Origin: Planctomycetota bacterium
GTDB lineage: Bacteria > Planctomycetota > UBA8742 > UBA2392
Assembly: GCA_019912315.1 (NCBI GenBank)
Contig: JAIOJA010000040.1
Location: 1-64,000, forward strand
DNA length: 64,000 nt
Direction of reading: 5' to 3'
The notes below the pieces were generated by a model. It did not search any database. It saw only the letters and a program-made list of their open reading frames with translations, and had not been told where the DNA came from. This document shows positions 1 through 64,000 of this stretch, one piece after another. The stretch's first letter is position 1. The number at the start of each line of letters is the position of its first letter. A program made the translations under genes and the position numbers.

Positions 1-81
1 GGACGCATCCACAGCGGGATCGGCTATATGACCCCGAAAGACTACGCAGCATCACACAGTAAGGCCGCCACAGCGTCGTGA
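1..81 (+). mobile_element. C-terminal end of an IS3-type transposase (partial)
   Basis: The frame is open from base 1 and ends at TGA 79-81. It encodes 26 residues containing R-I-H-S-G-I-G-Y-M-T-P-K-D-Y. This resembles the conserved tail of IS3-family OrfB integrase-type transposases, which usually end in R-x-H-S-x-x-G-Y-x-T-P-x-x-[FY]. Everything upstream, including the catalytic DDE residues, lies outside the window. No clear terminal inverted repeat was found after the stop. Identity rests on this short tail only. Confidence 0.6.
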
Positions 82-90
82 CGGCCAATC

Positions 91-282
91 ATGAAGGAAG
101 AAACTCTAGTTCCGACTGGCACGAAAAATGACCCTTGCCACTACTATAATGAAGCGCTCACGCACGAGCAGATCGCCCTGCGCCTCGGACTGCACCGGGC
201 AACGGTCGCGCGCCGGTTGCACGCCGCGGAGACACTGCTGCTGGCGCTTGCCAGGCAGGACATGCGCGACAACAACTGGTAG
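91..282 (+). pseudogene. Truncated HTH protein (sigma-factor/regulator C-terminal fragment)
   Basis: A frame of 63 residues. From about residue 22 it reads A-L-T-H-E-Q-I-A-L-R-L-G-L-H-R-A-T-V-A-R-R-L, a typical helix-turn-helix like region 4 of sigma-70-type factors or a small regulator. The first 20 residues do not look like a natural protein start and lie directly after the transposase end. The simplest reading is that an insertion removed the N-terminal part of a regulator and the ATG at 91 is fortuitous. It ends 9 bases before the next gene, which suggests the intact ancestor shared an operon with that membrane protein. Exact family uncertain. Confidence 0.45.
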
Positions 283-291
283 TTTGCGGGC

Positions 292-759
292 ATGGAGTAC
301 GACAAGGCCGTCAAGCAGACCTCTCTGAGTCTGACGATTCTGCTGTTCGCCTTCGCGAGCGGCGTGATTCTGTTCGGCACGGTGGGGCTGGCGCTGGGCC
401 CGCTGGCCGATGCGCCGGAGGGACTCGAAACGCTGCGCTGGGTTGCCGTCGCGCTGCCGCTGCTTGAGCTGCCCATGGCGGCGCAAATCTGGATGATGAT
501 GGGCAAGCGCATGGCAGCGGCTGACGACTGGCAACAGCGCATCGCGATTCTGCGCGGGCGCACGATCGTTGTGGCCGCCATGTTTGAGGCGCCGGCACTG
601 CTGGGTGGCGTCGTGCTGTTGCTGACAGGCCCAGGCTGGCACGTGATTCCCGCGTTTGCGTTGTTTATCGGTGTTATCGCGGGGCTGCTGCCGACGCCCG
701 CGCGCGTGCAGCGGGCCATCGGGCACGAGGACGGGCGCAAGGTCGATGCGTATTCGTAG
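292..759 (+). CDS. Small four-span membrane protein, unknown function
   Basis: 155 residues with four hydrophobic stretches at about 12-38, 47-66, 90-112 and 116-135. A short loop between spans 2 and 3 is rich in Met and charged residues. No signal peptide and no motif I can assign. It directly follows the truncated HTH fragment. If that fragment was a sigma factor, this protein could have been its membrane partner, but that is speculation. Start ATG at 292; the ribosome site is weak. Confidence 0.7.
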   Translation: MEYDKAVKQTSLSLTILLFAFASGVILFGTVGLALGPLADAPEGLETLRWVAVALPLLELPMAAQIWMMMGKRMAAADDWQQRIAILRGRTIVVAAMFEAPALLGGVVLLLTGPGWHVIPAFALFIGVIAGLLPTPARVQRAIGHEDGRKVDAYS

Positions 760-812
760 TTGCCCGTATGCGCCCGTGACCTAGCATCCGGGCGGTGCGA
801 CGGAGGAGTGGC

Positions 813-1388
813 GTGGAATACACGCTGGACAAGTTTATCGAAGATTCGCGCATGGCCGCGGCCGAGTATCCGGATTTTTCGGACGTGGTGGACGTGCTTG
901 CGCCGAAGATGCTGAGGCTGATCAACGGTGACCGCAGCTTCCTGAAGCCGGAGCATTTTCAGGATGACCCGCACCACTATGCGCGCAACGCCGTGTTCGT
1001 CTGCCCCGAAGACGGCATCAGTCTGTTCACAATGGTCTGGAACCCGGGGCAGTGGACGCCCGTGCATGACCACGGGACATGGGGTGTGGTCGGCGTACTG
1101 AAAGGTGTGCTGGAAGAGAAGAGTTTCATCCGCACGGACGCGCGCGAGATAGACGACGAAGGCATTGTTTTGAAACGCGGCGGCGTGATTCTGTTAGGGG
1201 AAAACAGCGTCACGACGTTCGTTCCGAACCCGGACCACATCCACAAGACCGGCGTGCCGGACACGCGCGAGCAGGCCGTCACACTGCACATGTACGGTCG
1301 CGAAATGAACGACTACTACTGCTACAACGTTGCGACCGGGCGTCGCGCGCATGTGCAGGTAAGCTACCGCGACGCGACGGGTGTTTGA
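813..1388 (+). CDS. Cysteine dioxygenase-type cupin protein
   Basis: 191 residues from a GTG start at 813, preceded by GGAGGA at 802-807. An in-frame GTG at 795 lies upstream of that ribosome site and is less likely. The cupin core has W-N-P-G-Q-W-T-P-V-H-D-H-G-T-W, with metal-ligand candidates His85 and His87, and a later D-H-I-H with His142 and His144. This matches the COG5553/cysteine dioxygenase type I superfamily of non-heme iron thiol dioxygenases. The substrate (cysteine, 3-mercaptopropionate or another thiol) cannot be told. The following methyltransferase gene starts 4 bases after its stop. Confidence 0.75.
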   Translation: MEYTLDKFIEDSRMAAAEYPDFSDVVDVLAPKMLRLINGDRSFLKPEHFQDDPHHYARNAVFVCPEDGISLFTMVWNPGQWTPVHDHGTWGVVGVLKGVLEEKSFIRTDAREIDDEGIVLKRGGVILLGENSVTTFVPNPDHIHKTGVPDTREQAVTLHMYGREMNDYYCYNVATGRRAHVQVSYRDATGV

Positions 1389-1392
1389 TCGA

Positions 1393-2214
1393 ATGTCGGA
1401 GGCAACGCGAGAGATCGACTTTGGGGACGGACAACCGATGCCCGGTGGCGACATCGTCCATGGCGACGCCTTGGAGATCGCGCCGACCCTGCCGCAAGGG
1501 GAAGCGGGGCTGGTTTACATTGACCCGCCCTTCTTCAGCGGGCGCAAGCGGCGTAATCGCAAGGACGGGCCCGAGTACGACGACCGCTGGGCGGGCGGGC
1601 TGCCGGAGTACCTGGGGTTCCTGCGCAATCTGATTGAAGGCGTCCGCGGTCTCATGACGCGCAACGGAGTGCTCGCCTTGCACCTGGACTGGCGCTGCGC
1701 CCACCACGGGCGCACGGAGCTTGAGCGTCTGTTCGGTGCGACGGGCTTCGTCAACGAAATCATCTGGAGCTACAAGACCGGCGGTGGCAGCAAACGCTCT
1801 CTGGGGCGCAAGCACGACACGATTCATGTGTTCGCCAACGGGCCGGATTACGTGTTCAACCAGTTGAAGGAAAAATCCTACCTGGCGCACCGCTACGGGT
1901 TCAGCAACGTGGAGATACACGAGGACGAGCGCGGGCTGTACACCCTGACCAACCTGCGCGATGTGTGGGATATCCCGGCCCTGCGGGGCAACCAGGCGGA
2001 GTACACCGGCTATCCGACCCAGAAGCCGCTGGCGTTGCTATCGCGCCTGATAGAGTGTTTTACACGGCCCGGCGACCTGGTGGTTGACCCTTGTTGCGGC
2101 TCGGGCACGGCGCTGTTGGCGGCGAAGCTTGCGGGCAGGCGCTGGCTGGGCATCGATGCCGGCGAAGCGGCGGTGGCGGCTGCTCGCAGAAGGCTATCGC
2201 ATCCGGGGCGCTGA
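1393..2214 (+). CDS. Orphan beta-type DNA methyltransferase (N6-A or N4-C)
   Basis: 273 residues from ATG 1393; an in-frame GTG at 1381 would overlap the upstream gene. The catalytic motif D-P-P-F is at residues 44-47, near the N-terminus. The AdoMet-binding motif D-P-C-C-G-S-G is at 232-238, near the C-terminus. This order is the beta (D12/D21, N4/N6) class layout of amino-methyltransferases. The usual Phe in F-x-G-x-G motif I is replaced by the D-P-C-C-G-S-G form common in this class. A Y-P-T-Q-K-P-L segment precedes motif I, as usual. No restriction endonuclease or specificity gene is nearby, so it is probably a solitary regulatory or epigenetic methylase. Recognition sequence unknown. Confidence 0.85.
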   Translation: MSEATREIDFGDGQPMPGGDIVHGDALEIAPTLPQGEAGLVYIDPPFFSGRKRRNRKDGPEYDDRWAGGLPEYLGFLRNLIEGVRGLMTRNGVLALHLDWRCAHHGRTELERLFGATGFVNEIIWSYKTGGGSKRSLGRKHDTIHVFANGPDYVFNQLKEKSYLAHRYGFSNVEIHEDERGLYTLTNLRDVWDIPALRGNQAEYTGYPTQKPLALLSRLIECFTRPGDLVVDPCCGSGTALLAAKLAGRRWLGIDAGEAAVAAARRRLSHPGR

Positions 2215-2356
2215 GTTATACTGCGTCGAGTTATAGTGCGAGGAAGCTCTTTTTACTTGCCCGGGCGGCTGCCGGGTCCCAAGATTCGACACGCAAGTCT
2301 TGCCGGGTGAATACTTTAGCACCGGCTGTGTGTAACCCTTAGAGGGCGTTTCCGGA
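2215..2356. other. Intergenic leader before the repeat protein
   Basis: 142 bases between the methyltransferase and the single-span protein. It contains a G+C-rich imperfect hairpin around 2261-2278 (CCCGG...CCGGG) and A/T-rich tracts on either side. No tRNA-like fold and no convincing -35/-10 pair was recognised. It probably carries the promoter of the 2357 gene. Confidence 0.3.
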
Positions 2357-4345
2357 ATGCCAATTAATCTCCGATACGGGCAACAGGCTGTCGCGCGCGG
2401 GTTTCTGAACAAGCAGCGCCTCGACCAGATATTGGCCAAACAGCGCCAGTTAGCTGACCAGGGCAAGAAGGTCAGTGTGCGCATGATTCTCGAAAAGGCC
2501 AAGCTGCTCAACAAAGAGCAGCTCTCGCAGATCGATCGCGACCTCAACATCAAGGTTGTCAAGAAGCATACCGGGCGGATTCAGAAGCCGGGCGTGCGCC
2601 CGGCCGGTCCGACCGGCGCGCAGAACTTCGCCGGCGAGGCCGTGCCGCAGTTCAGCGGAATGCAGGGCGCGGACCCGGATGCCACGGTGTTCAGCCCGCC
2701 CCCGGCGGACATGCAGGATAAAATCCGTGCCGAGCGCGAGCGCACGAAGGGCGAGCAGCGCCGCAAGCAGGAGCAGGAGGCGTCGGCCTTCTTTGGCGAC
2801 GACGGTGGCAGCCCGTTTGGCGGCGACCCCTTTGGCGGGGAAATGGCGCCCGAGCCCGCAGGCTTCGGTGACGAAATGTCACCCGAGCCAATGGGTGAGA
2901 TGCAGCCTGAGCCCTTCGACGGCGGCTACGCGGAAATGCAGCCCATGGGGGGGGACCCCTTTGGGGGTGACGACCTGTCACCCCAGCCCGCCGGTTTCGA
3001 CGATGACGGCGGCTTCGGTAACGAACCCGTAGAACTCGACCGCATGGATTCCAGCCCCAAGCTCGCGAGCCTGGGTGCGGAGTACGACGGCTTCGCGAAC
3101 CCCGAAGACGAAGAGCTGCCGACGATCGGCGCAGGCTTTGACGATGACCGGGGTTTTGACGCCCAGCCGGCGCAGCAATGGGGCAACCAGGCACCGCAGT
3201 ACGATTCCGGCCCGGCCCTGGCGCCCAGCGGCGGCGACGATTTTGACAGCTTCGGCAATGATATTCGTTCACCCGAAGAGCTCGAATCAGCGCCCGCGCG
3301 TGGAGGCACCAAGCCGATCGGCGCGGACATGGATGTCACCATGTTCAGCCCGCCGCCTCCGGGCGTGGGCGGTCCGCGCCAGAAGACCGGGGCCATGGAT
3401 CGCACGGTGTTCAGCCCGCGCCCGCCCGAATTCGGCGGACGTCCGCAATCCCCGCAACCCATGGAAGCGGAGCCCGCGGGCGACGACTGGGGCGACGAGC
3501 CGGCCATGGAGCCCGCCGGTTTCGATGACGACTTCGGCGCCGATGCCGCCGCCCCGAACATGGACGCCACGCTGTTCAGCCCGCCGCCGACACAGATGCC
3601 GCCAGCGCGCAAGGCCACGGGGCCGGTTAGCCAGCGCGGACGCCAGGGCGACGACGATTTCGGCGATGTCGAGTTTCCGCAGTCGGGCCAGCGGATCGAT
3701 GACGTCCCGACCGCTCCCGCCAGTATGGAAGACGAGATTCACCCGCTGCGACGCGGCGTGGGTACATCGTCGGCCGGTGTGAAGCGTACCTCGCGCAAGC
3801 AGCGCGGCTTTGACGAAGATGTGGCGGACGAGCTGCCGTCGGACGCCGGTGTGGACGTGCCGGATGACGTGCCTGACGAAATGCCCGAGGAAGGCGTGCC
3901 ACCCGTCGGCAAGGGCAAGGGCAAGTTGCCCGGCAAGGCGCCCCTGGCCGCAAAATCAGCCAAGCGCGAATTGCCGCAGAAGGAAGTGCCCTCGACAGAC
4001 AAGCCGGAAAAGAAGGGCGCGGGCAAGCGTGTGCTGCTGATCTTTACGCTGCTGCTGCTGGTGTTCGTCGCGGTGCTGGTGCTGCCGATCGTGCTGGAGG
4101 AGCAGGTCCCCGAGGTCGGGCAGTTGCGCCATCATGAGCAGGCCGAGCCGATTTACGACTACGTCGACTTTGAAATCATGGACCGGATCCGCGAGTGGAC
4201 CGGGCAACCAACCAAGCGCCCGAAAGTTGTACCCCCGGCCGTCGATATCCCGACCAGGCCGCCGAACAACAGCGTGGACAGCCCCCCGCCGCCGAATGGC
4301 GGGGAAGGCGGTTCGGACGGTGAAGAACCGCCTGCGGACGACTAG
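2357..4345 (+). CDS. Single-span acidic protein with four D-x-T-x-F-S-P repeats
   Basis: 662 residues. Residues 5-68 form a helical pair resembling the N-terminal domain of type II secretion/pilus ATPases (T2SSE_N/MshEN-like). Residues 75-550 are low-complexity and acidic, with recurring E-P-A-G-F-D-D-D blocks. Four near-identical motifs, D-x-T-[VML]-F-S-P-x-P, occur at 108-116, 326-334, 348-356 and 403-411. A lysine-rich stretch leads to one membrane span at about 558-580 and a roughly 80-residue, proline-rich C-terminus. Inferred topology: long cytoplasmic N-terminal part with the C-terminal tail across the membrane. The motifs look like threonine phosphorylation or docking sites for Ser/Thr kinase and FHA partners, but no kinase or FHA gene is in the window. 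Overall function unknown. Confidence 0.75.
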   Translation: MPINLRYGQQAVARGFLNKQRLDQILAKQRQLADQGKKVSVRMILEKAKLLNKEQLSQIDRDLNIKVVKKHTGRIQKPGVRPAGPTGAQNFAGEAVPQFSGMQGADPDATVFSPPPADMQDKIRAERERTKGEQRRKQEQEASAFFGDDGGSPFGGDPFGGEMAPEPAGFGDEMSPEPMGEMQPEPFDGGYAEMQPMGGDPFGGDDLSPQPAGFDDDGGFGNEPVELDRMDSSPKLASLGAEYDGFANPEDEELPTIGAGFDDDRGFDAQPAQQWGNQAPQYDSGPALAPSGGDDFDSFGNDIRSPEELESAPARGGTKPIGADMDVTMFSPPPPGVGGPRQKTGAMDRTVFSPRPPEFGGRPQSPQPMEAEPAGDDWGDEPAMEPAGFDDDFGADAAAPNMDATLFSPPPTQMPPARKATGPVSQRGRQGDDDFGDVEFPQSGQRIDDVPTAPASMEDEIHPLRRGVGTSSAGVKRTSRKQRGFDEDVADELPSDAGVDVPDDVPDEMPEEGVPPVGKGKGKLPGKAPLAAKSAKRELPQKEVPSTDKPEKKGAGKRVLLIFTLLLLVFVAVLVLPIVLEEQVPEVGQLRHHEQAEPIYDYVDFEIMDRIREWTGQPTKRPKVVPPAVDIPTRPPNNSVDSPPPPNGGEGGSDGEEPPADD

Positions 4346-4367
4346 TCCGTGACGGATCAGGAACACC

Positions 4368-4393
4368 CGACGGGCCGGCACGCCGGCCCGTCG
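4368..4393 (+). repeat. Strong GC hairpin between genes
   Basis: An 11-bp perfect inverted repeat (4368-4378 with 4383-4393) closes a 4-base loop just after the repeat protein. There is no T-run after it, so it may be an mRNA-stabilising or Rho-independent-like stem rather than a classic terminator. Confidence 0.55.
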
Positions 4394-4421
4394 TCGTAAG
4401 AGGAAGGTCGTAAGAAAAGAC

Positions 4422-5825
4422 ATGAGCGAATTGCGCGCCAAGTTTGAAACTGCCGGACAAGGGCACGTGTTCGCGTGGTGGGATGAACTCGGCGAGCGCG
4501 CCCGGCGGCGCTTGACGCGTCAACTGGAGGCGGTGGACCTGTCACGCCTGCCGGAGATGCTGGCGGCCGTCGAGGCGCTGAAGTCGCCGCGCGCACGTAA
4601 CCTGTCGCCCGCGCCGACCTACGCCCTGGGCGACGAGACTTTTCCGTATGCCCTGGATGACGCCGCGCGGGCCCTTGCGCCGCAAGGCGAGAAAGAACTT
4701 CGCGACGGGCGCGTGGGAGTGCTGCTGGTCGCCGGCGGTCAGGGAACGCGCCTGGGCTTTGACGGCCCCAAGGGCTGCTACCCGATTCTGCCGCTTACGG
4801 GCATGACGCTGTTCGAGGTGTTCGCGCGCAAGCTGCTGCGTGTGGGGCGCGAGTACGGGCGCACGCCGCCGCTGTACGTCATGGTCGGCAGGCACAACGA
4901 GGCGGCGACCCGCAACTTCTGGGAAGATCACGACTGGTTCGGGCTGTGCCCTGAAGACGTGCAGTTCTTCGCACAGGGAGAAATGCCCGCGCTGGACGAC
5001 GACGGCAAGCTGGTAATGAGCGGCAAGGACGCACTGTTTTCAGGCCCCGACGGTCACGGCGGCGTAGTGCAGGCCCTTCACCGCCAGGGGCTGACGGCGG
5101 ACATGCGGCGGCGCGGCATCCGCACGATCAGCTATCTGCAGGTGGATAACCTGCAAACTCCCGTGGCGGACCCGGCGTTCATCGGGCTGCACCTGGGCGA
5201 AGGCGCCGAGGTGTCCTTGAAGGTCGTCCGGAAACAGGACCCGAATGAGCGCGTGGGCGTGTTCTGCCACGACGACGGTGTGCCCTGCATCGTCGAGTAC
5301 AGCGAATTCAGCGAGCAGCAGGCACGCGAGCAAAGCGAAGACGGGCGCCTGCGCTACTGGCAGGGCAGCATCGCCGTGCACCTGTTCAGCACGGACTTCC
5401 TGGCGCGACTGGGCGACCGCAACATCGACCTGCCCCTGCACGCGGCCCGTAAGAAAGTTCCCTCGGTTACAGACCCGGACCCGGCCGCCCCCAACGCCTG
5501 GAAGTTCGAGCGCTTTGTGTTCGATGTGATTCCGCTTGCGAACCACGTTGTATGTCTGGAAGTTCCGCGCGAGGAACAGTTCCTGCCTGTGAAGGACGCC
5601 GATGGTCCATTCGGGCCGGACGGAGTACGGCAAAGCTATCAGGACTACTTTGGGCGGGGTGTTGAGCGCGTGCTGGGCAAGAAGCCGCCCGGGCTGGAAG
5701 TGGACCCGGGCGTAAGCGAGAACGCCCGCGAGCTGATTGATTGGCTGAAGGACAACCGGAACGCGAAGCACTGGGACCTGGAAGCTCCGCTTCACATAAC
5801 AGACGCGAGCACGGACAAGGCGTGA
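4422..5825 (+). CDS. UDP-sugar pyrophosphorylase (UDPGP/UAP family)
   Basis: 467 residues. The nucleotide-binding signature L-V-A-G-G-Q-G-T-R-L-G-F-D-G-P-K-G is at residues 102-118, as in the eukaryote-type UDP-N-acetylglucosamine pyrophosphorylases (UDPGP family). Downstream are the conserved Q-V-D-N-L (uridine/metal site) and the V-E-Y-S-E block. Length fits the AGX/UAP family (about 450-520) and not bacterial GlmU or GalU. It would make UDP-GlcNAc or a related UDP-sugar from UTP and a sugar-1-phosphate in the cytoplasm. Substrate cannot be fixed from sequence alone. It stands alone between unrelated genes. Confidence 0.85.
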   Translation: MSELRAKFETAGQGHVFAWWDELGERARRRLTRQLEAVDLSRLPEMLAAVEALKSPRARNLSPAPTYALGDETFPYALDDAARALAPQGEKELRDGRVGVLLVAGGQGTRLGFDGPKGCYPILPLTGMTLFEVFARKLLRVGREYGRTPPLYVMVGRHNEAATRNFWEDHDWFGLCPEDVQFFAQGEMPALDDDGKLVMSGKDALFSGPDGHGGVVQALHRQGLTADMRRRGIRTISYLQVDNLQTPVADPAFIGLHLGEGAEVSLKVVRKQDPNERVGVFCHDDGVPCIVEYSEFSEQQAREQSEDGRLRYWQGSIAVHLFSTDFLARLGDRNIDLPLHAARKKVPSVTDPDPAAPNAWKFERFVFDVIPLANHVVCLEVPREEQFLPVKDADGPFGPDGVRQSYQDYFGRGVERVLGKKPPGLEVDPGVSENARELIDWLKDNRNAKHWDLEAPLHITDASTDKA

Positions 5826-5998
5826 CGCCGGTCGGCGCAAGGCAAGTTTCGCGTTCGCGCCTGCCACACCTGAAGAAACTGACACTCGCCCACAGGCTGG
5901 CGGTGTCGCGCGACCATGTATATTGGGCGCGGGTGCTTGGGTGCGCCCGAGGTATCCGGAACCTTGAACGAAAGCGAACCCGACCGGAGGGAGAACGT

Positions 5999-6517
5999 AT
6001 GAGCAGCTTCAACAAAGTCATTCTGATGGGCAACCTGACCCGTGACCCTGAGTTGCGCAGCACGCCCGGCGGCGCGCAGGTTTCGGAAATCACCCTGGCC
6101 GTCAACGACGCGTACACCGACAAACAGGGCAACAAACAGGAGCGCGTAGACTTCATCTACGTGACCTTCTGGGGCAAGCAGGCCGAGACCTTGTGCCGCT
6201 GGAAGAAGAAGGGTGACCCGCTGCTGGTTGAGGGACGCCTGCGTGTTGACCAGTGGGACGACAAAGAGACCGGCAAGAAACGCTCGGCGCTGAAGGTTCA
6301 GGGAATCGGCTTCACGTTCCTGGGGCGCGGCGGCGACAGCGGCGGCGGTGGCGGCGGCGGCTCGGGGCGTGGCGGCAACCGCGGCGGGAACCAGGGCGGT
6401 GGCCGGGGCCCATCCGGCTCAAGTCAGGGTGGCGGCGACGACTACCAGGGCGGCTACGACGACTACGCAACCAGCCTTCCGGACGGCGGCGGCGGCGGCG
6501 AAGAGCCGCCATTTTAA
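5999..6517 (+). CDS. ssb: Single-stranded DNA-binding protein
   Basis: 172 residues. The start is ATG 5999, preceded by GGAGGGAG. The OB-fold covers residues 1-105 (F-N-K-V-I-L-M-G-N-L-T-R-D-P-E near the start). It is followed by a glycine-rich linker at 112-160 and the acidic/hydrophobic tip E-E-P-P-F, which in SSBs recruits replication and repair partners. Typical bacterial length. Transcription probably ends at the hairpin just downstream. Confidence 0.95.
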   Translation: MSSFNKVILMGNLTRDPELRSTPGGAQVSEITLAVNDAYTDKQGNKQERVDFIYVTFWGKQAETLCRWKKKGDPLLVEGRLRVDQWDDKETGKKRSALKVQGIGFTFLGRGGDSGGGGGGGSGRGGNRGGNQGGGRGPSGSSQGGGDDYQGGYDDYATSLPDGGGGGEEPPF

Positions 6518-6535
6518 AGACCTTGGCTTTCAGAG

Positions 6536-6570
6536 CCCGGAGGCCGGGGAACCGTCCAGCCTCCGGGTTT
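6536..6570 (+). terminator. Intrinsic terminator after ssb
   Basis: Perfect 9-bp stem (6536-6544 with 6559-6567) followed directly by TTT at 6568-6570. Position 19 bases after the ssb stop fits a Rho-independent terminator, although the T-run is short. Confidence 0.6.
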
Positions 6571-6602
6571 CGTCCGACACGTGAACCCTGGAAACGGATA
6601 CC

Positions 6603-6884
6603 GTGCCCTACTTCGTTGTCACCATCGAGTACATCAAGCCCATGGACGTGGTCGAAGAACACACGCCGGCGCATCGCGCTTTTTCGGGCGCGCTGAAAGA
6701 CAAGGGCATCCTGCTGTTCAGCGGGCCCTTCAACCCGCGCACTGGCGGTATGCTGGTGATACAGGTTGAAGACATGAACCAGGCGGTTGCGCTGTTTGAG
6801 GACGACCCGTTCAAGAAGCTGGACATCGCGAAGTACCAGATCCGCGAGTGGGTGCCGAAAGTCGGCGCGGAGCGGCTGGAGTGA
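6603..6884 (+). CDS. YciI-like protein
   Basis: 93 residues of the YciI family (ferredoxin-like alpha+beta dimer). Visible features are the opening Y-F-V-V-T-I, the conserved region H-R-A-F-x-x-x-L-K-D-K-G, S-G-P-F-N-P-R-T-G-G and the D-D-P-F motif before the last strand. His26 of H-R-A-F is the likely conserved histidine. Family members bind small ligands or act as minor dehydrochlorinase-like enzymes; the role here is unknown. It lies 23 bases upstream of trpG/pabA and may be co-transcribed with it. Confidence 0.85.
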   Translation: MPYFVVTIEYIKPMDVVEEHTPAHRAFSGALKDKGILLFSGPFNPRTGGMLVIQVEDMNQAVALFEDDPFKKLDIAKYQIREWVPKVGAERLE

Positions 6885-6907
6885 CCCGCTGTTGAGTGTT
6901 CCGCATC

Positions 6908-7474
6908 ATGCTGTTGCTCCTCGATAACTATGACTCTTTCACCTTCAACCTGGCCCAGTACTTCATGGAACTGGGCGAAGAAGTCCGCGTTGTCCGCAAC
7001 GATGAACGGACTGTCGCCCAAGCACTGGAGCCGCGCCCTGATCGCGTTGTCATTTCGCCAGGCCCGGGACGTCCTTCCGGGGCCGGCATCACGCTGGAGT
7101 TGATCGCCGCCGTAGCGGGCAGGCTGCCCCTGCTGGGCGTATGTCTGGGGCACCAGGCGATCGCCGAGCATTTTGGCGGCAAGGTCGTACATGCGCCGTC
7201 ACTGATGCACGGCAAGACCAGCGAGATCGTGCATGAAGGCGAGGGGCTTCTGCGCGACCTGCCCTCGCCGTTCCTGGCAACGCGCTATCATTCGCTGACT
7301 GTTGACCCGTCAAGCCTTCCCGACTGCCTTGAAATCACCGCCCGCACGAAGGATGGAGTAATCATGGCCCTGCGCCACAGGCAGCTCGCCGTCGAGGGCG
7401 TGCAGTTTCATCCCGAAGCCATACTCACCGAGCACGGGCACGCCATGTTGCGAAACTGGCTGCATGCATCCTGA
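6908..7474 (+). CDS. trpG/pabA: Anthranilate/aminodeoxychorismate synthase glutamine amidotransferase
   Basis: 188 residues from ATG 6908; an in-frame GTG at 6896 is less likely. Class I glutamine amidotransferase. The opening [14 protein letters not shown] is typical of TrpG/PabA. The nucleophile is Cys79 in L-G-V-C-L-G-H-Q, and the His168/Glu170 pair lies in V-Q-F-H-P-E. It supplies ammonia to a chorismate-using partner (TrpE or PabB) for tryptophan or folate synthesis. No partner gene is in the window, so it may serve both pathways. Convergent with dnaE, with 9 bases between the ends. Confidence 0.9.
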
Positions 7475-7483
7475 GCCGCGGCG

Positions 7484-10400
7484 TCAACTGGCGTACTGAA
7501 TGCGCTCGGGTGACAGCAGCCCGGCGACGCGATCTTCAAAGTCTTTGCTGGGGGCCACGCGGAAGGTCGGTGCTGCCTCGACCAGGTCAAGCGCCTCGCC
7601 TTTGTCGTCGAGCACCTTGAAGTAAAGCGGCGTCGTGCCGTGGTAGTTCAGCGCGAGCTCGCTCAGCGATCCCAGCAGCTCTGTGTTGATCTCGCCGGTT
7701 GTGAGGGTCAGACAGATGCCGCTGGTGAATCGCTGCCGGGCGGCGCTCGCGGGTATCAGCTCGTCGGCCTTGACGGCAAAGCGCCCCTCCCGGTCGGCGT
7801 TGCCTTCACCGATCGCGAACAGGGCCATGCCTTCCTTGAGGCGCGGCACCCAGGTTTCGGCCAGCTCGCCGAATGCCAGCACGCGGAACGAGCCCTTTGG
7901 TCCGGCCAGGTTGAACGTGGCGTAGTCGTTGCCGCGCTTGCTTTTGCCCTTGCGCAGTCCCGCGACGGCGCCTCCAACACGCACCTTGGAGCCTTCATCC
8001 AGCAGGGGCAGCTCGTCGGGTGTGGTGTTGGTGTACAGCTTGAATTCCTGATCGAACTTCAGCGAGTCATCTTGGGCGAATTCCGTTTCCGCGTCGCGCA
8101 CGTGGATGATCTTGCTGACCAGAATCGTCGCGACTTCGTCTTCGCCTTGCCACTCAAGCATTCCGCGCACAAACACCGGCGCGTCTTCCTGAATCACGTC
8201 TTCCAGTTTCTCGTACACGTCGGGGAACACCGTCACCTTGGTGAAGCCGGTTTCGTCCACCAGGTCAAAGCGGGCCATCTTGCGCCCGAAGTTGCGGCTG
8301 TTCTCGTTGCGGACGGCGTTCACCTGCAGGCCGCTGATCAGGCCCCCGAGAATCACGGCCCCGCCGCCGTCGGTTTCGCTCAGGCTGCTGGCGCGGTCCT
8401 TCGTGTATTTCTCAAACACTTCGCGGTACGTGTCGAGCGGCGAGCTGGTGATGTACAGCCCGAAGGTTTCTTTTTCGTGGCGCTGGCGCTCGGCTTCCGT
8501 GAATGGCGGTTTGTCCGGCAGGGTTTCGAGGTCGCGCTGGTGCTCATCGACCTTCTCTCCCCTGGCGGGCGCGCCGAACATTCCCTTTTGCCCGCGGGCG
8601 CGGTCGGCGGCGCCTTCAGACGCGTGCCGCAAGGCAGCTTCCAGACCGCTTAGCAACGAATTGCGATTCAGCTTCAGGCTGTCAAACGCACCGCCCTTGA
8701 TCAGCGATTCCAGCGTCGCCTTGTTCACGTGCGTCAGGTCAATGTTGTCCAGGAAATGCATGAAGCCCTTGAATCTGCCGACCTTGCGGCGCGACTCGAT
8801 GATCTTTTCGACGGCCTTGGTGCCTACGCCCTTCATGCCGTTGAGCCCGAAAATCACCTTGCCGCCCGCCGCCGAAAATTCCGCGTCGGACAGGTTGATG
8901 TCGGGCGGCGTGACCTTGACGCCCGCGCCGCGGATGTTGCGCATGTACTCAACGATCTTGTCGTTGTTGCCGATCATGCTGGTCAGCAGCGCGGCGTAGT
9001 ATTCGTGCGGGTAGTGCGTTTTCAGCCAGGCGGTCTGGTAGGTGATCAGCCCGTAGGCGACCGTGTGGGCCTTGTTGAAGCCGTAGGCGCCGAAGCCTTC
9101 CATCTGCGCCCACAGGTGCTCGCCGAGTTTTTTGCCGTAGCCGTTCTTTTCGCAACCCGCGACGAACTGCGGGCGCAGCTTGTCCATCAGGTCCTGCTTC
9201 TTTTTGCCGATGGCCTTGCGCAGCACGTCGGCGTCGCCGGGCGTAAAGCCCGCCAGCGCGCGACTCATGAGCATCGCCTGTTCCTGATAGATCAGCGTTC
9301 CGTACGTGTCGGACATGATCTTGCGCAACTCGGCGACGGCCTTGTCGTTGGCGTAACCTTCCGCTTCGCCGGGCATGGTAACTTTGACGCGACCGTGTTT
9401 GCGCGCGGCGAACTCCTTGTCCACGCCGGCGCTCAGCGGGCCCGGGCGATAAATCGCGAGCACGGCCGAGATGTCTTCAAACGTGCTGGGCTTGATGCTT
9501 TGCAGCAGGCGGCACATGCCTTCGGATTCAACCTGGAACACGCCGAAGCCGTCGCCCGCAGCCAGCGTTTTGTAAGTGTCCGGGTCATCCAGCGTGTGCA
9601 GCGACTTGTAGGGCGCGTCGGTGGGGGCTGTCACGGAGTCGAGTTCGATGCGCGGGCCGCCGCTTTTTTCAATCAGTTCTATCGCGCGCTGCATGATGGT
9701 CAGGTTGCGCAGCCCCAGGAAGTCCATTTTCAGGAGCCCCTGGTTCTCGACCTCGTTCATGTTGTATTGCGTCGCGATCACGTAGGTCTTGTTGCCCTGC
9801 GCGTCCTTTTCGTTGCCTTCCTGCCGCATCAGGGGCAGGTAGTTGGTGACGTCCTTGTCGGCAATCACCACGCCGGCCGCGTGTACGCCACTGCCGCGGT
9901 TCAGCCCCTCGAGCTTCATGGCCTTGTCAACGAGGTTTCTGATTTCGGTGTCGCCCTCGTAGGCGGCGCGGAAGTCGGGCTCGGTTTCGATGCACTCGGT
10001 CAGGGATTTCACTTTGCCCTGCACCACGGGCACAAGCTTGGTCAGCTCGTTGACCCGTTTCAGCGGCACGTCCAGCACGCGCCCGGTGTCTTTGATGGCG
10101 GCGCGGGAAAGCAGCTTGCCGAATGTCCCGATCTGGCAGACGCATTCTTCGCCGTACTTCTTGCGGGTGTATTCGATGACTTCGCCGCGGCGCTCGACGC
10201 AGAAATCGATGTCGATATCGGGCATCGAAATGCGGTCCGGGTTCAGAAAGCGCTCGAACAGCAGGTTGTACTTCAGCGGGTCAAGATTGGTGATGCCCAG
10301 CGAATAAGCCACAATGGCCCCGGCGGCCGAGCCGCGACCGGGCCCGACCGGGATTCCGCGGTCCTTGGCCCACTTGATGAAATCCCAGACGACCAGGAAG

Positions 10401-11461
10401 TAGCTGTTGAAGCCCATGCCATCGATGGTCCGCAGCTCGAACTCAAGGCGCTCGCGGGTGGGCGTACCTTCTGCAAGGGCGCCGTCACCGTAGCGTTGCC
10501 GCACGCCCTGCTCGCAGAGCTTGCGCAGGTACTGTTTGTCGCTGAGCCCGTCGGGGCAGTCGAAGGCGGGCAGGTGGTAGCCCTCGTTCTTCAGCTCCAC
10601 GTTGCAGCGCTCCGCGATTTCGACCGTGTGACGCAACACTTCGAGACGGTCGGGGAACAACGACAGCATTTCTTCGGGCGACTTCAGGTAGAAGTCAGGC
10701 CCGTAATCAAGGCGGTTTTCGTCGCTGAGCTTGCGCCCCGTGTTGATGCACAGCAGCGCGTTGTGGGCGTCGTAGTCGCTCGGGTTCAGGTAGTGCGAGT
10801 CGTTGGTAAGTGCCAGCCGCACACCGGACTTGTCGCCCAGCTCAAACATGCGCTTGCTGACCAGATCCTCAAGCTCGCCTGTCCGCGAGTCCCGGTGCGC
10901 CTGGATTTCAAGGAACAGGTTGTCCTTACCGAATATGTTCACGTAGTCGTCGATCTTGCACAAGGCGGGCTCGGTGTCTTTGCCGCGCATGATCGCCTGC
11001 GGAACCTCACCGCCGAGGCAGGCCGTGAGGGCAATCAGCCCTTCGCGGTGATTGCTGAGAGTCTCATAGTCCACGCGGGGCTTGCGGTAGAAGCCTTCGG
11101 TGAAGCCCTTGCTGACAATTTTGCAGAGGTTGCGGTAGCCCTTTTCAGTTTCAGCAAGCAGCACGAGGTGCGCGTTCTCCTTAACGCCGACGTCGCCGCC
11201 CGGTGCGCCATCCAGGTCCGGGTTGCGTTTCTCGTGCATGTCGTAGGGAACGACGTAGATTTCGCAGCCAAGGATCGGCTTGATGCCCTGCTTCCGGCAG
11301 GCGTTGTAGTGATCGACGATGCCACACATGTTGCCGTGGTCAGTGAGGGCGAGTGCGGACATGCCAAGGTCGGCGGCGCGCTTGGCAAGCCCGGGCACGG
11401 TGGCGCCGCCATCAAGGAAGCTGAAGTCGGAGTGAACGTGCAGATGTACGAAGTCAGTCAT
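7484..11461 (-). CDS. dnaE: DNA polymerase III alpha subunit
   Basis: 1325 residues. The N-terminal PHP domain starts with F-V-H-L-H-V-H-S-D-F-S-F-L-D-G-G. The polymerase core shows G-P-G-R-G-S-A-A-G and the catalytic P-D-I-D-I-D-F. Further on is the helix-hairpin-helix/tau-binding region. The protein is longer than the roughly 1160 residues of E. coli DnaE because a second OB-like segment (V-R-V-G-G-A-V-A-G-L-R...) follows the usual OB-fold (V-I-L-G-G-L-I-S-G-L...). It is the replicative polymerase, not PolC. Start ATG at 11461 opens directly on the conserved PHP motif. Reversed open frames on the other strand here are GC-rich shadows. Confidence 0.97.
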   Translation of the reverse strand: MTDFVHLHVHSDFSFLDGGATVPGLAKRAADLGMSALALTDHGNMCGIVDHYNACRKQGIKPILGCEIYVVPYDMHEKRNPDLDGAPGGDVGVKENAHLVLLAETEKGYRNLCKIVSKGFTEGFYRKPRVDYETLSNHREGLIALTACLGGEVPQAIMRGKDTEPALCKIDDYVNIFGKDNLFLEIQAHRDSRTGELEDLVSKRMFELGDKSGVRLALTNDSHYLNPSDYDAHNALLCINTGRKLSDENRLDYGPDFYLKSPEEMLSLFPDRLEVLRHTVEIAERCNVELKNEGYHLPAFDCPDGLSDKQYLRKLCEQGVRQRYGDGALAEGTPTRERLEFELRTIDGMGFNSYFLVVWDFIKWAKDRGIPVGPGRGSAAGAIVAYSLGITNLDPLKYNLLFERFLNPDRISMPDIDIDFCVERRGEVIEYTRKKYGEECVCQIGTFGKLLSRAAIKDTGRVLDVPLKRVNELTKLVPVVQGKVKSLTECIETEPDFRAAYEGDTEIRNLVDKAMKLEGLNRGSGVHAAGVVIADKDVTNYLPLMRQEGNEKDAQGNKTYVIATQYNMNEVENQGLLKMDFLGLRNLTIMQRAIELIEKSGGPRIELDSVTAPTDAPYKSLHTLDDPDTYKTLAAGDGFGVFQVESEGMCRLLQSIKPSTFEDISAVLAIYRPGPLSAGVDKEFAARKHGRVKVTMPGEAEGYANDKAVAELRKIMSDTYGTLIYQEQAMLMSRALAGFTPGDADVLRKAIGKKKQDLMDKLRPQFVAGCEKNGYGKKLGEHLWAQMEGFGAYGFNKAHTVAYGLITYQTAWLKTHYPHEYYAALLTSMIGNNDKIVEYMRNIRGAGVKVTPPDINLSDAEFSAAGGKVIFGLNGMKGVGTKAVEKIIESRRKVGRFKGFMHFLDNIDLTHVNKATLESLIKGGAFDSLKLNRNSLLSGLEAALRHASEGAADRARGQKGMFGAPARGEKVDEHQRDLETLPDKPPFTEAERQRHEKETFGLYITSSPLDTYREVFEKYTKDRASSLSETDGGGAVILGGLISGLQVNAVRNENSRNFGRKMARFDLVDETGFTKVTVFPDVYEKLEDVIQEDAPVFVRGMLEWQGEDEVATILVSKIIHVRDAETEFAQDDSLKFDQEFKLYTNTTPDELPLLDEGSKVRVGGAVAGLRKGKSKRGNDYATFNLAGPKGSFRVLAFGELAETWVPRLKEGMALFAIGEGNADREGRFAVKADELIPASAARQRFTSGICLTLTTGEINTELLGSLSELALNYHGTTPLYFKVLDDKGEALDLVEAAPTFRVAPSKDFEDRVAGLLSPERIQYAS

Positions 11462-11512
11462 GGCGGCCTGAGGGTAACAACGCGCGCGACATTGTAGGGT
11501 GAACCATCATGC

Positions 11513-11535
11513 AAAAAGAGCCCCCGCAGGGGCTC
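11513..11535 (-). terminator. Intrinsic terminator of the pseudopilin operon
   Basis: Read on the minus strand: stem GAGCCCC / GGGGCTC (11535-11529 with 11524-11518) followed by TTTTT (11517-11513). It lies 29 bases after the stop of the last pseudopilin gene and before dnaE. Confidence 0.75.
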
Positions 11536-11563
11536 TGTTCAAAGCTTGTGGAACCGTGTCAGA

Positions 11564-12463
11564 TCAGCCGCCGGTGCCATTTCCGCCGGTGCCATTTCCG
11601 CCGTTGTTGCCGTTGTTGCCGTTGTTTTCGCCTTCGGCAGGTGTCTCCGCGGCGGGTTGCGGCGACTGTGCGGTAAACAGGCGGAAGTTCTCATCGAGCT
11701 TCGGGAAGTCCGGCATTCGTACAAGCGACTCATACACCGCGTAGCGCTTGTGGGTGCGGCGGTTGTAGGCGTCGATCGGCGTCGCGTCCATGATCAGCTC
11801 AATGCGGATCGCGTACGGAAGGCGCTCCTCGTCATCGGTGTCCCAGCGGTCCAGCTCGCTGCTTGAGCCGCGCCGCACGATCTCTTCCAGCGCGGCCGGG
11901 TCGATCTTGCCCTCTTCCGTTACGGCGTCGCGGGGCAGGTCGTAGTACCAGACGCGAAAGCTGACGACGCGGTCGTGAAGCAGCAGCCCGAGGCCGCCTT
12001 CATCCGGGCGTTTGTCGACGCTGAAATCCTCGCGCCGGTACAGGCTGTAGAGCCCGTCGAGGGGGCTGCCGTCGTCAACCTTGTTTTCCTTCACGTAATA
12101 GCCGACTTCCGTGAGGTCGCTGCTGATGCCGTTGTAGCGCAGGTAGCTGTCTATGGAGGTGACGAACCATAACTCATCCTGCGCGTCATCGTCGCCGCCG
12201 TTGTGCTCGCCGAGCATCCACTTGCCGTCCATCTCGACGTTGTCGTCGGGCCCCGTGGCCCAGGTGTTGCGCAGGTCGCGCGAAATGATGGCCATGATGG
12301 CCGGGCCCAGCCTGCGGGCGCGCGCTTCGGATTCGACGGAGATCTTCGCCGTCACCGTCGATTTCAGAATCATGCCCAGAGAGGTCATGATGATCGCCGT
12401 GATCAGCAACGCGATGGTGATCTCGATCAGCGTGAAGCCCTGTCGGCGCGTGCGGCGGATCAT
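11564..12463 (-). CDS. Type II secretion minor pseudopilin, GspJ-like
   Basis: 299 residues. The prepilin signature G-F-T-L-I-E-I follows a short basic leader (cleavage after Gly, Glu at +5), with a hydrophobic helix up to about residue 35 and a soluble domain. Size and last position in the operon fit GspJ, which caps the pseudopilus with GspI and GspK. The C-terminus ends in an unusual Asn/Gly/Thr low-complexity tail (G-N-N-G-N-N-G-G-N-G-T-G-G-N-G). ATGA overlap with the upstream gene indicates translational coupling. Assignment to J rather than another minor pseudopilin comes from size and order. Confidence 0.75.
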   Translation of the reverse strand: MIRRTRRQGFTLIEITIALLITAIIMTSLGMILKSTVTAKISVESEARARRLGPAIMAIISRDLRNTWATGPDDNVEMDGKWMLGEHNGGDDDAQDELWFVTSIDSYLRYNGISSDLTEVGYYVKENKVDDGSPLDGLYSLYRREDFSVDKRPDEGGLGLLLHDRVVSFRVWYYDLPRDAVTEEGKIDPAALEEIVRRGSSSELDRWDTDDEERLPYAIRIELIMDATPIDAYNRRTHKRYAVYESLVRMPDFPKLDENFRLFTAQSPQPAAETPAEGENNGNNGNNGGNGTGGNGTGG

Positions 12464-13128
12464 GGGCCCTCCTCAGGTGCGGGGGCTTCGTCCGTTTCGA
12501 CGTCGGCATTGAACAGCACGGCCGGGTCCACGTACGTCACGAGCTTGATGCTTTCGCGCTGGCGGGGCTGCGAGTCGCCTTCTTCGTCCTTTTCGTAGCC
12601 CGGAAGCTCGGGCAGGTAGACGATCAGCGTAATGCGGACAACGCGGGCGGCCGCCTCCTCACGCGGGTCACCCTCATCAAGCGGGTCGCCGTTGTCGTCG
12701 AGGGGCTGTTCCCAGAGGTCGAGGTCTTCGTCGTTGCCGATGAAGTTAGGGCCGATGAAGATGAGCTCTTTGGTTACTTCCCATTCGAATTTGGCGAAGT
12801 GGTTGCGTTCGACCCAGTTCTCGTTGATGCGTCCGTTGATGTCGTTGACGCGCTCATCGAATTCCGCGAAATCGCCGCTGTCCTGGATGAACCAGGTTTC
12901 TTCGTTTTCGGGATCAGGCAGGTCCTGGCTGATGACTTCGGCCATCTTCATCTCGGCCAGCCAGGCGCCGGAGTGGTGATCGCCGCTGCGGATGAACTGG
13001 TGCAAAGCCTGGTTGCGCACCTGCAGAAGTGCCAGCAGGAAAATGCCGATGAACAGCACGGCGACCAGCACCTCGATCAGCGCGAAGCCGCGACGTCGGT
13101 TTGCCGAAACGGAGGGCAGACGTTTCAT
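12460..13128 (-). CDS. Type II secretion minor pseudopilin, GspI-like
   Basis: 222 residues. The leader M-K-R-L-P-S-V-S-A-N-R-R-R is followed by G-F-A-L-I-E-V-L-V-A-V-L-F, the prepilin peptidase site with Glu+5. One N-terminal helix, then an acidic soluble domain (many D/E from residue 70). The A-L-I-E-V-L-V-A pattern is usual for GspI/PilV-type minor pseudopilins. It overlaps both neighbours by ATGA (12460-12463 and 13125-13128), so the four genes form one tightly coupled operon. Confidence 0.75.
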   Translation of the reverse strand: MKRLPSVSANRRRGFALIEVLVAVLFIGIFLLALLQVRNQALHQFIRSGDHHSGAWLAEMKMAEVISQDLPDPENEETWFIQDSGDFAEFDERVNDINGRINENWVERNHFAKFEWEVTKELIFIGPNFIGNDEDLDLWEQPLDDNGDPLDEGDPREEAAARVVRITLIVYLPELPGYEKDEEGDSQPRQRESIKLVTYVDPAVLFNADVETDEAPAPEEGP

Positions 13129-13769
13129 CGCAGTCTCTCCGGCTCGGGTGGCTTGTGCTCGCCGGGATAAATCTCGGACCCGCCGGTGAAGGGGTTCAGC
13201 ACGACGGTGTAAAAGTCTTCGTCTTCGTTGGTCAGGTACACGTAGTGCCAGTGGGCGCCGCCCGTGGGCATGAAGTCGATTTTGACCTGCGAGTCCGTGG
13301 TACTGGAGCCGTCGGCAAACGCGATGCGGTCAATCCATACGGCGTACACACGCGAGCCGTCCCCGCGCTTGCGGGTCGGCATGTCATGGAAGCCGACGGG
13401 CTTGCGGGCTTCCTCATCATCGCCTTCATAGTAGTCGCCCTCTTCAACCGTTATGGGCGCCCAGACGAAATAGCGCTGCTCGTCTTCATCCAGCCCGTAC
13501 TCGACTGTGTAGCGACGTCCGTTGATCGCGCTCAGAGTGCGCACGTGCTCCAGGAAGCCGCCTAGCTGGCGGGCTTCATTCTTGAGCTGCTCCTTGTTGC
13601 GCAGTCCAAACGCCGCCGCAACCGCAACCATCATGATCAACAACCCCATGATCATCACGACCATGACGATTTCGATCAGGGTGAAACCGGATCGCGCAAA
13701 ACGGGCGGCCCTGTGCGCGCGGTTCAAACCGCGCAGGCCGCCCGGCAACTTATGGCAGGTGCGCCGCAA
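13125..13769 (-). CDS. Type II secretion minor pseudopilin, GspH-like
   Basis: 214 residues from a TTG start at 13769, supported by GAGGAG 6 bases upstream. A long 27-residue basic leader precedes the prepilin motif G-F-T-L-I-E-I-V-M-V-V-M-I-M-G-L-L. The middle section (R-T-L-S-A-I-N-G-R-R-Y-T-V-E-Y) resembles the strand region of GspH/FimT. It begins 3 bases after the GspG-like gene stop. Function: minor pseudopilin helping assembly of the pseudopilus that drives substrates through the outer membrane secretin. Confidence 0.75.
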   Translation of the reverse strand: MRRTCHKLPGGLRGLNRAHRAARFARSGFTLIEIVMVVMIMGLLIMMVAVAAAFGLRNKEQLKNEARQLGGFLEHVRTLSAINGRRYTVEYGLDEDEQRYFVWAPITVEEGDYYEGDDEEARKPVGFHDMPTRKRGDGSRVYAVWIDRIAFADGSSTTDSQVKIDFMPTGGAHWHYVYLTNEDEDFYTVVLNPFTGGSEIYPGEHKPPEPERLR

Positions 13770-13772
13770 GGG

Positions 13773-14177
13773 CTACTCCTCTTTGACTTCTCCGGCCTGG
13801 TTGAAGAAAATATCCTTTTCAGGCACTTCCGCGCCGCCCTCGGACTGGTCTTTGCCCAGGCATTGAAGATCAAAGCCTTCTTCGGTGACGCCGTAGATGA
13901 AGTCGTCCTTGGTCCAGGGGTCCTTCGGTACGCCGTTCGGGAAGTGCGGGTCACGCAGTTCTTCGAGGGTGTCCGGGTAGGACTGGTCGTGCTCAAGCGA
14001 GTAGTGGGACAAAGCCTGCTGGATCTGGGACATGTCCGATCGGGCCTTTTCCCACTTGGCTTTGTCCGGCTTATCGAGCACGAAGACGAAGGCCATGGTG
14101 CCGATAATGCCGAGAATGACGATTACGACCATCAGTTCGACAAGCGTAAATCCTTTACGGTCCTTGCGTTGAATCAT
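13773..14177 (-). CDS. gspG: Major pseudopilin GspG
   Basis: 134 residues. The short leader M-I-Q-R-K-D-R-K-G is followed by F-T-L-V-E-L-M-V-V-I-V-I-L-G-I-I-G. The K-D-P-W-T-K-D-D-F-I-Y segment corresponds to the D-P-W-G-x-P-Y loop of GspG near its calcium site. The A-L-x-x-Y-x-x-x-H-x-x-x-Y-P-x-x-L-x-x-L pattern is also typical. First gene of the four-gene pseudopilin operon. No GspC-F, secretin, GspK or prepilin peptidase gene is in the window, so the rest of the machine must lie elsewhere. Length is normal for the family. Confidence 0.88.
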   Translation of the reverse strand: MIQRKDRKGFTLVELMVVIVILGIIGTMAFVFVLDKPDKAKWEKARSDMSQIQQALSHYSLEHDQSYPDTLEELRDPHFPNGVPKDPWTKDDFIYGVTEEGFDLQCLGKDQSEGGAEVPEKDIFFNQAGEVKEE

Positions 14178-14284
14178 TGGTAGCCGCTCCTGTATCGCGA
14201 TTTCGCTGTGTTCTACAGCTTCCCATGATACGCATGAAGGGGGCTTTGGGCTGGAAATTTCCCCGGTTTTGGGGCGGGTGGCGC

Positions 14285-15337
14285 CTAATCTTCCGGTTCC
14301 GGGTCGAATTCGACGAGACAGCTCTCGCCTTTCTTGAACCCGGCATCGGTGAGCTCGTGCTCAAGCTTGCCGTTCTTGATGACTTTGACCACCCCATCGC
14401 CCGGCAGACGGGGGCAGTACCAGGTTTCGACGCCGTCGTTCTCGACTACGACGCACGGCAGCTTCAGCTTGCCAAGCGTGAAAGTTTCTTCTTTGACCTT
14501 CGCGCGCTTGTCGCCCGGTTCCGGCGCTTTCAGCTCGATGGATTTTTCGCCGCGTTTGACCTTGTCCTTGCCGGCCGGCGCAAACGTGACGACCTCATCA
14601 CCGTACGCAAGCCACTCGCCTTCGCGCGTGTCGTACAGGGGCAACTGCGGGTCGTCCGCGATGCTGAACGGCCTCAGGTCACCTGCGGCCTTGATCAATT
14701 CCGCAAGCTGTTTGGTGTCTTCGTCGCCGTTCTTGGGCTTGCCGACGCTGGATTGAATCCATGACCACTTGTGGGCGATTCTGCCCTGCGGGTCGATCCA
14801 GAACCCCATGTTCGGCAGCAGGCCCCAGGCTTCGTGAGCGCGGTCGTCCATGGCGTCCACCAGCACCACCCAGTCTTCCTTGCCGGCGCTCTTTAGGTCC
14901 CTGGCGGCTTTCTCGCGGTTCTTGTAGGTCTGGTGGGTGTCGATCTTGATCTTGTTGCCCTTCATTTTCCATCCGCCTGTGGATGATGCGTCGCGACGGT
15001 CTTCGGGGCCGTCGTCCGGGTGGGCTTCCCTGGTGTAGACGAACAGGAAGGCGACTTCTTTGCCGTGTTCCGCCTGGAGTTTGTCGAGGGGCTCGAACTG
15101 AGCCACGCAGGGCGGTCAGGTGTAGCTGCCGAACTCGATGAATACCCAGCGCCCCAGATAGTCGCGCAGGTTGACCTCATCGCCGGCGGTGTTCTGCAAG
15201 TGCAGTTGCGGCGCGGGTTGCCCGATGGCGAGAGCCTCTTTTCTGTGAAACTCGCTGAACGGGTTGCTGCGCCCGCGCTGGGCGCAGACACTGGTGATAA
15301 CAAGCAGCAACAGGGCCGCACTGATGGCGTATCTCAT
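14285..15337 (-). CDS. Deiodinase-like selenoprotein (Sec encoded by TGA), exported
   Basis: Reading continuously through one TGA (15116-15118) gives 350 residues. Residues 1-19 form a signal peptide ending V-C-A. A thioredoxin-like fold follows, with G-R-W-V-F-I-E-F-G-S-Y-T-Sec74-P-P-C77. About 30 residues on is Y-T-R-E-A-H106-P-D-D-G. Further down come V-V-L-V-D-A-M-D-D and L-L-P-N-M-G-F-W-I-D-P-Q-G-R-I. This series matches the iodothyronine deiodinase family (active site F-G-S-C-T-Sec-P-P, then E-A-H-x-S-D-G-W, then V-V-x-D-T-M and L-P-E-R), where Sec and His are catalytic. A stem-loop starts 11 bases after the TGA. The in-frame GTG at 15106 has no ribosome site and would lose the signal peptide and the active site. 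About 100 residues at the C-terminus (from about 245) are extra and unassigned. Likely a periplasmic thiol/seleno-redox enzyme; iodothyronine as substrate is not implied. Confidence 0.85.
15070..15115 (-). promoter_or_regulatory. Candidate bacterial SECIS element after the TGA
   Basis: On the minus strand, 11 bases after the TGA, an upper stem GGCTC (15104-15100) pairs with GAGCC (15094-15090) around the loop AGTTC. The loop has G in its second position. The distance from TGA to the loop is 16 bases. An outer stem CCGCC (15115-15111) pairs with GGCGG (15074-15070) and can extend by TG/CA past one bulged base. Spacing and loop agree with the known bacterial SECIS pattern (E. coli fdhF also has 11 bases before its upper stem). 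Prediction only. Confidence 0.65.
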
Positions 15338-15386
15338 GAGATTCTCCCGTGGCCATGTAACCCGGGCCGATGGCGCCGGTAGCGTC

Positions 15387-16049
15387 CTAATCCCCGCCGA
15401 TAAAGTAGGCCGTGATCAGTTGCAGCGCGATCGTGTACTGCCCCGCCGCCGAGAATGTTTCGCGCAGGTGCGTATCCAGCCAGTCCATGCGCAGACCGAG
15501 TTCAAGAAAGGCGAACAGCAGCGCATAGGGCGTCAGCAGGATGACGTAGCCGACGCCGCGGTCGAAATAGACACGTTTGCGCGGGCGCGACTTCCACATA
15601 AGGAAGACTGCTGCGCTGACGCAGATCAGGGCGATCGGGTACCAGCGCACGAACAGCCAGAAGGCGTGGTCCGGCGCCTGCATTCCCGTCGCGTTGGTGA
15701 GTTGCCGTTGCAGCAACTCGCTGAGTATGCACGCAAGCGGCACGATCACGAACAGCGCCAGGTTGACGTGCCTGCCGAAGTTGCGCTTGAGACGGTCCTC
15801 GCCCAGGTTGACCAGACGCCAGCCCAGCAGGCTGGCCATCAGCAGCGCGACCAGCGTGTATGAGGGAAGTCTGCGAGCTTTCAGCGCAAACATCCCGTCC
15901 CAGGACTCACCCGGAACCAGCCACAGCAGCCCGCAGACAACCAGCAGCCCGAAGCCGACCCAGCCCGTGTACCAGGCAAATGCCTGCACGCCGCGATCAA
16001 ATGACCTCTTGGCGCGCGAGGCTTTGCGGATGCTGCCCTTTGCTGTCAT
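15387..16049 (-). CDS. Multi-span membrane protein, unknown
   Basis: 220 residues with five to six predicted membrane spans (about 27-47, 63-80, 95-112, 130-150, 165-185 and possibly the C-terminus). Positively charged loops (R-K-A-S-R-A-K-R, K-S-R-P-R-K-R) suggest the N-terminus is inside. No family recognised. It sits 49 bases upstream of the deiodinase-like gene on the same strand and may share its transcript. A link to electron supply for the exported selenoprotein is conceivable but not shown. Confidence 0.7.
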   Translation of the reverse strand: MTAKGSIRKASRAKRSFDRGVQAFAWYTGWVGFGLLVVCGLLWLVPGESWDGMFALKARRLPSYTLVALLMASLLGWRLVNLGEDRLKRNFGRHVNLALFVIVPLACILSELLQRQLTNATGMQAPDHAFWLFVRWYPIALICVSAAVFLMWKSRPRKRVYFDRGVGYVILLTPYALLFAFLELGLRMDWLDTHLRETFSAAGQYTIALQLITAYFIGGD

Positions 16050-16057
16050 GTCTCAAT

Positions 16058-16081
16058 TAGAAAGGCCCGCGCTCGCGGGCC
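16058..16081 (-). terminator. Probable terminator after nuoE
   Basis: Minus-strand stem GGCCCGC / GCGGGCC (16081-16075 with 16070-16064) with a GAGC loop, followed by TTTCTAA. It lies between the nuoE stop and the membrane protein gene. The T-run is short. Confidence 0.5.
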
Positions 16082-16116
16082 CAATCCAAAATCCAAAATC
16101 TACAATCCAAAATCCA
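16082..16116. repeat. Five tandem heptamers (AAATCCA type)
   Basis: Five consecutive 7-base units of the form [AC]AATC[CT]A fill the gap right up to the nuoE stop codon. A related but degenerate run lies on the other strand at 34935-34955. Confidence 0.85.
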
Positions 16117-16641
16117 CTAGACCGTGTGATGACGGGCCGGCGACTTGTCGTTGCGAAGGTCTTCCAGAATCTCGTCGAGCTTGGCGAAGTCGAGGTTCTC
16201 GTAGTACTCGCCCTGGTTCACCTGGAGGCACGGGGCCGTGCCGCAGGAGCCAAGGCACTCGGCCTTGCGCAGCGTGAACTTGCCGTCGGGCGTCGTCTCA
16301 CCGTTCTTGATGCCGAGTTTGTCAGACAGGTAGTCAAAGACCCGTTCGCTGCCGCGCAGGGCGCAGGGCAGAGTGGCGCAGGTATAAATGATGTACGTCC
16401 CGTCAGTGTCGCGGCGGAATGTGCTGTAGAAGCTTACGACGCCCCAGACCTTGGCGGGCGCCATGCCGATGGCCTCGGCGACCTGCTCACAGACATGCGG
16501 ATTGATGAACCCGACTTCGCGCTCGGCGATGCGCAGTGCTGTCAGCAGCGCGCCGTCGGGCTCTGGGAAGCGTTTGGTCAGCGCGCGCATGGCGTCCATG
16601 GCGTCGGCGGAGAGTGTCGTATTTTTGGTTTCCGTGCTCAT
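16117..16641 (-). CDS. nuoE: NADH-quinone oxidoreductase subunit E (2Fe-2S)
   Basis: 174 residues of the thioredoxin-like 2Fe-2S ferredoxin family. The cluster ligands are visible as C-A-T-L-P-C (C-x4-C) and, about 40 residues later, C-L-G-S-C (C-x3-C). The N-terminal helical part contains V-W-G-V-V-S-F-Y-S-T-F, the family signature. In complex I this subunit works with NuoF in the NADH-dehydrogenase module. Here no nuoF or nuoG lies nearby in the window, so it may belong to a scattered complex I or a bidirectional hydrogenase/formate dehydrogenase module encoded elsewhere. Length is usual. Confidence 0.9.
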   Translation of the reverse strand: MSTETKNTTLSADAMDAMRALTKRFPEPDGALLTALRIAEREVGFINPHVCEQVAEAIGMAPAKVWGVVSFYSTFRRDTDGTYIIYTCATLPCALRGSERVFDYLSDKLGIKNGETTPDGKFTLRKAECLGSCGTAPCLQVNQGEYYENLDFAKLDEILEDLRNDKSPARHHTV

Positions 16642-16852
16642 GATGCAGCGGTTTTAGCAGCCCCCGCCCGCAAGCCAAGGGGTTTGGCTGCCCTTGATCG
16701 TGAGTGCGATCATGCCTTGGCCGGTCACGCGGACAACCTGTTGCCCCTTTCACCCGTGCGGATTCGCGAAGTGATTTCGGCTGCGCGTTGCCCCGCGGCG
16801 CAACGGCGGGGTAAACTACTTCTCCCGGGGCGTCCCTGCGCAGGCGCCTGTT

Positions 16853-19696
16853 ATGCAGACGCGTTTCTTCGTGATAGCCTTAGCCGCCGGCCTTGTGCTG
16901 GTGCTGGGCGCGTTCTGGCAGCTTGCCGCGCCCGCAAAGCGAGCGCGCCCGCGCATTCCCGACCGGATGCAGCTGGACGCCCCGACAACGGACCACGCCC
17001 CGCAGCCTTTGCCGGGGCCTGTCGTGGCCCAGGCGCCCGTGGAACTTCCCGACCTGCCGGCCGCCCCGTCGCCACCCCCGCCGGTCGTCGACAACAACCC
17101 CGCAAGCGGGCGCGTCTGGTTGCGTGTCATCGACGCCGCCACCAACCGCCCCCTGGCCGGCACCAACTGCCGTCTGATGCCGGTCGGCTGGAACGAGTTC
17201 TACGGCTACACCACATACCTGAGCGAACTGTCGCCCGCCGCCGGCAGCACCGACGCCGACGGGCTGATCGCCTTGAGCGCGCAAGTGATCTCCGGCAACG
17301 AGGTCGCCGACGATTCCGTGCAGGTTGTGATCGACGCCGATACCGTGGCCGGTGTGCGCTTCGTGGTGCCCGTGCCCGAGGGCTGGTACCCGACCCAGGA
17401 TACCGGACAGTTCAGTGAGGCCCTGGGCGACCTGTCCCTGCAGGCCGACACAGCCCCGATTGATGTCCCGCTGATGCGGACGGGATCGGTACGTATCACG
17501 TCCCGGGACAGGTACGGCGCGCCGGTGCCGGACGCGCGCCTGTACGCTTCTCTGCTGGTCAATCGCGACACAAACGAAGAGTGGGTGTCGGCCTTCTGTG
17601 CCCCGCTGACAGGCACGTGGGCCGAGGACTGGCGCGAGGACACGGACGATATGCACCGGGTCATCCGCCGAGACCATGTCAGTTGCCGTCTGCTGGGTGC
17701 CGCGGACGGGCAGGCGGAATCCGGCCCGCCCTCGCTTGCCGGGGATGCTGTCAGCAACCAGTTCGGCACGTTTGACTATCGCGATCTGCCGTGCACGGGC
17801 ATCGGCGTGCTGGCCTGGCATCCGCTCTACGGCACGGCCCACGCAAGCATCCAGGTGGCCGGCGGGCACAACGCGCTTGACGTGTACTTCACGGATGAGC
17901 TGTGCTGCGAGTTGCGGGTACGGGTTGACTGGGCGCCCCTGCCGCGGCAGGCGGCGGACCTTGATGTCGCGCTGCATCGGACGGGGCCGCAGGGGCTGGC
18001 CGAGTGTATCGAGGACAGCGACGACTGGTTTGCGCGGGACTGGTACTTTGACGACGCCGGGCACGGCCCGCGCGAGCTGGTGTTCAGTGGGGTGCCGCCC
18101 GGCTGGTGGCACGTGGGCATGGACGACGGCGACACGTCGGCCGGCGCGAACATCCTGCTGGCGCCCGGCGAGTCCCGCACCCTGCGCATGCATTTGGGGG
18201 AAGACGCGCAGGCGCACTGGACGCCGGTGATCCGCAGCGGCGGCGTGCAGTTGCAGGAGAGTTCGTTGTACCTGCTGGGCGGGCACGATCCTGGTCGTGA
18301 CGAGCACACGGTCTACTTCGACCCCGAAAGCGGTGAAACGGACGCGCTGCTGCTGGCGCCCGGCCCCTACACGGCGTGGCTGCCGACGCTGGAGCCGTTT
18401 CACTTCGTCTTGTCGCCCGGCGAGCAGCGCACGGACCTGTTTGAGCTGCTGAGTATCAACGTGGCGGTGACCCTGGGCAAAGAACTGGCGGAGTGGCTGG
18501 GCAACCCCGAAGCCGGCGCGCGGCTGGACCTGCTGCCGAGGGGCGTGTGGGACGACGCGCGTGCGCACCTGTATGCCCTTGACGCGTCAGTGCGCAAGCG
18601 CGACCCGGATTACGACCTGCTGAAACCGGGCGTCACGCGCGCCTGGAGCCTGCCGCCCGGCGAGTATGAGTGGCAGATTTACGGCGACAGCAACGAGCTT
18701 TCCGGCACGGTCAGCTTTTCGCGCAGCGGCCCGACCGCGCTGCACTTCGGGCTGGACGGCCTGCCTGGCTACGCGCTGCTGGACGTGAACCTGATCGGTT
18801 TTCCGGTCGATGACCCGCCGGACGTGGAACTGGACGACGATTCCCGCGAGCATCTGGGGCTGCAACCCGCGGAGCGTCACTGGTACTCGGGCCCGTCCAT
18901 TTCCATGCCCGGGATGTTTGAATCGCAGTTGTTCGAAGTGCCCACGGAGCGCGTTGAATTGTCCGACACGCGCCGCATTTTCTTCGCGCCCGCCGGCTTG
19001 ATGCGCTTGCGCGTTCGCCACGACGGCGACACGCGCGTTTTTGCGGTCAACTTTCCCGCGCGTATCACGATTCACGCGCATGAAATCGCGCGGCATGGTT
19101 TCCGCACTCTGACCGTGCGCTGCGAGGGCCCGAGCCCTGACAACCCGACTGTCACGCCGGAAGAGGTAATCGTTGAGATGTACTCGATTGAGTTGAGCGA
19201 CGGCGACACCTGGTTCCAGCGCGCCGACGACCATGATGCCTGCGAAGTCCCGCCCGGTGAATTCACGGCCCGGGTCATGCGTTCGCGCTTCCAGGGCCAG
19301 GGGCGCGGGGTTTGCGACTACGCCGAAGTTTCCTTCGCCAGGGGTGCGGAAGACCTCGCATTGAACCTGTGGACGTTGAAGTACAAGCCCTGCGCCACGC
19401 TTGACCTGGTGTTCAAGGGGCGCGGCTCACCGGAACAGGCGACTGATGCATGGTGGTTCGCCGGCCCGCAGGCGCCGCGGCTGTACGCGCTGGATGGCCC
19501 CACGCCGCGGCTGGTCAGCGTGACAGAGATCAGCGAATACATGCCCAACGGACGCCTTGAGTTCGCCTGCCGCGATATCTCCCTGCCCCCGGGCAAATAT
19601 CGCGTTGTTCCGTGGGTTGGCGCGCCCGCCCGCTACATCACGGAATTCACCCTGCAATCCGGGCGACACAGCGTCGTCACGGTCCAGGGCGGCTGA
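16853..19696 (+). CDS. Large exported, N-anchored repeat protein, unknown
   Basis: 947 residues. One N-terminal hydrophobic segment (about 5-25) acts as a signal or membrane anchor. It is followed by a proline-rich linker (40-80) and then many beta-rich blocks. The first block, from about residue 86, reads V-W-L-R-V-I-D-A-A-T-N-R-P-L-A-G and resembles carboxypeptidase regulatory-like/transthyretin-type folds. Further blocks repeat the phrase P-P-G-x-[WY/EF] (for example P-P-G-W-W-H-V, P-P-G-E-Y-E-W, P-P-G-E-F-T-A, P-P-G-K-Y-R-V), one per fold. No catalytic motif. Probably a cell-surface or periplasmic structural or binding protein. The PDZ protein at 60086-61501 has a similar plan. Confidence 0.7.
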   Translation: MQTRFFVIALAAGLVLVLGAFWQLAAPAKRARPRIPDRMQLDAPTTDHAPQPLPGPVVAQAPVELPDLPAAPSPPPPVVDNNPASGRVWLRVIDAATNRPLAGTNCRLMPVGWNEFYGYTTYLSELSPAAGSTDADGLIALSAQVISGNEVADDSVQVVIDADTVAGVRFVVPVPEGWYPTQDTGQFSEALGDLSLQADTAPIDVPLMRTGSVRITSRDRYGAPVPDARLYASLLVNRDTNEEWVSAFCAPLTGTWAEDWREDTDDMHRVIRRDHVSCRLLGAADGQAESGPPSLAGDAVSNQFGTFDYRDLPCTGIGVLAWHPLYGTAHASIQVAGGHNALDVYFTDELCCELRVRVDWAPLPRQAADLDVALHRTGPQGLAECIEDSDDWFARDWYFDDAGHGPRELVFSGVPPGWWHVGMDDGDTSAGANILLAPGESRTLRMHLGEDAQAHWTPVIRSGGVQLQESSLYLLGGHDPGRDEHTVYFDPESGETDALLLAPGPYTAWLPTLEPFHFVLSPGEQRTDLFELLSINVAVTLGKELAEWLGNPEAGARLDLLPRGVWDDARAHLYALDASVRKRDPDYDLLKPGVTRAWSLPPGEYEWQIYGDSNELSGTVSFSRSGPTALHFGLDGLPGYALLDVNLIGFPVDDPPDVELDDDSREHLGLQPAERHWYSGPSISMPGMFESQLFEVPTERVELSDTRRIFFAPAGLMRLRVRHDGDTRVFAVNFPARITIHAHEIARHGFRTLTVRCEGPSPDNPTVTPEEVIVEMYSIELSDGDTWFQRADDHDACEVPPGEFTARVMRSRFQGQGRGVCDYAEVSFARGAEDLALNLWTLKYKPCATLDLVFKGRGSPEQATDAWWFAGPQAPRLYALDGPTPRLVSVTEISEYMPNGRLEFACRDISLPPGKYRVVPWVGAPARYITEFTLQSGRHSVVTVQGG

Positions 19697-19827
19697 CCTA
19701 AGTGGTTCAGTACGTGCGGCTTACACCACAGCAAGAAAATCTTCCAAATGCGCTTGTGCGAATTGGGCAAAGTGTGCGTTCGTGTGGTACAGTTTGGAAG
19801 GCAGGGCGAGGCGGACCGAGGTGTGTG

Positions 19828-21054
19828 ATGCACATGGAATCTACCCTGACGGGGTGCAAACGCTTTGAGGGGGTCAAGACGATCCTGCTCAGCACCAAGC
19901 CGGACGAGGTGTTTCAGCCTCAGCAGCTGGAACGGACATTACTGCTTGTGCTGCTGCCGCTGTTCGCGTTCGCCAGTGTAGCGGCCGCGACCGTCGACAT
20001 TCTGATGGGCACGGCCACATGGTTTGAGCGCTACCAGCTCATACCGATGGCGTTTGTGTTCATGGGCATCTGGTGGTGGTGCGCCAACACGCGCTCAAAC
20101 CAGGTAGCGCGGATCCGCTTGGCCACGCTGATTGTCGGGCCCGGCATAATCATGGAGCGCTTCCTGCTGGGGCTGTCCATGACCTATCGGGACGGCTACT
20201 CGCCGAACCATTTCAACTCCATTACGGTCTGGGTGATTCTGGCCTCGTGCATGTACGTGCTGCTGCTGCCGGGCAGGCACGCATTTCTGGCCGGATTCGC
20301 GTATTACCTGGTGACCGTCTTCTTTATCGCGCTGTTCGCGGTGTTCAATCCGCATCCGCTGCCAGAATCCGTCTGGCAGGAAATGATGATCGCGCACATC
20401 GTGGCCACGCCGATCTTTCTTGTCATCATCGGCGGTTTCTCGCGCCTGCGCACGGCGTACGGCAGTGCGCTGACAAGGGCCGAGGCTTCTGAACACCTGG
20501 CCATGCAGGATGGTCTGACCGGGTTGTTCAATCGCCGCGCCTTCGCCAGTTCGATGCGCCGTGCGCGCTCGCGGCAGGCCCGTCGCCAGACGCCGGTGTC
20601 GATGGTGATGCTGGACCTCGACCACTTCAAGCGCATCAACGACACTTACGGGCACGAAACCGGCGACACGGTACTGGTGAAAATCTCCAAGATTCTGACC
20701 GATACCATGCGCCGCACGGACGACATCATCCGCTGGGGAGGCGAAGAGTTCATGATCCTTATGGAGGAAACCAGCGCTGACAAGGCCGGTCTGGTCGCTG
20801 ACCGCCTGCGCGAGATCATTGAAACCACTCAGATTCTCAAGAAGGGTCGCGTGACGGCGAGCTTCGGCATCACCGAGTTGATCCCTGGCGAAACGGACAC
20901 GGATTTCTTCAACCGCGCCGACGCCGCGCTGTACGACGCCAAGGACATGGGGCGCAACCGTGTGGTCGTGCGAAAGCGTTCCCGTCGCCCTTCCGACCCG
21001 AAGGTCAAGCGCATTTGCGACATCATTGACTCGTCCAGGTTCGGATCGGAGTAG
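19828..21054 (+). CDS. Membrane-bound diguanylate cyclase (GGDEF)
   Basis: 408 residues from ATG 19828, with GAGG upstream; the frame is open further upstream but starts there are unsupported. Six hydrophobic spans in the first roughly 215 residues form the membrane sensor. A GGDEF domain follows with L-D-L-D-H-F-K-R-I-N-D-T-Y-G-H and the active-site loop G-G-E-E-F at 304-308. R-R-T-D at 295-298, five residues before it, is an intact RxxD inhibitory site, so product feedback is expected. It should make cyclic di-GMP from GTP. No EAL or PilZ partner is adjacent. Confidence 0.92.
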   Translation: MHMESTLTGCKRFEGVKTILLSTKPDEVFQPQQLERTLLLVLLPLFAFASVAAATVDILMGTATWFERYQLIPMAFVFMGIWWWCANTRSNQVARIRLATLIVGPGIIMERFLLGLSMTYRDGYSPNHFNSITVWVILASCMYVLLLPGRHAFLAGFAYYLVTVFFIALFAVFNPHPLPESVWQEMMIAHIVATPIFLVIIGGFSRLRTAYGSALTRAEASEHLAMQDGLTGLFNRRAFASSMRRARSRQARRQTPVSMVMLDLDHFKRINDTYGHETGDTVLVKISKILTDTMRRTDDIIRWGGEEFMILMEETSADKAGLVADRLREIIETTQILKKGRVTASFGITELIPGETDTDFFNRADAALYDAKDMGRNRVVVRKRSRRPSDPKVKRICDIIDSSRFGSE

Positions 21055-21135
21055 CATGACTGCGCAAGGCCGCCCCTCCGAAGAACAGCCAGCTAAGCGG
21101 TCCTGCAACACCTCTCAGAACTTGTTTAGGACCGC

Positions 21136-22686
21136 TTAGCGCACATCGATCTCGCGGGATACGGCGTTCACGTTGGGGCCGGTCACGGTAACCCAGGCCT
21201 TGCCTGCCTTCAGGCCGCTGACCGGCACCCGCACTCGGCCTTCTTTGTCTGTGGTGGCTGTGGCGAAGCAGTTTCCGGCCTGCCACACGCAGACAGTCGT
21301 GCCCTCGACGCCGGTTGTGACGGCGAGGAACTTGGCGTCTGTGCCGACTTCGCGTTGTCCGCCGATAGTCAGATCGGCTGGTTCGGTTGTGCGGAAGCTC
21401 AGCGTCGGGTCGCCGAGAAGGTTCACCTCGCACTGGGTGAAGTGGTCTTTCACACCACGCATGCCCTTCAACTCCGGGGCGACGGCAACGCGCGCCTTGG
21501 CGAACGCCTCACCGACAGTGAGATCGCTGTCCTCGACTCCGTATTGCCAGAAGCGCGTATACAGCAGGTTCAGCCCATCGATTTCCGTGTCCGCCACTTC
21601 CTCGCCCGCGACGGCCGGCGCGGCTAGCCCCGGCCGGGCGGGCGCAAGTACCAGCACCGCGCCACCCTTGCCACGCAGCATGCCTTCGGCGGCGCAGGGC
21701 TCCTTGTCGCCGTCGAATCGGCCCGTATGGCAGGAAACCGTCGTGATCAGCACGGGCGTTTCGTTGGTGAGCCCGCCGGCCAACTCGGCCGTCAGCGCGC
21801 CGCCCTCAAGCACCCAGGCGTTCGGGTTGCCGTGCCCGATCAGATGCCACTTCGCGGCTGTCCCCTTGTTGATCAGTGCCGTCACGTTGTTTGGGTCGAG
21901 AGCGAAGTCGCCCGCGTTTTTCTTGTCCCACGGGGTGGAGTCCGTGAAGTACTTCGAGAGCGAGCCGCCCCAGCCCTTGTTGATAATCGCCCACATGTCG
22001 TCAACGCGGTCGTAGCCGCGCTCTTCGGTGCAGGTGAAGATCATCTCCGTGGCGAATTTCCCCTGGGGGAACTTCGTTTCGTAGGCGATGACCTTGTCCG
22101 TGAAGGCCCTGATGTCGGCGGCAGTTCGGACCGGCACGCGTCCAATGGCGGCGCGGGTGGCATAGCTTATCGCCGCGCGATCCTTGCCCCAGTCGCCGTA
22201 CTTGCCGTCGCCGTTGGCGTCCCAGTCGGTGTCGCTGACGTACCACAGGTCCGTTGGCACGTCCGCCCACTCCATCTTGGGGTGTGCTGTGTCGCGGTCA
22301 GGCACGATGCCGCCGTCGGCGGTGCTGTCGCCGCCGAGTATCACCCAGCGCGTCTCGCGCGTTTCGACGTAATCGGTAATGCAGGCTTTGATGCGCGCCT
22401 GCACGTCGGCGCCTTCGTAGGATTTCTTGATCGTCTCAACGGTCACGATCTCCGTGCGTTTGCCCAGCCGGGTCTTGTGGTCCGCGAAGGGTTGCCATGC
22501 CTCTGCAAGCTCACTGCTGGTGATCAGTATGACGCTGGCGGGCCAGTCTTCGCCGGCGGCGACCTTGCGGACGGGCTTGTCCACCTTCTGGGCAACGGGC
22601 TCGTTGCCGGGTGTTGCCAGGCACGCGGCCAGCAGTGGACAGATGGCAAGCGCGCTGAGTGCCACTCGATTGGTCAGAATCGACAT
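21136..22686 (-). CDS. C25 (gingipain-like) peptidase lipoprotein
   Basis: 516 residues from ATG 22686, preceded by GGAG; the frame extends further upstream without a plausible start. The lipobox L-L-A-A-C places the lipidated Cys at residue 22. The catalytic region has W-H-L-I-G-H-G (His) and, after about 35 residues, T-T-V-S-C-H-T-G-R-F (Cys). This is the His-Cys dyad layout of peptidase family C25. A C-terminal beta-sandwich of about 90 residues follows (T-V-C-V-W-Q-A-G-N...). N-terminal blocks such as V-I-L-G-G-D match the family subdomain. Exported, probably acting at the outer surface or periplasm. Specificity (Arg/Lys) is unknown. Confidence 0.8.
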   Translation of the reverse strand: MSILTNRVALSALAICPLLAACLATPGNEPVAQKVDKPVRKVAAGEDWPASVILITSSELAEAWQPFADHKTRLGKRTEIVTVETIKKSYEGADVQARIKACITDYVETRETRWVILGGDSTADGGIVPDRDTAHPKMEWADVPTDLWYVSDTDWDANGDGKYGDWGKDRAAISYATRAAIGRVPVRTAADIRAFTDKVIAYETKFPQGKFATEMIFTCTEERGYDRVDDMWAIINKGWGGSLSKYFTDSTPWDKKNAGDFALDPNNVTALINKGTAAKWHLIGHGNPNAWVLEGGALTAELAGGLTNETPVLITTVSCHTGRFDGDKEPCAAEGMLRGKGGAVLVLAPARPGLAAPAVAGEEVADTEIDGLNLLYTRFWQYGVEDSDLTVGEAFAKARVAVAPELKGMRGVKDHFTQCEVNLLGDPTLSFRTTEPADLTIGGQREVGTDAKFLAVTTGVEGTTVCVWQAGNCFATATTDKEGRVRVPVSGLKAGKAWVTVTGPNVNAVSREIDVR

Positions 22687-22922
22687 AGGATCTCCGGTGA
22701 CGGCCTGGCTGTTGGGAAGGAGTACGAGCTTAGGGCCGTATGTCACTGTTGACAATCTGGGACCGTCCCGAATGCGATCGGGTTGGGCGGAGTGATGGGG
22801 TAAACAGGCGGAAGTGCACGTGCAAGCACCAAGGGTAAGAAGTACAAACAACGAGTGTCACCCATGTGCCCGGTTCAACACCGCAGGGTGCCTGCCCCCT
22901 TTTCACCTTCTATCCTGCGCCG

Positions 22923-23300
22923 ATGGACGTTCCGAAAATGGCCGGGTGGAATCTTGCGCTTCGCTTCCTGCTGGAGCTGGCGGCCCTGTTCGCCATAGGC
23001 GCGTGGGGCTGGAGCCTCTCGGAGCATTGGCCGCGCTACCTGCTGATGATCGGGATGCCCCTGGTCGCGCCTGCCCTGTGGGGAACGTTCAACGTGCCCG
23101 GCGACCCAAGCCGATCAGGCAAAGCGTCCGTACCCGTCCCCGGGCTCGTGCGCCTGATGATCGAGCTAGCCATACTCGGAACCGGCGCCTACGCCTGCTA
23201 CGCCGTCTGGAGCTACCCACCCGCCCTGATCTACACCGCCGCACTCATCGTCCAGTATATGGCAGGCTGGAAACGGCTAGTGTGGTTGATTCGCCAGTAA
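22923..23300 (+). CDS. DUF2568 (YrdB-like) membrane protein
   Basis: 125 residues with four hydrophobic spans and the family pattern N-L-A-L-R-F-L-L-E-L near the N-terminus and W-G-T-F-N-V-P-G-D-P-S-R in the central loop. These are hallmarks of DUF2568/YrdB. Function unknown. Start ATG 22923 is chosen because upstream residues are unlike the family; ATG 22938 is also possible. Confidence 0.8.
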   Translation: MDVPKMAGWNLALRFLLELAALFAIGAWGWSLSEHWPRYLLMIGMPLVAPALWGTFNVPGDPSRSGKASVPVPGLVRLMIELAILGTGAYACYAVWSYPPALIYTAALIVQYMAGWKRLVWLIRQ

Positions 23301-23683
23301 GCAGTCAGAGCCCCGTGCGGAAGCGCGGGGAGTTCGCGAAGCGAACAAATGGCATCCACGGGAGTCGATCAAGCCCCTTCACCCGCCACCTCGGCGGGTG
23401 CCCCTACCCTTTCGGGCAGGGCTCTACGCCTTCAGCGGTTGGTATTTGTTCGGCTTCGAGCAGCCACACCGGAGGGGCAGGTGGGACTACTCAACTTTCG
23501 GTCCGTTCCGCTTCGCAAAGGCCCAATATCCATCCGCCCTGAAGTCCGCCGGGCTTCAGGACAAGTAGCCCAGCCTGCAAAGGCTGGGGAGTGCACGCTC
23601 GCTCATTCCCAACCGCAAGACTCACGCCAGCCCTTGCGGGCCGGGCTTGGGTCGAGGCCCGCTCCCTTGCTGGTTTCCAACGT
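23301..23683. repeat. Hairpin-rich non-coding block
   Basis: 383 bases between two convergent genes with no credible gene. Several short perfect inverted repeats follow each other: 23381-23387 with 23393-23399, 23538-23544 with 23554-23560, and 23569-23575 with 23582-23588. It may be a decayed mobile or intergenic repeat element, or a bidirectional transcription-stop region. Confidence 0.5.
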
Positions 23684-25618
23684 CTACTTTCCTTCATCTT
23701 TCGGCTTGGCCCGTTGCCAGACGCGGACTGAGCCATCGAGACTCCCGGAAAACAGTGAATCTCCATCCGGACTGAACGTTACGCAGGTTACGCAATCGAC
23801 ATGGCCTTCGAGTTTGAACAGCGGCTCGCCCGCAACCGCATCACTTATGCCGACTTCATGCATATCAGATGCTGACGCGAGCAACTCTCCGTCAGGACTG
23901 AAAGCCAATGACCAGATTGGGGCGGCGTGGCCGGCGAATTCGTGCGTCATTTTTCGGCTCTTCACGTCCCACAGTTCGATCTTGCGCCAATTGGTTGTCG
24001 CCTGGATCGGCTGCTCGCCGGCCACAGCGATCCGAGCACCGTCCGGACTCCAGGCAACTGTGTAGATCTTGCTTACGGAAGGCGCTATTCCTAACAGCTG
24101 ATCACCACTGGCAACATCCCACAACTTGAGTGTCTCGTCGCTGCTGGCCGACACTATTGACTTGCCGTCAGGACTGAATCCCACGCAGTGCACTCGATCC
24201 GTATGGCCCTTCAGGGTTCTTATCTCCTTGCCTGACTCCAACTCCCACAACTTGATCGTGGAGTCGTCGCTGGCAGAAGCCACTGTCTTGCCATCCGGGC
24301 TGATCGCTACGCAGCCGACGCTTGCAGTGTGGCCCGCAAGAACGTGCAGGGCCTTCCCGCTTGTGGCATCCCAAAGCCTCACTGACTTGTCTTCCGAGCC
24401 CGTCGCGACAACCTTGCCATCGGGGCTGAACGCCACGGATCGAACAATATCCGTGTGCCCGTCGAGCCTTTGAATCTGCGCACCGGTGGAGAGATCCCAG
24501 AGTTTAGTCGTCCACTCTTCGATCCGAGAACGCCGGGAGTTGCCCCCAGCCGACGCCAGTACTTTGCCGTCCGGGCTGACCGCCACCGCCCGAATCGCCT
24601 GACCGTGGCCTTCGATACACTCCAGCTGCTTGCAACTCGTAACGTCCCAAATCCGGACTGACATATCCTTGCCACCGGAGGCAGCCGTGGCCCCATCGGG
24701 GCTGAACGCAACTGCATAGACTGACCCCGTATGGCCGACAAACCCTGGCAACTCGCTGCCAGTCTCAACCTCCCACAATTTTATGGTCTTGTCCGTTCCA
24801 CCAGCTGCCAATTTTAGGCCATCGGGGCTGAATGCCAGAGCGGCAGTCGCTGAGGAGAGGCTGCGTGCTTCTTCGCCGGTCTCCACGTTCCATAACTTGA
24901 TCGACTTGTCTGCTCCCGCGGAGGCGAGTGTCAATCCGTCTGGACTGAACGCGATTGCCGATACGCTGATGGTATGGCCTTTCAATGAATGCAGCTCTGC
25001 ACCAGTCGAGGCGTCCCATAACGTGATCGCCAGGTCGTATCCCACTGTGGCGATTGATTTCCCGGTTGGGTTGAAAGCGAGCTTCGGTGCGCCGCGAGCG
25101 GCCACATCGATCTTGAGCAGTTCCTTGCCGGATGAAACCTCCCAAAGTCTTGCAGTATTGTCGACAGATATCGATGCCAGCGTCTTTCCATCGCCGCTGA
25201 ACGCTGCCGAGGTAACAGACTTTGAGTGACCCGCGAAGACACGCAGTTGCTTGCCCGTCGTAGTTTGCCAGAGTCTAACTCCATCGTCGCAGGCGGTGAC
25301 AATCGACTCTCCATCTGCGCTGAAGGCCACAGAGTTGAAATCCTCTGCATCTCTGGTCAACGTGCGAACGAGCCTGCCACTGGCTACATCCCAGAGGTTG
25401 ACGCGGCGGTCCTGCCCCAGAGTTGCCAAAGTCTTGCCATCCGGACTGTAGGAGACCGACCACACGGCCCCCATGGGCCCTTCGATAACCCGCGTCAACT
25501 GAAGCGAAGGTTGATCGCCCTCCGAATCTTGAGCCAAGCTGACTCGTTCACTTGAACTCGTCCATGCGAGGGCCACAACGCAAGTGAAGACTGCCAACAG
25601 CCACGAGATTCGACGCAT
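23684..25618 (-). CDS. Exported WD40 protein with 14 repeats
   Basis: 644 residues from ATG 25618 (AGAGGA upstream). A signal peptide (about 1-30) precedes 14 WD40 repeats that fill almost the whole protein. Most contain G-H-x-x-x-V-x-x-[VL]-A-F-S-P-D-G and end in L-W-[DE]. Fourteen blades match two seven-bladed propellers. Repeats 8 and 12 carry insertions (S-R-R-S-R-I-E-E-W and Q-A-T-T-N-W-R-K). No kinase or NACHT domain is attached, so this is an exported stand-alone scaffold or binding protein. Third-position base use looks less GC-biased than its neighbours, which may point to transfer. Confidence 0.88.
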   Translation of the reverse strand: MRRISWLLAVFTCVVALAWTSSSERVSLAQDSEGDQPSLQLTRVIEGPMGAVWSVSYSPDGKTLATLGQDRRVNLWDVASGRLVRTLTRDAEDFNSVAFSADGESIVTACDDGVRLWQTTTGKQLRVFAGHSKSVTSAAFSGDGKTLASISVDNTARLWEVSSGKELLKIDVAARGAPKLAFNPTGKSIATVGYDLAITLWDASTGAELHSLKGHTISVSAIAFSPDGLTLASAGADKSIKLWNVETGEEARSLSSATAALAFSPDGLKLAAGGTDKTIKLWEVETGSELPGFVGHTGSVYAVAFSPDGATAASGGKDMSVRIWDVTSCKQLECIEGHGQAIRAVAVSPDGKVLASAGGNSRRSRIEEWTTKLWDLSTGAQIQRLDGHTDIVRSVAFSPDGKVVATGSEDKSVRLWDATSGKALHVLAGHTASVGCVAISPDGKTVASASDDSTIKLWELESGKEIRTLKGHTDRVHCVGFSPDGKSIVSASSDETLKLWDVASGDQLLGIAPSVSKIYTVAWSPDGARIAVAGEQPIQATTNWRKIELWDVKSRKMTHEFAGHAAPIWSLAFSPDGELLASASDMHEVGISDAVAGEPLFKLEGHVDCVTCVTFSPDGDSLFSGSLDGSVRVWQRAKPKDEGK

Positions 25619-25730
25619 CGCGTCCTCTTTTCGAAGTTGCAAAGGGCTTGGCTCTGACACACGGTGAGTCGTAGTTTCAGTCGCGGCTAATCAAACACAT
25701 TGAGTACCAAAGGCCAATACTCTGTTGGCC

Positions 25731-27776
25731 TCACCACTTGGTGAGTTTCTCCACCGCGTCGATGACCTGGTCCTTCTGGGGCAGGACGCCGTTTTCGAGC
25801 GGCTTGGCGTAGGGGCAGAAGCTGTCTTTGGCGGCTACTCGGCGGACTGGGGCATCTAAATCTTCGAAGGCTTCTTCCATGATTCTTGCCGAGATCTCGG
25901 CGCCGAAGCCCATGGTTATGGTGTCTTCGTGGACGACCAGGCAGCGGTTGGTTTTGGCGATGCTGTCGAACACGAGCTGCTGGTCCCACGGGAGGATCGT
26001 CCGCAAATCGATGATCTCTACGTTGATGCCTTTGCTTTCCAGGTCCTGGGCGGCGTTCTGGCTGATCATGACTGTGTTGCCCCAGGTCACGAGCGTTACG
26101 TCGCTGCCCTCGCGCACGATGCGGCCGCGGCCGAACGGCAGCACGTAGTCCTTGTCAGGCTCGGGGCTTTTGCAGCGCTCCTGGCGGTACAGATTCTTGC
26201 ACTCCATGAACAGCACCGGGTCATTGCCACGGATGCTGGCCTTCAGCAGACCCTTGGCGTCGGCGGCGTTGCTGGGCATGGCGATTCTTAGCCCCGGGCG
26301 CGTGGCGAAGATCCCCTCGATGCACTGGGAGTGATACATCGCCCCCTGGATGTAGCCGCCAACAGGCACGCGGATCACCATGGGCGAGGCCCAGTTGCCG
26401 CCGGAGCGGAAGCGGGTCGTCGCGACTTCGTTGATCACCTGCATCATGGCCGGGAAAATGTAGTCGCCGAACTGGATTTCGCAGACGGCCTTGCGGCCTT
26501 CCTTATAGCTGTAGCCCAGGCTGGTGCCGACGATGGTGGCCTCGGCGAGGGGCGAGTTGAAAACGCGGTCGGTGCCGAACTTGGTGCTGAGCCCTTTGGT
26601 CGCGCCGAAGACACCGCCCTTGCCGTCCTGCACGTCCTGGCCCCAGCAGACGAGGTTTTCGTCGCGCTCGAACTCTTCGTGCAGGGCGTGGTTGATGGCC
26701 TCGATCATGGGGATCGGGGTGTCCGACAGGACTGTCGGGCTCACCGGTACATTGCCGGTGCCATCAAGCAGCGGGTTCTCGCCCTCAAAGAAGACGTTGC
26801 TGGGTCCGTTGGCTGGGTCCGGGTGTGGCTTGGCGTCGGCGCGGTCGGCTGCTTCGTCGATTTCGTTCTTGATCTGGGCTTCGAGGGCGGTGATTTCGTC
26901 ATCTTCGGCCAGCCCGTGCTCGATGATCCATTCGCGCAGCTTGGTGTTGGGGTCCTTGGCGCGCTCGGCGGCGATCTGCGCGTCGGTCATGTACAGCTTG
27001 GGGTTGTCCGAGCTGCTGTGGCCCCACAGGCGCACGACCTTGCTGACGACGATGGCCGGGCCCTTGCCCTTGGTGCACCACGCGTGGGCCTTTTTGAAGG
27101 CTTCGTGGCTTGCGAACAGATCGAGCCCGTCGCAGGCGAATACACCGAGGTTGTTGAAACCCTTGGCCCATTGCTCGATGGGCTGGGCGCGTTCCTGGCT
27201 GGCGGGCGTGCTAATGCCGTAGCCGTTGTCCTGTACGTGGAACAGCACCGGGCACTTGTGGATCGTCGCGAAATTCAGGCCCTCATAGAACTCGCCCTGG
27301 GCGCAGCCGGCGTCGCCGCCCGACACGTACGTGACTTCGTCGGTGCCGTCGAGCTTGCTGCCGTATCCGCGCCCGGCGGCCTGCAGCCACTGGGTGCCGA
27401 CGCAGCTTGACTTGCTGATAATGCGGTGTTCGGCGTGTCCGAAGTGCGAGGGCATCTGGCGGCTGTTGCTGGCGGGGTCGCCCTCGCGTGCCATGAAGCC
27501 GGTAAAGATTTCTTCGGTGGTGACGCCGAGTCCGAGGCAGAAGGTGAGATCGCGGTAGTGGCAGAGGGACCAGTCGTGGCCGGGGCGCATCACCATGGAG
27601 CCCGCGACCAGCGCGGCCTCGTGTCCGGGGCCTGAAATCTGGAAGGTGCCGCCCTTGGACTGGCGGAGGATGATGGAGCATTTGTCCTCGACCATGCGCG
27701 AGGTGATCATGGTTTTGTATGCGTTGAGAATCTGCTCGTTGGAGAGGCCTTTGGAATCGACGGCGGCTTTTGGCAT
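25731..27776 (-). CDS. 2-oxoacid dehydrogenase E1, fused alpha and beta subunits
   Basis: 681 residues from ATG 27776 (AGAGGAAA upstream). The N-terminal half is an E1-alpha. It shows F-Q-I-S-G-P-G-H-E-A, the thiamin-diphosphate motif G-G-D-A-G-C-A-Q-G-E-F-Y-E-G-L-N and D-N-G-Y-G-I-S. The second half (from about 355) is an E1-beta, with W-G-Q-D-V, P-L-A-E-A-T-I-V-G and D-L-R-T-I-L-P-W-D. Such fusions are known among branched-chain 2-oxoacid and pyruvate dehydrogenase E1 proteins. It decarboxylates the oxoacid and transfers the acyl group to E2 lipoyl. E2 and E3 genes are not adjacent. Confidence 0.88.
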   Translation of the reverse strand: MPKAAVDSKGLSNEQILNAYKTMITSRMVEDKCSIILRQSKGGTFQISGPGHEAALVAGSMVMRPGHDWSLCHYRDLTFCLGLGVTTEEIFTGFMAREGDPASNSRQMPSHFGHAEHRIISKSSCVGTQWLQAAGRGYGSKLDGTDEVTYVSGGDAGCAQGEFYEGLNFATIHKCPVLFHVQDNGYGISTPASQERAQPIEQWAKGFNNLGVFACDGLDLFASHEAFKKAHAWCTKGKGPAIVVSKVVRLWGHSSSDNPKLYMTDAQIAAERAKDPNTKLREWIIEHGLAEDDEITALEAQIKNEIDEAADRADAKPHPDPANGPSNVFFEGENPLLDGTGNVPVSPTVLSDTPIPMIEAINHALHEEFERDENLVCWGQDVQDGKGGVFGATKGLSTKFGTDRVFNSPLAEATIVGTSLGYSYKEGRKAVCEIQFGDYIFPAMMQVINEVATTRFRSGGNWASPMVIRVPVGGYIQGAMYHSQCIEGIFATRPGLRIAMPSNAADAKGLLKASIRGNDPVLFMECKNLYRQERCKSPEPDKDYVLPFGRGRIVREGSDVTLVTWGNTVMISQNAAQDLESKGINVEIIDLRTILPWDQQLVFDSIAKTNRCLVVHEDTITMGFGAEISARIMEEAFEDLDAPVRRVAAKDSFCPYAKPLENGVLPQKDQVIDAVEKLTKW

Positions 27777-27957
27777 GGCTGTTTCCTCTATGGCAGCAAA
27801 CGCGGGCCAGGCGGCCCGAGTGTGATTGGATGAAGCAAGTCCAACGATTGTGGCGGGAGGCAAAGGCCCGGTCAAGCAAACCAACCAGCAAGTTTCTGAC
27901 AGGGGTAAGCGGGTTTTATCACGGGCCAGCGAAGGCAGAATGCGGCGGGAGACAAAC

Positions 27958-28854
27958 ATGGACATCAAAGACCTGATCAACAATGGCTGGGGGCGGCACG
28001 ACAAAGAGTCGGAGGCTTTGGCCTCTGACCTCGAAGAACATTACGCGCTTGCCGAGACGGCTGCCCATGCAGCGGCGATTATCCAGCTGGGCAATCACAC
28101 CATTGGCGAGCACCTAGGTGATTGGCCGCGGGCTTGCGCGCTGGCCGAGAAAGTGATGGATGGGCGTGAAGACGCGCATGAGCTTGCGGTGCCCTACAGC
28201 AACCTGGCGGTTGCTCAGTACGTCTGCGGCAAGGTTCCGCAGGCGCTGGCCAGTGAAGCGAACGCTGTGCGTTTAACAGACATGGAGAAAGTAGGCGTGG
28301 TGATTCGCACGCGCGCGCTGGTGGCTTCGGCACTGGTGGGCAGCAAGCGCCTTGATGAAGGCGCGGTTGTCTACGACGCGGCGCTGGCCCTGGCGCGGGC
28401 CCAGGATGAAAAACTGAAGTGCGACCAGGCGCTCGCGATCACCAGCAACAACCTGGCCAGCGAGTTGAGCGAAAAAGAGACGCGCACGGAGGCCGAGGAC
28501 GCGCTGATGCTCAAGGCCGCGATCGCCAGCAAAGAGTTCTGGATGAAATGCGGGACCTGGGAAAATGAGGAGCGCGGGGATTACCTGCTCGCGATCGTAC
28601 ACAACAAACTGGGACAGCCGGACAAGGCGCTGGAGCACGCGGCGAAGGCAATCGAAGTCATCCAGGCCAACGGCGAAGAGGAAGTGGACGAGGCGTTCAT
28701 CAACCTTGCCATGGCCAGGAGTTTTCATCTGAAGAACGACCGCAAGCACTACGACGTCGCGATGGCCCGGGCACAGGAGCTGGCGGACGAGTTCAAAGAT
28801 GACGGGCTGACAACCTGGTTCAACGAAACCAGAGCCAAGGTTGAGTGGAAGTAG
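27958..28854 (+). CDS. TPR-like helical repeat protein, cytoplasmic
   Basis: 298 residues from ATG 27958. All-helical, with several degenerate tetratricopeptide-type pairs (for example A-V-P-Y-S-N-L-A-V-A-Q-Y-V-C-G-K and N-K-L-G-Q-P-D-K-A-L-E-H-A-A-K-A-I-E). No signal peptide. Likely a protein-interaction module of unknown partner. Divergent from the E1 gene, with about 180 bases between the starts. Confidence 0.7.
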   Translation: MDIKDLINNGWGRHDKESEALASDLEEHYALAETAAHAAAIIQLGNHTIGEHLGDWPRACALAEKVMDGREDAHELAVPYSNLAVAQYVCGKVPQALASEANAVRLTDMEKVGVVIRTRALVASALVGSKRLDEGAVVYDAALALARAQDEKLKCDQALAITSNNLASELSEKETRTEAEDALMLKAAIASKEFWMKCGTWENEERGDYLLAIVHNKLGQPDKALEHAAKAIEVIQANGEEEVDEAFINLAMARSFHLKNDRKHYDVAMARAQELADEFKDDGLTTWFNETRAKVEWK

Positions 28855-28930
28855 TCCCAAGTACCAACGGCGCAAGCTGAGTCAGCGTTCGTTTGTGGAC
28901 GCGTTGGCAAACTTCCAGCGCATCCGCGGA

Positions 28931-29854
28931 CTATGGTACGAAGCTCCCTCCAGCCAGTGCCGCAAGCTGCTGCCCGAAGCTCGCGTTGCTGGGGTTCTTG
29001 CATATTACGGTCAGTCCCCGGCCGGGGTCACTGGCTGCCCAGATTGGGTAATCCGCGAGAATGCTGCTTGCGTCGGCGGGAGTTGTCCAGGTGAACAAGA
29101 GCGCATTGTCAATGCCTGCATACGTTGCGAAAGAAGCCTGTAGGGCCGCGTAGCAGGCGTTGTCCGCGCTGCCGGCGGGCGTGAAGTTCGGGCCGTTGAT
29201 CCAGGCAGTCGCGGCCGCCACATTGCCGCTGGTCGCTGGCAGAGGCGTCCCCCACATGCTGGTCACGTAGCCCGAAATCGCGGAGTTGAAGACCATAACA
29301 TCGAATTCATCGCTGCTGCTCATGCTTGCCAGCGAGGCCGACAGTTCGGTCTGCAAGTTGGCGAGCGGCTGACCGGCGGTGGCGCTTGATACGTCGCAGA
29401 TGAACAGTGTACGCCCGCCGGCACCCTGACCGAAGTAAACAGGCGGTGGCTCAGGCGGCGGTGTGGGCGCGAAGGTCACAACCAGTGTGTACGTCATGGT
29501 CGCAGTGGCGAAGTTCGAGTCGGTCACCTGCACTGTGAAACTGGTGTAAGGGATTGTCGCCAAGGTGCCCGTGATCGTGGTGTCGGGCGTACCGGTGGGG
29601 GCGAGCGTCAGCCCTGCGGGTAGGGTGCCGGAGACGACGCTCCAGCTGTAGTTTCCGCTGCCGCCGGTGGCGCTGATGGTCGCGTTGTACGGGGGCAGAG
29701 GCCCCGGCATTCCGGGCACCACGAAACCGGGAATGGTGGTTGTCGTGATTGTCAGCGGTGCGGGATTGCTGGAACCTCCCGACGACCCGGAGTCATTATC
29801 GCACCCGGCCACAGTCAGCAACGCAAGCAGGGCCGCGCAAGCAAGGTATCGCAT
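28931..29854 (-). CDS. Lipoprotein with putative Ig and VWA-like domains
   Basis: 307 residues. Signal peptide and lipobox T-V-A-G-C (Cys at 18), then a Ser/Gly linker. Residues 55-130 contain S-G-T-L-P-A-G-L-T-L-A-P-T-G, the motif of the putative Ig (He_PIG/cadherin-like) domain. A proline-rich hinge (P-P-P-E-P-P-P) leads to a C-terminal von Willebrand A-like domain with T-L-F-I-C-D-V-S-S-A-T-A-G and D-E-F-D-V-M-V-F-N. Its metal site (D-x-S-x-S) is changed to D-V-S-S-A, so metal binding may be weakened. Outer-membrane or surface binding protein. Confidence 0.75.
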   Translation of the reverse strand: MRYLACAALLALLTVAGCDNDSGSSGGSSNPAPLTITTTTIPGFVVPGMPGPLPPYNATISATGGSGNYSWSVVSGTLPAGLTLAPTGTPDTTITGTLATIPYTSFTVQVTDSNFATATMTYTLVVTFAPTPPPEPPPVYFGQGAGGRTLFICDVSSATAGQPLANLQTELSASLASMSSSDEFDVMVFNSAISGYVTSMWGTPLPATSGNVAAATAWINGPNFTPAGSADNACYAALQASFATYAGIDNALLFTWTTPADASSILADYPIWAASDPGRGLTVICKNPSNASFGQQLAALAGGSFVP

Positions 29855-30052
29855 GATTGTCCTCCTCCTCGCGTGGGGTGTTGCAATCAGCGTGCCAGCG
29901 CCACAAACCCCTGAATTCAGGGCGTTGCGAACAGCGCAGGTTACATGCGAGAAACGGCCGGGTTACGCAAGGCGAAACCGCATCCCGTTCAGGCTATGGA
30001 ACGGGGCCCCGGAGCCCTGTACATTGACAACAGCTTAACGTTGCGAGCGAAG

Positions 30053-30445
30053 ATGCTGCACAAGGAACTGACGCAACAGGTCATCAACGCCGCCAAGGCC
30101 GTTCACGCCGAACTGGGCCCCGGGCTGCCGCACAACTTTTATCGCGAAGCCATGGAGCTGGAGTTGCGCGAGGCCGGCGTCGCTGTCGAAATCGACAAGC
30201 CGGTAAAGATTCACTATCGCGGGCAGACCCTGGGCGAGCTGGGCGTGGATTTCTGCGTGAACGACGGCGTGGCCTGCATGTTGGTGGACGGAGAGGAAAT
30301 CGCGTCCGACGAGTACGGCAAGTTGCGCACGCTGCTCAAGGCCCTTGAGCTTGATGTCGGGCTGCTGCTTAAGTTCAACGGCGGGCGACTCGACGTGCGA
30401 AGGGTGGAAGCGGTTCCAGGCAAGAAGCAGTCTTCGGCAGCATAG
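30053..30445 (+). CDS. GxxExxY-family protein with degenerate nuclease motif
   Basis: 130 residues from ATG 30053. The fold-defining phrases of the GxxExxY (PD-(D/E)xK) family are kept: L-T-Q-Q-V-I-N-A-A-K-A-V-H-A-E-L-G-P-G-L, H-Y-R-G-Q-T-L-G-E-L-G-V-D-F and V-G-L-L-L-K-F-N-G-G. The signature Glu of GxxExxY is His (G-L-P-H-N-F-Y). The E-x-K of the active site is replaced by L-V-D-G-E-E. It is therefore likely catalytically inactive or altered. A terminator follows it. Confidence 0.75.
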   Translation: MLHKELTQQVINAAKAVHAELGPGLPHNFYREAMELELREAGVAVEIDKPVKIHYRGQTLGELGVDFCVNDGVACMLVDGEEIASDEYGKLRTLLKALELDVGLLLKFNGGRLDVRRVEAVPGKKQSSAA

Positions 30446-30460
30446 CGAAGCAGACCTGAC

Positions 30461-30495
30461 CCGCCCCGCCCGTGACGGCGGGGCGGTTTTGTTTT
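30461..30495 (+). terminator. Strong intrinsic terminator
   Basis: Perfect 10-bp GC stem (30461-30470 with 30477-30486) with a 6-base loop, followed by TTTTGTTTT. It closes the GxxExxY gene and insulates leuS. Confidence 0.9.
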
Positions 30496-30542
30496 GGTGG
30501 TTGAGGAAGGCAATGGCGCCGCTATCGTTGCGGCGCGCAAAG

Positions 30543-30583
30543 CCCCTTCCGAAAGGAAGGGGACTGCCGGCGAAAGCCGGCAG
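30543..30583 (+). promoter_or_regulatory. Twin GAAA-tetraloop hairpins in the leuS leader
   Basis: Two adjacent perfect 8-bp stems, each closed by a GAAA loop: 30543-30550 with 30555-30562, and 30564-30571 with 30576-30583. One base separates them. The second ends 15 bases before the leuS start, just ahead of GGAG. No T-run follows, so they are not a terminator pair. Confidence 0.6.
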
Positions 30584-30598
30584 AACGGAGACGGAAGC

Positions 30599-33301
30599 AT
30601 GGACGACGAACGGAAATTCCCCGACTTCGAGGCCAAGTGGCAGAAGTTCTGGGACGAACGCAAGCAGCCCGCAAGCAGCGGCACCGAGCCGAAATCGGAC
30701 AAGGATTTCTACATCCTGTCCATGTTTCCGTATCCGTCGGGCAAGCTCCATTTCGGGCACGCGCTGCCTTACACCCTGACTGACGCCATGGCGCGCTACT
30801 TGCGAATGCGCGGCTACAACGTGTTGAACCCCACGGGCTGGGATGCCTTCGGGTTGCCGGCCGAAAACGCGGCCATCCAGAACAAGACCCACCCGGCCAC
30901 GTTCACGTACGCGAACATCGAGGAGATGCGCAAGCAGAAGCACGCCTTTGGTTACAGCTTCGACTGGGACCGCGAAGTCTTCACCTGCAAGCCGGATTAC
31001 TACAAGTGGACGCAGTGGATCTTCCTGCAAATGCTGGAGAAGGGCGTCGCCTACCGCAAAACCGCCCGCGTCAACTGGTGCACCCAGTGCAACACAGTAT
31101 TGGCCAATGAGCAGGTGCAGACCCTGATCAAGGACGGCGAAGAATTCCAGGCCTGCGAGCGCTGCGAAAGCCGCGTGATACCCAAGGAAATCCCGGCCTG
31201 GTATCTGCGCATTACGGACTACGCCGACCGCCTGCTGGAAGGGCTGGACAAGCTGGGTGACAAGTGGCCGGAGAAGGTGGCCAGCCAGCAGCGCTACTGG
31301 ATCGGGCGCAGCGAAGGCGTGAACATTGACTTCACCGCGAAGTTGAAGGATGAATCCAGACTGACCGTTTTCACCACCCGCGCGGACACGGCATTCGGCG
31401 TGACGTTCGTGGCCCTGGCGCCGGAACATCCGCTGGTGGACCAGATCATTGAACAGTCCGACGCCAAGATCGCGAAGCAGTTGAAGGAGTTCGTCAAGGA
31501 AACCCTGACGATGTCCGAGCAGGATCGCGCCGGCGATGTGGAGAAAGAAGGCATCAACACCGGCTTCAAGGCCGTGAATCCGCTCAGCGGTGAAGAAGTG
31601 CCGATCTTTGTGGCGAACTATGTACTGATGTACGGCACGGGTGCCGTGATGGCCGTGCCTGCACACGACCAGCGCGACTACGAATTCGCGCAAGAGTACA
31701 AGCTGCCAATGAAGCAGGTCATAGAGCCCCGGCCAATCCGCGAAGCGGATGACGGCCTGTCAAAACGCATGCGTTTTGACGACGGCCATGGCCGGGGGGG
31801 CGCCGAAGGCGCCAAATGTGACTTGGAGGAAGAGGCTTTCACCGAACACGGCGTCCTGGTCAACAGCGGAAAATACGACGGCAAGACTACGGTAGAAGCA
31901 ATCGCCGCTATCGCCGGCGACCTGGCTTCGCAGAACAAGGGCGGCGCGCAGGTGAACTACAAGCTGCGCGACTGGGGCATCTCGCGCCAGCGCTACTGGG
32001 GCTGCCCGATTCCGGTGGTGCATTGCAACAGGTGCGGAATCGTGCCGGTGCCGGAAGACCAGTTACCGGTAGAGCTGCCGGACGACGTGGACTTCCTGCC
32101 GACGGGGCAGTCGCCACTGACCCTGCACCCGGACTTCCAAAAGACCAGATGCCCGAAGTGCGGCGCCGAGGACGCGCGGCGCGACACGGACACCATGGAC
32201 ACCTTCGTCGATTCAAGCTGGTACTACCTGCGCTATACGGACCCGCGGAATGCCGACAAGATTTTTGACCGCGCCAAGGCCCACCACTGGGCGCCCGTGG
32301 ACCTGTACATCGGCGGGCGTGAGCACGCGATCCTGCACCTGATTTACGCGCGCTTTTACACGAAGTTCCTGCACGACATCGGGCTGATCGACTTCGATGA
32401 GCCCTTTCAACGGTTGTATGCCCACGGGCTGATCCAGGGCGAAAGCATTCGTGTTGTGAACGAGCACATGAATCGCTACGTCAGCCACGCCGAGTTCGAC
32501 AAGCTCAAGAAGGAAGGCAAGGCCGGTGACAAGGACATCACCCGGCGGATCGAGAAGATGTCCAAGTCCAAGAAGAACGGCGCCGACCCCACCGAGTTGA
32601 TGAACCAGTACGGGGCCGACGCCGTGCGTCTGGCAATCCTGTTCCTGGGCCCGGGCGACGCCGACAGCGCCTGGGACCCCAATGGCATGAAAGGCCCGTA
32701 CGGCTTCCTGCGCCGCTGGTACGACACAACGCTGCAATGCGCGCCCATGATTGAGGAGATTACCCAGGCGCCAGAGGGCACCGAGTATTCCCCTGAGGCC
32801 AAGGCGCTGCGAGCCGGCGCGCACACGCTGATCGACAAAGTGACCCGCGAATTTGAAGGGCGCTACGCGTTCAACACGGCCATCGCAAAGGGTATGGAGC
32901 TGTTGAACGAGATCGGGACATTCGTCAGAAACAACAAGAAGCCCGATGAGGCATCGCGCTACGCGCTGCGTGAGGCTTTCGAGGCCATGATCGTCACCCT
33001 GGCCCCGTTCGTGCCGCACATCGCCGAGGAGTTGAACGAGTTGCTGGGGCACGAGGGCAGCGTGTTCGACCGCCCCTGGCCGAAAGCGGACCCGGCAGCC
33101 ATGCAACTGGACACCATCGAGATTCCGGTGCAGGTGAACGGCAAGCTGCGCGGTACCATCAGCCTGCCCCGCGAAGCCGACAAGGCCGCCATGGAAAAGG
33201 CCGCAATCGAAAACGAGAACGTAAAGAAGGCCGTCGAGGGTATGAAAATCACCAAGCTGATCGCCGTACCGGGGCGCATCGTCAACATTGTGGCGAAGTA
33301 G
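30599..33301 (+). CDS. leuS: Leucyl-tRNA synthetase
   Basis: 900 residues from ATG 30599 (GGAG eight bases upstream). The class I signature appears as Y-P-S-G-K-L-H-F-G-H near residue 45, and the second as K-M-S-K-S at 653-657. Also visible are the E-D-A-RR-D-T-D-T-M-D-T-F-V-D-S-S-W-Y region and the CP1 editing domain (L-T-V-F-T-T-R-A-D-T). Length is slightly above the roughly 860 of E. coli because of a Gly/charged insert near residue 390-410 (H-G-R-G-G-A-E-G-A). Charges tRNA(Leu) with leucine in the cytoplasm. Its leader contains the twin hairpins described separately. Confidence 0.97.
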   Translation: MDDERKFPDFEAKWQKFWDERKQPASSGTEPKSDKDFYILSMFPYPSGKLHFGHALPYTLTDAMARYLRMRGYNVLNPTGWDAFGLPAENAAIQNKTHPATFTYANIEEMRKQKHAFGYSFDWDREVFTCKPDYYKWTQWIFLQMLEKGVAYRKTARVNWCTQCNTVLANEQVQTLIKDGEEFQACERCESRVIPKEIPAWYLRITDYADRLLEGLDKLGDKWPEKVASQQRYWIGRSEGVNIDFTAKLKDESRLTVFTTRADTAFGVTFVALAPEHPLVDQIIEQSDAKIAKQLKEFVKETLTMSEQDRAGDVEKEGINTGFKAVNPLSGEEVPIFVANYVLMYGTGAVMAVPAHDQRDYEFAQEYKLPMKQVIEPRPIREADDGLSKRMRFDDGHGRGGAEGAKCDLEEEAFTEHGVLVNSGKYDGKTTVEAIAAIAGDLASQNKGGAQVNYKLRDWGISRQRYWGCPIPVVHCNRCGIVPVPEDQLPVELPDDVDFLPTGQSPLTLHPDFQKTRCPKCGAEDARRDTDTMDTFVDSSWYYLRYTDPRNADKIFDRAKAHHWAPVDLYIGGREHAILHLIYARFYTKFLHDIGLIDFDEPFQRLYAHGLIQGESIRVVNEHMNRYVSHAEFDKLKKEGKAGDKDITRRIEKMSKSKKNGADPTELMNQYGADAVRLAILFLGPGDADSAWDPNGMKGPYGFLRRWYDTTLQCAPMIEEITQAPEGTEYSPEAKALRAGAHTLIDKVTREFEGRYAFNTAIAKGMELLNEIGTFVRNNKKPDEASRYALREAFEAMIVTLAPFVPHIAEELNELLGHEGSVFDRPWPKADPAAMQLDTIEIPVQVNGKLRGTISLPREADKAAMEKAAIENENVKKAVEGMKITKLIAVPGRIVNIVAK

Positions 33302-33469
33302 GCCCGAGGTGTTTCTTACCCGCCGCGGGCGCCTTTGATCAGCGTGCTGACCATTGCCACCAGGATTGCGCGTGCCAGATTCATGTGGGCACCTGATCCG
33401 TCACGGCAAGGGTATCCCGCCTGTGTAAAGTCACGGGCTGGATGGCGCGGGGCTTGCGTGAAGATTCGG

Positions 33470-34468
33470 TCAGGGCAGGTCGACGGGAGGGCGCTCGACC
33501 CCGCACTGGGCGAGCATGTCCTTCAGCTCGTGGCTTAGATACGTGGCTGCGCGGTCGATTTCGTTTTCGCTGCTGACATCCAGCCATTGCACGCGCGGGA
33601 AACTCTTGAAGAACGTCATGCTTTTGCGCGCGAAGGTTTTGACGTCACGGATTGTTTCCTTTACGCACTCGTCCCAGCCCAGTTCGCCGTCGATGAACTG
33701 CTGCAGGCGCCGATAACCGTGAGCCTTGCCGCTCGTGACGGAGAAACCACTACCGGCACGGATGCGCTTGACTTCATCCAGCCAGCCGTTGTCAAACATC
33801 TGCTGCCCACGTTCCGCAACCCGCGCATACAGCAATTCCCGGAGCCAGCGAATGCCGGTGAACATCCAGCGGTAATCGGCTCGGGGCTCGCCCCATTGCT
33901 CGACCTCGCTGGGCAGCCTTGCGCCGAATTCGATGATTTCGAGGGCGCGCACCATGCGCTTTCGGTCCGTTGGCCCGATGCGCCTGGCCGAGGCAGGGTC
34001 CGTGGCCTTGAGTTGCGCATGGAGCTCAGCAAGTGGACGCTGCTCCTGCTCGTCGCGAAACTCTGGGCGTGGTGCGGGCCCGCGGTCAACGCCGTAGACC
34101 AGCGCCTTCAGGTAATAGGGCGCCGTTGCGTCCAGCACGGGCACGCGTTTGCGCGCGACGATCTTCGCGAGTGTGGGCTCGGCGTAATCGATGAACTGGG
34201 CGACGCTGAATTTCTCGTTCGCGTCAACCAGGTCAATGCCGTGATGGGGGATGCGCGTGCGCTCTTCGGGTGTGGGCTTGGCGGTGCCGATATCCATACC
34301 GCGGTAGACTTTCAGTGCATCCACACTCAGAATCTCGCCGCCCACGCGCTCGGCGACGTGCATCGCCAGGCGCGACTTGCCGCTGCCCGTGGGGCCAAGC
34401 ACTACCAGCACCGGAAACCGGGCGTGCGGGTCAAAGCCGTGATGATCGTGATGGGTGGCGTCCGACAT
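33470..34468 (-). CDS. miaA: tRNA dimethylallyltransferase
   Basis: 332 residues from ATG 34468. The P-loop is G-P-T-G-S-G-K-S, then D-A-L-K-V-Y-R-G-M-D-I-G-T-A-K-P and H-H-G-I-D-L-V-D, all MiaA signatures. The usual D-S-x-Q-V-Y is D-A-L-K-V-Y here, with Lys in place of the common Gln; this change is worth noting. A His-rich N-terminus (H-H-D-H-H) is unusual. The enzyme adds the dimethylallyl group to A37 of tRNAs that read UNN codons. The upstream region is A/T-rich and lacks a clear ribosome site. Confidence 0.9.
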   Translation of the reverse strand: MSDATHHDHHGFDPHARFPVLVVLGPTGSGKSRLAMHVAERVGGEILSVDALKVYRGMDIGTAKPTPEERTRIPHHGIDLVDANEKFSVAQFIDYAEPTLAKIVARKRVPVLDATAPYYLKALVYGVDRGPAPRPEFRDEQEQRPLAELHAQLKATDPASARRIGPTDRKRMVRALEIIEFGARLPSEVEQWGEPRADYRWMFTGIRWLRELLYARVAERGQQMFDNGWLDEVKRIRAGSGFSVTSGKAHGYRRLQQFIDGELGWDECVKETIRDVKTFARKSMTFFKSFPRVQWLDVSSENEIDRAATYLSHELKDMLAQCGVERPPVDLP

Positions 34469-34550
34469 TAATACACACAAAGACACAAAGCCGCGAAGAG
34501 TTCAACTCCCCATGGCTTTGCTTGTCGTGTTTCGATGCAATCCACAATCC

Positions 34551-34883
34551 TCAGAGCTTCCGCTTGTCCTCGGCCTGGACGGCGGTGCCGGCCACGGTGA
34601 TCAGAACAAGCCCGTCGCTGGCCAGGTTGGCGAAATCGAACGTGATGCCGATGATCGCGTTTGCGCCGAACTCCTTGGCCTGGGCCTCGAGGCTCATCAT
34701 GGCGGCGTGGCGAGTCTCAAGCACAAGCTGCTCGAACTCCGGGTGCCTGCCGCCCCCTTCGCGCCGGATGAAGTTGGCGAAGTCCCGCAGCTCAATGGGC
34801 GCAATCGCGGCCTGCCCGGACACTAGCCCGAGGTACTTCAGGATGACGAATCCTTCAAGGTTTTGTGTTGTCGTCATCAGCAT
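34551..34883 (-). CDS. YbjQ/DUF74 family protein
   Basis: 110 residues from ATG 34883; ATG 34877 is also possible. Characteristic C-terminal block A-K-E-F-G-A-N-A-I-I-G-I-T-F-D-F and the strand L-G-L-V-S-G-Q near the N-terminus identify the YbjQ (DUF74) pentameric family, sometimes called heavy-metal-binding by homology. Role here is unknown. Confidence 0.85.
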   Translation of the reverse strand: MLMTTTQNLEGFVILKYLGLVSGQAAIAPIELRDFANFIRREGGGRHPEFEQLVLETRHAAMMSLEAQAKEFGANAIIGITFDFANLASDGLVLITVAGTAVQAEDKRKL

Positions 34884-34934
34884 GGGTTGACCTGTCAAAC
34901 CCTCTACATCAAGCTAACACGGGCAATGTGATTA

Positions 34935-34955
34935 TAGATTCCGGATTTCGGATTT
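34935..34955. repeat. Three degenerate heptamers related to 16082-16116
   Basis: On the minus strand the units read AAATCCG, AAATCCG, GAATCTA, the same heptamer family as the run next to nuoE. They lie in the leader of the 34980 gene. Confidence 0.6.
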
Positions 34956-34979
34956 TGGCTGGTTTCTTTGGAGGCACCA

Positions 34980-35906
34980 ATGCGACGCCTTTTCGTTCCT
35001 GCCCTGCTAGTGCTTCTGGTGGCGCCGGGCGTCGCACAGGATACCCAGACGCCGCGCGAGTCGTTTCAGAAGTTCATCGACGCCGTGCAGATCAAAGAAG
35101 CCACCGAAGAAGAACGCACGGCGGCCTTTGATCGCTACTTCGACTTCGACACCTGGCTCGCCAACAAGCAGAAATCGGAAGACACGATCTACACCGAAGA
35201 CGAGCAAGGCGCGCTGAAAGCCGACTGGTACAGGGTCTTTCGCAGCGCCGAGTTCCGCCGGCGCTACTCGGAGAACGAAGTCGTTATCGAAGAAAGCAGC
35301 GTCAAGGGCGACAAGGCCGAGTTGACTCTCACCATCGGTAAACATACGCGAGTCATGCAGTTCCGTGTGCTGATGAAAAAGTCGGACGACGGCACACACT
35401 GGCGCTGGTACGACATACCGGTTGTTGAGGGGCCCCTGGGCCCCGCTTCACGACTCAAGGATCTGGAGAAAGCCCTCACGGACTTGCGCCTTGAGCGTGC
35501 AAGACTCAACGAAGTCGAACAGGCGCTGCTGGATGAGATCGCCAGGCTGCGCGCCGAACTGGCCGAGGAAGGCGCCGGCGACTCCCCGTACGCCACGCCG
35601 CGCTCGGTGGTTGAGACCGCCTGGCGAGCGATTGAAGCGAATGACCCCAGCGCGCTGCTTGACTGCCACACGGGCACACGGGTCACGGCGGCCGACGCCG
35701 ATTCCGTTAGATTGAACGTGCAGCGAACAAGCGAACGTCTGATGTCATGGGAGATTCTGGATTCCACGATCGACACGGATGACCCGGGCCAGGCGATCGT
35801 GCGCGTGCGCGTAAAGCTGCAACGCACCGGCGAGCCCGATGATCGCACCGTCAACGTGCGCGTTGTGCGGGCGGGAGACGTCTGGAAGATCGATGAAGAG
35901 CCGTAA
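34980..35906 (+). CDS. Exported protein with coiled coil and NTF2-like C-terminal part
   Basis: 308 residues from ATG 34980 (GGAGG upstream). Signal peptide M-R-R-L-F-V-P-A-L-L-V-L-L-V-A-P-G-V-A-Q. Residues 30-150 are an alpha+beta domain (E-S-F-Q-K-F-I-D-A-V near the start). Residues 155-200 form a Leu/Glu/Arg heptad coiled coil. From about 205 a second alpha+beta domain (S-V-V-E-T-A-W-R-A-I-E-A-N-D-P-S-A-L) looks NTF2/DUF4878-like. Probably periplasmic; function unknown. The NUDIX gene follows 19 bases later. Confidence 0.7.
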   Translation: MRRLFVPALLVLLVAPGVAQDTQTPRESFQKFIDAVQIKEATEEERTAAFDRYFDFDTWLANKQKSEDTIYTEDEQGALKADWYRVFRSAEFRRRYSENEVVIEESSVKGDKAELTLTIGKHTRVMQFRVLMKKSDDGTHWRWYDIPVVEGPLGPASRLKDLEKALTDLRLERARLNEVEQALLDEIARLRAELAEEGAGDSPYATPRSVVETAWRAIEANDPSALLDCHTGTRVTAADADSVRLNVQRTSERLMSWEILDSTIDTDDPGQAIVRVRVKLQRTGEPDDRTVNVRVVRAGDVWKIDEEP

Positions 35907-35925
35907 CAGACCATGAGGAACCGCT

Positions 35926-36348
35926 ATGCCTGACGCGCGGACAGCCGCCGGTTTTGTACTCGCGAACATTGACCACGGCGTCATGTACCTGCTGTTGCGC
36001 AGCGCGCGACACGGCGCGTGGCTGCCCCCCAAGGGGCACACGGAGCCCGGCGAAGCGCTCCTTGCCGGGGCCTTGCGCGAGACACGCGAAGAAACCGGCA
36101 TCGAAAGCGTACGCGTAGTGGACGGCTTTGAGCGCAGCTTTGAATACGATGTATCAGGCAAACGCGGGAAGTACCGCAAACGTGTGACCTACTACCTGGC
36201 CACTACGGACCAGACACGGCTCGCCCTCAGCGATGAGCACGATGACGCCGGCTGGTTTGCGCTGGATGAAGCCCTGGCGCGGGTTCAGTACCAGCAGATG
36301 CGCGACGTATTGAAGCAGGCGGACGCGTTTCTCGCCGACAGGGTCTAG
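35926..36348 (+). CDS. NUDIX hydrolase, Ap4A hydrolase-like
   Basis: 140 residues. An exact NUDIX box, G-x5-E-x7-R-E-x-x-E-E-x-G, starts at G-H-T-E-P-G-E and ends E-T-G-I. The N-terminus T-A-A-G-F-V-L and the W-L-P-P-K-G-H-T-E-P-G segment resemble bacterial/animal diadenosine tetraphosphatases. It would cleave nucleoside diphosphates linked to other moieties. Substrate is inferred from local resemblance only. Confidence 0.88.
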   Translation: MPDARTAAGFVLANIDHGVMYLLLRSARHGAWLPPKGHTEPGEALLAGALRETREETGIESVRVVDGFERSFEYDVSGKRGKYRKRVTYYLATTDQTRLALSDEHDDAGWFALDEALARVQYQQMRDVLKQADAFLADRV

Positions 36349-36365
36349 CCCACGTACTGAGCTTG

Positions 36366-38246
36366 CTATTCGTCGTCACCGGGCGGGGCGGACTCGGCCT
36401 CCGCGGTTTTCTTGACGCTCTCGGCCAGTTTCTTGGCCAGCCATTCCGCGGCGTCGCCGGCGCTGTAGATGTCCATGCGTCCCGGGCGCTTCAGGGGAGG
36501 ATTCAGCTTCTTCAGCAACGCTTCATCGTTCCAGTTGTCGATGATCGGCTGCGTCAGTTCACGCACGGTCAACTCGTCCTTGGCCAGTTTCACCATCTTG
36601 GCGCTGTGGCGCACGGCCTGCTCCATGTGCGTCCAGCTTTCCAGAATCTTGAGGGCCTGGGCCAGGTCCGCGTGAAGATCCGCCTGGGCCTCGGATTTCA
36701 ACTCGTCCTCCTGAAGCAGTCGGGCAATCAGAGCGTCGCCCGCCATGGCAATGAACTCGCCGCCGAGTTCCTTCGCCGTCGTCGCGACCAGGAAGGCGGC
36801 GTAGCGCGTCACCATGCGGTCGCCCGTGGTCAGCGCCTCCAGAAAAAAGCGCAGTGACGCTTCTTCGGTGAACGAGGTTCCGTCGAGGCGCAACTTTTCC
36901 TTTGCCATGCCAAGCGAGATGGCAAGGCGCTCGAGGTCGCCGCGCTTCAGGTGGTTGCGGTAGGACGTGATCAGCCCCTCTTCCGTCGGGTTCAGCTTGA
37001 GGTCGATGCCCGCCTTGACGTTTTCCAGAAGATTGCGGTGCGAGCGCGTCAGGTCTGTGTTCGCTAGGTATTCGCCCAGCCACTTGCTGGCCGCTTCGTC
37101 GTCACCCAGCCCGAAGGAAACGAACTGGACGTACTCGAATGCCTGCTGCCCGCGCATGACAAGCGGAATGTGCCGGGCTTCCAGCTCGGCGCAGGCGCGG
37201 TGCAAATCGGCGGCCTTGTTGATGAACTGGTTGTAGCGCGTCTTCGTTTCCGGGTCGTCCAATCCTTTCTTCAGGGCGCGGGCCTTGAAATCCCAGCACG
37301 CGGCCAGGGACTTGCGCGCCCTGAGTGCCATCTGCGGGTTGTCCTCCACGGTGACCAGGTCGTGCATCTTCTCGAAGTGGACGATGGCATCGTCGTAGAG
37401 TTCGTCGCTGAGGTATTTCGTCCCCGCCACCTGATGTGCGCTGAGCTTCTGAACCTGCGTAAGTTTTCCCCCCGCGAGCAGTTGTTCAATCAGTGTCTGA
37501 ACGTCCGCATTGCTGGAGGAGCGCGCGTAGACCTTCAACACGTCTTCAAAGTCAAACCCCAGCTCGGGCAGTTTCTGATTCGTCCAGGGTTTGATCATCT
37601 CAAGGACTTCTTTGGTGCGCGGCGGCTGGTACTGAAGGTAGACCTCGCATTTCAGCAGGATGGCGCGCAGGAAGTCGGGGCGTATTTCCAGGGCCTTGTC
37701 CAGGGCCTGCAGGGTTGCACGCGGACTCACGCCCTCGATCTGCATCAGGCGCGAGTACTCGACCTGTGCCAGCAGGAGATGCGGGTAGGCGAAATCGGGT
37801 GCGAGTTCGGCGGCTTCCCGCAGCAATTTCTGCGCTTCGGCGGCGTTCGGGTTGCCCGGCGGATAATACAGCAGCACGATCGAGTACAGGACCTTGAAGA
37901 TCGGCGAATTCGCCTGGGTGCCGCGCGAGTACTGGTCGAACAGCTTGCTCAGGGTCGAGCCGAAATCGAGTTCCGACGAAACATAGGCGAGTACAAGCTG
38001 TGCCATGGCGGACGTGTATTCGTGGCGCTCATTCTTACCCGTCGGGTTCTTGAGGTTGAAGACGTCGTGCTTGCTGCCCGGGTCGGTATTCGGGTACAGC
38101 GTTTTCAGGTACTTGTTGTAGTCAACGGGGATGCCGACGACCTCTTCTTCCGTCGGCTCGGGCTCGTCGGCAGGCTGCGAGTCCTGGGCGCACAGGGGCG
38201 CCGCCAACAGCAGCAGAAGCAATAGCGTGAACAGTCGCTTGGTCAT
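36366..38246 (-). CDS. Exported TPR-like helical protein
   Basis: 626 residues. Signal peptide (M-T-K-R-L-F-T-L-L-L-L-L-L-L-A-A-P-L-C-A). Acidic linker, then all-helical repeats, including A-L-D-K-A-L-E-I-R-P-D-F-L-R-A-I-L-L-K-C-E and F-A-Y-P-H-L-L-L-A-Q-V-E-Y, consistent with tetratricopeptide repeats. Its C-terminus is basic then acidic. Likely a periplasmic scaffold. Convergent with the NUDIX gene. Confidence 0.75.
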   Translation of the reverse strand: MTKRLFTLLLLLLLAAPLCAQDSQPADEPEPTEEEVVGIPVDYNKYLKTLYPNTDPGSKHDVFNLKNPTGKNERHEYTSAMAQLVLAYVSSELDFGSTLSKLFDQYSRGTQANSPIFKVLYSIVLLYYPPGNPNAAEAQKLLREAAELAPDFAYPHLLLAQVEYSRLMQIEGVSPRATLQALDKALEIRPDFLRAILLKCEVYLQYQPPRTKEVLEMIKPWTNQKLPELGFDFEDVLKVYARSSSNADVQTLIEQLLAGGKLTQVQKLSAHQVAGTKYLSDELYDDAIVHFEKMHDLVTVEDNPQMALRARKSLAACWDFKARALKKGLDDPETKTRYNQFINKAADLHRACAELEARHIPLVMRGQQAFEYVQFVSFGLGDDEAASKWLGEYLANTDLTRSHRNLLENVKAGIDLKLNPTEEGLITSYRNHLKRGDLERLAISLGMAKEKLRLDGTSFTEEASLRFFLEALTTGDRMVTRYAAFLVATTAKELGGEFIAMAGDALIARLLQEDELKSEAQADLHADLAQALKILESWTHMEQAVRHSAKMVKLAKDELTVRELTQPIIDNWNDEALLKKLNPPLKRPGRMDIYSAGDAAEWLAKKLAESVKKTAEAESAPPGDDE

Positions 38247-38351
38247 TACGCTCTCCGGCCCGGTTCAGGGGGCAGGTTTCAGGGAAACGCAGCTACGCAC
38301 GTTCGTTCCCCGGGCCTGACCTCTAACCTCTTGTCTACGTTCAATCGTCAC

Positions 38352-39455
38352 TTATGCGGCGATTTCTTCAAGCAGGTTGTAACGCGAATCACGTCTGCAC
38401 GGCACGCGCCCGGCGTCGGTGACCAGTTTGCGAACATCTTCTTCGCCCAGTTTCTGGGGCGTCCCGCTGCCCGCATCGTGGAAAATTCGTTCGTGCTCGT
38501 AGACGATCCCGTCCAGGTCATCCACGCCGTATCCAAGCGCAACCTGTGATAGTTTGAGCCCCGCACTGATCCAGTAACATTTCAGGTGCGGCACGTTGTC
38601 GAGCATCAGCCGGCTGACGGCGTACACTTTCAGGTCGGTCATGCCGCTTGCACGCCGGACACCGCGCAGGGCGTTGTTTTCCGGGTGGTAGGCCAACGGG
38701 ATGAACACCTGGAAGCCGCCGGTCTTGTCCTGAAAGTCGCGCACGCGCATCAGGTGATCGACACGGTCCTCGTCGCTTTCGATGTGCCCGTACAGCATCG
38801 TCACTTGCGTTTTCAGCCCCATCTCATGGGCGACGCCGTGAATTTCTAGGTAGCGGTCGGCGCCGATCTTGTTCGGGCAGATCTGTTTGCGCACGTGCTC
38901 GGCGAATATCTCCGCGCCGCCGCCGGTCAGGCTGGCGAGCCCGGCCTCGTGCATCTCGCGCATGACGGTCTTTACGTCCTTGCGGCTGATGCGGGCGAAC
39001 CAGTCGATCTCAACGCTGGTGAAGCCCTTCAACGCCGTGTCCGGCAGCACGCCCTTTAGCCCGCGCAGCATCTCAAGGTAGTAGTCGTACTTCAGGGCCG
39101 GGTGCAGCCCGCCAACGATGTGGAGTTCCTGGACGCGCTGGCCTTCGAACTGCTTCGCCCAGGTGACGATCTCGTCCACAGGCTTCGTGAAACTGCCGGG
39201 CTCACCGGGCTTGCGGTAGAAGCTGCAGAACTTGCAGGTGTCCCAGCACACGTTGCTGTAGTGCAGGTAGCGGTTCACTATGTACGTTGTGCGGTCGCCG
39301 TGCAGGCGCTCACGCACCAGGTTGGCCGCGTAGCCCAACGCCGCGATGTCCGCGGTCTTGAACAGGCGCAGCCCGTCCTTGGGCGTCAGGCGTTGCTGAT
39401 TCTCGACCTTGTCGATCAGGTCGGCAATGTCGCTGCTCGCAAACAGAGCGTTCAT
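38352..39455 (-). CDS. mqnE: Aminofutalosine synthase (radical SAM)
   Basis: 367 residues from ATG 39455. The cluster motif is C70-W-D-T-C74-K-F-C77, giving CxxxCxxC. Family blocks follow: G-G-L-H-P-x-L-x-x-x-Y-Y, F-T-S-V-E-I-D, T-G-G-G-A-E-I-F, T-M-L-Y-G-H-I-E-S, F-I-P-L-A-Y-H-P-E-N and Q-V-A-L-G-Y-G-V-D-D-L-D-G. These distinguish MqnE from MqnC. It joins the enolpyruvyl product of MqnA to AdoMet-derived adenosine in the futalosine menaquinone pathway. No other mqn genes are adjacent; the polyprenyl synthase in this window may supply the side chain. Confidence 0.93.
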   Translation of the reverse strand: MNALFASSDIADLIDKVENQQRLTPKDGLRLFKTADIAALGYAANLVRERLHGDRTTYIVNRYLHYSNVCWDTCKFCSFYRKPGEPGSFTKPVDEIVTWAKQFEGQRVQELHIVGGLHPALKYDYYLEMLRGLKGVLPDTALKGFTSVEIDWFARISRKDVKTVMREMHEAGLASLTGGGAEIFAEHVRKQICPNKIGADRYLEIHGVAHEMGLKTQVTMLYGHIESDEDRVDHLMRVRDFQDKTGGFQVFIPLAYHPENNALRGVRRASGMTDLKVYAVSRLMLDNVPHLKCYWISAGLKLSQVALGYGVDDLDGIVYEHERIFHDAGSGTPQKLGEEDVRKLVTDAGRVPCRRDSRYNLLEEIAA

Positions 39456-39571
39456 GGGACGGGAGTCTAGCAGCGCAAAACCGTCAGCCAAAGCCCCCGC
39501 ACGGTTGTTCAGGCCCCGCGGGGCGGTTACAGTGGCCGTACCCCGCGGTTGTCCCCGACAAGGACCAGGCA

Positions 39572-40183
39572 GTGAAACGTCTATCCATTCCCGCACTCGC
39601 GCTGGTTGCCCTGCTGGGCGGCTGCGCGGAATACAAGGAATACACCTACAAAGAGTTTTCTGTCAGCCGAGAACAGGCCTACCAGTCGATGGTCAGCATT
39701 CTGACCGAAGAGGGCTACCCGATCGCGGAGCTTGAGGAAAACTACGTCAACGATCTGCCGGAAATCTACATTGAGACGGAATGGAACCTGCGGCAGACGG
39801 GCAGCCCCTACCAGGGAAACGACATGCGTCGAAAGGCCTACGTCAAGGTCACTACGGTCTACTCCGAGCGCAAACCGTTTGAGTACCAGCCCCTCGACGA
39901 CATGGACGGCGAGCGCATGAATGAGAAGAAGGCGAAGGTTGAGGAAGACAAGAAGGCCGGGCTTGAGCAGACCCGCATCGGCGTTGCCGTGCGTCTTGAG
40001 CGACGCAGCGACATCAACCGCCCCCTTGAGGCCGACTGGTACTACGACGGCCCGGACAACTACGAGGCCGCCGCCCTGATGGGTCGTTTCGAGGCCGCAT
40101 GGGGTGAAAAGAAACACGGCGGGTCCACAGAGCCCAGTGCCAAGGGTATTAAGCAGAAACGGGAAGAGCTGGAAAAAAGATGA
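39572..40183 (+). CDS. Lipoprotein of unknown function
   Basis: 203 residues from GTG 39572. Lipobox L-L-G-G-C (Cys at 18). The mature part has strands (Y-T-Y-K-E-F-S-V-S-R-E-Q-A-Y) and a long charged helical stretch (M-N-E-K-K-A-K-V-E-E-D-K-K). No family recognised. First gene of an overlapping three-gene set; its stop overlaps the next start by ATGA. Confidence 0.75.
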   Translation: MKRLSIPALALVALLGGCAEYKEYTYKEFSVSREQAYQSMVSILTEEGYPIAELEENYVNDLPEIYIETEWNLRQTGSPYQGNDMRRKAYVKVTTVYSERKPFEYQPLDDMDGERMNEKKAKVEEDKKAGLEQTRIGVAVRLERRSDINRPLEADWYYDGPDNYEAAALMGRFEAAWGEKKHGGSTEPSAKGIKQKREELEKR

Positions 40184-40587
40184 GCGAAGACAACGCAGAC
40201 AAGCCGAAGATTATCGTCGATTCTGACTGGAAAGAGCAGGCGGCCCGCGAGAAGGAAAAGCTGGCCCAGGAAGTCGCCCCTGAAGACAAGCGCGAACTGC
40301 CGCCCGCGGACTTCGTGACACACTGTGCGTCTCTGGCGACCCAGGCCATGATTTTTATGGGTGCAATCGCCAACCCCATGACCGGCCAGGCGGACATCGA
40401 CTTTGACCAGGCGCGCTACGTGATCGACACTCTGGACATGTTGAAGGAAAAGACCGAGGGCAACCTCAAGCCGGATGAAGCGGACGCCCTCGAAAGCCTG
40501 CGCGGCGAGTTGAAGATGATCTGGGTGCAGGCCCGCAAGCACTACGGTCTGGATGACGCGGGGCCTGGGGGCGCCGACAAAAAGTGA
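40180..40587 (+). CDS. DUF1844 protein
   Basis: 135 residues. The phrases F-V-T-H-C-A-S-L-A-T-Q-A-M-I-F-M-G and A-R-Y-V-I-D-T-L-D-M-L-K-E-K-T-E-G-N-L identify DUF1844, a small helical family. Cytoplasmic, function unknown. ATGA overlap upstream and GTGA overlap downstream show translational coupling. Confidence 0.88.
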   Translation: MSEDNADKPKIIVDSDWKEQAAREKEKLAQEVAPEDKRELPPADFVTHCASLATQAMIFMGAIANPMTGQADIDFDQARYVIDTLDMLKEKTEGNLKPDEADALESLRGELKMIWVQARKHYGLDDAGPGGADKK

Positions 40588-42140
40588 AGCACACATGCCT
40601 GCTGGTCACCGCACTGCTGCTGACCTGCTGTGGCGGCGGCGCTGACAATACGCCCGCGCCGCCCCCAGTGCCCCGAAAGAGCCGCCTGGCGGCTTTCGAC
40701 ACAGGCGGGCTGGATGCGGGGCTGACCCTGCCCGATTTCACGGACTACTGGACACTGTCCGAGCAGCGCAACGGGAACTCGTACCCCGTGAAGGCGGACG
40801 TCACGGACGAGGCGGTCATGGTACTGCGCCTGGGCGCCGACGGCGCCTTCGCCGCCAACAGCGGCGAGTGGGTCGTCGAGTCCCTGCCGACGATCGGGCG
40901 CAAAATGGAGGCGCTGGGCAAGAAATTCTGGAACAGCGAAAAAAAGGCGAGCGCCGCGGCCATCATTCTGTTCGCTGATGTCGGTGCGCCTTACGTGAGT
41001 TTGCTGGAACTCTGCCGCGAGCTTGTGGACCTTCAGGTACGGAACCTGTGGCTTGTGACGCGAGATCGCCGGGACGACGCCGCGCGCCTGCTGCCCCTTA
41101 AAGTGGACACCGACCAGCTTTTCCGTGAATGGTACTTTCTTGCCCCGGAAGAGATCGCGACGACGTTGATCGTTGACGCGGACGGCATCCGCCCTCGCGC
41201 AGGCGGCGCGAACATTGACCTCAAAGCCCCACTGTCTCCGGAAAACGCCAGGGCGCTTGCCGGCGCTACCCGCGTCCAGTTCGTGCTCGCTGCTGACGCC
41301 GATGTAGGGCGCTTCGCGACAGCGGCGAACCTGGCGGCGCCGGTCGGCTACGTGGATGTGGAGCCCTTCTGGCCCGTCCTCGACATGCCCCACGACAACG
41401 AGCCCTTGCGCGTCAAGCGCGAACTGGTCGAGTTCGATGACGACCTCGGCATCGCCGCCGGAATGGACCTGCCGACCCTCAATGAATACTGGCGCGCCGT
41501 CGCGAGCGGCGAACGCCTGCCGGCACCGGTTGAGATCGATGACGAATCACCGTTGCTGGGTCTGCGGGTCGCGTCGGACGGACGTTTTTCGACACGGGCG
41601 CGCGGCGAGCCGGAATGGACCATGCACCAGGACGACATGGGGTTCATCCAAGCTTTGCAGCGCAACGCCGGTGAGATCGACTTCGACACCGGTGTCGGCA
41701 CGTTGCAGCTTGTGCTGGCCGTTGAGCGCAAAACCTCCTGGGAGACTTTTCTGGGCGTACTGGAGATCGCCGCTTCTTCGGGCGTACACCGCATTTTCGT
41801 TGTCACGAATGATGTTGTGGGACCGACCCCGCGCCTGCTGGACCTGAGCCTGCCTATTGGCGGCGGGCTGGAAAATGCGGTCCCTGCAAAGGTCGACCTG
41901 ACGCGCAGGGGGATCGCGGCGGACGGGAACTACACCGTGAAGTTCAGCATCGATGGCAAAACCCACGAATACTCCGGTGCGCGCTTTGCTTCCTCGCTGA
42001 CGGACTGGACGGCCGGGCGCCAATCCGACCCGGACGTCCTGCTGGTCAGGATGCCGCGGGACGAACCATTCGAGACGCTGTTCACGATCTTGAACGCCAC
42101 CGCCTGGCTGGGCATGAACGGAATCCGCATCGGGGGCTGA
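40584..42140 (+). CDS. Lipoprotein with tandem ExbD/TolR-like domains
   Basis: 518 residues from GTG 40584. Lipobox L-L-L-T-C with a following C-G-G-G. Two segments resemble the periplasmic domain of ExbD/TolR. One (about 70-155) reads V-M-V-L-R-L-G-A-D-G then L-L-E-L-C-R-E-L-V-D-L-Q-V-R-N-L-W-L-V-T. The second (about 325-410) reads L-L-G-L-R-V-A-S-D-G then V-L-E-I-A-A-S-S-G-V-H-R-I-F-V-V-T. No ExbD N-terminal membrane helix is present; the lipid anchor replaces it. Domain assignment is by pattern, not alignment. Confidence 0.6.
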   Translation: MKHTCLLVTALLLTCCGGGADNTPAPPPVPRKSRLAAFDTGGLDAGLTLPDFTDYWTLSEQRNGNSYPVKADVTDEAVMVLRLGADGAFAANSGEWVVESLPTIGRKMEALGKKFWNSEKKASAAAIILFADVGAPYVSLLELCRELVDLQVRNLWLVTRDRRDDAARLLPLKVDTDQLFREWYFLAPEEIATTLIVDADGIRPRAGGANIDLKAPLSPENARALAGATRVQFVLAADADVGRFATAANLAAPVGYVDVEPFWPVLDMPHDNEPLRVKRELVEFDDDLGIAAGMDLPTLNEYWRAVASGERLPAPVEIDDESPLLGLRVASDGRFSTRARGEPEWTMHQDDMGFIQALQRNAGEIDFDTGVGTLQLVLAVERKTSWETFLGVLEIAASSGVHRIFVVTNDVVGPTPRLLDLSLPIGGGLENAVPAKVDLTRRGIAADGNYTVKFSIDGKTHEYSGARFASSLTDWTAGRQSDPDVLLVRMPRDEPFETLFTILNATAWLGMNGIRIGG

Positions 42141-42186
42141 CTTCCTGCGGGCTGCTGCTAAATTGTGAACCTCACGGAGGACAACT

Positions 42187-43032
42187 GTGAAGATCGCATT
42201 TCATGGGCAGCGCGGCTCTTATGCCGAGGCTGCCGCGGCGTGGATGTACGCCGACCGGGACATCGCCACGGTCCCCTGCAATACAGCGCAGGGAGTGTTC
42301 GACGCGCTGGCCGACGATCATTGCCAGTACGGAATCGTGCGGGTTGAGAACTCCGAGTGGGGTATCAGCCACGAAATCCTGGACCTGCTGCGCGCCACGC
42401 GGACTTACTTCGTACGCGAGACGCGGTTCCATGAGCGCTACAACGTGGCGGGTCAGACCGGCGCCGACGTAAACAGCGTCAAGCGCGTCTACGCGCACCC
42501 CGCCATCCTCAACCTGTGCAGCGCCTATCTGAGCCGCCTCACGGATGTGGAGTTGATCGCGCGCTACGACAGCGCCGAATCCATGGCCGGCATGGTACAG
42601 CGTGGCGACAAGGACGAGGCAACCGTCGTAAGCGACTTCGCCGCGAGCATCTTCGGGCTGAAGGTGCTCAAGCCAAGTATTGAGAACAGCGTCACCGGCG
42701 TGACGCGATTTGTCTCCCTTAGCAAGACCAAGGCTGTGCCCGCCGATGGCGCGGCTAGTGTGGCGACGACCGTGATGTTCGAGTTGAAGCACCAGCCGGG
42801 CGCACTGATGGACGCACTGGGTGCTTTCCGCAGCCACGCCATAAACCTGACGAACGTGTTCGCCCGGCCGAACCGGGCCAACAAGTGGGACTATACAGTG
42901 TACGTGGAATTCCACGGACGCTTTGACGATGAGAATATCCGTACCGCCCTGGCCGAGTTGCGCAAACACACCACGTACCTGCAGATGGTCGGCAGCTACG
43001 ACAGTGTGGAGGCGCACAAGGCCTCCGCTTGA
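42187..43032 (+). CDS. pheA: Prephenate dehydratase (ACT-regulated)
   Basis: 281 residues from GTG 42187 (GGAGGA upstream). The catalytic domain opens with K-I-A-F-H-G-Q-R-G-S-Y-A-E and contains the T-R-F triad at 173-175 (V-T-R-F-V-S-L). A C-terminal ACT domain (about 195-275) has H-Q-P-G-A-L-M-D-A-L, so phenylalanine feedback is expected. No chorismate mutase domain, unlike E. coli PheA. It may act on prephenate or arogenate; the adjacent aminotransferase makes either route possible. Confidence 0.9.
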   Translation: MKIAFHGQRGSYAEAAAAWMYADRDIATVPCNTAQGVFDALADDHCQYGIVRVENSEWGISHEILDLLRATRTYFVRETRFHERYNVAGQTGADVNSVKRVYAHPAILNLCSAYLSRLTDVELIARYDSAESMAGMVQRGDKDEATVVSDFAASIFGLKVLKPSIENSVTGVTRFVSLSKTKAVPADGAASVATTVMFELKHQPGALMDALGAFRSHAINLTNVFARPNRANKWDYTVYVEFHGRFDDENIRTALAELRKHTTYLQMVGSYDSVEAHKASA

Positions 43033-43081
43033 GGGTGCGGCGCAGCTTCCGGAGTTGCGCTGAACCCGTGGAGCCATAGAG

Positions 43082-44284
43082 ATGCCTGAGCTGAAGCTGG
43101 CCGCCCGTGTGGGGCGGATTCAACCATCCGCAACGTTGGCACTGACGGCCCGCGCCAAAGCTCTTCGGGCTGAGGGGCAGGACGTGATCGCGCTGACCGC
43201 GGGCGAGCCCGACTTCGAAACGCCGATCGCCATCCGCAACGCGGCCATCGACGCACTGAAAGCCAGGGGCATTGTCGACAGATACACGCCGGCTTCCGGT
43301 TTGCCGCAGGTGCGCAAGGCCGTGGCCGACAAGTTCAAGCGCGACAACGGGTTGGACTACACGCCAGAGCAGGTGATGGTCAGCTGCGGCGCGAAGCACA
43401 ACTGTTTCAACGTGATCGCCGCGCTGGTCGATGACGGCGACGAGGTGATCATCCCGGCGCCCTACTGGGTCAGCTACCCGGAGATGGTCAATTTCTTTGG
43501 CGGCAGGCCGGTTGTCGTTGACACGTCAAGTACGGGATTCGTGCTGACAGCGGACGCGCTCAAGAAGGCCATCACGCCGAAGACCAAGCTTGTGCTGCTG
43601 AACTCGCCCGGCAACCCGACCGGTACTGTCTGGTCCCGTGAAGCACAGCAGGCTCTCGCGGACGTATTGAAAGACACCAGTGTCTACGCCCTGTCTGACG
43701 AGATCTACGAGAAGCTTGTGTACGACGGCGAGCACGTGAGCTTCGCGTCGCTGAGCCAGGACGCCTTTGAGCGCACCATTACCGTCAACGGCGTTGCCAA
43801 GGCCTACGCCATGACCGGCTGGCGCATCGGCTATGCGGGTGGGCCGATGCCGATCATCGCCGCCATGGGTGCTTTGCAAAGCCACAGCACCAGCAACCCG
43901 GCGACGGTCGCCCAGCTTGCGACACTGACAGCACTGGCCGGCGATCCGGTCGAGCTGCCCACCTGGAAAAAGAACTTTGTGACGCGCCGCGACATGATGG
44001 TGGACGGGCTCAACGCCACGACCGGCGTGAAGTGCGACAGGCCGGGTGGCGCGTTCTATGTGTTTCCGGACTTCCGGGAGTGGCTCGGCAAGCGCCACGG
44101 CGATCTGGTGCTCAAGGACGATGCGATAATCTGCGAGGCGTTGCTTACGCGCGCGCTGGTCGGCGGCGTGCCGGGCAGTGAATTCGGCGCGCCGGGTTTT
44201 GTTCGCTTCAGTTATGCTGAATCCGACGACAACATCCGCAAAGCTGTTGAGCGAATCCAGAAGTTTGGCAGCGAACTGACTTAG
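43082..44284 (+). CDS. Class I aspartate/prephenate aminotransferase (type Ib)
   Basis: 400 residues. PLP-dependent fold type I, with the catalytic Lys240 in V-N-G-V-A-K-A-Y-A-M-T-G-W-R-I-G-Y. Other marks are L-T-A-G-E-P-D-F-x-T-P, N-S-P-G-N-P-T-G-T-V and the C-terminal R-F-S-Y-A binding the substrate carboxylate. This is the AspAT Ib subgroup. Its position 49 bases after pheA suggests it transaminates phenylpyruvate or prephenate in phenylalanine/tyrosine synthesis, besides aspartate. Confidence 0.9.
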   Translation: MPELKLAARVGRIQPSATLALTARAKALRAEGQDVIALTAGEPDFETPIAIRNAAIDALKARGIVDRYTPASGLPQVRKAVADKFKRDNGLDYTPEQVMVSCGAKHNCFNVIAALVDDGDEVIIPAPYWVSYPEMVNFFGGRPVVVDTSSTGFVLTADALKKAITPKTKLVLLNSPGNPTGTVWSREAQQALADVLKDTSVYALSDEIYEKLVYDGEHVSFASLSQDAFERTITVNGVAKAYAMTGWRIGYAGGPMPIIAAMGALQSHSTSNPATVAQLATLTALAGDPVELPTWKKNFVTRRDMMVDGLNATTGVKCDRPGGAFYVFPDFREWLGKRHGDLVLKDDAIICEALLTRALVGGVPGSEFGAPGFVRFSYAESDDNIRKAVERIQKFGSELT

Positions 44285-44292
44285 AGTTCCAC

Positions 44293-44478
44293 ATGCGTGA
44301 TGCAGAAGCTGAAAAGGAGCTGGATGAGTCCGCGGGGTTGTTGGCCCTGAAGTTCTTTGCGCTTCTGATGGTCGGCCTTGCACTCGGATTCTGCGTTTAC
44401 GAGTTTCTTCAGCCGCCGGAAAGCTTGCCGGGCCTGATTGTCGTCCCGCACCCACTGGTTTATCTGTTCGGACCTTGA
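44293..44478 (+). CDS. Small single-span membrane protein
   Basis: 61 residues, start 8 bases after the aminotransferase stop. One hydrophobic segment at about 16-38, acidic N-terminus. No family recognised. Probably co-translated with the upstream gene. Confidence 0.5.
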   Translation: MRDAEAEKELDESAGLLALKFFALLMVGLALGFCVYEFLQPPESLPGLIVVPHPLVYLFGP

Positions 44479-44576
44479 GTGCATGTGAATAACAATTGGA
44501 TAGCGTTGACAAGTGCGCGGGTCGGCTCTGCGCTTGGGTTTCGGGCGAGATGTGAAGAATCTGTCAGTAATCGCCT

Positions 44577-44589
44577 TTGACTGAGTCAA
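44577..44589. promoter_or_regulatory. Perfect 13-bp palindrome, possible operator
   Basis: TTGACT-G-AGTCAA, six-base arms around one base, 42 bases before the 44631 start. No regulator gene is adjacent, so its role is unproven. Confidence 0.3.
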
Positions 44590-44630
44590 GATCAGCGGGT
44601 ATCGGTTAATCGTCGCCGTGGGGGAATGCC

Positions 44631-44837
44631 ATGAACGCCGAAACAGTAAGCCGGTTCTGCAGGGTCCTTGAACTCGACTATGTTGAGCAGGGCATGAGCG
44701 CCGGCTGCAAAGGCGCGTGGTTCCAGACCCGCAAGCGCGAACGCAAGTTCTACACCGAGGACGAGGTCAAGGCCTTCAACACGAAAGTCCAGACCGAATC
44801 CGGGCGCCACGCGCGGGCTGCCAGTTTCACCAGTTAG
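44631..44837 (+). CDS. Small hypothetical protein
   Basis: 68 residues with GGGGGAA before the ATG. Basic, cysteine at two positions, R-K-R-E-R-K-F-Y-T-E-D-E-V-K-A-F-N near the centre. No known domain. Soluble. Confidence 0.5.
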   Translation: MNAETVSRFCRVLELDYVEQGMSAGCKGAWFQTRKRERKFYTEDEVKAFNTKVQTESGRHARAASFTS

Positions 44838-44879
44838 CGGCATTCCCTGTAATCGCGACCGCGGCTACACTTCCGCGAC

Positions 44880-46250
44880 ATGCCTGATTCCGTACAAGTC
44901 CCGCCGCCGCCGCTTGAGACCGGCGAGCACGCCGACAGGGCGCCCAAGGTCGGCTATCTCGACAAGACCTTGCCCGGCCCGGCCATCGCGTGGGTGTTGT
45001 ACGACCTTGCCAACACAGTCTACGTCGCGACCCTGACGTTCATCTTTGTGCCGTACCTCGGCGAGCTGTTCGAGATGCGCAGCGTCGTCGGCATCGTCAG
45101 CAGCATCAGCATGATCTGCGCCGGGATGCTGGTGCCCCTGTTCGCCGCGGCGGGTGACCGCACCGGGCGCTGTCGCCTGTACCTGATCGTCGCGACCCTC
45201 TGCTGCATCATTCCGATGGCGTTGTTCGGCGCCTCGACTTCGTTGATCCCGCTGATGGCCGCGTTCTTTCTGGCCAATCTGGCCTACAACGGGTCGCTGG
45301 TGTTCTACAACGCGCTGCTGCCGAGCGTCGCCGCGGACCGCAACCAGGGGCTGATTTCCGGGCTGGGTGTCGGGCTGGGCTATATCGGAACACTGGTAAC
45401 GCTGGTGATCGTGCTCCCATTGCAGGACAAGATCGGCGCACCGAACACCTTCTACCTGACAGCCGGGTTGTTCCTGCTCTTCGCCCTGCCGAGCTTCATG
45501 CTGGTGAAGGAACGGCGAGTACTGGTAAGCGAGCGGTTCAGCGTTGATCTCGTCAAGCGCAGCTTCGGCGCAGTAATCAAGACCATCAAGTCTCTGCCCG
45601 CGAACAAGCCGGTGATGTGGTTCCTGCTCGGCAACTTCTTCTGCGTCGATGTGCTGAACACGGCGATCCTCTTCTTCGGCGACCTGACCAGCACCACCTT
45701 TGAGCCGTCAATCAACGCCGGCAAGGCAACGATCTTTGGTTACACGATCAAGTCCACGACCGCTCTGTTGATGCTTGCCGGCATCACTCTAAACGGCCTG
45801 GCGTTGATCTTCGGCGTGACCCTGGGCTTCCTTACGGACAGGCTGGGCTCGCTGCGTGTGCTGCGCTTCTCGGCCGCGTGCCTGGTAGTCGGGCTGCTGG
45901 GGGCTGCGTTCGCCGCCGGGGAAACCGTGCTCGGCTACCTGATCGGTATCTGCGGCTTCGGCGGCCTGGGACTCAGCGGCATCTGGACGGCCGGTCGCAA
46001 ACTCCTGATCGAGCTCAGTCCGCGCGAGAAGGTGGGGGAGTATTTCGGGCTCTACGGCATCACGACCAAGCTTAGCGTGCTCGGCAGCGCCGCAGTCGGG
46101 ATTCTGCAGGACGTCGTTTCGAACCAGACCGGCAGCGAGCTCACAGGCTGGAAGGTCGCTATCGGGGCGCAGGCCTTGCCGCTGATGCTCGGCATCTTGT
46201 TCCTCACCATGGTCAAGCAGCCAACGAAAGAGGTGTCGAATGGGTCTTGA
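44880..46250 (+). CDS. MFS transporter, UMF1/Atg22-like
   Basis: 456 residues with about 11-12 membrane spans. The N-terminal span contains A-W-V-L-Y-D-L-A-N-T-V-Y-V-A, the hallmark of the UMF1/Atg22-like group of the major facilitator superfamily. A G-D-R-T-G-R-C-R loop between spans 2 and 3 fits the MFS signature. In eukaryotes the family exports amino acids; bacterial substrates are unknown. Its stop overlaps the BrnT start by 11 bases. Confidence 0.85.
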   Translation: MPDSVQVPPPPLETGEHADRAPKVGYLDKTLPGPAIAWVLYDLANTVYVATLTFIFVPYLGELFEMRSVVGIVSSISMICAGMLVPLFAAAGDRTGRCRLYLIVATLCCIIPMALFGASTSLIPLMAAFFLANLAYNGSLVFYNALLPSVAADRNQGLISGLGVGLGYIGTLVTLVIVLPLQDKIGAPNTFYLTAGLFLLFALPSFMLVKERRVLVSERFSVDLVKRSFGAVIKTIKSLPANKPVMWFLLGNFFCVDVLNTAILFFGDLTSTTFEPSINAGKATIFGYTIKSTTALLMLAGITLNGLALIFGVTLGFLTDRLGSLRVLRFSAACLVVGLLGAAFAAGETVLGYLIGICGFGGLGLSGIWTAGRKLLIELSPREKVGEYFGLYGITTKLSVLGSAAVGILQDVVSNQTGSELTGWKVAIGAQALPLMLGILFLTMVKQPTKEVSNGS

Positions 46251-46509
46251 GTTTGACTGGGACCCGCGCAAGAGCGAGTCGAACTTGCGCAAGCACAGAG
46301 TCACCTTCGAAGAAGCCATGGAAGTCTTCAAGGACCCCTTGTCGCTCACTATTCCCGATGTAGACGACGAGGAACGATGGATCACGATAGGAAGGTCCCT
46401 AAAAGACCGAATCCTCGTTGTGGTGTTCACCGAGGCTACCGATACAATCAGGATCATCAGTGCACGGCGTGCAACGAAGCACGAACAAAATGCCTACGAA
46501 GAAAAATAA
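46240..46509 (+). CDS. brnT: BrnT-type toxin (ribonuclease)
   Basis: 89 residues. Family pattern: F-D-W-D-P-R-K-S-E-S-N-L-R-K-H-R-V-T-F-E-E-A near the N-terminus, E-R-W-I-T-I-G centrally, and R-I-I-S-A-R-R-A-T at the end. This is the RelE-fold BrnT toxin, which cleaves RNA. The start overlaps the transporter end by 11 bases, so expression may be coupled to it. The antitoxin start lies inside its last 20 bases. Confidence 0.9.
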   Translation: MGLEFDWDPRKSESNLRKHRVTFEEAMEVFKDPLSLTIPDVDDEERWITIGRSLKDRILVVVFTEATDTIRIISARRATKHEQNAYEEK

Positions 46510-46720
46510 GTCTGAAGACATGCGCCCGGAATACGACTTTTCGAAGGGTGTTCGCGGGAAGTACGCAAAACGCTACGCCAAGGGCACGAATGTTGTGCTG
46601 CTGGATCGGGACGTTGCGAAGCGCTTCAAGGACTCAGAGGCCGTAAACAAGGCCCTGCGCGGGCTGCTTGAGGCGGCCAAGGCAATCGACAAACCAGCCG
46701 GCAAAAAGAAGACCGCCTGA
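46490..46720 (+). CDS. brnA: BrnA-type antitoxin
   Basis: 76 residues from ATG 46490, overlapping BrnT by 20 bases. R-P-E-Y-D-F-S-K-G-V-R-G-K-Y-A-K-R-Y matches the BrnA opening, then a ribbon-helix-helix region L-L-D-R-D-V-A-K-R-F-K-x-x-x-x-V-N-K-A-L-R. A second ATG at 46520 (M-R-P-E-Y) is also possible. It should neutralise BrnT and repress the operon. Confidence 0.85.
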   Translation: MPTKKNKSEDMRPEYDFSKGVRGKYAKRYAKGTNVVLLDRDVAKRFKDSEAVNKALRGLLEAAKAIDKPAGKKKTA

Positions 46721-46806
46721 GTCGCCCGCCACTTCCTAACGATTTATTGACACGGTTGCGGTGCGGGGGCGCACCCCTACACTGCCCGCAACTCAGGAGA
46801 TTCAAC

Positions 46807-47739
46807 ATGCGCGCGACCCGTGATGCCTTCGGAAAAGCCTTGCTTGAGCTCGGCAAAGAGAACCCCAACGTCGTGGCGTTGACTGCGGACCTTGGCGGGT
46901 CGGTCAAGACCGACGACTTCGCAAAGGCCTACCCGGACCGCTTCTTCCAGATGGGCGTCGCCGAGGCCAACATGGTCGACGTCGCCGCGGGCATGAGCAC
47001 GGCCGGCAAGATCCCGTTCGCCACCACCTTTGCCATGTTTGGCACCGGGCGCGCCTGGGAAAGCGTGCGCAACACCATCGGCTACCCGGCCCTGAACACC
47101 AAGATCGCCTGCACCCACAGCGGGCTCGGCGTCGGCGAAGACGGCGCGAGTCACCAGTCGCTGGAAGACATCGCGCTGATGCGGGTCATCCCGAACATGA
47201 CTGTCGTCGTCGCCGCGGACTACGCCAGCGCCCATGACCTCACGCACCGCGTCGCCGAGCACAAGGGCCCGGTGTATTTGCGATTGGGGCGCCCCAAGGT
47301 GAAAGACGTCTACCAGGACGGCGAGAAGTTCGAACTCGGCAAAGCCAAAGTGATTCGCGAAGGCAAAGACGTCGCCATCATCGCCTGCGGGCCGCAAGTA
47401 GGGTTCGCTGTGGACGCCGCCGAGACACTGTCGAAAGAAGGTATCGAGGCAACCGTCGTCGACATGCACACCATCAAGCCACTCGACGAAGAGACGCTCA
47501 TCAAGGTCGCGACAACATGCGGCGCAGTCGTCACAGCCGAAGACCACAACGTACTCGGCGGGCTCGGCGGCGCAGTCGCGGAAGCGCTCGCACGCACGCG
47601 CCCCACACCGATCCGATTCATCGGCACGCAGGATACGTTTGGAGAAAGCGGCGACCCGGACAGCCTCTGGCGCAAGTACGGCGTCCACATTGACGACATC
47701 GTCAAAGCCGCCAAAGCAGCCATCGCCGCCAAAAACTAG
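46807..47739 (+). CDS. Transketolase C-terminal subunit
   Basis: 310 residues from ATG 46807 (AGGAGA upstream). It contains V-A-L-T-A-D-L-G-G-S near the N-terminus, F-Q-M-G-V-A-E-A-N-M with the catalytic Glu, and the C-terminal V-D-M-H-T-I-K-P-L-D. This is the pyrimidine-binding and C-terminal half of a split transketolase. The N-terminal thiamin-diphosphate half is usually the neighbouring gene, but none is found here on either side. The partner must lie elsewhere if it is functional. Confidence 0.88.
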   Translation: MRATRDAFGKALLELGKENPNVVALTADLGGSVKTDDFAKAYPDRFFQMGVAEANMVDVAAGMSTAGKIPFATTFAMFGTGRAWESVRNTIGYPALNTKIACTHSGLGVGEDGASHQSLEDIALMRVIPNMTVVVAADYASAHDLTHRVAEHKGPVYLRLGRPKVKDVYQDGEKFELGKAKVIREGKDVAIIACGPQVGFAVDAAETLSKEGIEATVVDMHTIKPLDEETLIKVATTCGAVVTAEDHNVLGGLGGAVAEALARTRPTPIRFIGTQDTFGESGDPDSLWRKYGVHIDDIVKAAKAAIAAKN

Positions 47740-47755
47740 GTGGCGCGGCCGTCCC

Positions 47756-47799
47756 GGCTGCACGTGGCGTGGGCATCCTGCCCGCGCGGGGGCCGGCGG
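47756..47799. repeat. 44-bp intergenic repeat, copy 1
   Basis: Near-identical to 48946-48989 (few mismatches), same orientation. Core GGGCATCCTGCCCGCG is partly palindromic. The two copies flank the lipoprotein gene at 47872. Confidence 0.8.
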
Positions 47800-47871
47800 A
47801 TGACGGCTTTCGCGGCAGCCTTGGCTTATCTATCGTGAGTTATCCCTGTGGCGCCCCTTGGGGAATGTGCC

Positions 47872-48903
47872 ATGCGTTTTCGATTTCTGCTTGCAGCCGC
47901 CATGGTCGTGCCGCTGGTTGTCGCGTGCTCGCGGCCGGAACGTCAAGACCAGGCACCACGGGAACTACTGAAAGCTGCGGAAACACCCGACACCACGCCG
48001 GCCGCGGACAACCGGCCGGCAAATCAGTTTCGTGAAGGGGACAGCGTCCGTAAGCCGGATATTCTCCGCGGCGATCGGATGTTTGAATTCGTCGGCTACG
48101 GCATGGTCGAGACGCCATGGGGTTTCACCAGTCCCGCCATGGGGGCAAGGAAGAACGGCGGGATCGGATTCACGATCAAGTTCTTCCGGCCGTCACTGTT
48201 TTCCGTTGAGAAGTGGGCACCGCTTCCCGAAGCCGGTGATGTCACGGGCGTGATCATCAGAGGAAACGAAGTCGTCCGCGAATCCACTCCGGCCGCGCCG
48301 ATCATTGACGGCTGGCTCGGGTCAACATTCGAATCGCAAGGCAACCTGAGCATGGCTTTCGAGGCTCTGCCTCCCGACCTGTCGGATTACTGGATTCGCG
48401 TTGACATGCTGGGAACCCGGCACTGGTTCTTGATCCCTTACGGCTTGTGCGGCCTCACTACCAGCGATTCGTCGCCCCGGCACGAGGGCGCGACGCCGGA
48501 GAGGCCGCCGGCGGCCGCCGAAAGCGACACCGTCCACCGCTGGGTCCATGTGAACTACGAACTCGGAAAGATTAGTGAGAAGGACTGGAGCGTGAGCCTC
48601 ATCGTCCGTGATACGTTCACCATCGAACTCTACCACGAAAAGGGCGGCTGGTCGTTGTCGACGCCGCGCACGAGCATCGCCTACCTGCCCTTGGGCGGCG
48701 TTCCGCGGTTCGGATCATTGACCGGCGTTTCGCGCGAAAACCGATACGACATGCGCCGCTATGACCTCTACGACTTCGGACAAATCCCGCCCAGTAATCG
48801 AACCTGGGGCCTGTTGCGCATTACGGTCGATGACTTCGTCCTTGAAAAGGTGGTACCAAGCAGTCTGTTTCAATACACCTACGGAAAGCCTGACTCAGAG
48901 TAG
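47872..48903 (+). CDS. Lipoprotein of unknown function
   Basis: 343 residues from ATG 47872. Lipobox V-V-A-C (Cys at 19), then a charged linker and a beta-rich domain. No family recognised. Lies between two direct repeats, suggesting a small cassette or local duplication. Confidence 0.7.
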   Translation: MRFRFLLAAAMVVPLVVACSRPERQDQAPRELLKAAETPDTTPAADNRPANQFREGDSVRKPDILRGDRMFEFVGYGMVETPWGFTSPAMGARKNGGIGFTIKFFRPSLFSVEKWAPLPEAGDVTGVIIRGNEVVRESTPAAPIIDGWLGSTFESQGNLSMAFEALPPDLSDYWIRVDMLGTRHWFLIPYGLCGLTTSDSSPRHEGATPERPPAAAESDTVHRWVHVNYELGKISEKDWSVSLIVRDTFTIELYHEKGGWSLSTPRTSIAYLPLGGVPRFGSLTGVSRENRYDMRRYDLYDFGQIPPSNRTWGLLRITVDDFVLEKVVPSSLFQYTYGKPDSE

Positions 48904-48945
48904 CTTCTACAATGTCGAGCCGAACAAGTGTTCTGCATCAGGCCA

Positions 48946-49087
48946 GGCTGCACGTGGCTTGGGCATCCTGCCCGCGTGGGGGCCGCCGGCCCCCACGCGT
49001 GCCGCAGGCACGCGTTGCCAGCGGGCGGGACGCCTGCTGCACGTGCGCGCGAGACGCGTGCAACCCGTGCGGGCAGGATGCCCGCAC
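48946..49087. repeat. Repeat copy 2 plus inverted palindrome
   Basis: 48946-48989 is the second copy of the 44-bp repeat. At 49067-49087 a 21-bp palindrome, GTGCGGGC-AGGAT-GCCCGCAC, contains the same core in reverse, so the block can fold as a long hairpin. It lies between two convergent genes. Confidence 0.75.
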
Positions 49088-49091
49088 CACG

Positions 49092-50075
49092 CTACTCCGC
49101 CTTCAGGGACCGGGTCATCAGGCGGGTGACGGCTTCGCGGGGGTCGGCGTTGTCGTAGATGACGTTGCAGACTTCTTCGCAGATGGGCATCTCGATGCCC
49201 TTCTGGCGTGAGAGCTCGCGAAGCGCGCGCGCCGTGTTGTAGCCTTCGACCACCATCTCCATTGACGCGATGATCTCTTCCGGCTTCTCGCCCGCGCCGA
49301 TGCGTCGCCCGAATTTCAAATTGCGCCCGTGGCTCGAAGCGCAGGTTGTGTACAGGTCGCCGATGCCGCTGAGCCCGCTGAAGGTGCGTTCATTGGCGCC
49401 CATCGCGACACCCAGACGCACGATCTCGGCGAGCCCGCGGGCGATCAGCGCGGCCTTGGCGTTGTCGCCGAGTTGCAGGCCATCAACAATGCCGGCCGCA
49501 ATGGCGACCACGTTCTTGGCGGCGCCGGACAACTCAACGCCGGCGAGGTCGGTGCTGTAGTAGACGCGAAAGCTTGGCGTACTCACCAGCTCAGCCAGGG
49601 CCTGGGCGCGGGATTCGTCGCCGGCACTTACGACGACAGCGGGCAGCCCGCGCGCGACTTCTTCGGCGTGGCTCGGGCCCGAAAGACACAGCAAGTGCTT
49701 CGCGGGCGTGACCTCGGCAAGAATCTGGGTCGGGAATTTGACCGTCTCCTGCTCGATCCCTTTGCTGAGACTGACGAGGGGCAGCTCGGCCGGGTAGCGC
49801 GCGGCGATGCTGCTGAACTCGCCGCGAACGAAACGTGTCGGCACGGCGCTGATGCACCAGTCGAAGCGTGTCAGGTCGTTCAGCTCGTTGGTTGCATCGA
49901 GCCCGGCCGGAAATGCGATCCCGGGCAGGAAGATGCGGTTCACTCGAGTCTTCGCCAACTCGGCCGCGTAGTCCGGCAGGCGCTCATACAGCGACACCCT
50001 GTTGCCCGCGCCTGCCAGCAGCACGCCGACGGCCGTGCCCCAGCTCCCCGCGCCGATAATGAGTACTTCAGCCAT
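49092..50075 (-). CDS. gpsA: Glycerol-3-phosphate dehydrogenase (NAD(P)+)
   Basis: 327 residues. N-terminal dinucleotide fold G-A-G-S-W-G-T-A; L-S-G-P-S-H-A-E-E-V-A; catalytic Lys in S-G-A-A-K-N-V-V-A-I-A-A-G; and G-L-S-G-I-G-D-L-Y-T-T-C. It reduces dihydroxyacetone phosphate to make the phospholipid backbone. The start overlaps the end of plsY by 8 bases, and both act in successive steps. Confidence 0.95.
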   Translation of the reverse strand: MAEVLIIGAGSWGTAVGVLLAGAGNRVSLYERLPDYAAELAKTRVNRIFLPGIAFPAGLDATNELNDLTRFDWCISAVPTRFVRGEFSSIAARYPAELPLVSLSKGIEQETVKFPTQILAEVTPAKHLLCLSGPSHAEEVARGLPAVVVSAGDESRAQALAELVSTPSFRVYYSTDLAGVELSGAAKNVVAIAAGIVDGLQLGDNAKAALIARGLAEIVRLGVAMGANERTFSGLSGIGDLYTTCASSHGRNLKFGRRIGAGEKPEEIIASMEMVVEGYNTARALRELSRQKGIEMPICEEVCNVIYDNADPREAVTRLMTRSLKAE

Positions 50076-50730
50076 TGTGCGCCTCCGCTTTGCGCCCTAC
50101 GCGCGGCTCACTGCCTGCCATGATGCGTCGGATGTTGCCCCGGTGTTTTACCACCACAAACAGGCTTACCACGCACAGAAAGACAAACCGCCACTGGTAA
50201 GGGTCGGTCAACATCACGCCGCCGAGCCAAGCGTAGTAGAACGCCGGGATGGTGAGCGCCGCGACGATGCTGGCGGCACTCACATAGCGCGTCACGAACA
50301 TGATCAGGGCAAACACGCCCAGGGCGCAGAGTGCGGGCAGGGGCGCATGAAACTCCGGCACGACTGTCAGCACCAGCACGACGCCGAGCCCGGTTGCAAC
50401 ACCCTTGCCGCCCTTGAACTTCAGGTACACCGAGTACAGGTGGCCCAGCAGCGCGCCGATGGCCGCGAACAGCACGAGATCAACGGTCGTGTATTGCATC
50501 AGCCACATGCCTGCCAGGCAGGGCCCTGCGCCCTTGAGCGCGTCGAGCATGAGCACGATGGGAAACCATTTCCAGCCGATCACGCGGGCGGCGTTCGTCG
50601 CGCCGATGTTGCGACTGCCGTGCTCACGAATGTCCACGCCTTTGATGACCTTGCCGGCGATCAGTCCAAACGGAATGCTGCCCACCAGGTAGGCGGCAGT
50701 CAGCGTTCCGATGATCCAGAGCCAGTCCAT
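50068..50730 (-). CDS. plsY: Acyl-phosphate:glycerol-3-phosphate acyltransferase
   Basis: 220 residues, about five to six membrane spans. Signatures: G-S-I-P-F-G, G-S-R-N-I-G-A-T-N and F-K-G-G-K-G-V-A-T-G. It acylates glycerol-3-phosphate from acyl phosphate at the inner membrane. First gene of the plsY-gpsA pair. Confidence 0.95.
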   Translation of the reverse strand: MDWLWIIGTLTAAYLVGSIPFGLIAGKVIKGVDIREHGSRNIGATNAARVIGWKWFPIVLMLDALKGAGPCLAGMWLMQYTTVDLVLFAAIGALLGHLYSVYLKFKGGKGVATGLGVVLVLTVVPEFHAPLPALCALGVFALIMFVTRYVSAASIVAALTIPAFYYAWLGGVMLTDPYQWRFVFLCVVSLFVVVKHRGNIRRIMAGSEPRVGRKAEAHNG

Positions 50731-50746
50731 ACGATCTCAAAAAGTT

Positions 50747-50805
50747 CACACTAAGCCACGAGGTCACCAAGAACAGCTGTAGACCTTCTTTGTGTCTTCG
50801 TGTGC
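50747..50805. repeat. Intergenic repeat-like segment (CTTTGTGTCTT type)
   Basis: Contains CTTTGTGTCTTCGTGTG. The reverse complement of this with one mismatch occurs upstream of miaA (about 34472-34488). Both lie between genes. Confidence 0.45.
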
Positions 50806-50814
50806 CACTGCCGC

Positions 50815-52650
50815 TCATGCCTTGGCGGGCGTGAGTGAATGTGCGAAGCGGGTCAGCTCGGCGATCATGTCGTAGCGGTTCATGGGCGTGATTAGATAGA
50901 AACCCTGCACTTCCGGCGCGATCTCATGCATCAGCTCTTTGCTGATCTCGACGCCGAGTTTGCGCCCGCTTTCGCCGCGCTTGCCGGCCATGCGCTCGCG
51001 GATGCTTTCCGGCACGTCGATGCCGGGTACCTCGTGATGCAAAAACTCGGCGTTGCGCTCACTGACCAGCGGCATGATGCCGAGAACCAGCGGTACATTC
51101 AGCGGTCTCGCGGCTTCGACCACTTCGCGGGCTTTGGCGATGTCGAAGACCGGCTGGGTCATGATGTAGCGGGCACCGGCCTGCACTTTGCGTTGAAAGC
51201 GTTTGACCTCGTTTTCAAGTTTGCGCGAGGCCGCGTTGAACGCGCCGCCGACGAAGAAGTCCGTGCGCGCTCCGCCGTCCTTGCCTGTGGCGAAGTCGCC
51301 CTGGTTAAAGCGCGAGATCAACTCGATCAGCTTGTGACTCGCCATGTCGAAGACGCCGCTGCTGCCCTTGTAGGCCTGCGTCGCGACGGGGTCACCGGTA
51401 ACGGCGAGAATATTACTGATGCCCATGGCGTAAGCGCCCAGCAGGTGCGACTGGGTACCGATCAGGCTGCGGTCACGGCACGCGACATGCAGCACGATAC
51501 GGATGTCCGAGCGCCGCATAAGCATTCCCGCGAAGGCCAGGTTGCTCATGCGCATGATCGACAGCGGGTTGTCCGCAATCGTGATGGCGTCACTGCCGGC
51601 CTCGATGATCTGCCGCGCGCCTTCGAGTTCCATTGACGCGTCAATGCCTCGTGGCGGATCTACCTCGGCGACCACAACGCGGCGCTGCTTTAGGGCGAGC
51701 TCCAAGCTGGGCTGAACTTCGATGGGCTGCGCGGGTCGCTGACTTGGCGCAGCCTGGGCAGATACACGCAACTGGCGCATACTCGGCTTGCGGGCGCTGA
51801 CCTGGGCCTTCAGCTTGCGAATGTCTTCGGGAGCCGTGCCGCAGCAGCCGCCGATCAGGTTGGCGCCAAGATCGGCAAGGCGGCGGGCACTGCGCGCGAA
51901 GTAATCGCTGCTTTCGATGTAGATGGGGCGGCCGTGATCGTCGAAGTCGGCCAGGCCTCGGTTGGGGTAAATGCTGATTGGCTTGTCCGTCAACTCCACG
52001 AGGCGTTTGCAGACCTCGATCGCGGCGCTTTCGCCGCCACCGCAGTTCGCGCCGATCACGTCCACGGGCTGGTTGTTCAGGGCGGCGATCATGCGCTCGG
52101 GTGAGGTGCCCGTCGTCGTTGTGCCCGCCAGGGTGAACGCCATCTGCGCCACCAGCGGCACGTCCCCGGCGACGCCCCGCACGGCGCCGATGGCGAACAC
52201 CAGCTCATCCAGATCCGGGAATGTCTCCAGCAGGATCGCGTCCACACCGCCGTCCACGAGTCCCCTGGCCTGGTCCGAAAAACACTCGGCGCGCTCGGCG
52301 TCCGTCAGCTTGACACTGGAGCGAAACAGCGGCCCGATCGCGCCAAGCACGTAAGCTTTGCCGTTCGCGGCCTGCCTGGCGAGGCGCGCGCCGGCTTTAC
52401 AAACGTCATAGCTGGTGACGTCGGCCTCGGCGGATGCGAGCGCCAGCCTGTCGGCGCCGAAGGTGTTGGTTTCGATGACGTCCGCACCGGCTGACAAGTA
52501 CTCCTGATGCGCGGACAGCACGAAGTTCGGCTTGGCGACGTTCAGCACCGGGCCGCCGCCGGCCACAAGCCCGCGCGCGGCCAGCAGCGTGCCGTAGGCC
52601 CCGTCACCGACGAGGACTTTGTTCTTCAGGGCTTCGAGAAACGGCTTCAT
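50815..52650 (-). CDS. Homocysteine S-methyltransferase / methylenetetrahydrofolate reductase fusion
   Basis: 611 residues. Residues 1-295 form a homocysteine methyltransferase barrel, with zinc cysteines in G-A-N-C-G-G and G-G-C-C-G-T. From about 320 a methylenetetrahydrofolate reductase domain follows, with V-A-E-V-D-P-P-R-G-I-D, D-A-I-T-I-A-D-N-P and Y-I-M-T-Q-P-V-F-D. The same bifunctional arrangement is known as YitJ-type. It makes methyl-THF and uses a methyl donor to form methionine. Confidence 0.93.
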   Translation of the reverse strand: MKPFLEALKNKVLVGDGAYGTLLAARGLVAGGGPVLNVAKPNFVLSAHQEYLSAGADVIETNTFGADRLALASAEADVTSYDVCKAGARLARQAANGKAYVLGAIGPLFRSSVKLTDAERAECFSDQARGLVDGGVDAILLETFPDLDELVFAIGAVRGVAGDVPLVAQMAFTLAGTTTTGTSPERMIAALNNQPVDVIGANCGGGESAAIEVCKRLVELTDKPISIYPNRGLADFDDHGRPIYIESSDYFARSARRLADLGANLIGGCCGTAPEDIRKLKAQVSARKPSMRQLRVSAQAAPSQRPAQPIEVQPSLELALKQRRVVVAEVDPPRGIDASMELEGARQIIEAGSDAITIADNPLSIMRMSNLAFAGMLMRRSDIRIVLHVACRDRSLIGTQSHLLGAYAMGISNILAVTGDPVATQAYKGSSGVFDMASHKLIELISRFNQGDFATGKDGGARTDFFVGGAFNAASRKLENEVKRFQRKVQAGARYIMTQPVFDIAKAREVVEAARPLNVPLVLGIMPLVSERNAEFLHHEVPGIDVPESIRERMAGKRGESGRKLGVEISKELMHEIAPEVQGFYLITPMNRYDMIAELTRFAHSLTPAKA

Positions 52651-52791
52651 GACATTCCGTGACAGCAGGTTCGCGCGAGAATAACAACCGGACCACGAGG
52701 AACTACTGTCCGAACGCCGCCGCCGCTCCGCGCGTTGACAGGCAAAGTGTACGACTGGGCGCGAATCATTCCCGGGATTGCCCGCAAAGGG

Positions 52792-53805
52792 CTACAGTTC
52801 GCGCGAAAGCACGAAGTCGGCTACTTCGTGCAGCAGATCGCGCATGTCGCCCTTGGGCAAGACATCCAGCCCGTTCTTGGCGGACGCCACGTACGCGCCT
52901 GCCTTGGCGGCCGCGTATTTGAAACTCTCTGTCTCGTGCAGTAACTCCATCAGCGTCTTGCGGTCGCCCTTGGATGCGGCCTCCAGGGCTTTTTTTCGCC
53001 CCGCCCCATTCACCTGCTCGAGGTGGTGAATCAGCGGCAGGGTAGGCTTGCCCTTCTCGACGTCGCTGCCGAGGGTTTTTCCGACTAGGGACTCCTCGCC
53101 GATCATGTCCAGCAGGTCGTCCATGATCTGAAAGGCGCGGCCCAGGTTCATGCCGTAGTCGTAGAAAGCGCGACACACAGCCTCGTTCGCGCCCGCATAG
53201 TGCGCGCCGAGCATGGCGCTGGTGGCGTAGAGCTCGGCCGTCTTGCCCTCGATGATGTCGAAGTATTTGGGCTCAGGAAGGTTGAAGTTATTGCGGTTAT
53301 GCACTTGCATGATTTCGCCGAAGCAGGTGCGTGCCATGGCGCGGCTGAACTCGCGCGCACCGACGGGTGTCGTGCATTCGAGGCTGATCTCGAAAGCATG
53401 GCTGAAGATGTGATCACCCAGCAGCACGCTGACTTCGTTGCCGGCAAGCGCGTTGATGCTGGTTCGTTTGCGGCGCAGCAGCGCGTCATCAAGAATGTCG
53501 TCGTGTACCAGTGTCGCCGTGTGCAGCATCTCCGCCACGACGCCGAGAATGATGTGGTCCTGGGTCAGCTTGCCGCAGGCCTTGCCCGCCAGCAGCAGGA
53601 GGGCCGGGCGGAGTTTCTTACCACTGTAGTCTTCGATGTATTCGAGCAAGTTGGCGATGTACTCGTCGTCGCTGCTGAGTTCGCGGCGGTACATCTCCTC
53701 GACCTGTCTAAGCTCAGGCAGGATTGGCGTGTACAGACGTGCCAAAATCGCCTTGGCGGCTTGTTCGGGTGGCGTAACTGGCGCGGTGTTGTGTTCTGGG
53801 CTCAT
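52792..53805 (-). CDS. Polyprenyl diphosphate synthase
   Basis: 337 residues from ATG 53805. First Asp-rich motif D-D-I-L-D-D with R-R-K-R, second D-D-L-L-D (F-Q-I-M-D-D-L-L-D), and K-L-R-P-A-L-L-L-L. Trans-type all-E chain synthase, as in IspB/HepT. Chain length cannot be told. Probably supplies the menaquinone side chain. Confidence 0.92.
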   Translation of the reverse strand: MSPEHNTAPVTPPEQAAKAILARLYTPILPELRQVEEMYRRELSSDDEYIANLLEYIEDYSGKKLRPALLLLAGKACGKLTQDHIILGVVAEMLHTATLVHDDILDDALLRRKRTSINALAGNEVSVLLGDHIFSHAFEISLECTTPVGAREFSRAMARTCFGEIMQVHNRNNFNLPEPKYFDIIEGKTAELYATSAMLGAHYAGANEAVCRAFYDYGMNLGRAFQIMDDLLDMIGEESLVGKTLGSDVEKGKPTLPLIHHLEQVNGAGRKKALEAASKGDRKTLMELLHETESFKYAAAKAGAYVASAKNGLDVLPKGDMRDLLHEVADFVLSREL

Positions 53806-53880
53806 CGTTGCCGCTCTCTTCAGGAACGATACCACGCGGGGATAGGGTGGACAACGCGGGGGCGCAGGGTAGCCGCTAGC

Positions 53881-54468
53881 TTACGCGTCGCGCTCCATCT
53901 CTTGCTCCAGGTCTTCCAGCGTGTTGACGTTGGCGAAGGTTCTGTCCAAGGGGCGGAATTTCGCCAGATCGTCCTCGCCCAGAACGCGGTGCGGAAGCGC
54001 GTCCCAACATGGTAGCACCTTGTTGACGCCCATGGACAGGGCTTTCCGGACGCCCGCGCGCGCCGGGGCGGTTGTCAGCGCCACGACCAAGGGCTCCGGG
54101 TTCCCCGAATGTTGCGTGTACACGCAGTCACAGTTGTCGCTCAGGGCTTCCAGCAGGCGCCGCAGCAGCGGAGGCGGGACGTTCGGAAGATCGCAGGCAA
54201 GCACCAGCGTGTGCTCGTGCTTCGCCGCTTCCAGCCCGGCAAGAATGCCGGCCAGGGGGCCCCGTCCCGCGAACTCCGGCGCATCCGGCACGGCGTACGG
54301 GACGGGCAGGTCACGTGCGCCCGACGAAACAAGAACCTCGTCTGCGACGTGCGCGACAATGCGCCGGCTGTGTTCCAGAAGTGTCCTGCCGCGCAGCAGA
54401 CGCAGTGGTTTTTCACCCTGCATACGGGTTGCGCGCCCGCCGGCAAGAATCACGGCCGTGACGCCCAC
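53881..54468 (-). CDS. mobA: Molybdenum cofactor guanylyltransferase
   Basis: 195 residues from GTG 54468. L-A-G-G-R-A-T-R-M-Q-G-E-K-P-L matches the MobA nucleotide site (usual R-M-G-G altered to R-M-Q-G). Further: G-P-L-A-G-I-L-A-G-L and A-C-D-L-P-N. It attaches GMP to molybdopterin. The start overlaps the stop of the upstream gene by one base. No molybdoenzyme gene is in the window. Confidence 0.85.
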   Translation of the reverse strand: MGVTAVILAGGRATRMQGEKPLRLLRGRTLLEHSRRIVAHVADEVLVSSGARDLPVPYAVPDAPEFAGRGPLAGILAGLEAAKHEHTLVLACDLPNVPPPLLRRLLEALSDNCDCVYTQHSGNPEPLVVALTTAPARAGVRKALSMGVNKVLPCWDALPHRVLGEDDLAKFRPLDRTFANVNTLEDLEQEMERDA

Positions 54469-57377
54469 TACTCGGACGCCTCGCTGTCCTCTTCGGCGTT
54501 GGCGTCAGGCTCATCGGCCTTGTAAAGGACGATCTGATGGTCTGCCAGAAGGGACGCCGGCGTGATCAGGTCGCGCACGACCTGGCTTGTGGCCAGGTGA
54601 CGGTTGCGCCAGATTTCGGCGGGCGAGCTGCCCCACTGCTTGTCCTTCAGGTTGTCCTCGGTCAGACGGCGCTGGACGGCGCGGCGGTCCACGATGCGGG
54701 CCAGCAGGTATGACCATTGCTCGTTTTCGGCGCGGCGCAGTGGATCGGCGTTGCGTTTCTCGGAGATCACCTTGGTGACGCCCTCACTGGGATCAATGTC
54801 CTTGATGCGCGTCATGAACGGCTGGTCCGGCGAGGTGCTGCTGGGGCTGGCGCTGAGCTTCAGCACGTCGTTGTCGCTGTCGCTGTAGACTTCCGGCAGG
54901 TCCATTCTGTCGGTGAAGTAGCCCGTGGTGCGTACTTCGAAATGTTCGCCGTACTTCTCTTCGGCGGATTTCATGGCGGCGTCCCAGCCCCGTTTCAGCA
55001 TGTCGCGACGAATCTCGCGCAGGGCTTCAACGGTGAGTTCGCGGGCGCGCTTCATGGCCGCGATGGTGACAACCTTTTCGAAGGCGTCCGCGCGGCTGAG
55101 GGTGTACTTCGGGGTCTTGTCGCCCAGCACCAGGACGATATAGCCCTGCCCCGGCACGGCCATGATGTCGCTCGTGGAGCCGGCCGGGTTGGAAGGGTCT
55201 TCGAGGAACTGGCGGGCGCTGTCAACGTTCTCGAGGAATGCCAGGCGGTCATCGCGGACAACCTGTTCCCAAGTAAGGTTATCGCCGCCGTCATCGACCT
55301 TGAGGCCCGTGAACGCGCGCCCCTGCAGAATCTTGCCTAGGTCCCATTTGCGGGTGTCGCCGGCGTCTTTGGCGATGCGCTTCTGGCGCGCCTGGTAGTC
55401 CGCGCGGATCAGTTCGGCGCGGTCTCGCAAGGTGTCGATTTCATCCTGCGGGGTGATTTCGTCGCGCGCCTCGGCGACCAGCTTGCCCAGTTCTACGGGA
55501 ATCTCGACCAGCAGCTCGCGCAGGAAGTAGCGGCGCAGGGTCAGGTCGCCCGAAGCCTGTTTGGCGTTGCGAACGACGAGTTCGTACTCCGCGAGCCTGC
55601 GGCGCAAGTCCGTTGTGAAGTCCTTGACTTGGGGAACCTTGTTGTCGCGCAGGGCCATGCGGTCCTCAATGGCCTGAATTTCCAGGTCGAACTGCTTGAG
55701 CCTGGCGGCAACTTCCTCGGGCGACATGGTCTGCCCGCTGTCTGTTGTGTGCTCTTCCTCAAGTTCAAACTCTTCCCGGGCCGCGCGCTTGTCATTCAAG
55801 TCGCGCTCAAGGGGGCGTGACACGGCCTCGGCCATGGAGATCAAGCTTTCGATCTGCTCACGGTCGATGTGGAACAGCTCCAGGGCTAGGGCGTCCACCA
55901 GGTTGTTCAGGGCGCGTGAATTGGCCTCGTCATTGGGGGTCGCGTCTGCGGACTCGTCGATCTTATTGTCCACGTCCCGCAGCTTGGCGTGCATCTGTGT
56001 TTCAAGGGATTCAAAGCGGCGGCGCAGGTCTTCGAGGTACTGGGCCTTGCCGGTCCAGACGGCTTCTTCCCGCTGGAATGTGGTGATTTCGGCGTTCAGC
56101 TTGCGCGTGCGATCGGCGGTTTCCTCTTCGACGTAGCGGTTGAAGGCCGCGATGGCGCCCTGGGCTGCCTGCACCGACTCGCGCCGCATGAGGGCATTGC
56201 GCAAGTCGGGCTCCGCCTCGAAGAAGCTGAGGTAGTCGAGCATGTCTGGCCTGCGGTCCGCCTTGAACTTGGCGATTTCCGGCTCGCCCCAGTCGCGGGT
56301 TTCCTCGGAATGTACGGTCGTGTAGCGGTTAAGTTCGCGGTCCAGGCGCTCAGCGATGTTCGCTTTCTCGTCGGCGTCCGTTTTGAACATCTCGTCGCGC
56401 ACGGCCTTGTAGGTCAGCTCCAGAAGACTGCGGTCGAATTCGACGCGTCCTTCGCTGACCATGACTTCCGGGTAGGCCTTGATAATGCGGAAGCTGAACG
56501 TGGCGTCGCTGGTAAGGGACTTGTCACGGTTCTTGTCGTAGGCTTCTTCAAATCGGTCGTAGCCGTATCCGTCTGTGGCCGCGCCGAACCCGGCCGCCCT
56601 GTTGGCGGCGCGGAAGGCGTAGTGCTCGCGCAGTACGTCCTGGCGGGCCTCGCCCATGAAGTAGTCGATCTTGAGGCGGGCGTATTCGGCCTTGAGTTCT
56701 TCGTTGTTGCCGGCGGCGATGCGGGCCACGCGGTCCAGACGCGCGCGTTCGTCAGCGATCAGGGACTCGACGTAGTCGCGTACCATGAAGGCTTCTTCGA
56801 AGTACGGCAGCATCTCCGCGATATCGGCACCGTAGCTGGTTTCGAACTCTTTGGTCAGCTTGGAGCCGTCGAACTTGTTCAGTTCTTCGCGGCTCTGGTT
56901 CATCAGGGCTGTGATAACCCGCCCGATGTACGGTTTGCCGGGGGGCTGGATGCCGGCCTCGCGGGCGCGTTTGGCAAGTACCGTGTGGCACCAGACGTGC
57001 TGGTCCTGGTAGCGCGGCCAGACTTCCAGCAGGCTGGTTTCCGTGGGCCGCATGGCGTTGTAGGGCCAGTCGTGCCCGTACTGCTCCTGCACGGAAAGGG
57101 TCGGCACGCGCGCGTAAATGTGCTCCGGGGCTTCGCTGTCCGTGGGGTTGGAGCCGCGGTCAAGCCAGGTGACAATGCCCAGGGCGCGCAGCTTGCGCTG
57201 GTGCTCCATGAGTCGCACGGCCTGCCCGTCGATGGTGCCCTTGTCCGGTGGGGCGGCATTGCCGCCATCGCCGAGGATCGCGATCATGGAGCCGGTGACG
57301 GTGAACAGCGCCGCGAGCGCGACGACAAGTGTCACCATGAAGATCTTCTGGCCTTTGGTGTAGTTCTCAAGCGCCAC
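54468..57377 (-). CDS. Large membrane-anchored periplasmic helical protein (PpiD/SurA-like, tentative)
   Basis: 969 residues. One N-terminal hydrophobic span (about 12-34), then G-T-I-D-G-Q-A-V-R-L-M-E-H-Q, similar to the start of PpiD/SurA chaperones. The rest is highly charged, mostly alpha-helical, with long coiled-coil stretches around 410-640. No clear parvulin motif was found, so a peptidyl-prolyl isomerase activity is not claimed. Ends one base into mobA. Confidence 0.6.
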   Translation of the reverse strand: MALENYTKGQKIFMVTLVVALAALFTVTGSMIAILGDGGNAAPPDKGTIDGQAVRLMEHQRKLRALGIVTWLDRGSNPTDSEAPEHIYARVPTLSVQEQYGHDWPYNAMRPTETSLLEVWPRYQDQHVWCHTVLAKRAREAGIQPPGKPYIGRVITALMNQSREELNKFDGSKLTKEFETSYGADIAEMLPYFEEAFMVRDYVESLIADERARLDRVARIAAGNNEELKAEYARLKIDYFMGEARQDVLREHYAFRAANRAAGFGAATDGYGYDRFEEAYDKNRDKSLTSDATFSFRIIKAYPEVMVSEGRVEFDRSLLELTYKAVRDEMFKTDADEKANIAERLDRELNRYTTVHSEETRDWGEPEIAKFKADRRPDMLDYLSFFEAEPDLRNALMRRESVQAAQGAIAAFNRYVEEETADRTRKLNAEITTFQREEAVWTGKAQYLEDLRRRFESLETQMHAKLRDVDNKIDESADATPNDEANSRALNNLVDALALELFHIDREQIESLISMAEAVSRPLERDLNDKRAAREEFELEEEHTTDSGQTMSPEEVAARLKQFDLEIQAIEDRMALRDNKVPQVKDFTTDLRRRLAEYELVVRNAKQASGDLTLRRYFLRELLVEIPVELGKLVAEARDEITPQDEIDTLRDRAELIRADYQARQKRIAKDAGDTRKWDLGKILQGRAFTGLKVDDGGDNLTWEQVVRDDRLAFLENVDSARQFLEDPSNPAGSTSDIMAVPGQGYIVLVLGDKTPKYTLSRADAFEKVVTIAAMKRARELTVEALREIRRDMLKRGWDAAMKSAEEKYGEHFEVRTTGYFTDRMDLPEVYSDSDNDVLKLSASPSSTSPDQPFMTRIKDIDPSEGVTKVISEKRNADPLRRAENEQWSYLLARIVDRRAVQRRLTEDNLKDKQWGSSPAEIWRNRHLATSQVVRDLITPASLLADHQIVLYKADEPDANAEEDSEASE

Positions 57378-57491
57378 AGATTCGTCCTTCGAAAAGGCTA
57401 TTCAATTGAGCCGCGCAGGATAGCAGCGCCCCAAGCCGGGGCAATGACGGGTTGGGCGCTTCCTGAATTACGGTTTCTCGGACTTTGGGGC

Positions 57492-59099
57492 TCAGAGCTT
57501 CTTGGCCACGGGGATGCGCCGCCCGGCCCCGAAGGCGCGTTTGCTGATGCGCAGGACAATCGGGGCCTGCCGGCGCTTGTACTCGGCGATTTCGACCATG
57601 CGGACGATCTTGCGGCAGAGCTCCGGGTCCAGGCCGCGGTCCTCCATGGCTTGCAGGTTCAGGTGGTCGTCGAGGTAGGCTTCCAGAACAGCGTCCAGGG
57701 TTTCGTAGGGCGGCAGGCTGTCCTGGTCCGTCTGCCCCTCACGCAGCTCGGCGCTTGGCGGTTTGGTCAGGATGGCGTCCGGGATTTCCTTGAAGCGCCG
57801 TGCAATCTCATACACGCGGGTTTTGGGCACGTCGCCGATGACTTCAAGGGCGCCGTTCATGTCGCCGTACAGGGTGCTGTAGCCAACGGCGAGTTCGCTG
57901 CGGTTGCCCGTCGCCAGCACCAGGCTGCCTTCAGCGTTGCTGCGGGCCATCAGCAGCGCACCGCGAATGCGGCTCTGGATGTTTTCTTCTGCCACACCGC
58001 CGGGGCGCCCGGCAAGCGTGTGCATGCCCTCATAGGCGTCGTCGATGTTGATCACTTCAAAGCCGACCTTCAGGTTGTTCGCCAGCACGCGACTGTCTTC
58101 GACGCTGCCTGTGCTGGAATAGCGCGTGGGCATACCGATGGTGTGAACGTTCTTCGGGCCCAGGGCGCGGGCCGCCAGGCAGGTGACAACGGCGCTGTCG
58201 ATGCCGCCGGACAGCCCGATCAGGGCCTTGGCGTGGCCGGTCCGGGCGAAGTAGTCGCGGATGCCTAGGGTCAGCGCTTCGATTTCGTCCGCGACGTCGT
58301 CGTCGCGCCATTCCAAAGGGCGCGGCGGCGCGGCAAGGTCAACTACCTGGGCGTGTTCATGGAAGACCGGCAGGCGCGCCAGGGTGGGGCCGCTGCCCGC
58401 GACAACGACACTGCCGCCGTCAAAGATCAGGTCGTCGGTCGCCCCGATCTGGTTGACCATGATGGTGGTGAGGGCGGTGTGTTTCGCGACACCCTGCACG
58501 AGTTTTTCGCGCAGGCGGTGTTTGCCCGTGCCCCAGGGCGACGCGCTGAGGCACACCAGCAGCTCCGCGCCTGCGCGCAGGCAGGCCAGCGCGGGGTCCG
58601 AGTCATAGTCAATACGCCCCAGCAGTTTCTGGTTTGTCCAGATGTCTTCGCAGATCAGCAGCCCCAACTTGCGCCCGCGAAACTTCGCCACGCAGGGTGT
58701 TGGGTCGGGCTCAAAGTAGCGGCGTTCGTCGAATACATCGTAAGTCGGCAGCAGGGCCTTGTGCTTGGTCGCGACCAGATTGCCCCGGTCGGCCAGCACG
58801 GCGGAGTTGCGCAAGGGCTTGCCCCAGTCGTTGAGATTGGACGTGACAAGCCCGAACAGCAGCCCGCAGTTGATCTCGCCACTGAGAGCTACCAAGCGGT
58901 CACGGGCCTCGTTGTTGCGGCGCAGGAAGTCCGGGTACAGCATAAGGTCATGGGGCGGATAGCCTGACAGGGCAAGCTCGCCGGCAACACACAGGTCGGC
59001 GCCGCGCGCCACGCACTCGCGCGCGGCACGCTCGATCGCCGCGACGTTACCGTCAAAATCGCCCACCGTGGGGTTGAGTTGCAGCAGCCCGATCTTCAT
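57492..59099 (-). CDS. nadE: Glutamine-dependent NAD+ synthetase
   Basis: 535 residues from ATG 59099. The N-terminal nitrilase-type amidase shows A-G-E-L-A-L-S-G-Y (Glu), K-H-K-A-L-L-P-T-Y (Lys) and L-L-I-C-E-D (Cys). The synthetase domain has the P-loop L-S-G-G-I-D-S-A. Completes NAD by amidating nicotinic acid adenine dinucleotide. A start at 59114 is possible. Confidence 0.95.
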   Translation of the reverse strand: MKIGLLQLNPTVGDFDGNVAAIERAARECVARGADLCVAGELALSGYPPHDLMLYPDFLRRNNEARDRLVALSGEINCGLLFGLVTSNLNDWGKPLRNSAVLADRGNLVATKHKALLPTYDVFDERRYFEPDPTPCVAKFRGRKLGLLICEDIWTNQKLLGRIDYDSDPALACLRAGAELLVCLSASPWGTGKHRLREKLVQGVAKHTALTTIMVNQIGATDDLIFDGGSVVVAGSGPTLARLPVFHEHAQVVDLAAPPRPLEWRDDDVADEIEALTLGIRDYFARTGHAKALIGLSGGIDSAVVTCLAARALGPKNVHTIGMPTRYSSTGSVEDSRVLANNLKVGFEVINIDDAYEGMHTLAGRPGGVAEENIQSRIRGALLMARSNAEGSLVLATGNRSELAVGYSTLYGDMNGALEVIGDVPKTRVYEIARRFKEIPDAILTKPPSAELREGQTDQDSLPPYETLDAVLEAYLDDHLNLQAMEDRGLDPELCRKIVRMVEIAEYKRRQAPIVLRISKRAFGAGRRIPVAKKL

Positions 59100-59203
59100 G
59101 GGCGGAATGATCAATGATCAGAAGTCATTTATCAATGGAAGGGGCTCATTGAACATTGACCTTCGATTGTCGATGATCGCCGTTTCGCAACCATGGAGAC
59201 AGT

Positions 59204-59599
59204 ATGATCGGTTATTACCCCATCAATCCAGGTGGGCCCGGCGCAGAAGAAGACGCCTTCGGCCCGGCGTTCTTCCGGACGCACTTCTTTGACCGCATGA
59301 AACAGGTCTGCCAGATCGATAACCAAACCCCGGTGCTTGAGCTTGTGCTGACTACCGGGCAAGTGGTCGATGTGTCGCACATCGTGCAGGTGAAGGCCGA
59401 CTACATGCTGGTCAGCGCCTTTGTTGACGCGCGTGACTGCAAGTTCACGTACGAAACGTACATCCGCTATCAAACCATCTATCGCATCAACGTACAGACG
59501 CCTGGCACCGAAACCCGCGCCATCGGCTTTACGCCCCACATACCTGAAGAAGAGGAGCCCGCGGCAGTCGCCGCGAAAGCCGCGGGTAAAAAGAAGTAA
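59204..59599 (+). CDS. Small beta-rich hypothetical protein
   Basis: 131 residues. Predicted strands: V-L-E-L-V-L-T-T-G-Q-V-V, V-S-H-I-V-Q-V-K-A-D-Y-M-L-V-S-A-F and Y-Q-T-I-Y-R-I-N-V. The arrangement is like a small Sm-type barrel (compare Hfq) but I cannot prove it. Lys-rich Ala tail. Divergent from nadE. Confidence 0.55.
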   Translation: MIGYYPINPGGPGAEEDAFGPAFFRTHFFDRMKQVCQIDNQTPVLELVLTTGQVVDVSHIVQVKADYMLVSAFVDARDCKFTYETYIRYQTIYRINVQTPGTETRAIGFTPHIPEEEEPAAVAAKAAGKKK

Positions 59600-59607
59600 C
59601 CGGCGCG

Positions 59608-59800
59608 TCAGGCGCTGCGCTCGATGCGGTACAGGCAGCGGCGTTGTCCGCTCAGGATGTGCTCTTCGCGCTCGATTTCAACGCCGCCGAGTACGCGGCT
59701 GAACAGGCGCAGCTCGCCACGGCAGAGGCCCTGGCAGCTTTCGGCCGCGGCGCAGATGGGGCAGTTGTTCTCGATCAGTGTGAAACTTCCGACAGCGACT
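59608..59800 (-). pseudogene. C-terminal remnant of a cysteine-rich regulator
   Basis: On the minus strand 62 residues remain (V-G-S-F-T-L-I-E-N-N-C-P-I-C ... S-G-Q-R-R-C-L-Y-R-I, stop at 59608). They match the last part of the intact regulator at 61566-62213 almost residue for residue. The HTH half is missing; similarity stops at about 59800. Confidence 0.85.
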
Positions 59801-59843
59801 CGGGGCGCATCTTTGGCTCCGTCAATGCCTCCTATACCAGCCT

Positions 59844-60029
59844 GAGCCCGTCGCAGCCCAGTTCGGCAGCGACGAGAAGAAGCCCATCGAGATCGCGTTC
59901 CAGTTCACCTACCAGATCGGCAACTGGGCCCGTCACCGCATCTACGACTACGGCAATGAAGAAACCATCGACGCCTACCACGCAAGATTCGACCAGACCT
60001 TCGGCGTCACCTTCGCATTCCGGTTCTAG
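59844..60029 (+). pseudogene. C-terminal remnant of an outer-membrane barrel-like protein
   Basis: An open frame without a start encodes about 61 residues ending F-G-V-T-F-A-F-R-F-stop (60027-60029). Alternating hydrophobic residues and a terminal Phe are typical of outer-membrane beta-barrels. The rest of the gene is absent. Confidence 0.5.
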
Positions 60030-60085
60030 CACTGTCATCCGTCAGCGAGCGAGCCCGCGCCAAAGCCGATGGCAGCCTGCGACTA

Positions 60086-61501
60086 CTAGGGAATGCGTAG
60101 CTCCTCAGGCCAGCCGTCCCGCCGCCATGGTTGGGTGAGCTTTGGTTTGAGTTCGTCTGGCAAGCTTTTCAGGACGTCCCGGTATGTGAACGAGACGTCC
60201 TTGCGAGCGCCGTCGCGATGCACGGTCCAGGTCTGGTAGTCCAGGCCGGTGTACCAATGCGGGTTGCGCATGTCGGTGATTTCCACTCCGTTCACGGCGA
60301 CTAGCAAATCTCCGCTACAGAAGCCGGCCTGCGCCATGGAGCAGTCCTCGGGCAACTCACAGATTCGATAGCAGTCGGCGTCGAGGGGCAGAAACTCGAC
60401 GGTCATGTCGAAGTCGACCGTGACGCGCTGGCGCCCGATGCGGTCGTACAGAATCCAATCGCCGGCGGGCACGTAGGGGAAGCAGGTTTCGTCTTCGCGC
60501 TCGACGACTGGAAGCACGATCCCCTTTGGTGATACCAGCCGAAGCTCGCCGGGCTGCGCGCCGCCCGCAGCGATGGTCAGCTTGTGCAGCACGGGATAGT
60601 TCACACTGAAGTCGTTGCGCCCGGCTTTCAGCTCGAGCTCGTATGTGTCGAGGACCAAGTCGCCCCAGCCGCCGGGTCCAGGATTCGCTCCACCACGTAC
60701 GGATGCAGTCCTGATGATCTCCAGCGTGTACATGCCGGGACGCACCAGGGCACTTCGGAATGGAGACGTGTATCGGCCTCCTCCGCCCGGTGACTCTGAG
60801 CTCGGAGAGTCGTCCGCCCGCCAGAACTCGCCCAGTTCACCAACGAGCTTCCAGAACACCCGCCTGTCGCTGTTGCCATCGGCGTTCGGCACCTCAAGAA
60901 TCAGGTAGGCTGGCTCGACCAGACGCACCTCAACTTCGGTGGCAGTCACGGGCAGATCCAGCTTCTCGAACGCGTAGCCTTCCACCAACGCGTACACTGC
61001 CATCGTCGCGCTTTCGCTGATCCTCAACTCCCCCGGGATCGACAAGTCGAAAGGTCCGCTGCCAACCAGGTCCCTTTCGCGGAACTTCTTGTGCCAGCCT
61101 CGCTTTCCGTTCAGTCCCGGCTTCACCTCTACTGCGATCAACACCGGTCGCACTGGCTCTCCGGCCGGATCGAGAACGGTTACCCTGAGCGAGCTCTCCT
61201 CCTGCAGGTTTTCCGGCTGCATGTCAGCGACCGGTTCCGTCGGCTTCATTTCTGAATTTGTCGCGGTTGCCCCGGGCTCGTCAGGAAAGATTGCGACATT
61301 GCCCGCTGACTGTGAAGGCGCGTTCCCCGATCCCGGCTTGGGCACAGTATCCGCAAGAACCTGGTCGGATTTGGAATCGGTGGTTGTGGAATCGATCTCG
61401 AGTGTATCCGGACTGGCCACGTACCAGCCCATTTCCAACAGAATGAAAGTTACCAGCAAGGCTGAGACGACTAGGGCGATGTACGGAACGATCCGCTTCA
61501 T
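60086..61501 (-). CDS. Membrane-anchored PDZ-domain protein
   Basis: 471 residues. N-terminal span (about 5-28), then an acidic linker, beta-rich blocks and a C-terminal PDZ-like domain (about 375-450) with A-G-F-C-S-G-D-L-L-V-A-V-N-G-V-E-I. The first beta block (L-R-V-T-V-L-D-P-A-G-E-P-V-R-P-V) is carboxypeptidase-regulatory-like. No protease domain. Similar plan to the protein at 16853-19696. Confidence 0.75.
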   Translation of the reverse strand: MKRIVPYIALVVSALLVTFILLEMGWYVASPDTLEIDSTTTDSKSDQVLADTVPKPGSGNAPSQSAGNVAIFPDEPGATATNSEMKPTEPVADMQPENLQEESSLRVTVLDPAGEPVRPVLIAVEVKPGLNGKRGWHKKFRERDLVGSGPFDLSIPGELRISESATMAVYALVEGYAFEKLDLPVTATEVEVRLVEPAYLILEVPNADGNSDRRVFWKLVGELGEFWRADDSPSSESPGGGGRYTSPFRSALVRPGMYTLEIIRTASVRGGANPGPGGWGDLVLDTYELELKAGRNDFSVNYPVLHKLTIAAGGAQPGELRLVSPKGIVLPVVEREDETCFPYVPAGDWILYDRIGRQRVTVDFDMTVEFLPLDADCYRICELPEDCSMAQAGFCSGDLLVAVNGVEITDMRNPHWYTGLDYQTWTVHRDGARKDVSFTYRDVLKSLPDELKPKLTQPWRRDGWPEELRIP

Positions 61502-61565
61502 GGCCCCATTCTGCGCATTGGCGTTTCAAGGGGCGACTACAATCTCGATGGTCGGTGGTAGCAGG

Positions 61566-62213
61566 TCAGGCCAACTGTTTTGCGGGGGCGATCCGATACA
61601 CGCAGCGGCGTTGGCCGCTGAGGATGTGCTCTTCGCGTTCGATTTCGACTTCGCCTAGCACCCGGGTGAACAGGTTCAGCTCGCCTCGGCAGAGGTCCTG
61701 GCAGCTTTCGGCCGCGGCGCAGATCGGGCAGTTGTTCTCGATCAGAGTGAAGCTGCCGCCGTCGTTGGCCAGCCACTCGGCCATGTAGCCCTCGTCGCTG
61801 CGGATTTCGGCCAACTGGGCGACCTTGTCTCCCAAAGTCTTCTTCTTCGCGAGTTGTTTGCCGTAACTCTCGGCCTGGGCTTCTGTGCGCTGGGCGATCA
61901 GCCGCGACACGCCCTCTTCGCCGAAGGCCCGGCGTGCGGCGTTCAGGATTCCAACGGCTAGCTCGCCGTGGCTGTCGGGGAAACGATCGCTGGTCTCGCG
62001 AGTCAGGTTCCAGATTCGGGCCGGCCGCCCGACTTTGCGGCGCTCGTCGGTGAACTCGACGGCCCCTTCCTCTTGCAGAGAATACAGATGTTGCCGCACC
62101 GCCATGGCCGTTACGCCAAGGCGCTTGGCGATCTGCCCGGCTGCCTGGGGGCCCTTGGTTTTGAGGAAGAAAAGAATCTTCTCGCGGGCTTTCTCGGGTA
62201 TGTCAGTCTTCAT
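61566..62213 (-). CDS. SufR-like HTH regulator with C-terminal cysteine cluster
   Basis: 215 residues. N-terminal winged HTH (A-G-Q-I-A-K-R-L-G-V-T-A-M-A-V-R-Q-H-L). The C-terminal region N-N-C-P-I-C-A-A-A-E-S-C-Q-D-L-C, followed by R-R-C about 30 residues on, gives five cysteines. This layout resembles SufR and related iron-sulfur or metal-sensing repressors (COG2345). It likely responds to Fe-S or metal state and controls its own divergent region. A truncated paralog lies at 59608-59800. Confidence 0.85.
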   Translation of the reverse strand: MKTDIPEKAREKILFFLKTKGPQAAGQIAKRLGVTAMAVRQHLYSLQEEGAVEFTDERRKVGRPARIWNLTRETSDRFPDSHGELAVGILNAARRAFGEEGVSRLIAQRTEAQAESYGKQLAKKKTLGDKVAQLAEIRSDEGYMAEWLANDGGSFTLIENNCPICAAAESCQDLCRGELNLFTRVLGEVEIEREEHILSGQRRCVYRIAPAKQLA

Positions 62214-62242
62214 CTTCCTTATTAAGGCGCTTTGGCGGAATA

Positions 62243-62291
62243 AAGCAAGGTCTTGCTTGACTTATTAGGTAAAGTTATTCCTTTACTAATA
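62243..62291. promoter_or_regulatory. Two palindromes, candidate operators
   Basis: 62243-62258 is AAGCAAG-GT-CTTGCTT. 62263-62291 pairs TATTAGGTAAAG with CTTTACTAATA, perfect except one bulged base. Both are A/T-rich in a GC-rich genome and lie between the regulator and the VOC gene, which point away from each other. Confidence 0.65.
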
Positions 62292-62332
62292 GGGCTTGGC
62301 AATCGGGCTGGGCTCATGGCCGGAGGACTCCA

Positions 62333-62746
62333 ATGACCGTCAAGCACATTGATCATCTAAACCTGAGCGTGGTTAACTTCGACGAGACCGCGGACTGGTA
62401 CAAGCGCATGTTCGGCTTTAACGTCGTCGAAACGGGCACCGAAAGCGGACAGCCCTGGGGCGTGATCCGCAGCGGCGACGCGATGCTGTGCATCTATCAG
62501 CGCCCAGACTGGAAGCGCTACGACAAGGACGAGTTGGGCGAGCAAGGCCTGCAACGCATCGCCCACTTCGCCTTCCGGATTACGGACCGTGAGCAATGGG
62601 ACGAAACCCTGAAGCGCGAGAAGCCGCAGCTCTATTATGGCGGTGTTAACCAGTACCTTCACTCCACTTCGTGGTACGTGCGCGATCCGAACGGCTACTC
62701 GATCGAGGTCGCCTGCTGGGAAAATGACACACCCTCCTTCAGTTAA
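62333..62746 (+). CDS. VOC (glyoxalase/bleomycin-resistance fold) protein
   Basis: 137 residues. First half opens with K-H-I-D-H-L-N-L-S-V and contains W-Y-x-x-M-F-G-F. The second half has A-H-F-A-F-R-I and ends with R-D-P-N-G-Y-S-I-E-V. These are the paired beta-alpha modules with His, His and Glu as metal candidates. Reaction unknown. First gene of the cluster opposite the regulator. Confidence 0.85.
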   Translation: MTVKHIDHLNLSVVNFDETADWYKRMFGFNVVETGTESGQPWGVIRSGDAMLCIYQRPDWKRYDKDELGEQGLQRIAHFAFRITDREQWDETLKREKPQLYYGGVNQYLHSTSWYVRDPNGYSIEVACWENDTPSFS

Positions 62747-62791
62747 TCTGCATATACAACGAACATGGGGCGGCGTTATGATTGCCGCCCC

Positions 62792-63070
62792 ATGCCTAAG
62801 GTCGAACTCGCGAGACATCTGTACGCGTTCTTCCCCCAACTCGAGGGACAGGAAATCAGCGTGGAAGCAGACACCGCAGCCGGTGTCGTGCAAGCCATGG
62901 AAAAGATCGCCCCCGGGTTTTCCTTCTATATATGTGACGAGCGCGGCAGCCTGCGCACACACGTCAACATTTTCATTGAGCAAGACATGGTCGCGGACCG
63001 CAAAGAACTGACCGACAAGGTCAAGCCGGACTCCCGCGTCTACATTCTGCAGGCCTTATCAGGCGGCTAG
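62792..63070 (+). CDS. MoaD/ThiS-like ubiquitin-fold protein
   Basis: 92 residues from ATG 62792. Beta-grasp pattern and the C-terminal A-L-S-G-G, which in MoaD/ThiS carries sulfur as a thiocarboxylate. Neighbours are not molybdopterin or thiamin genes. It lies 45 bases after the VOC gene and 8 before the Asp-box gene, so it may serve a cluster-specific sulfur transfer or be only a fold relative. Confidence 0.8.
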   Translation: MPKVELARHLYAFFPQLEGQEISVEADTAAGVVQAMEKIAPGFSFYICDERGSLRTHVNIFIEQDMVADRKELTDKVKPDSRVYILQALSGG

Positions 63071-63078
63071 GAGCAACT

Positions 63079-64000
63079 ATGTCGGACCGCATATTGCTGG
63101 GCACACGCAAGGGCACGATCATTCTGGACCGGAACGGCGCTGGCTGGAAGGTCGGAACTGTTGGCCACTATGGCGTGAACGTCAGCTTTGTTTCACGCGA
63201 CCCGCGCGATGGCACCCTTTGGGCCGGGCTTGATCACGGGCACTGGGGGACGAAACTCTCGCGCTCGACGGACAACGGCAAGACCTGGGCCGACGCGCCG
63301 CAGATCATGTACCCGAAAGATGCGCGCTACATCGACGGCTACGAGAAAGACGAAAACGGCGAAGACAAGCAGCCGAAAATCAAACACGCCACCCTCGGCA
63401 AAATCTGGAGCATCGGCTTCGGCGGTGCCGACCAGCCCGGCCGTATCTGGGTCGGGACAATCCCCGGCGGCCTGTTTCGCAGCGACGACGGCGGCGAAAG
63501 CTGGGAGCTGAATCGACCATTGTGGGATCACGAATCCCGCGGCGGCCCGAACCTCGACAAGCCCACACACTGGTTCGGCGGCGGGGCGACCGTAGATGGC
63601 GACTCGACGCCGGGCATTCATTCCATAGTGGTAGACCCGCGCAACAGCAAGCGCGTGTTGATCGGCATCAGTTGCGCCGGCGTGCTGGAAACCACCAACG
63701 ACGGCAAGACCTGGGTCGGGCGCAACAAGGGCAGCAAGGCCTGCTTCCTGCCGAACCCGGACGCCGAATGGGGTCACGACCCGCACTTCGTAAGCCTGTG
63801 CCCCAGCAACCCCGACCACGTCTGGCAGCAGAATCACTGCGGCGTCTTTTACAGCGCAAACGGCGGACAGCAGTGGCAGGAAGTCAGCAAACAGAGCGAG
63901 GGCGTGCACTTTGGCTTCTCGGTCGCCGTTGACGAAAAGGACGGTCGCACGGCCTGGCTCGTGCCCGGGCGCTCCGACATGGCACGCATGTCCGTCGGCG
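63079..64000 (+). CDS. Asp-box (BNR/sialidase-like) propeller protein, partial
   Basis: 307 residues visible from ATG 63079 (AGGAG upstream); runs off the window. Four Asp-box motifs of the S-x-D-x-G-x-x-W type are present (S-T-D-N-G-K-T-W, S-D-D-G-G-E-S-W, T-T-N-D-G-K-T-W, S-A-N-G-G-Q-Q-W). They mark a sialidase/sortilin-like beta-propeller. No signal peptide, so probably cytoplasmic. Enzymatic activity not shown. Confidence 0.85.
   Translation, partial: MSDRILLGTRKGTIILDRNGAGWKVGTVGHYGVNVSFVSRDPRDGTLWAGLDHGHWGTKLSRSTDNGKTWADAPQIMYPKDARYIDGYEKDENGEDKQPKIKHATLGKIWSIGFGGADQPGRIWVGTIPGGLFRSDDGGESWELNRPLWDHESRGGPNLDKPTHWFGGGATVDGDSTPGIHSIVVDPRNSKRVLIGISCAGVLETTNDGKTWVGRNKGSKACFLPNPDAEWGHDPHFVSLCPSNPDHVWQQNHCGVFYSANGGQQWQEVSKQSEGVHFGFSVAVDEKDGRTAWLVPGRSDMARMSVG

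Follow-up and report, generated by a model that had tools for sequence, protein, structure and literature searches.

Deiodinase-like selenoproteins are already known from bacteria. In 2005, Zhang et al. reported both Sec- and Cys-containing deiodinase-like proteins, together with bacterial SECIS elements, from the Sargasso Sea metagenome, and suggested that these proteins act in redox reactions (PMC1088965), and a 2026 review tabulates a "Deiodinase-like protein, PF00837, UxxC", with MFL2763324.1 as the example (PMC13188914). Here, we describe a gene at positions 14285..15337 (minus strand) of a 64,000-nucleotide stretch of a Planctomycetota contig (JAIOJA010000040.1; hereafter, the window), which is a well-supported further member of this group, sharing with it the PF00837 domain, an in-frame UGA, a bacterial SECIS-like hairpin, and the occurrence of both Sec and Cys forms. 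The clade to which the window gene belongs adds a C-terminal domain and pseudopilin neighbors, neither of which is mentioned in the available portions of PMC1088965 and PMC13188914; the lineage, the gene order, and the retained proton-relay residues are likewise not described in these portions.

With the animal enzymes DIO1-3, the window protein has in common a homologous domain, the G-S-x-T-Sec-P-P motif, and, in DIO3 numbering, Ser167, Thr169, Tyr197, Glu200, His202, Trp207, and His219. On the other hand, it carries Tyr in place of Cys168, Trp in place of Cys239, and Cys in place of Phe173, so that the proximal (Cys168) and distal (Cys239) cysteines of an animal-type deiodinase are both absent from the aligned protein, and it possesses a probable signal peptide, an additional C-terminal domain, and a bacterial-type SECIS. 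Cys168 is needed to recycle oxidized DIO3 (PMC9141512). A proximal Cys is missing from the DIO2 chain as well. The TlpA/ResA thiol-disulfide oxidoreductases resemble the window protein in their thioredoxin fold, its probable export, and a CxxC-type motif but give weaker matches, and the window protein has a deiodinase-specific EAHPxDG...W...H segment. The NCBIfam model NF038285 (deiodinase_rel) aligns to residues 37-190 at 84.7 bits, far under its curated cut-off of 250 bits, which excludes assignment to this equivalog.

Reading frame, domains, and homologs

The minus-strand frame runs from an ATG at 15337 to a TAG at 14285 and comprises 350 codons, with a single in-frame TGA at codon 74 (15116..15118), giving a 350-aa product when TGA is read as Sec. 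The first-pass annotation had the coordinates, the position of the TGA, and the residue number exactly right, and its single frame through the TGA holds; it omitted the strand, which is minus, and the plus strand across 14285-15337 contains no open frame. A Shine-Dalgarno-like GGGAG (15344..15348, minus strand), read from the sequence, lies 6 nt 5' of the ATG, and the frame opens with a probable signal peptide (MRYAISAALLLLVITSVCA; 15281..15337, minus strand), judged by eye to be cleaved near AQ, like its homologs. Third-position GC is 0.81 upstream and 0.80 downstream of the TGA, and the segments by which the family had been recognized (G-S-Y-T-TGA-P-P-C, E-A-H, V-V-L-V-D-A-M, and L-L-P) are all present in the read-through product as GSYT-U-PPC, EAHPDDG, VVLVDAMDD, and LLP. 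Ordinary gene callers split such a gene in two.

The iodothyronine deiodinase profile PF00837 spans the TGA, aligning to residues 37-188 (14774..15229, minus strand) with an E value of 9.6e-20 and 71.3 bits against a gathering cut-off of 27, in line with the alignment proposed on first inspection. The family hallmarks are kept, namely Sec/Cys within G-S-x-T-U-P-P as well as Glu200 and His202 within the EAHPxDG..W segment, and the best PDB sequence matches are DIO3 (4tr3, E 7e-9) and DIO2 (9h48), followed by TlpA/ResA-like thioredoxin-fold proteins. The earlier assignment to the deiodinase family thus stands by homology; it does not imply deiodinase activity, Cys168 and Cys239 of DIO3 being missing and a UxxC Cys being present. 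The C-terminal domain (residues 220-350; 14288..14680, minus strand), of ~130 residues, gave high-scoring matches only to this gene in relatives and is nearly confined to the window clade. An AlphaFold prediction for the window protein, using one homolog, was discarded (pLDDT 39). An Rfam search of the window returned nothing at gathering scores, and a viral_contigs scan gave no matches.

Deiodinase-like selenoproteins are common in the phylum, the homolog search having returned matches in 74 of 392 sampled Planctomycetota genomes. The homologous sequences run on past the TGA, as had been anticipated, and across 85 aligned sites in these 74 genomes the equivalent of codon 74 is TGA in 72, Cys in 12 (a count that includes L099, a distant thioredoxin-like match), and Ser in one, bearing out the expected Sec or Cys at this site. 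The Planctomycetota MAG HKST-UBA87 has a gene 65% identical to that of the window, and its TGA occupies the corresponding codon.

The non-Sec forms deserve separate mention. In one planctomycete family (f28), Cys forms (TGC, CGPF) occur (L038, L064, L070, L076, L077, and L100) and a selA match is absent in four of the five genomes seen; here, the Sec-to-Cys switch accompanies loss of the machinery. The Ser form, a close relative in genome G068 (L032 1501-2460 / L061 6692-8023), has TCG at the Sec site within GSHS-S-PEC, keeping the Cys, and is an open gene whose frame continues into a GspG-like soluble domain as a fusion. Because Ser replaces Sec in this relative while its genome retains selA, Sec appears to have been dispensable at least once.

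Selenocysteine machinery and SECIS-like hairpin

The same assembly encodes selA (553 bits), selB (332 bits), selD (396 bits), and a tRNA-Sec (selC, 72.9 bits; tRNA-SeC(tca) according to ARAGORN) that adjoins selA; all four genes that the first-pass annotation had singled out are therefore present. The selD gene itself (L011 1501-2424; G000:C52:40679-41602) contains an in-frame TGA, and the selenophosphate synthetase of this genome is probably also a selenoprotein. Across the sampled genomes, selA was matched in 58 of the 63 with a TGA gene versus 187 of the remaining 329 (Fisher 1e-8, from a hand tally of two lists).

Directly 3' of the TGA lies a SECIS-like hairpin, GGCUC-AGUUC-GAGCC (15090..15104, minus strand), the loop of which begins 16 nt past the UGA and carries G at its second position, providing the bacterial Sec signal, with a G in a small apical loop, that had been expected. 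It is the centroid structure when the 42 nt past the UGA are folded, and its p value against synonymous recodings is 0.012; with a short stem of 5 bp, the signal from the window gene alone is modest. Plain whole-segment folding energy did not separate TGA from non-TGA genes and was replaced as the SECIS test by a hairpin-specific score, devised only once the sequences had been inspected: the best uninterrupted stem with a 3-6-nt loop and G in the first two loop positions, starting 17-28 nt from the U of UGA, compared with 500 synonymous recodings per gene. The mean z was 2.24 in TGA genes (n = 72) versus 0.33 elsewhere (n = 13), with a Mann-Whitney p of 8e-6 that is optimistic, related sequences not being independent. 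Stems of 5 bp or more closed by a small loop containing G occurred in 61 of 72 TGA genes versus 5 of 13 others. In the commonest register, represented by 16 genes, five stem positions are paired in all 16, and at four of these both sides have changed (C-G to T-A or A-T, G-C to C-G); one further position pairs in 15 of the 16 genes, using several pair types. Near relatives of the window gene retain three stem pairs with covariation (C-G/G-C, U-A/C-G); in other clade members the stem lies a few bases downstream (CCAUUUC-GGU-GAAAUGG), in a register different from that of the window.

Because PF00837 extends across the TGA, the machinery is encoded, the TGA is conserved, and the hairpin is present, the gene is read as a selenoprotein, not as a sequencing error or a pseudogene, and we put the probability that its product is a Sec-containing member of the deiodinase family at about 0.9. 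TGA as a genome-wide sense codon was rejected, many ORFs in the window terminating with it (20 of 46 long non-overlapping ORFs, from a crude ORF list).

The UxxC clade and its possible roles

The motif GSYT-U-PPC occurs in ten TGA genes, every one from the order of the window organism, and these form with the Ser form a single clade (100/100, IQ-TREE), nine of the ten being long enough for inclusion in the tree. Cys77 (15107..15109, minus strand), the last residue of U-P-P-C, is invariant in the ten TGA members and retained in the Ser member, whereas nearly all other homologs have Phe, as do animal deiodinases, in which Phe follows U-P-P. His219 is kept in the clade, whereas most other planctomycete homologs have Pro. 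In an IQ-TREE analysis of ~150 columns, animal DIO2/DIO3 fragments nest within the planctomycete TGA genes, adjoining L102 (99/81; G020) and L112 (97/95; G005); with planctomycetes alone sampled, this placement hints at, but does not establish, where animal deiodinases originated.

The UxxC motif, with a Cys three residues past Sec, suggests that Cys77 may act as resolving thiol. A role as thiol-dependent oxidoreductase or peroxidase, not in thyroid hormone metabolism, would be most likely, and the version of this role in which Cys77 resolves the intermediate is one that we moderately favor. SelB would read the hairpin just past UGA74, with Sec-tRNA inserting selenocysteine, and the protein would be exported to the periplasm or surface. 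The mature protein would consist of a deiodinase/peroxiredoxin-like thioredoxin-fold domain and the clade-specific C-terminal domain. Its selenolate may attack an oxidized or electrophilic substrate, putatively a peroxide, a disulfide, or a halogenated aromatic; the Se-X intermediate would be converted to a selenenyl sulfide via Cys77 and then reduced by a thiol donor, and the deiodinase-type Glu/His residues would donate a proton.

Gene neighborhood and alternative readings

The next gene downstream encodes a GspG-like pseudopilin (T2SSG, N_methyl; 13773..14177, minus strand), syntenic in three further genomes, and is followed by three more pseudopilin-like genes (11564..13769, minus strand) that have N-terminal methylation motifs; two of these genes fall slightly short of the Pfam cut-off. 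Upstream lies a conserved 220-aa membrane protein (15387..16049, minus strand) without a Pfam or NCBIfam match; seven other genomes also carry it ahead of the selenoprotein gene. The order nuoE-like gene, membrane protein, selenoprotein, pseudopilin genes, and dnaE is common to the window and three additional genomes. This order, together with the in-frame GspG-like fusion of the Ser form, would fit a selenoprotein serving the pseudopilin (type II secretion-like) genes, e.g. as a redox chaperone. Such a functional link is possible but weak, because the gene order is lost in one genus, three genomes of which have just the membrane protein beside the selenoprotein and no GspG match near it within the stretches read; moreover, the GspG-like protein has a single Cys and the dnaE and nuoE neighbors are unrelated, so that we regard this reading as quite improbable. 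Even less credible is that the TGA is a true stop, the gene being a pseudogene, a sequencing error, or the source of a second protein from GTG 15106. A 273-aa ORF from this GTG does exist, but it would lose the catalytic strand and residue, the identical TGA recurs in nine other clade genomes and at a further 62 sites across the phylum, coding signal flanks the TGA on both sides, and Sec machinery and hairpin are present; this reading is already refuted unless the entire family has been misread.

Dehalogenation by the window protein is possible. The protein could be an extracytoplasmic bacterial reductive dehalogenase that works like the animal deiodinases and strips natural halogenated aromatics of iodine or bromine, and this is consistent with the retention in the clade of the Glu200/His202/His219/Trp207/Tyr197 set, including the His219 that is mostly Pro in other planctomycete homologs. 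However, Cys168, on which DIO3 recycling depends, and Cys239 are absent, UxxC is a motif characteristic of thiol-disulfide enzymes, and halogen-related neighbor genes were not found, making this unlikely. Tentatively, the order may have made an exported UxxC enzyme out of a deiodinase-type selenoenzyme by placing the resolving thiol three residues after Sec instead of two before it, with the proton relay kept, and this enzyme could be a natural bacterial dehalogenase of iodo- or bromo-aromatics, a reading that we consider doubtful. As a compact natural variant, the window clade lends itself to asking how deiodinase-type selenium chemistry depends on the resolving thiol and what role the family played prior to thyroid hormones.
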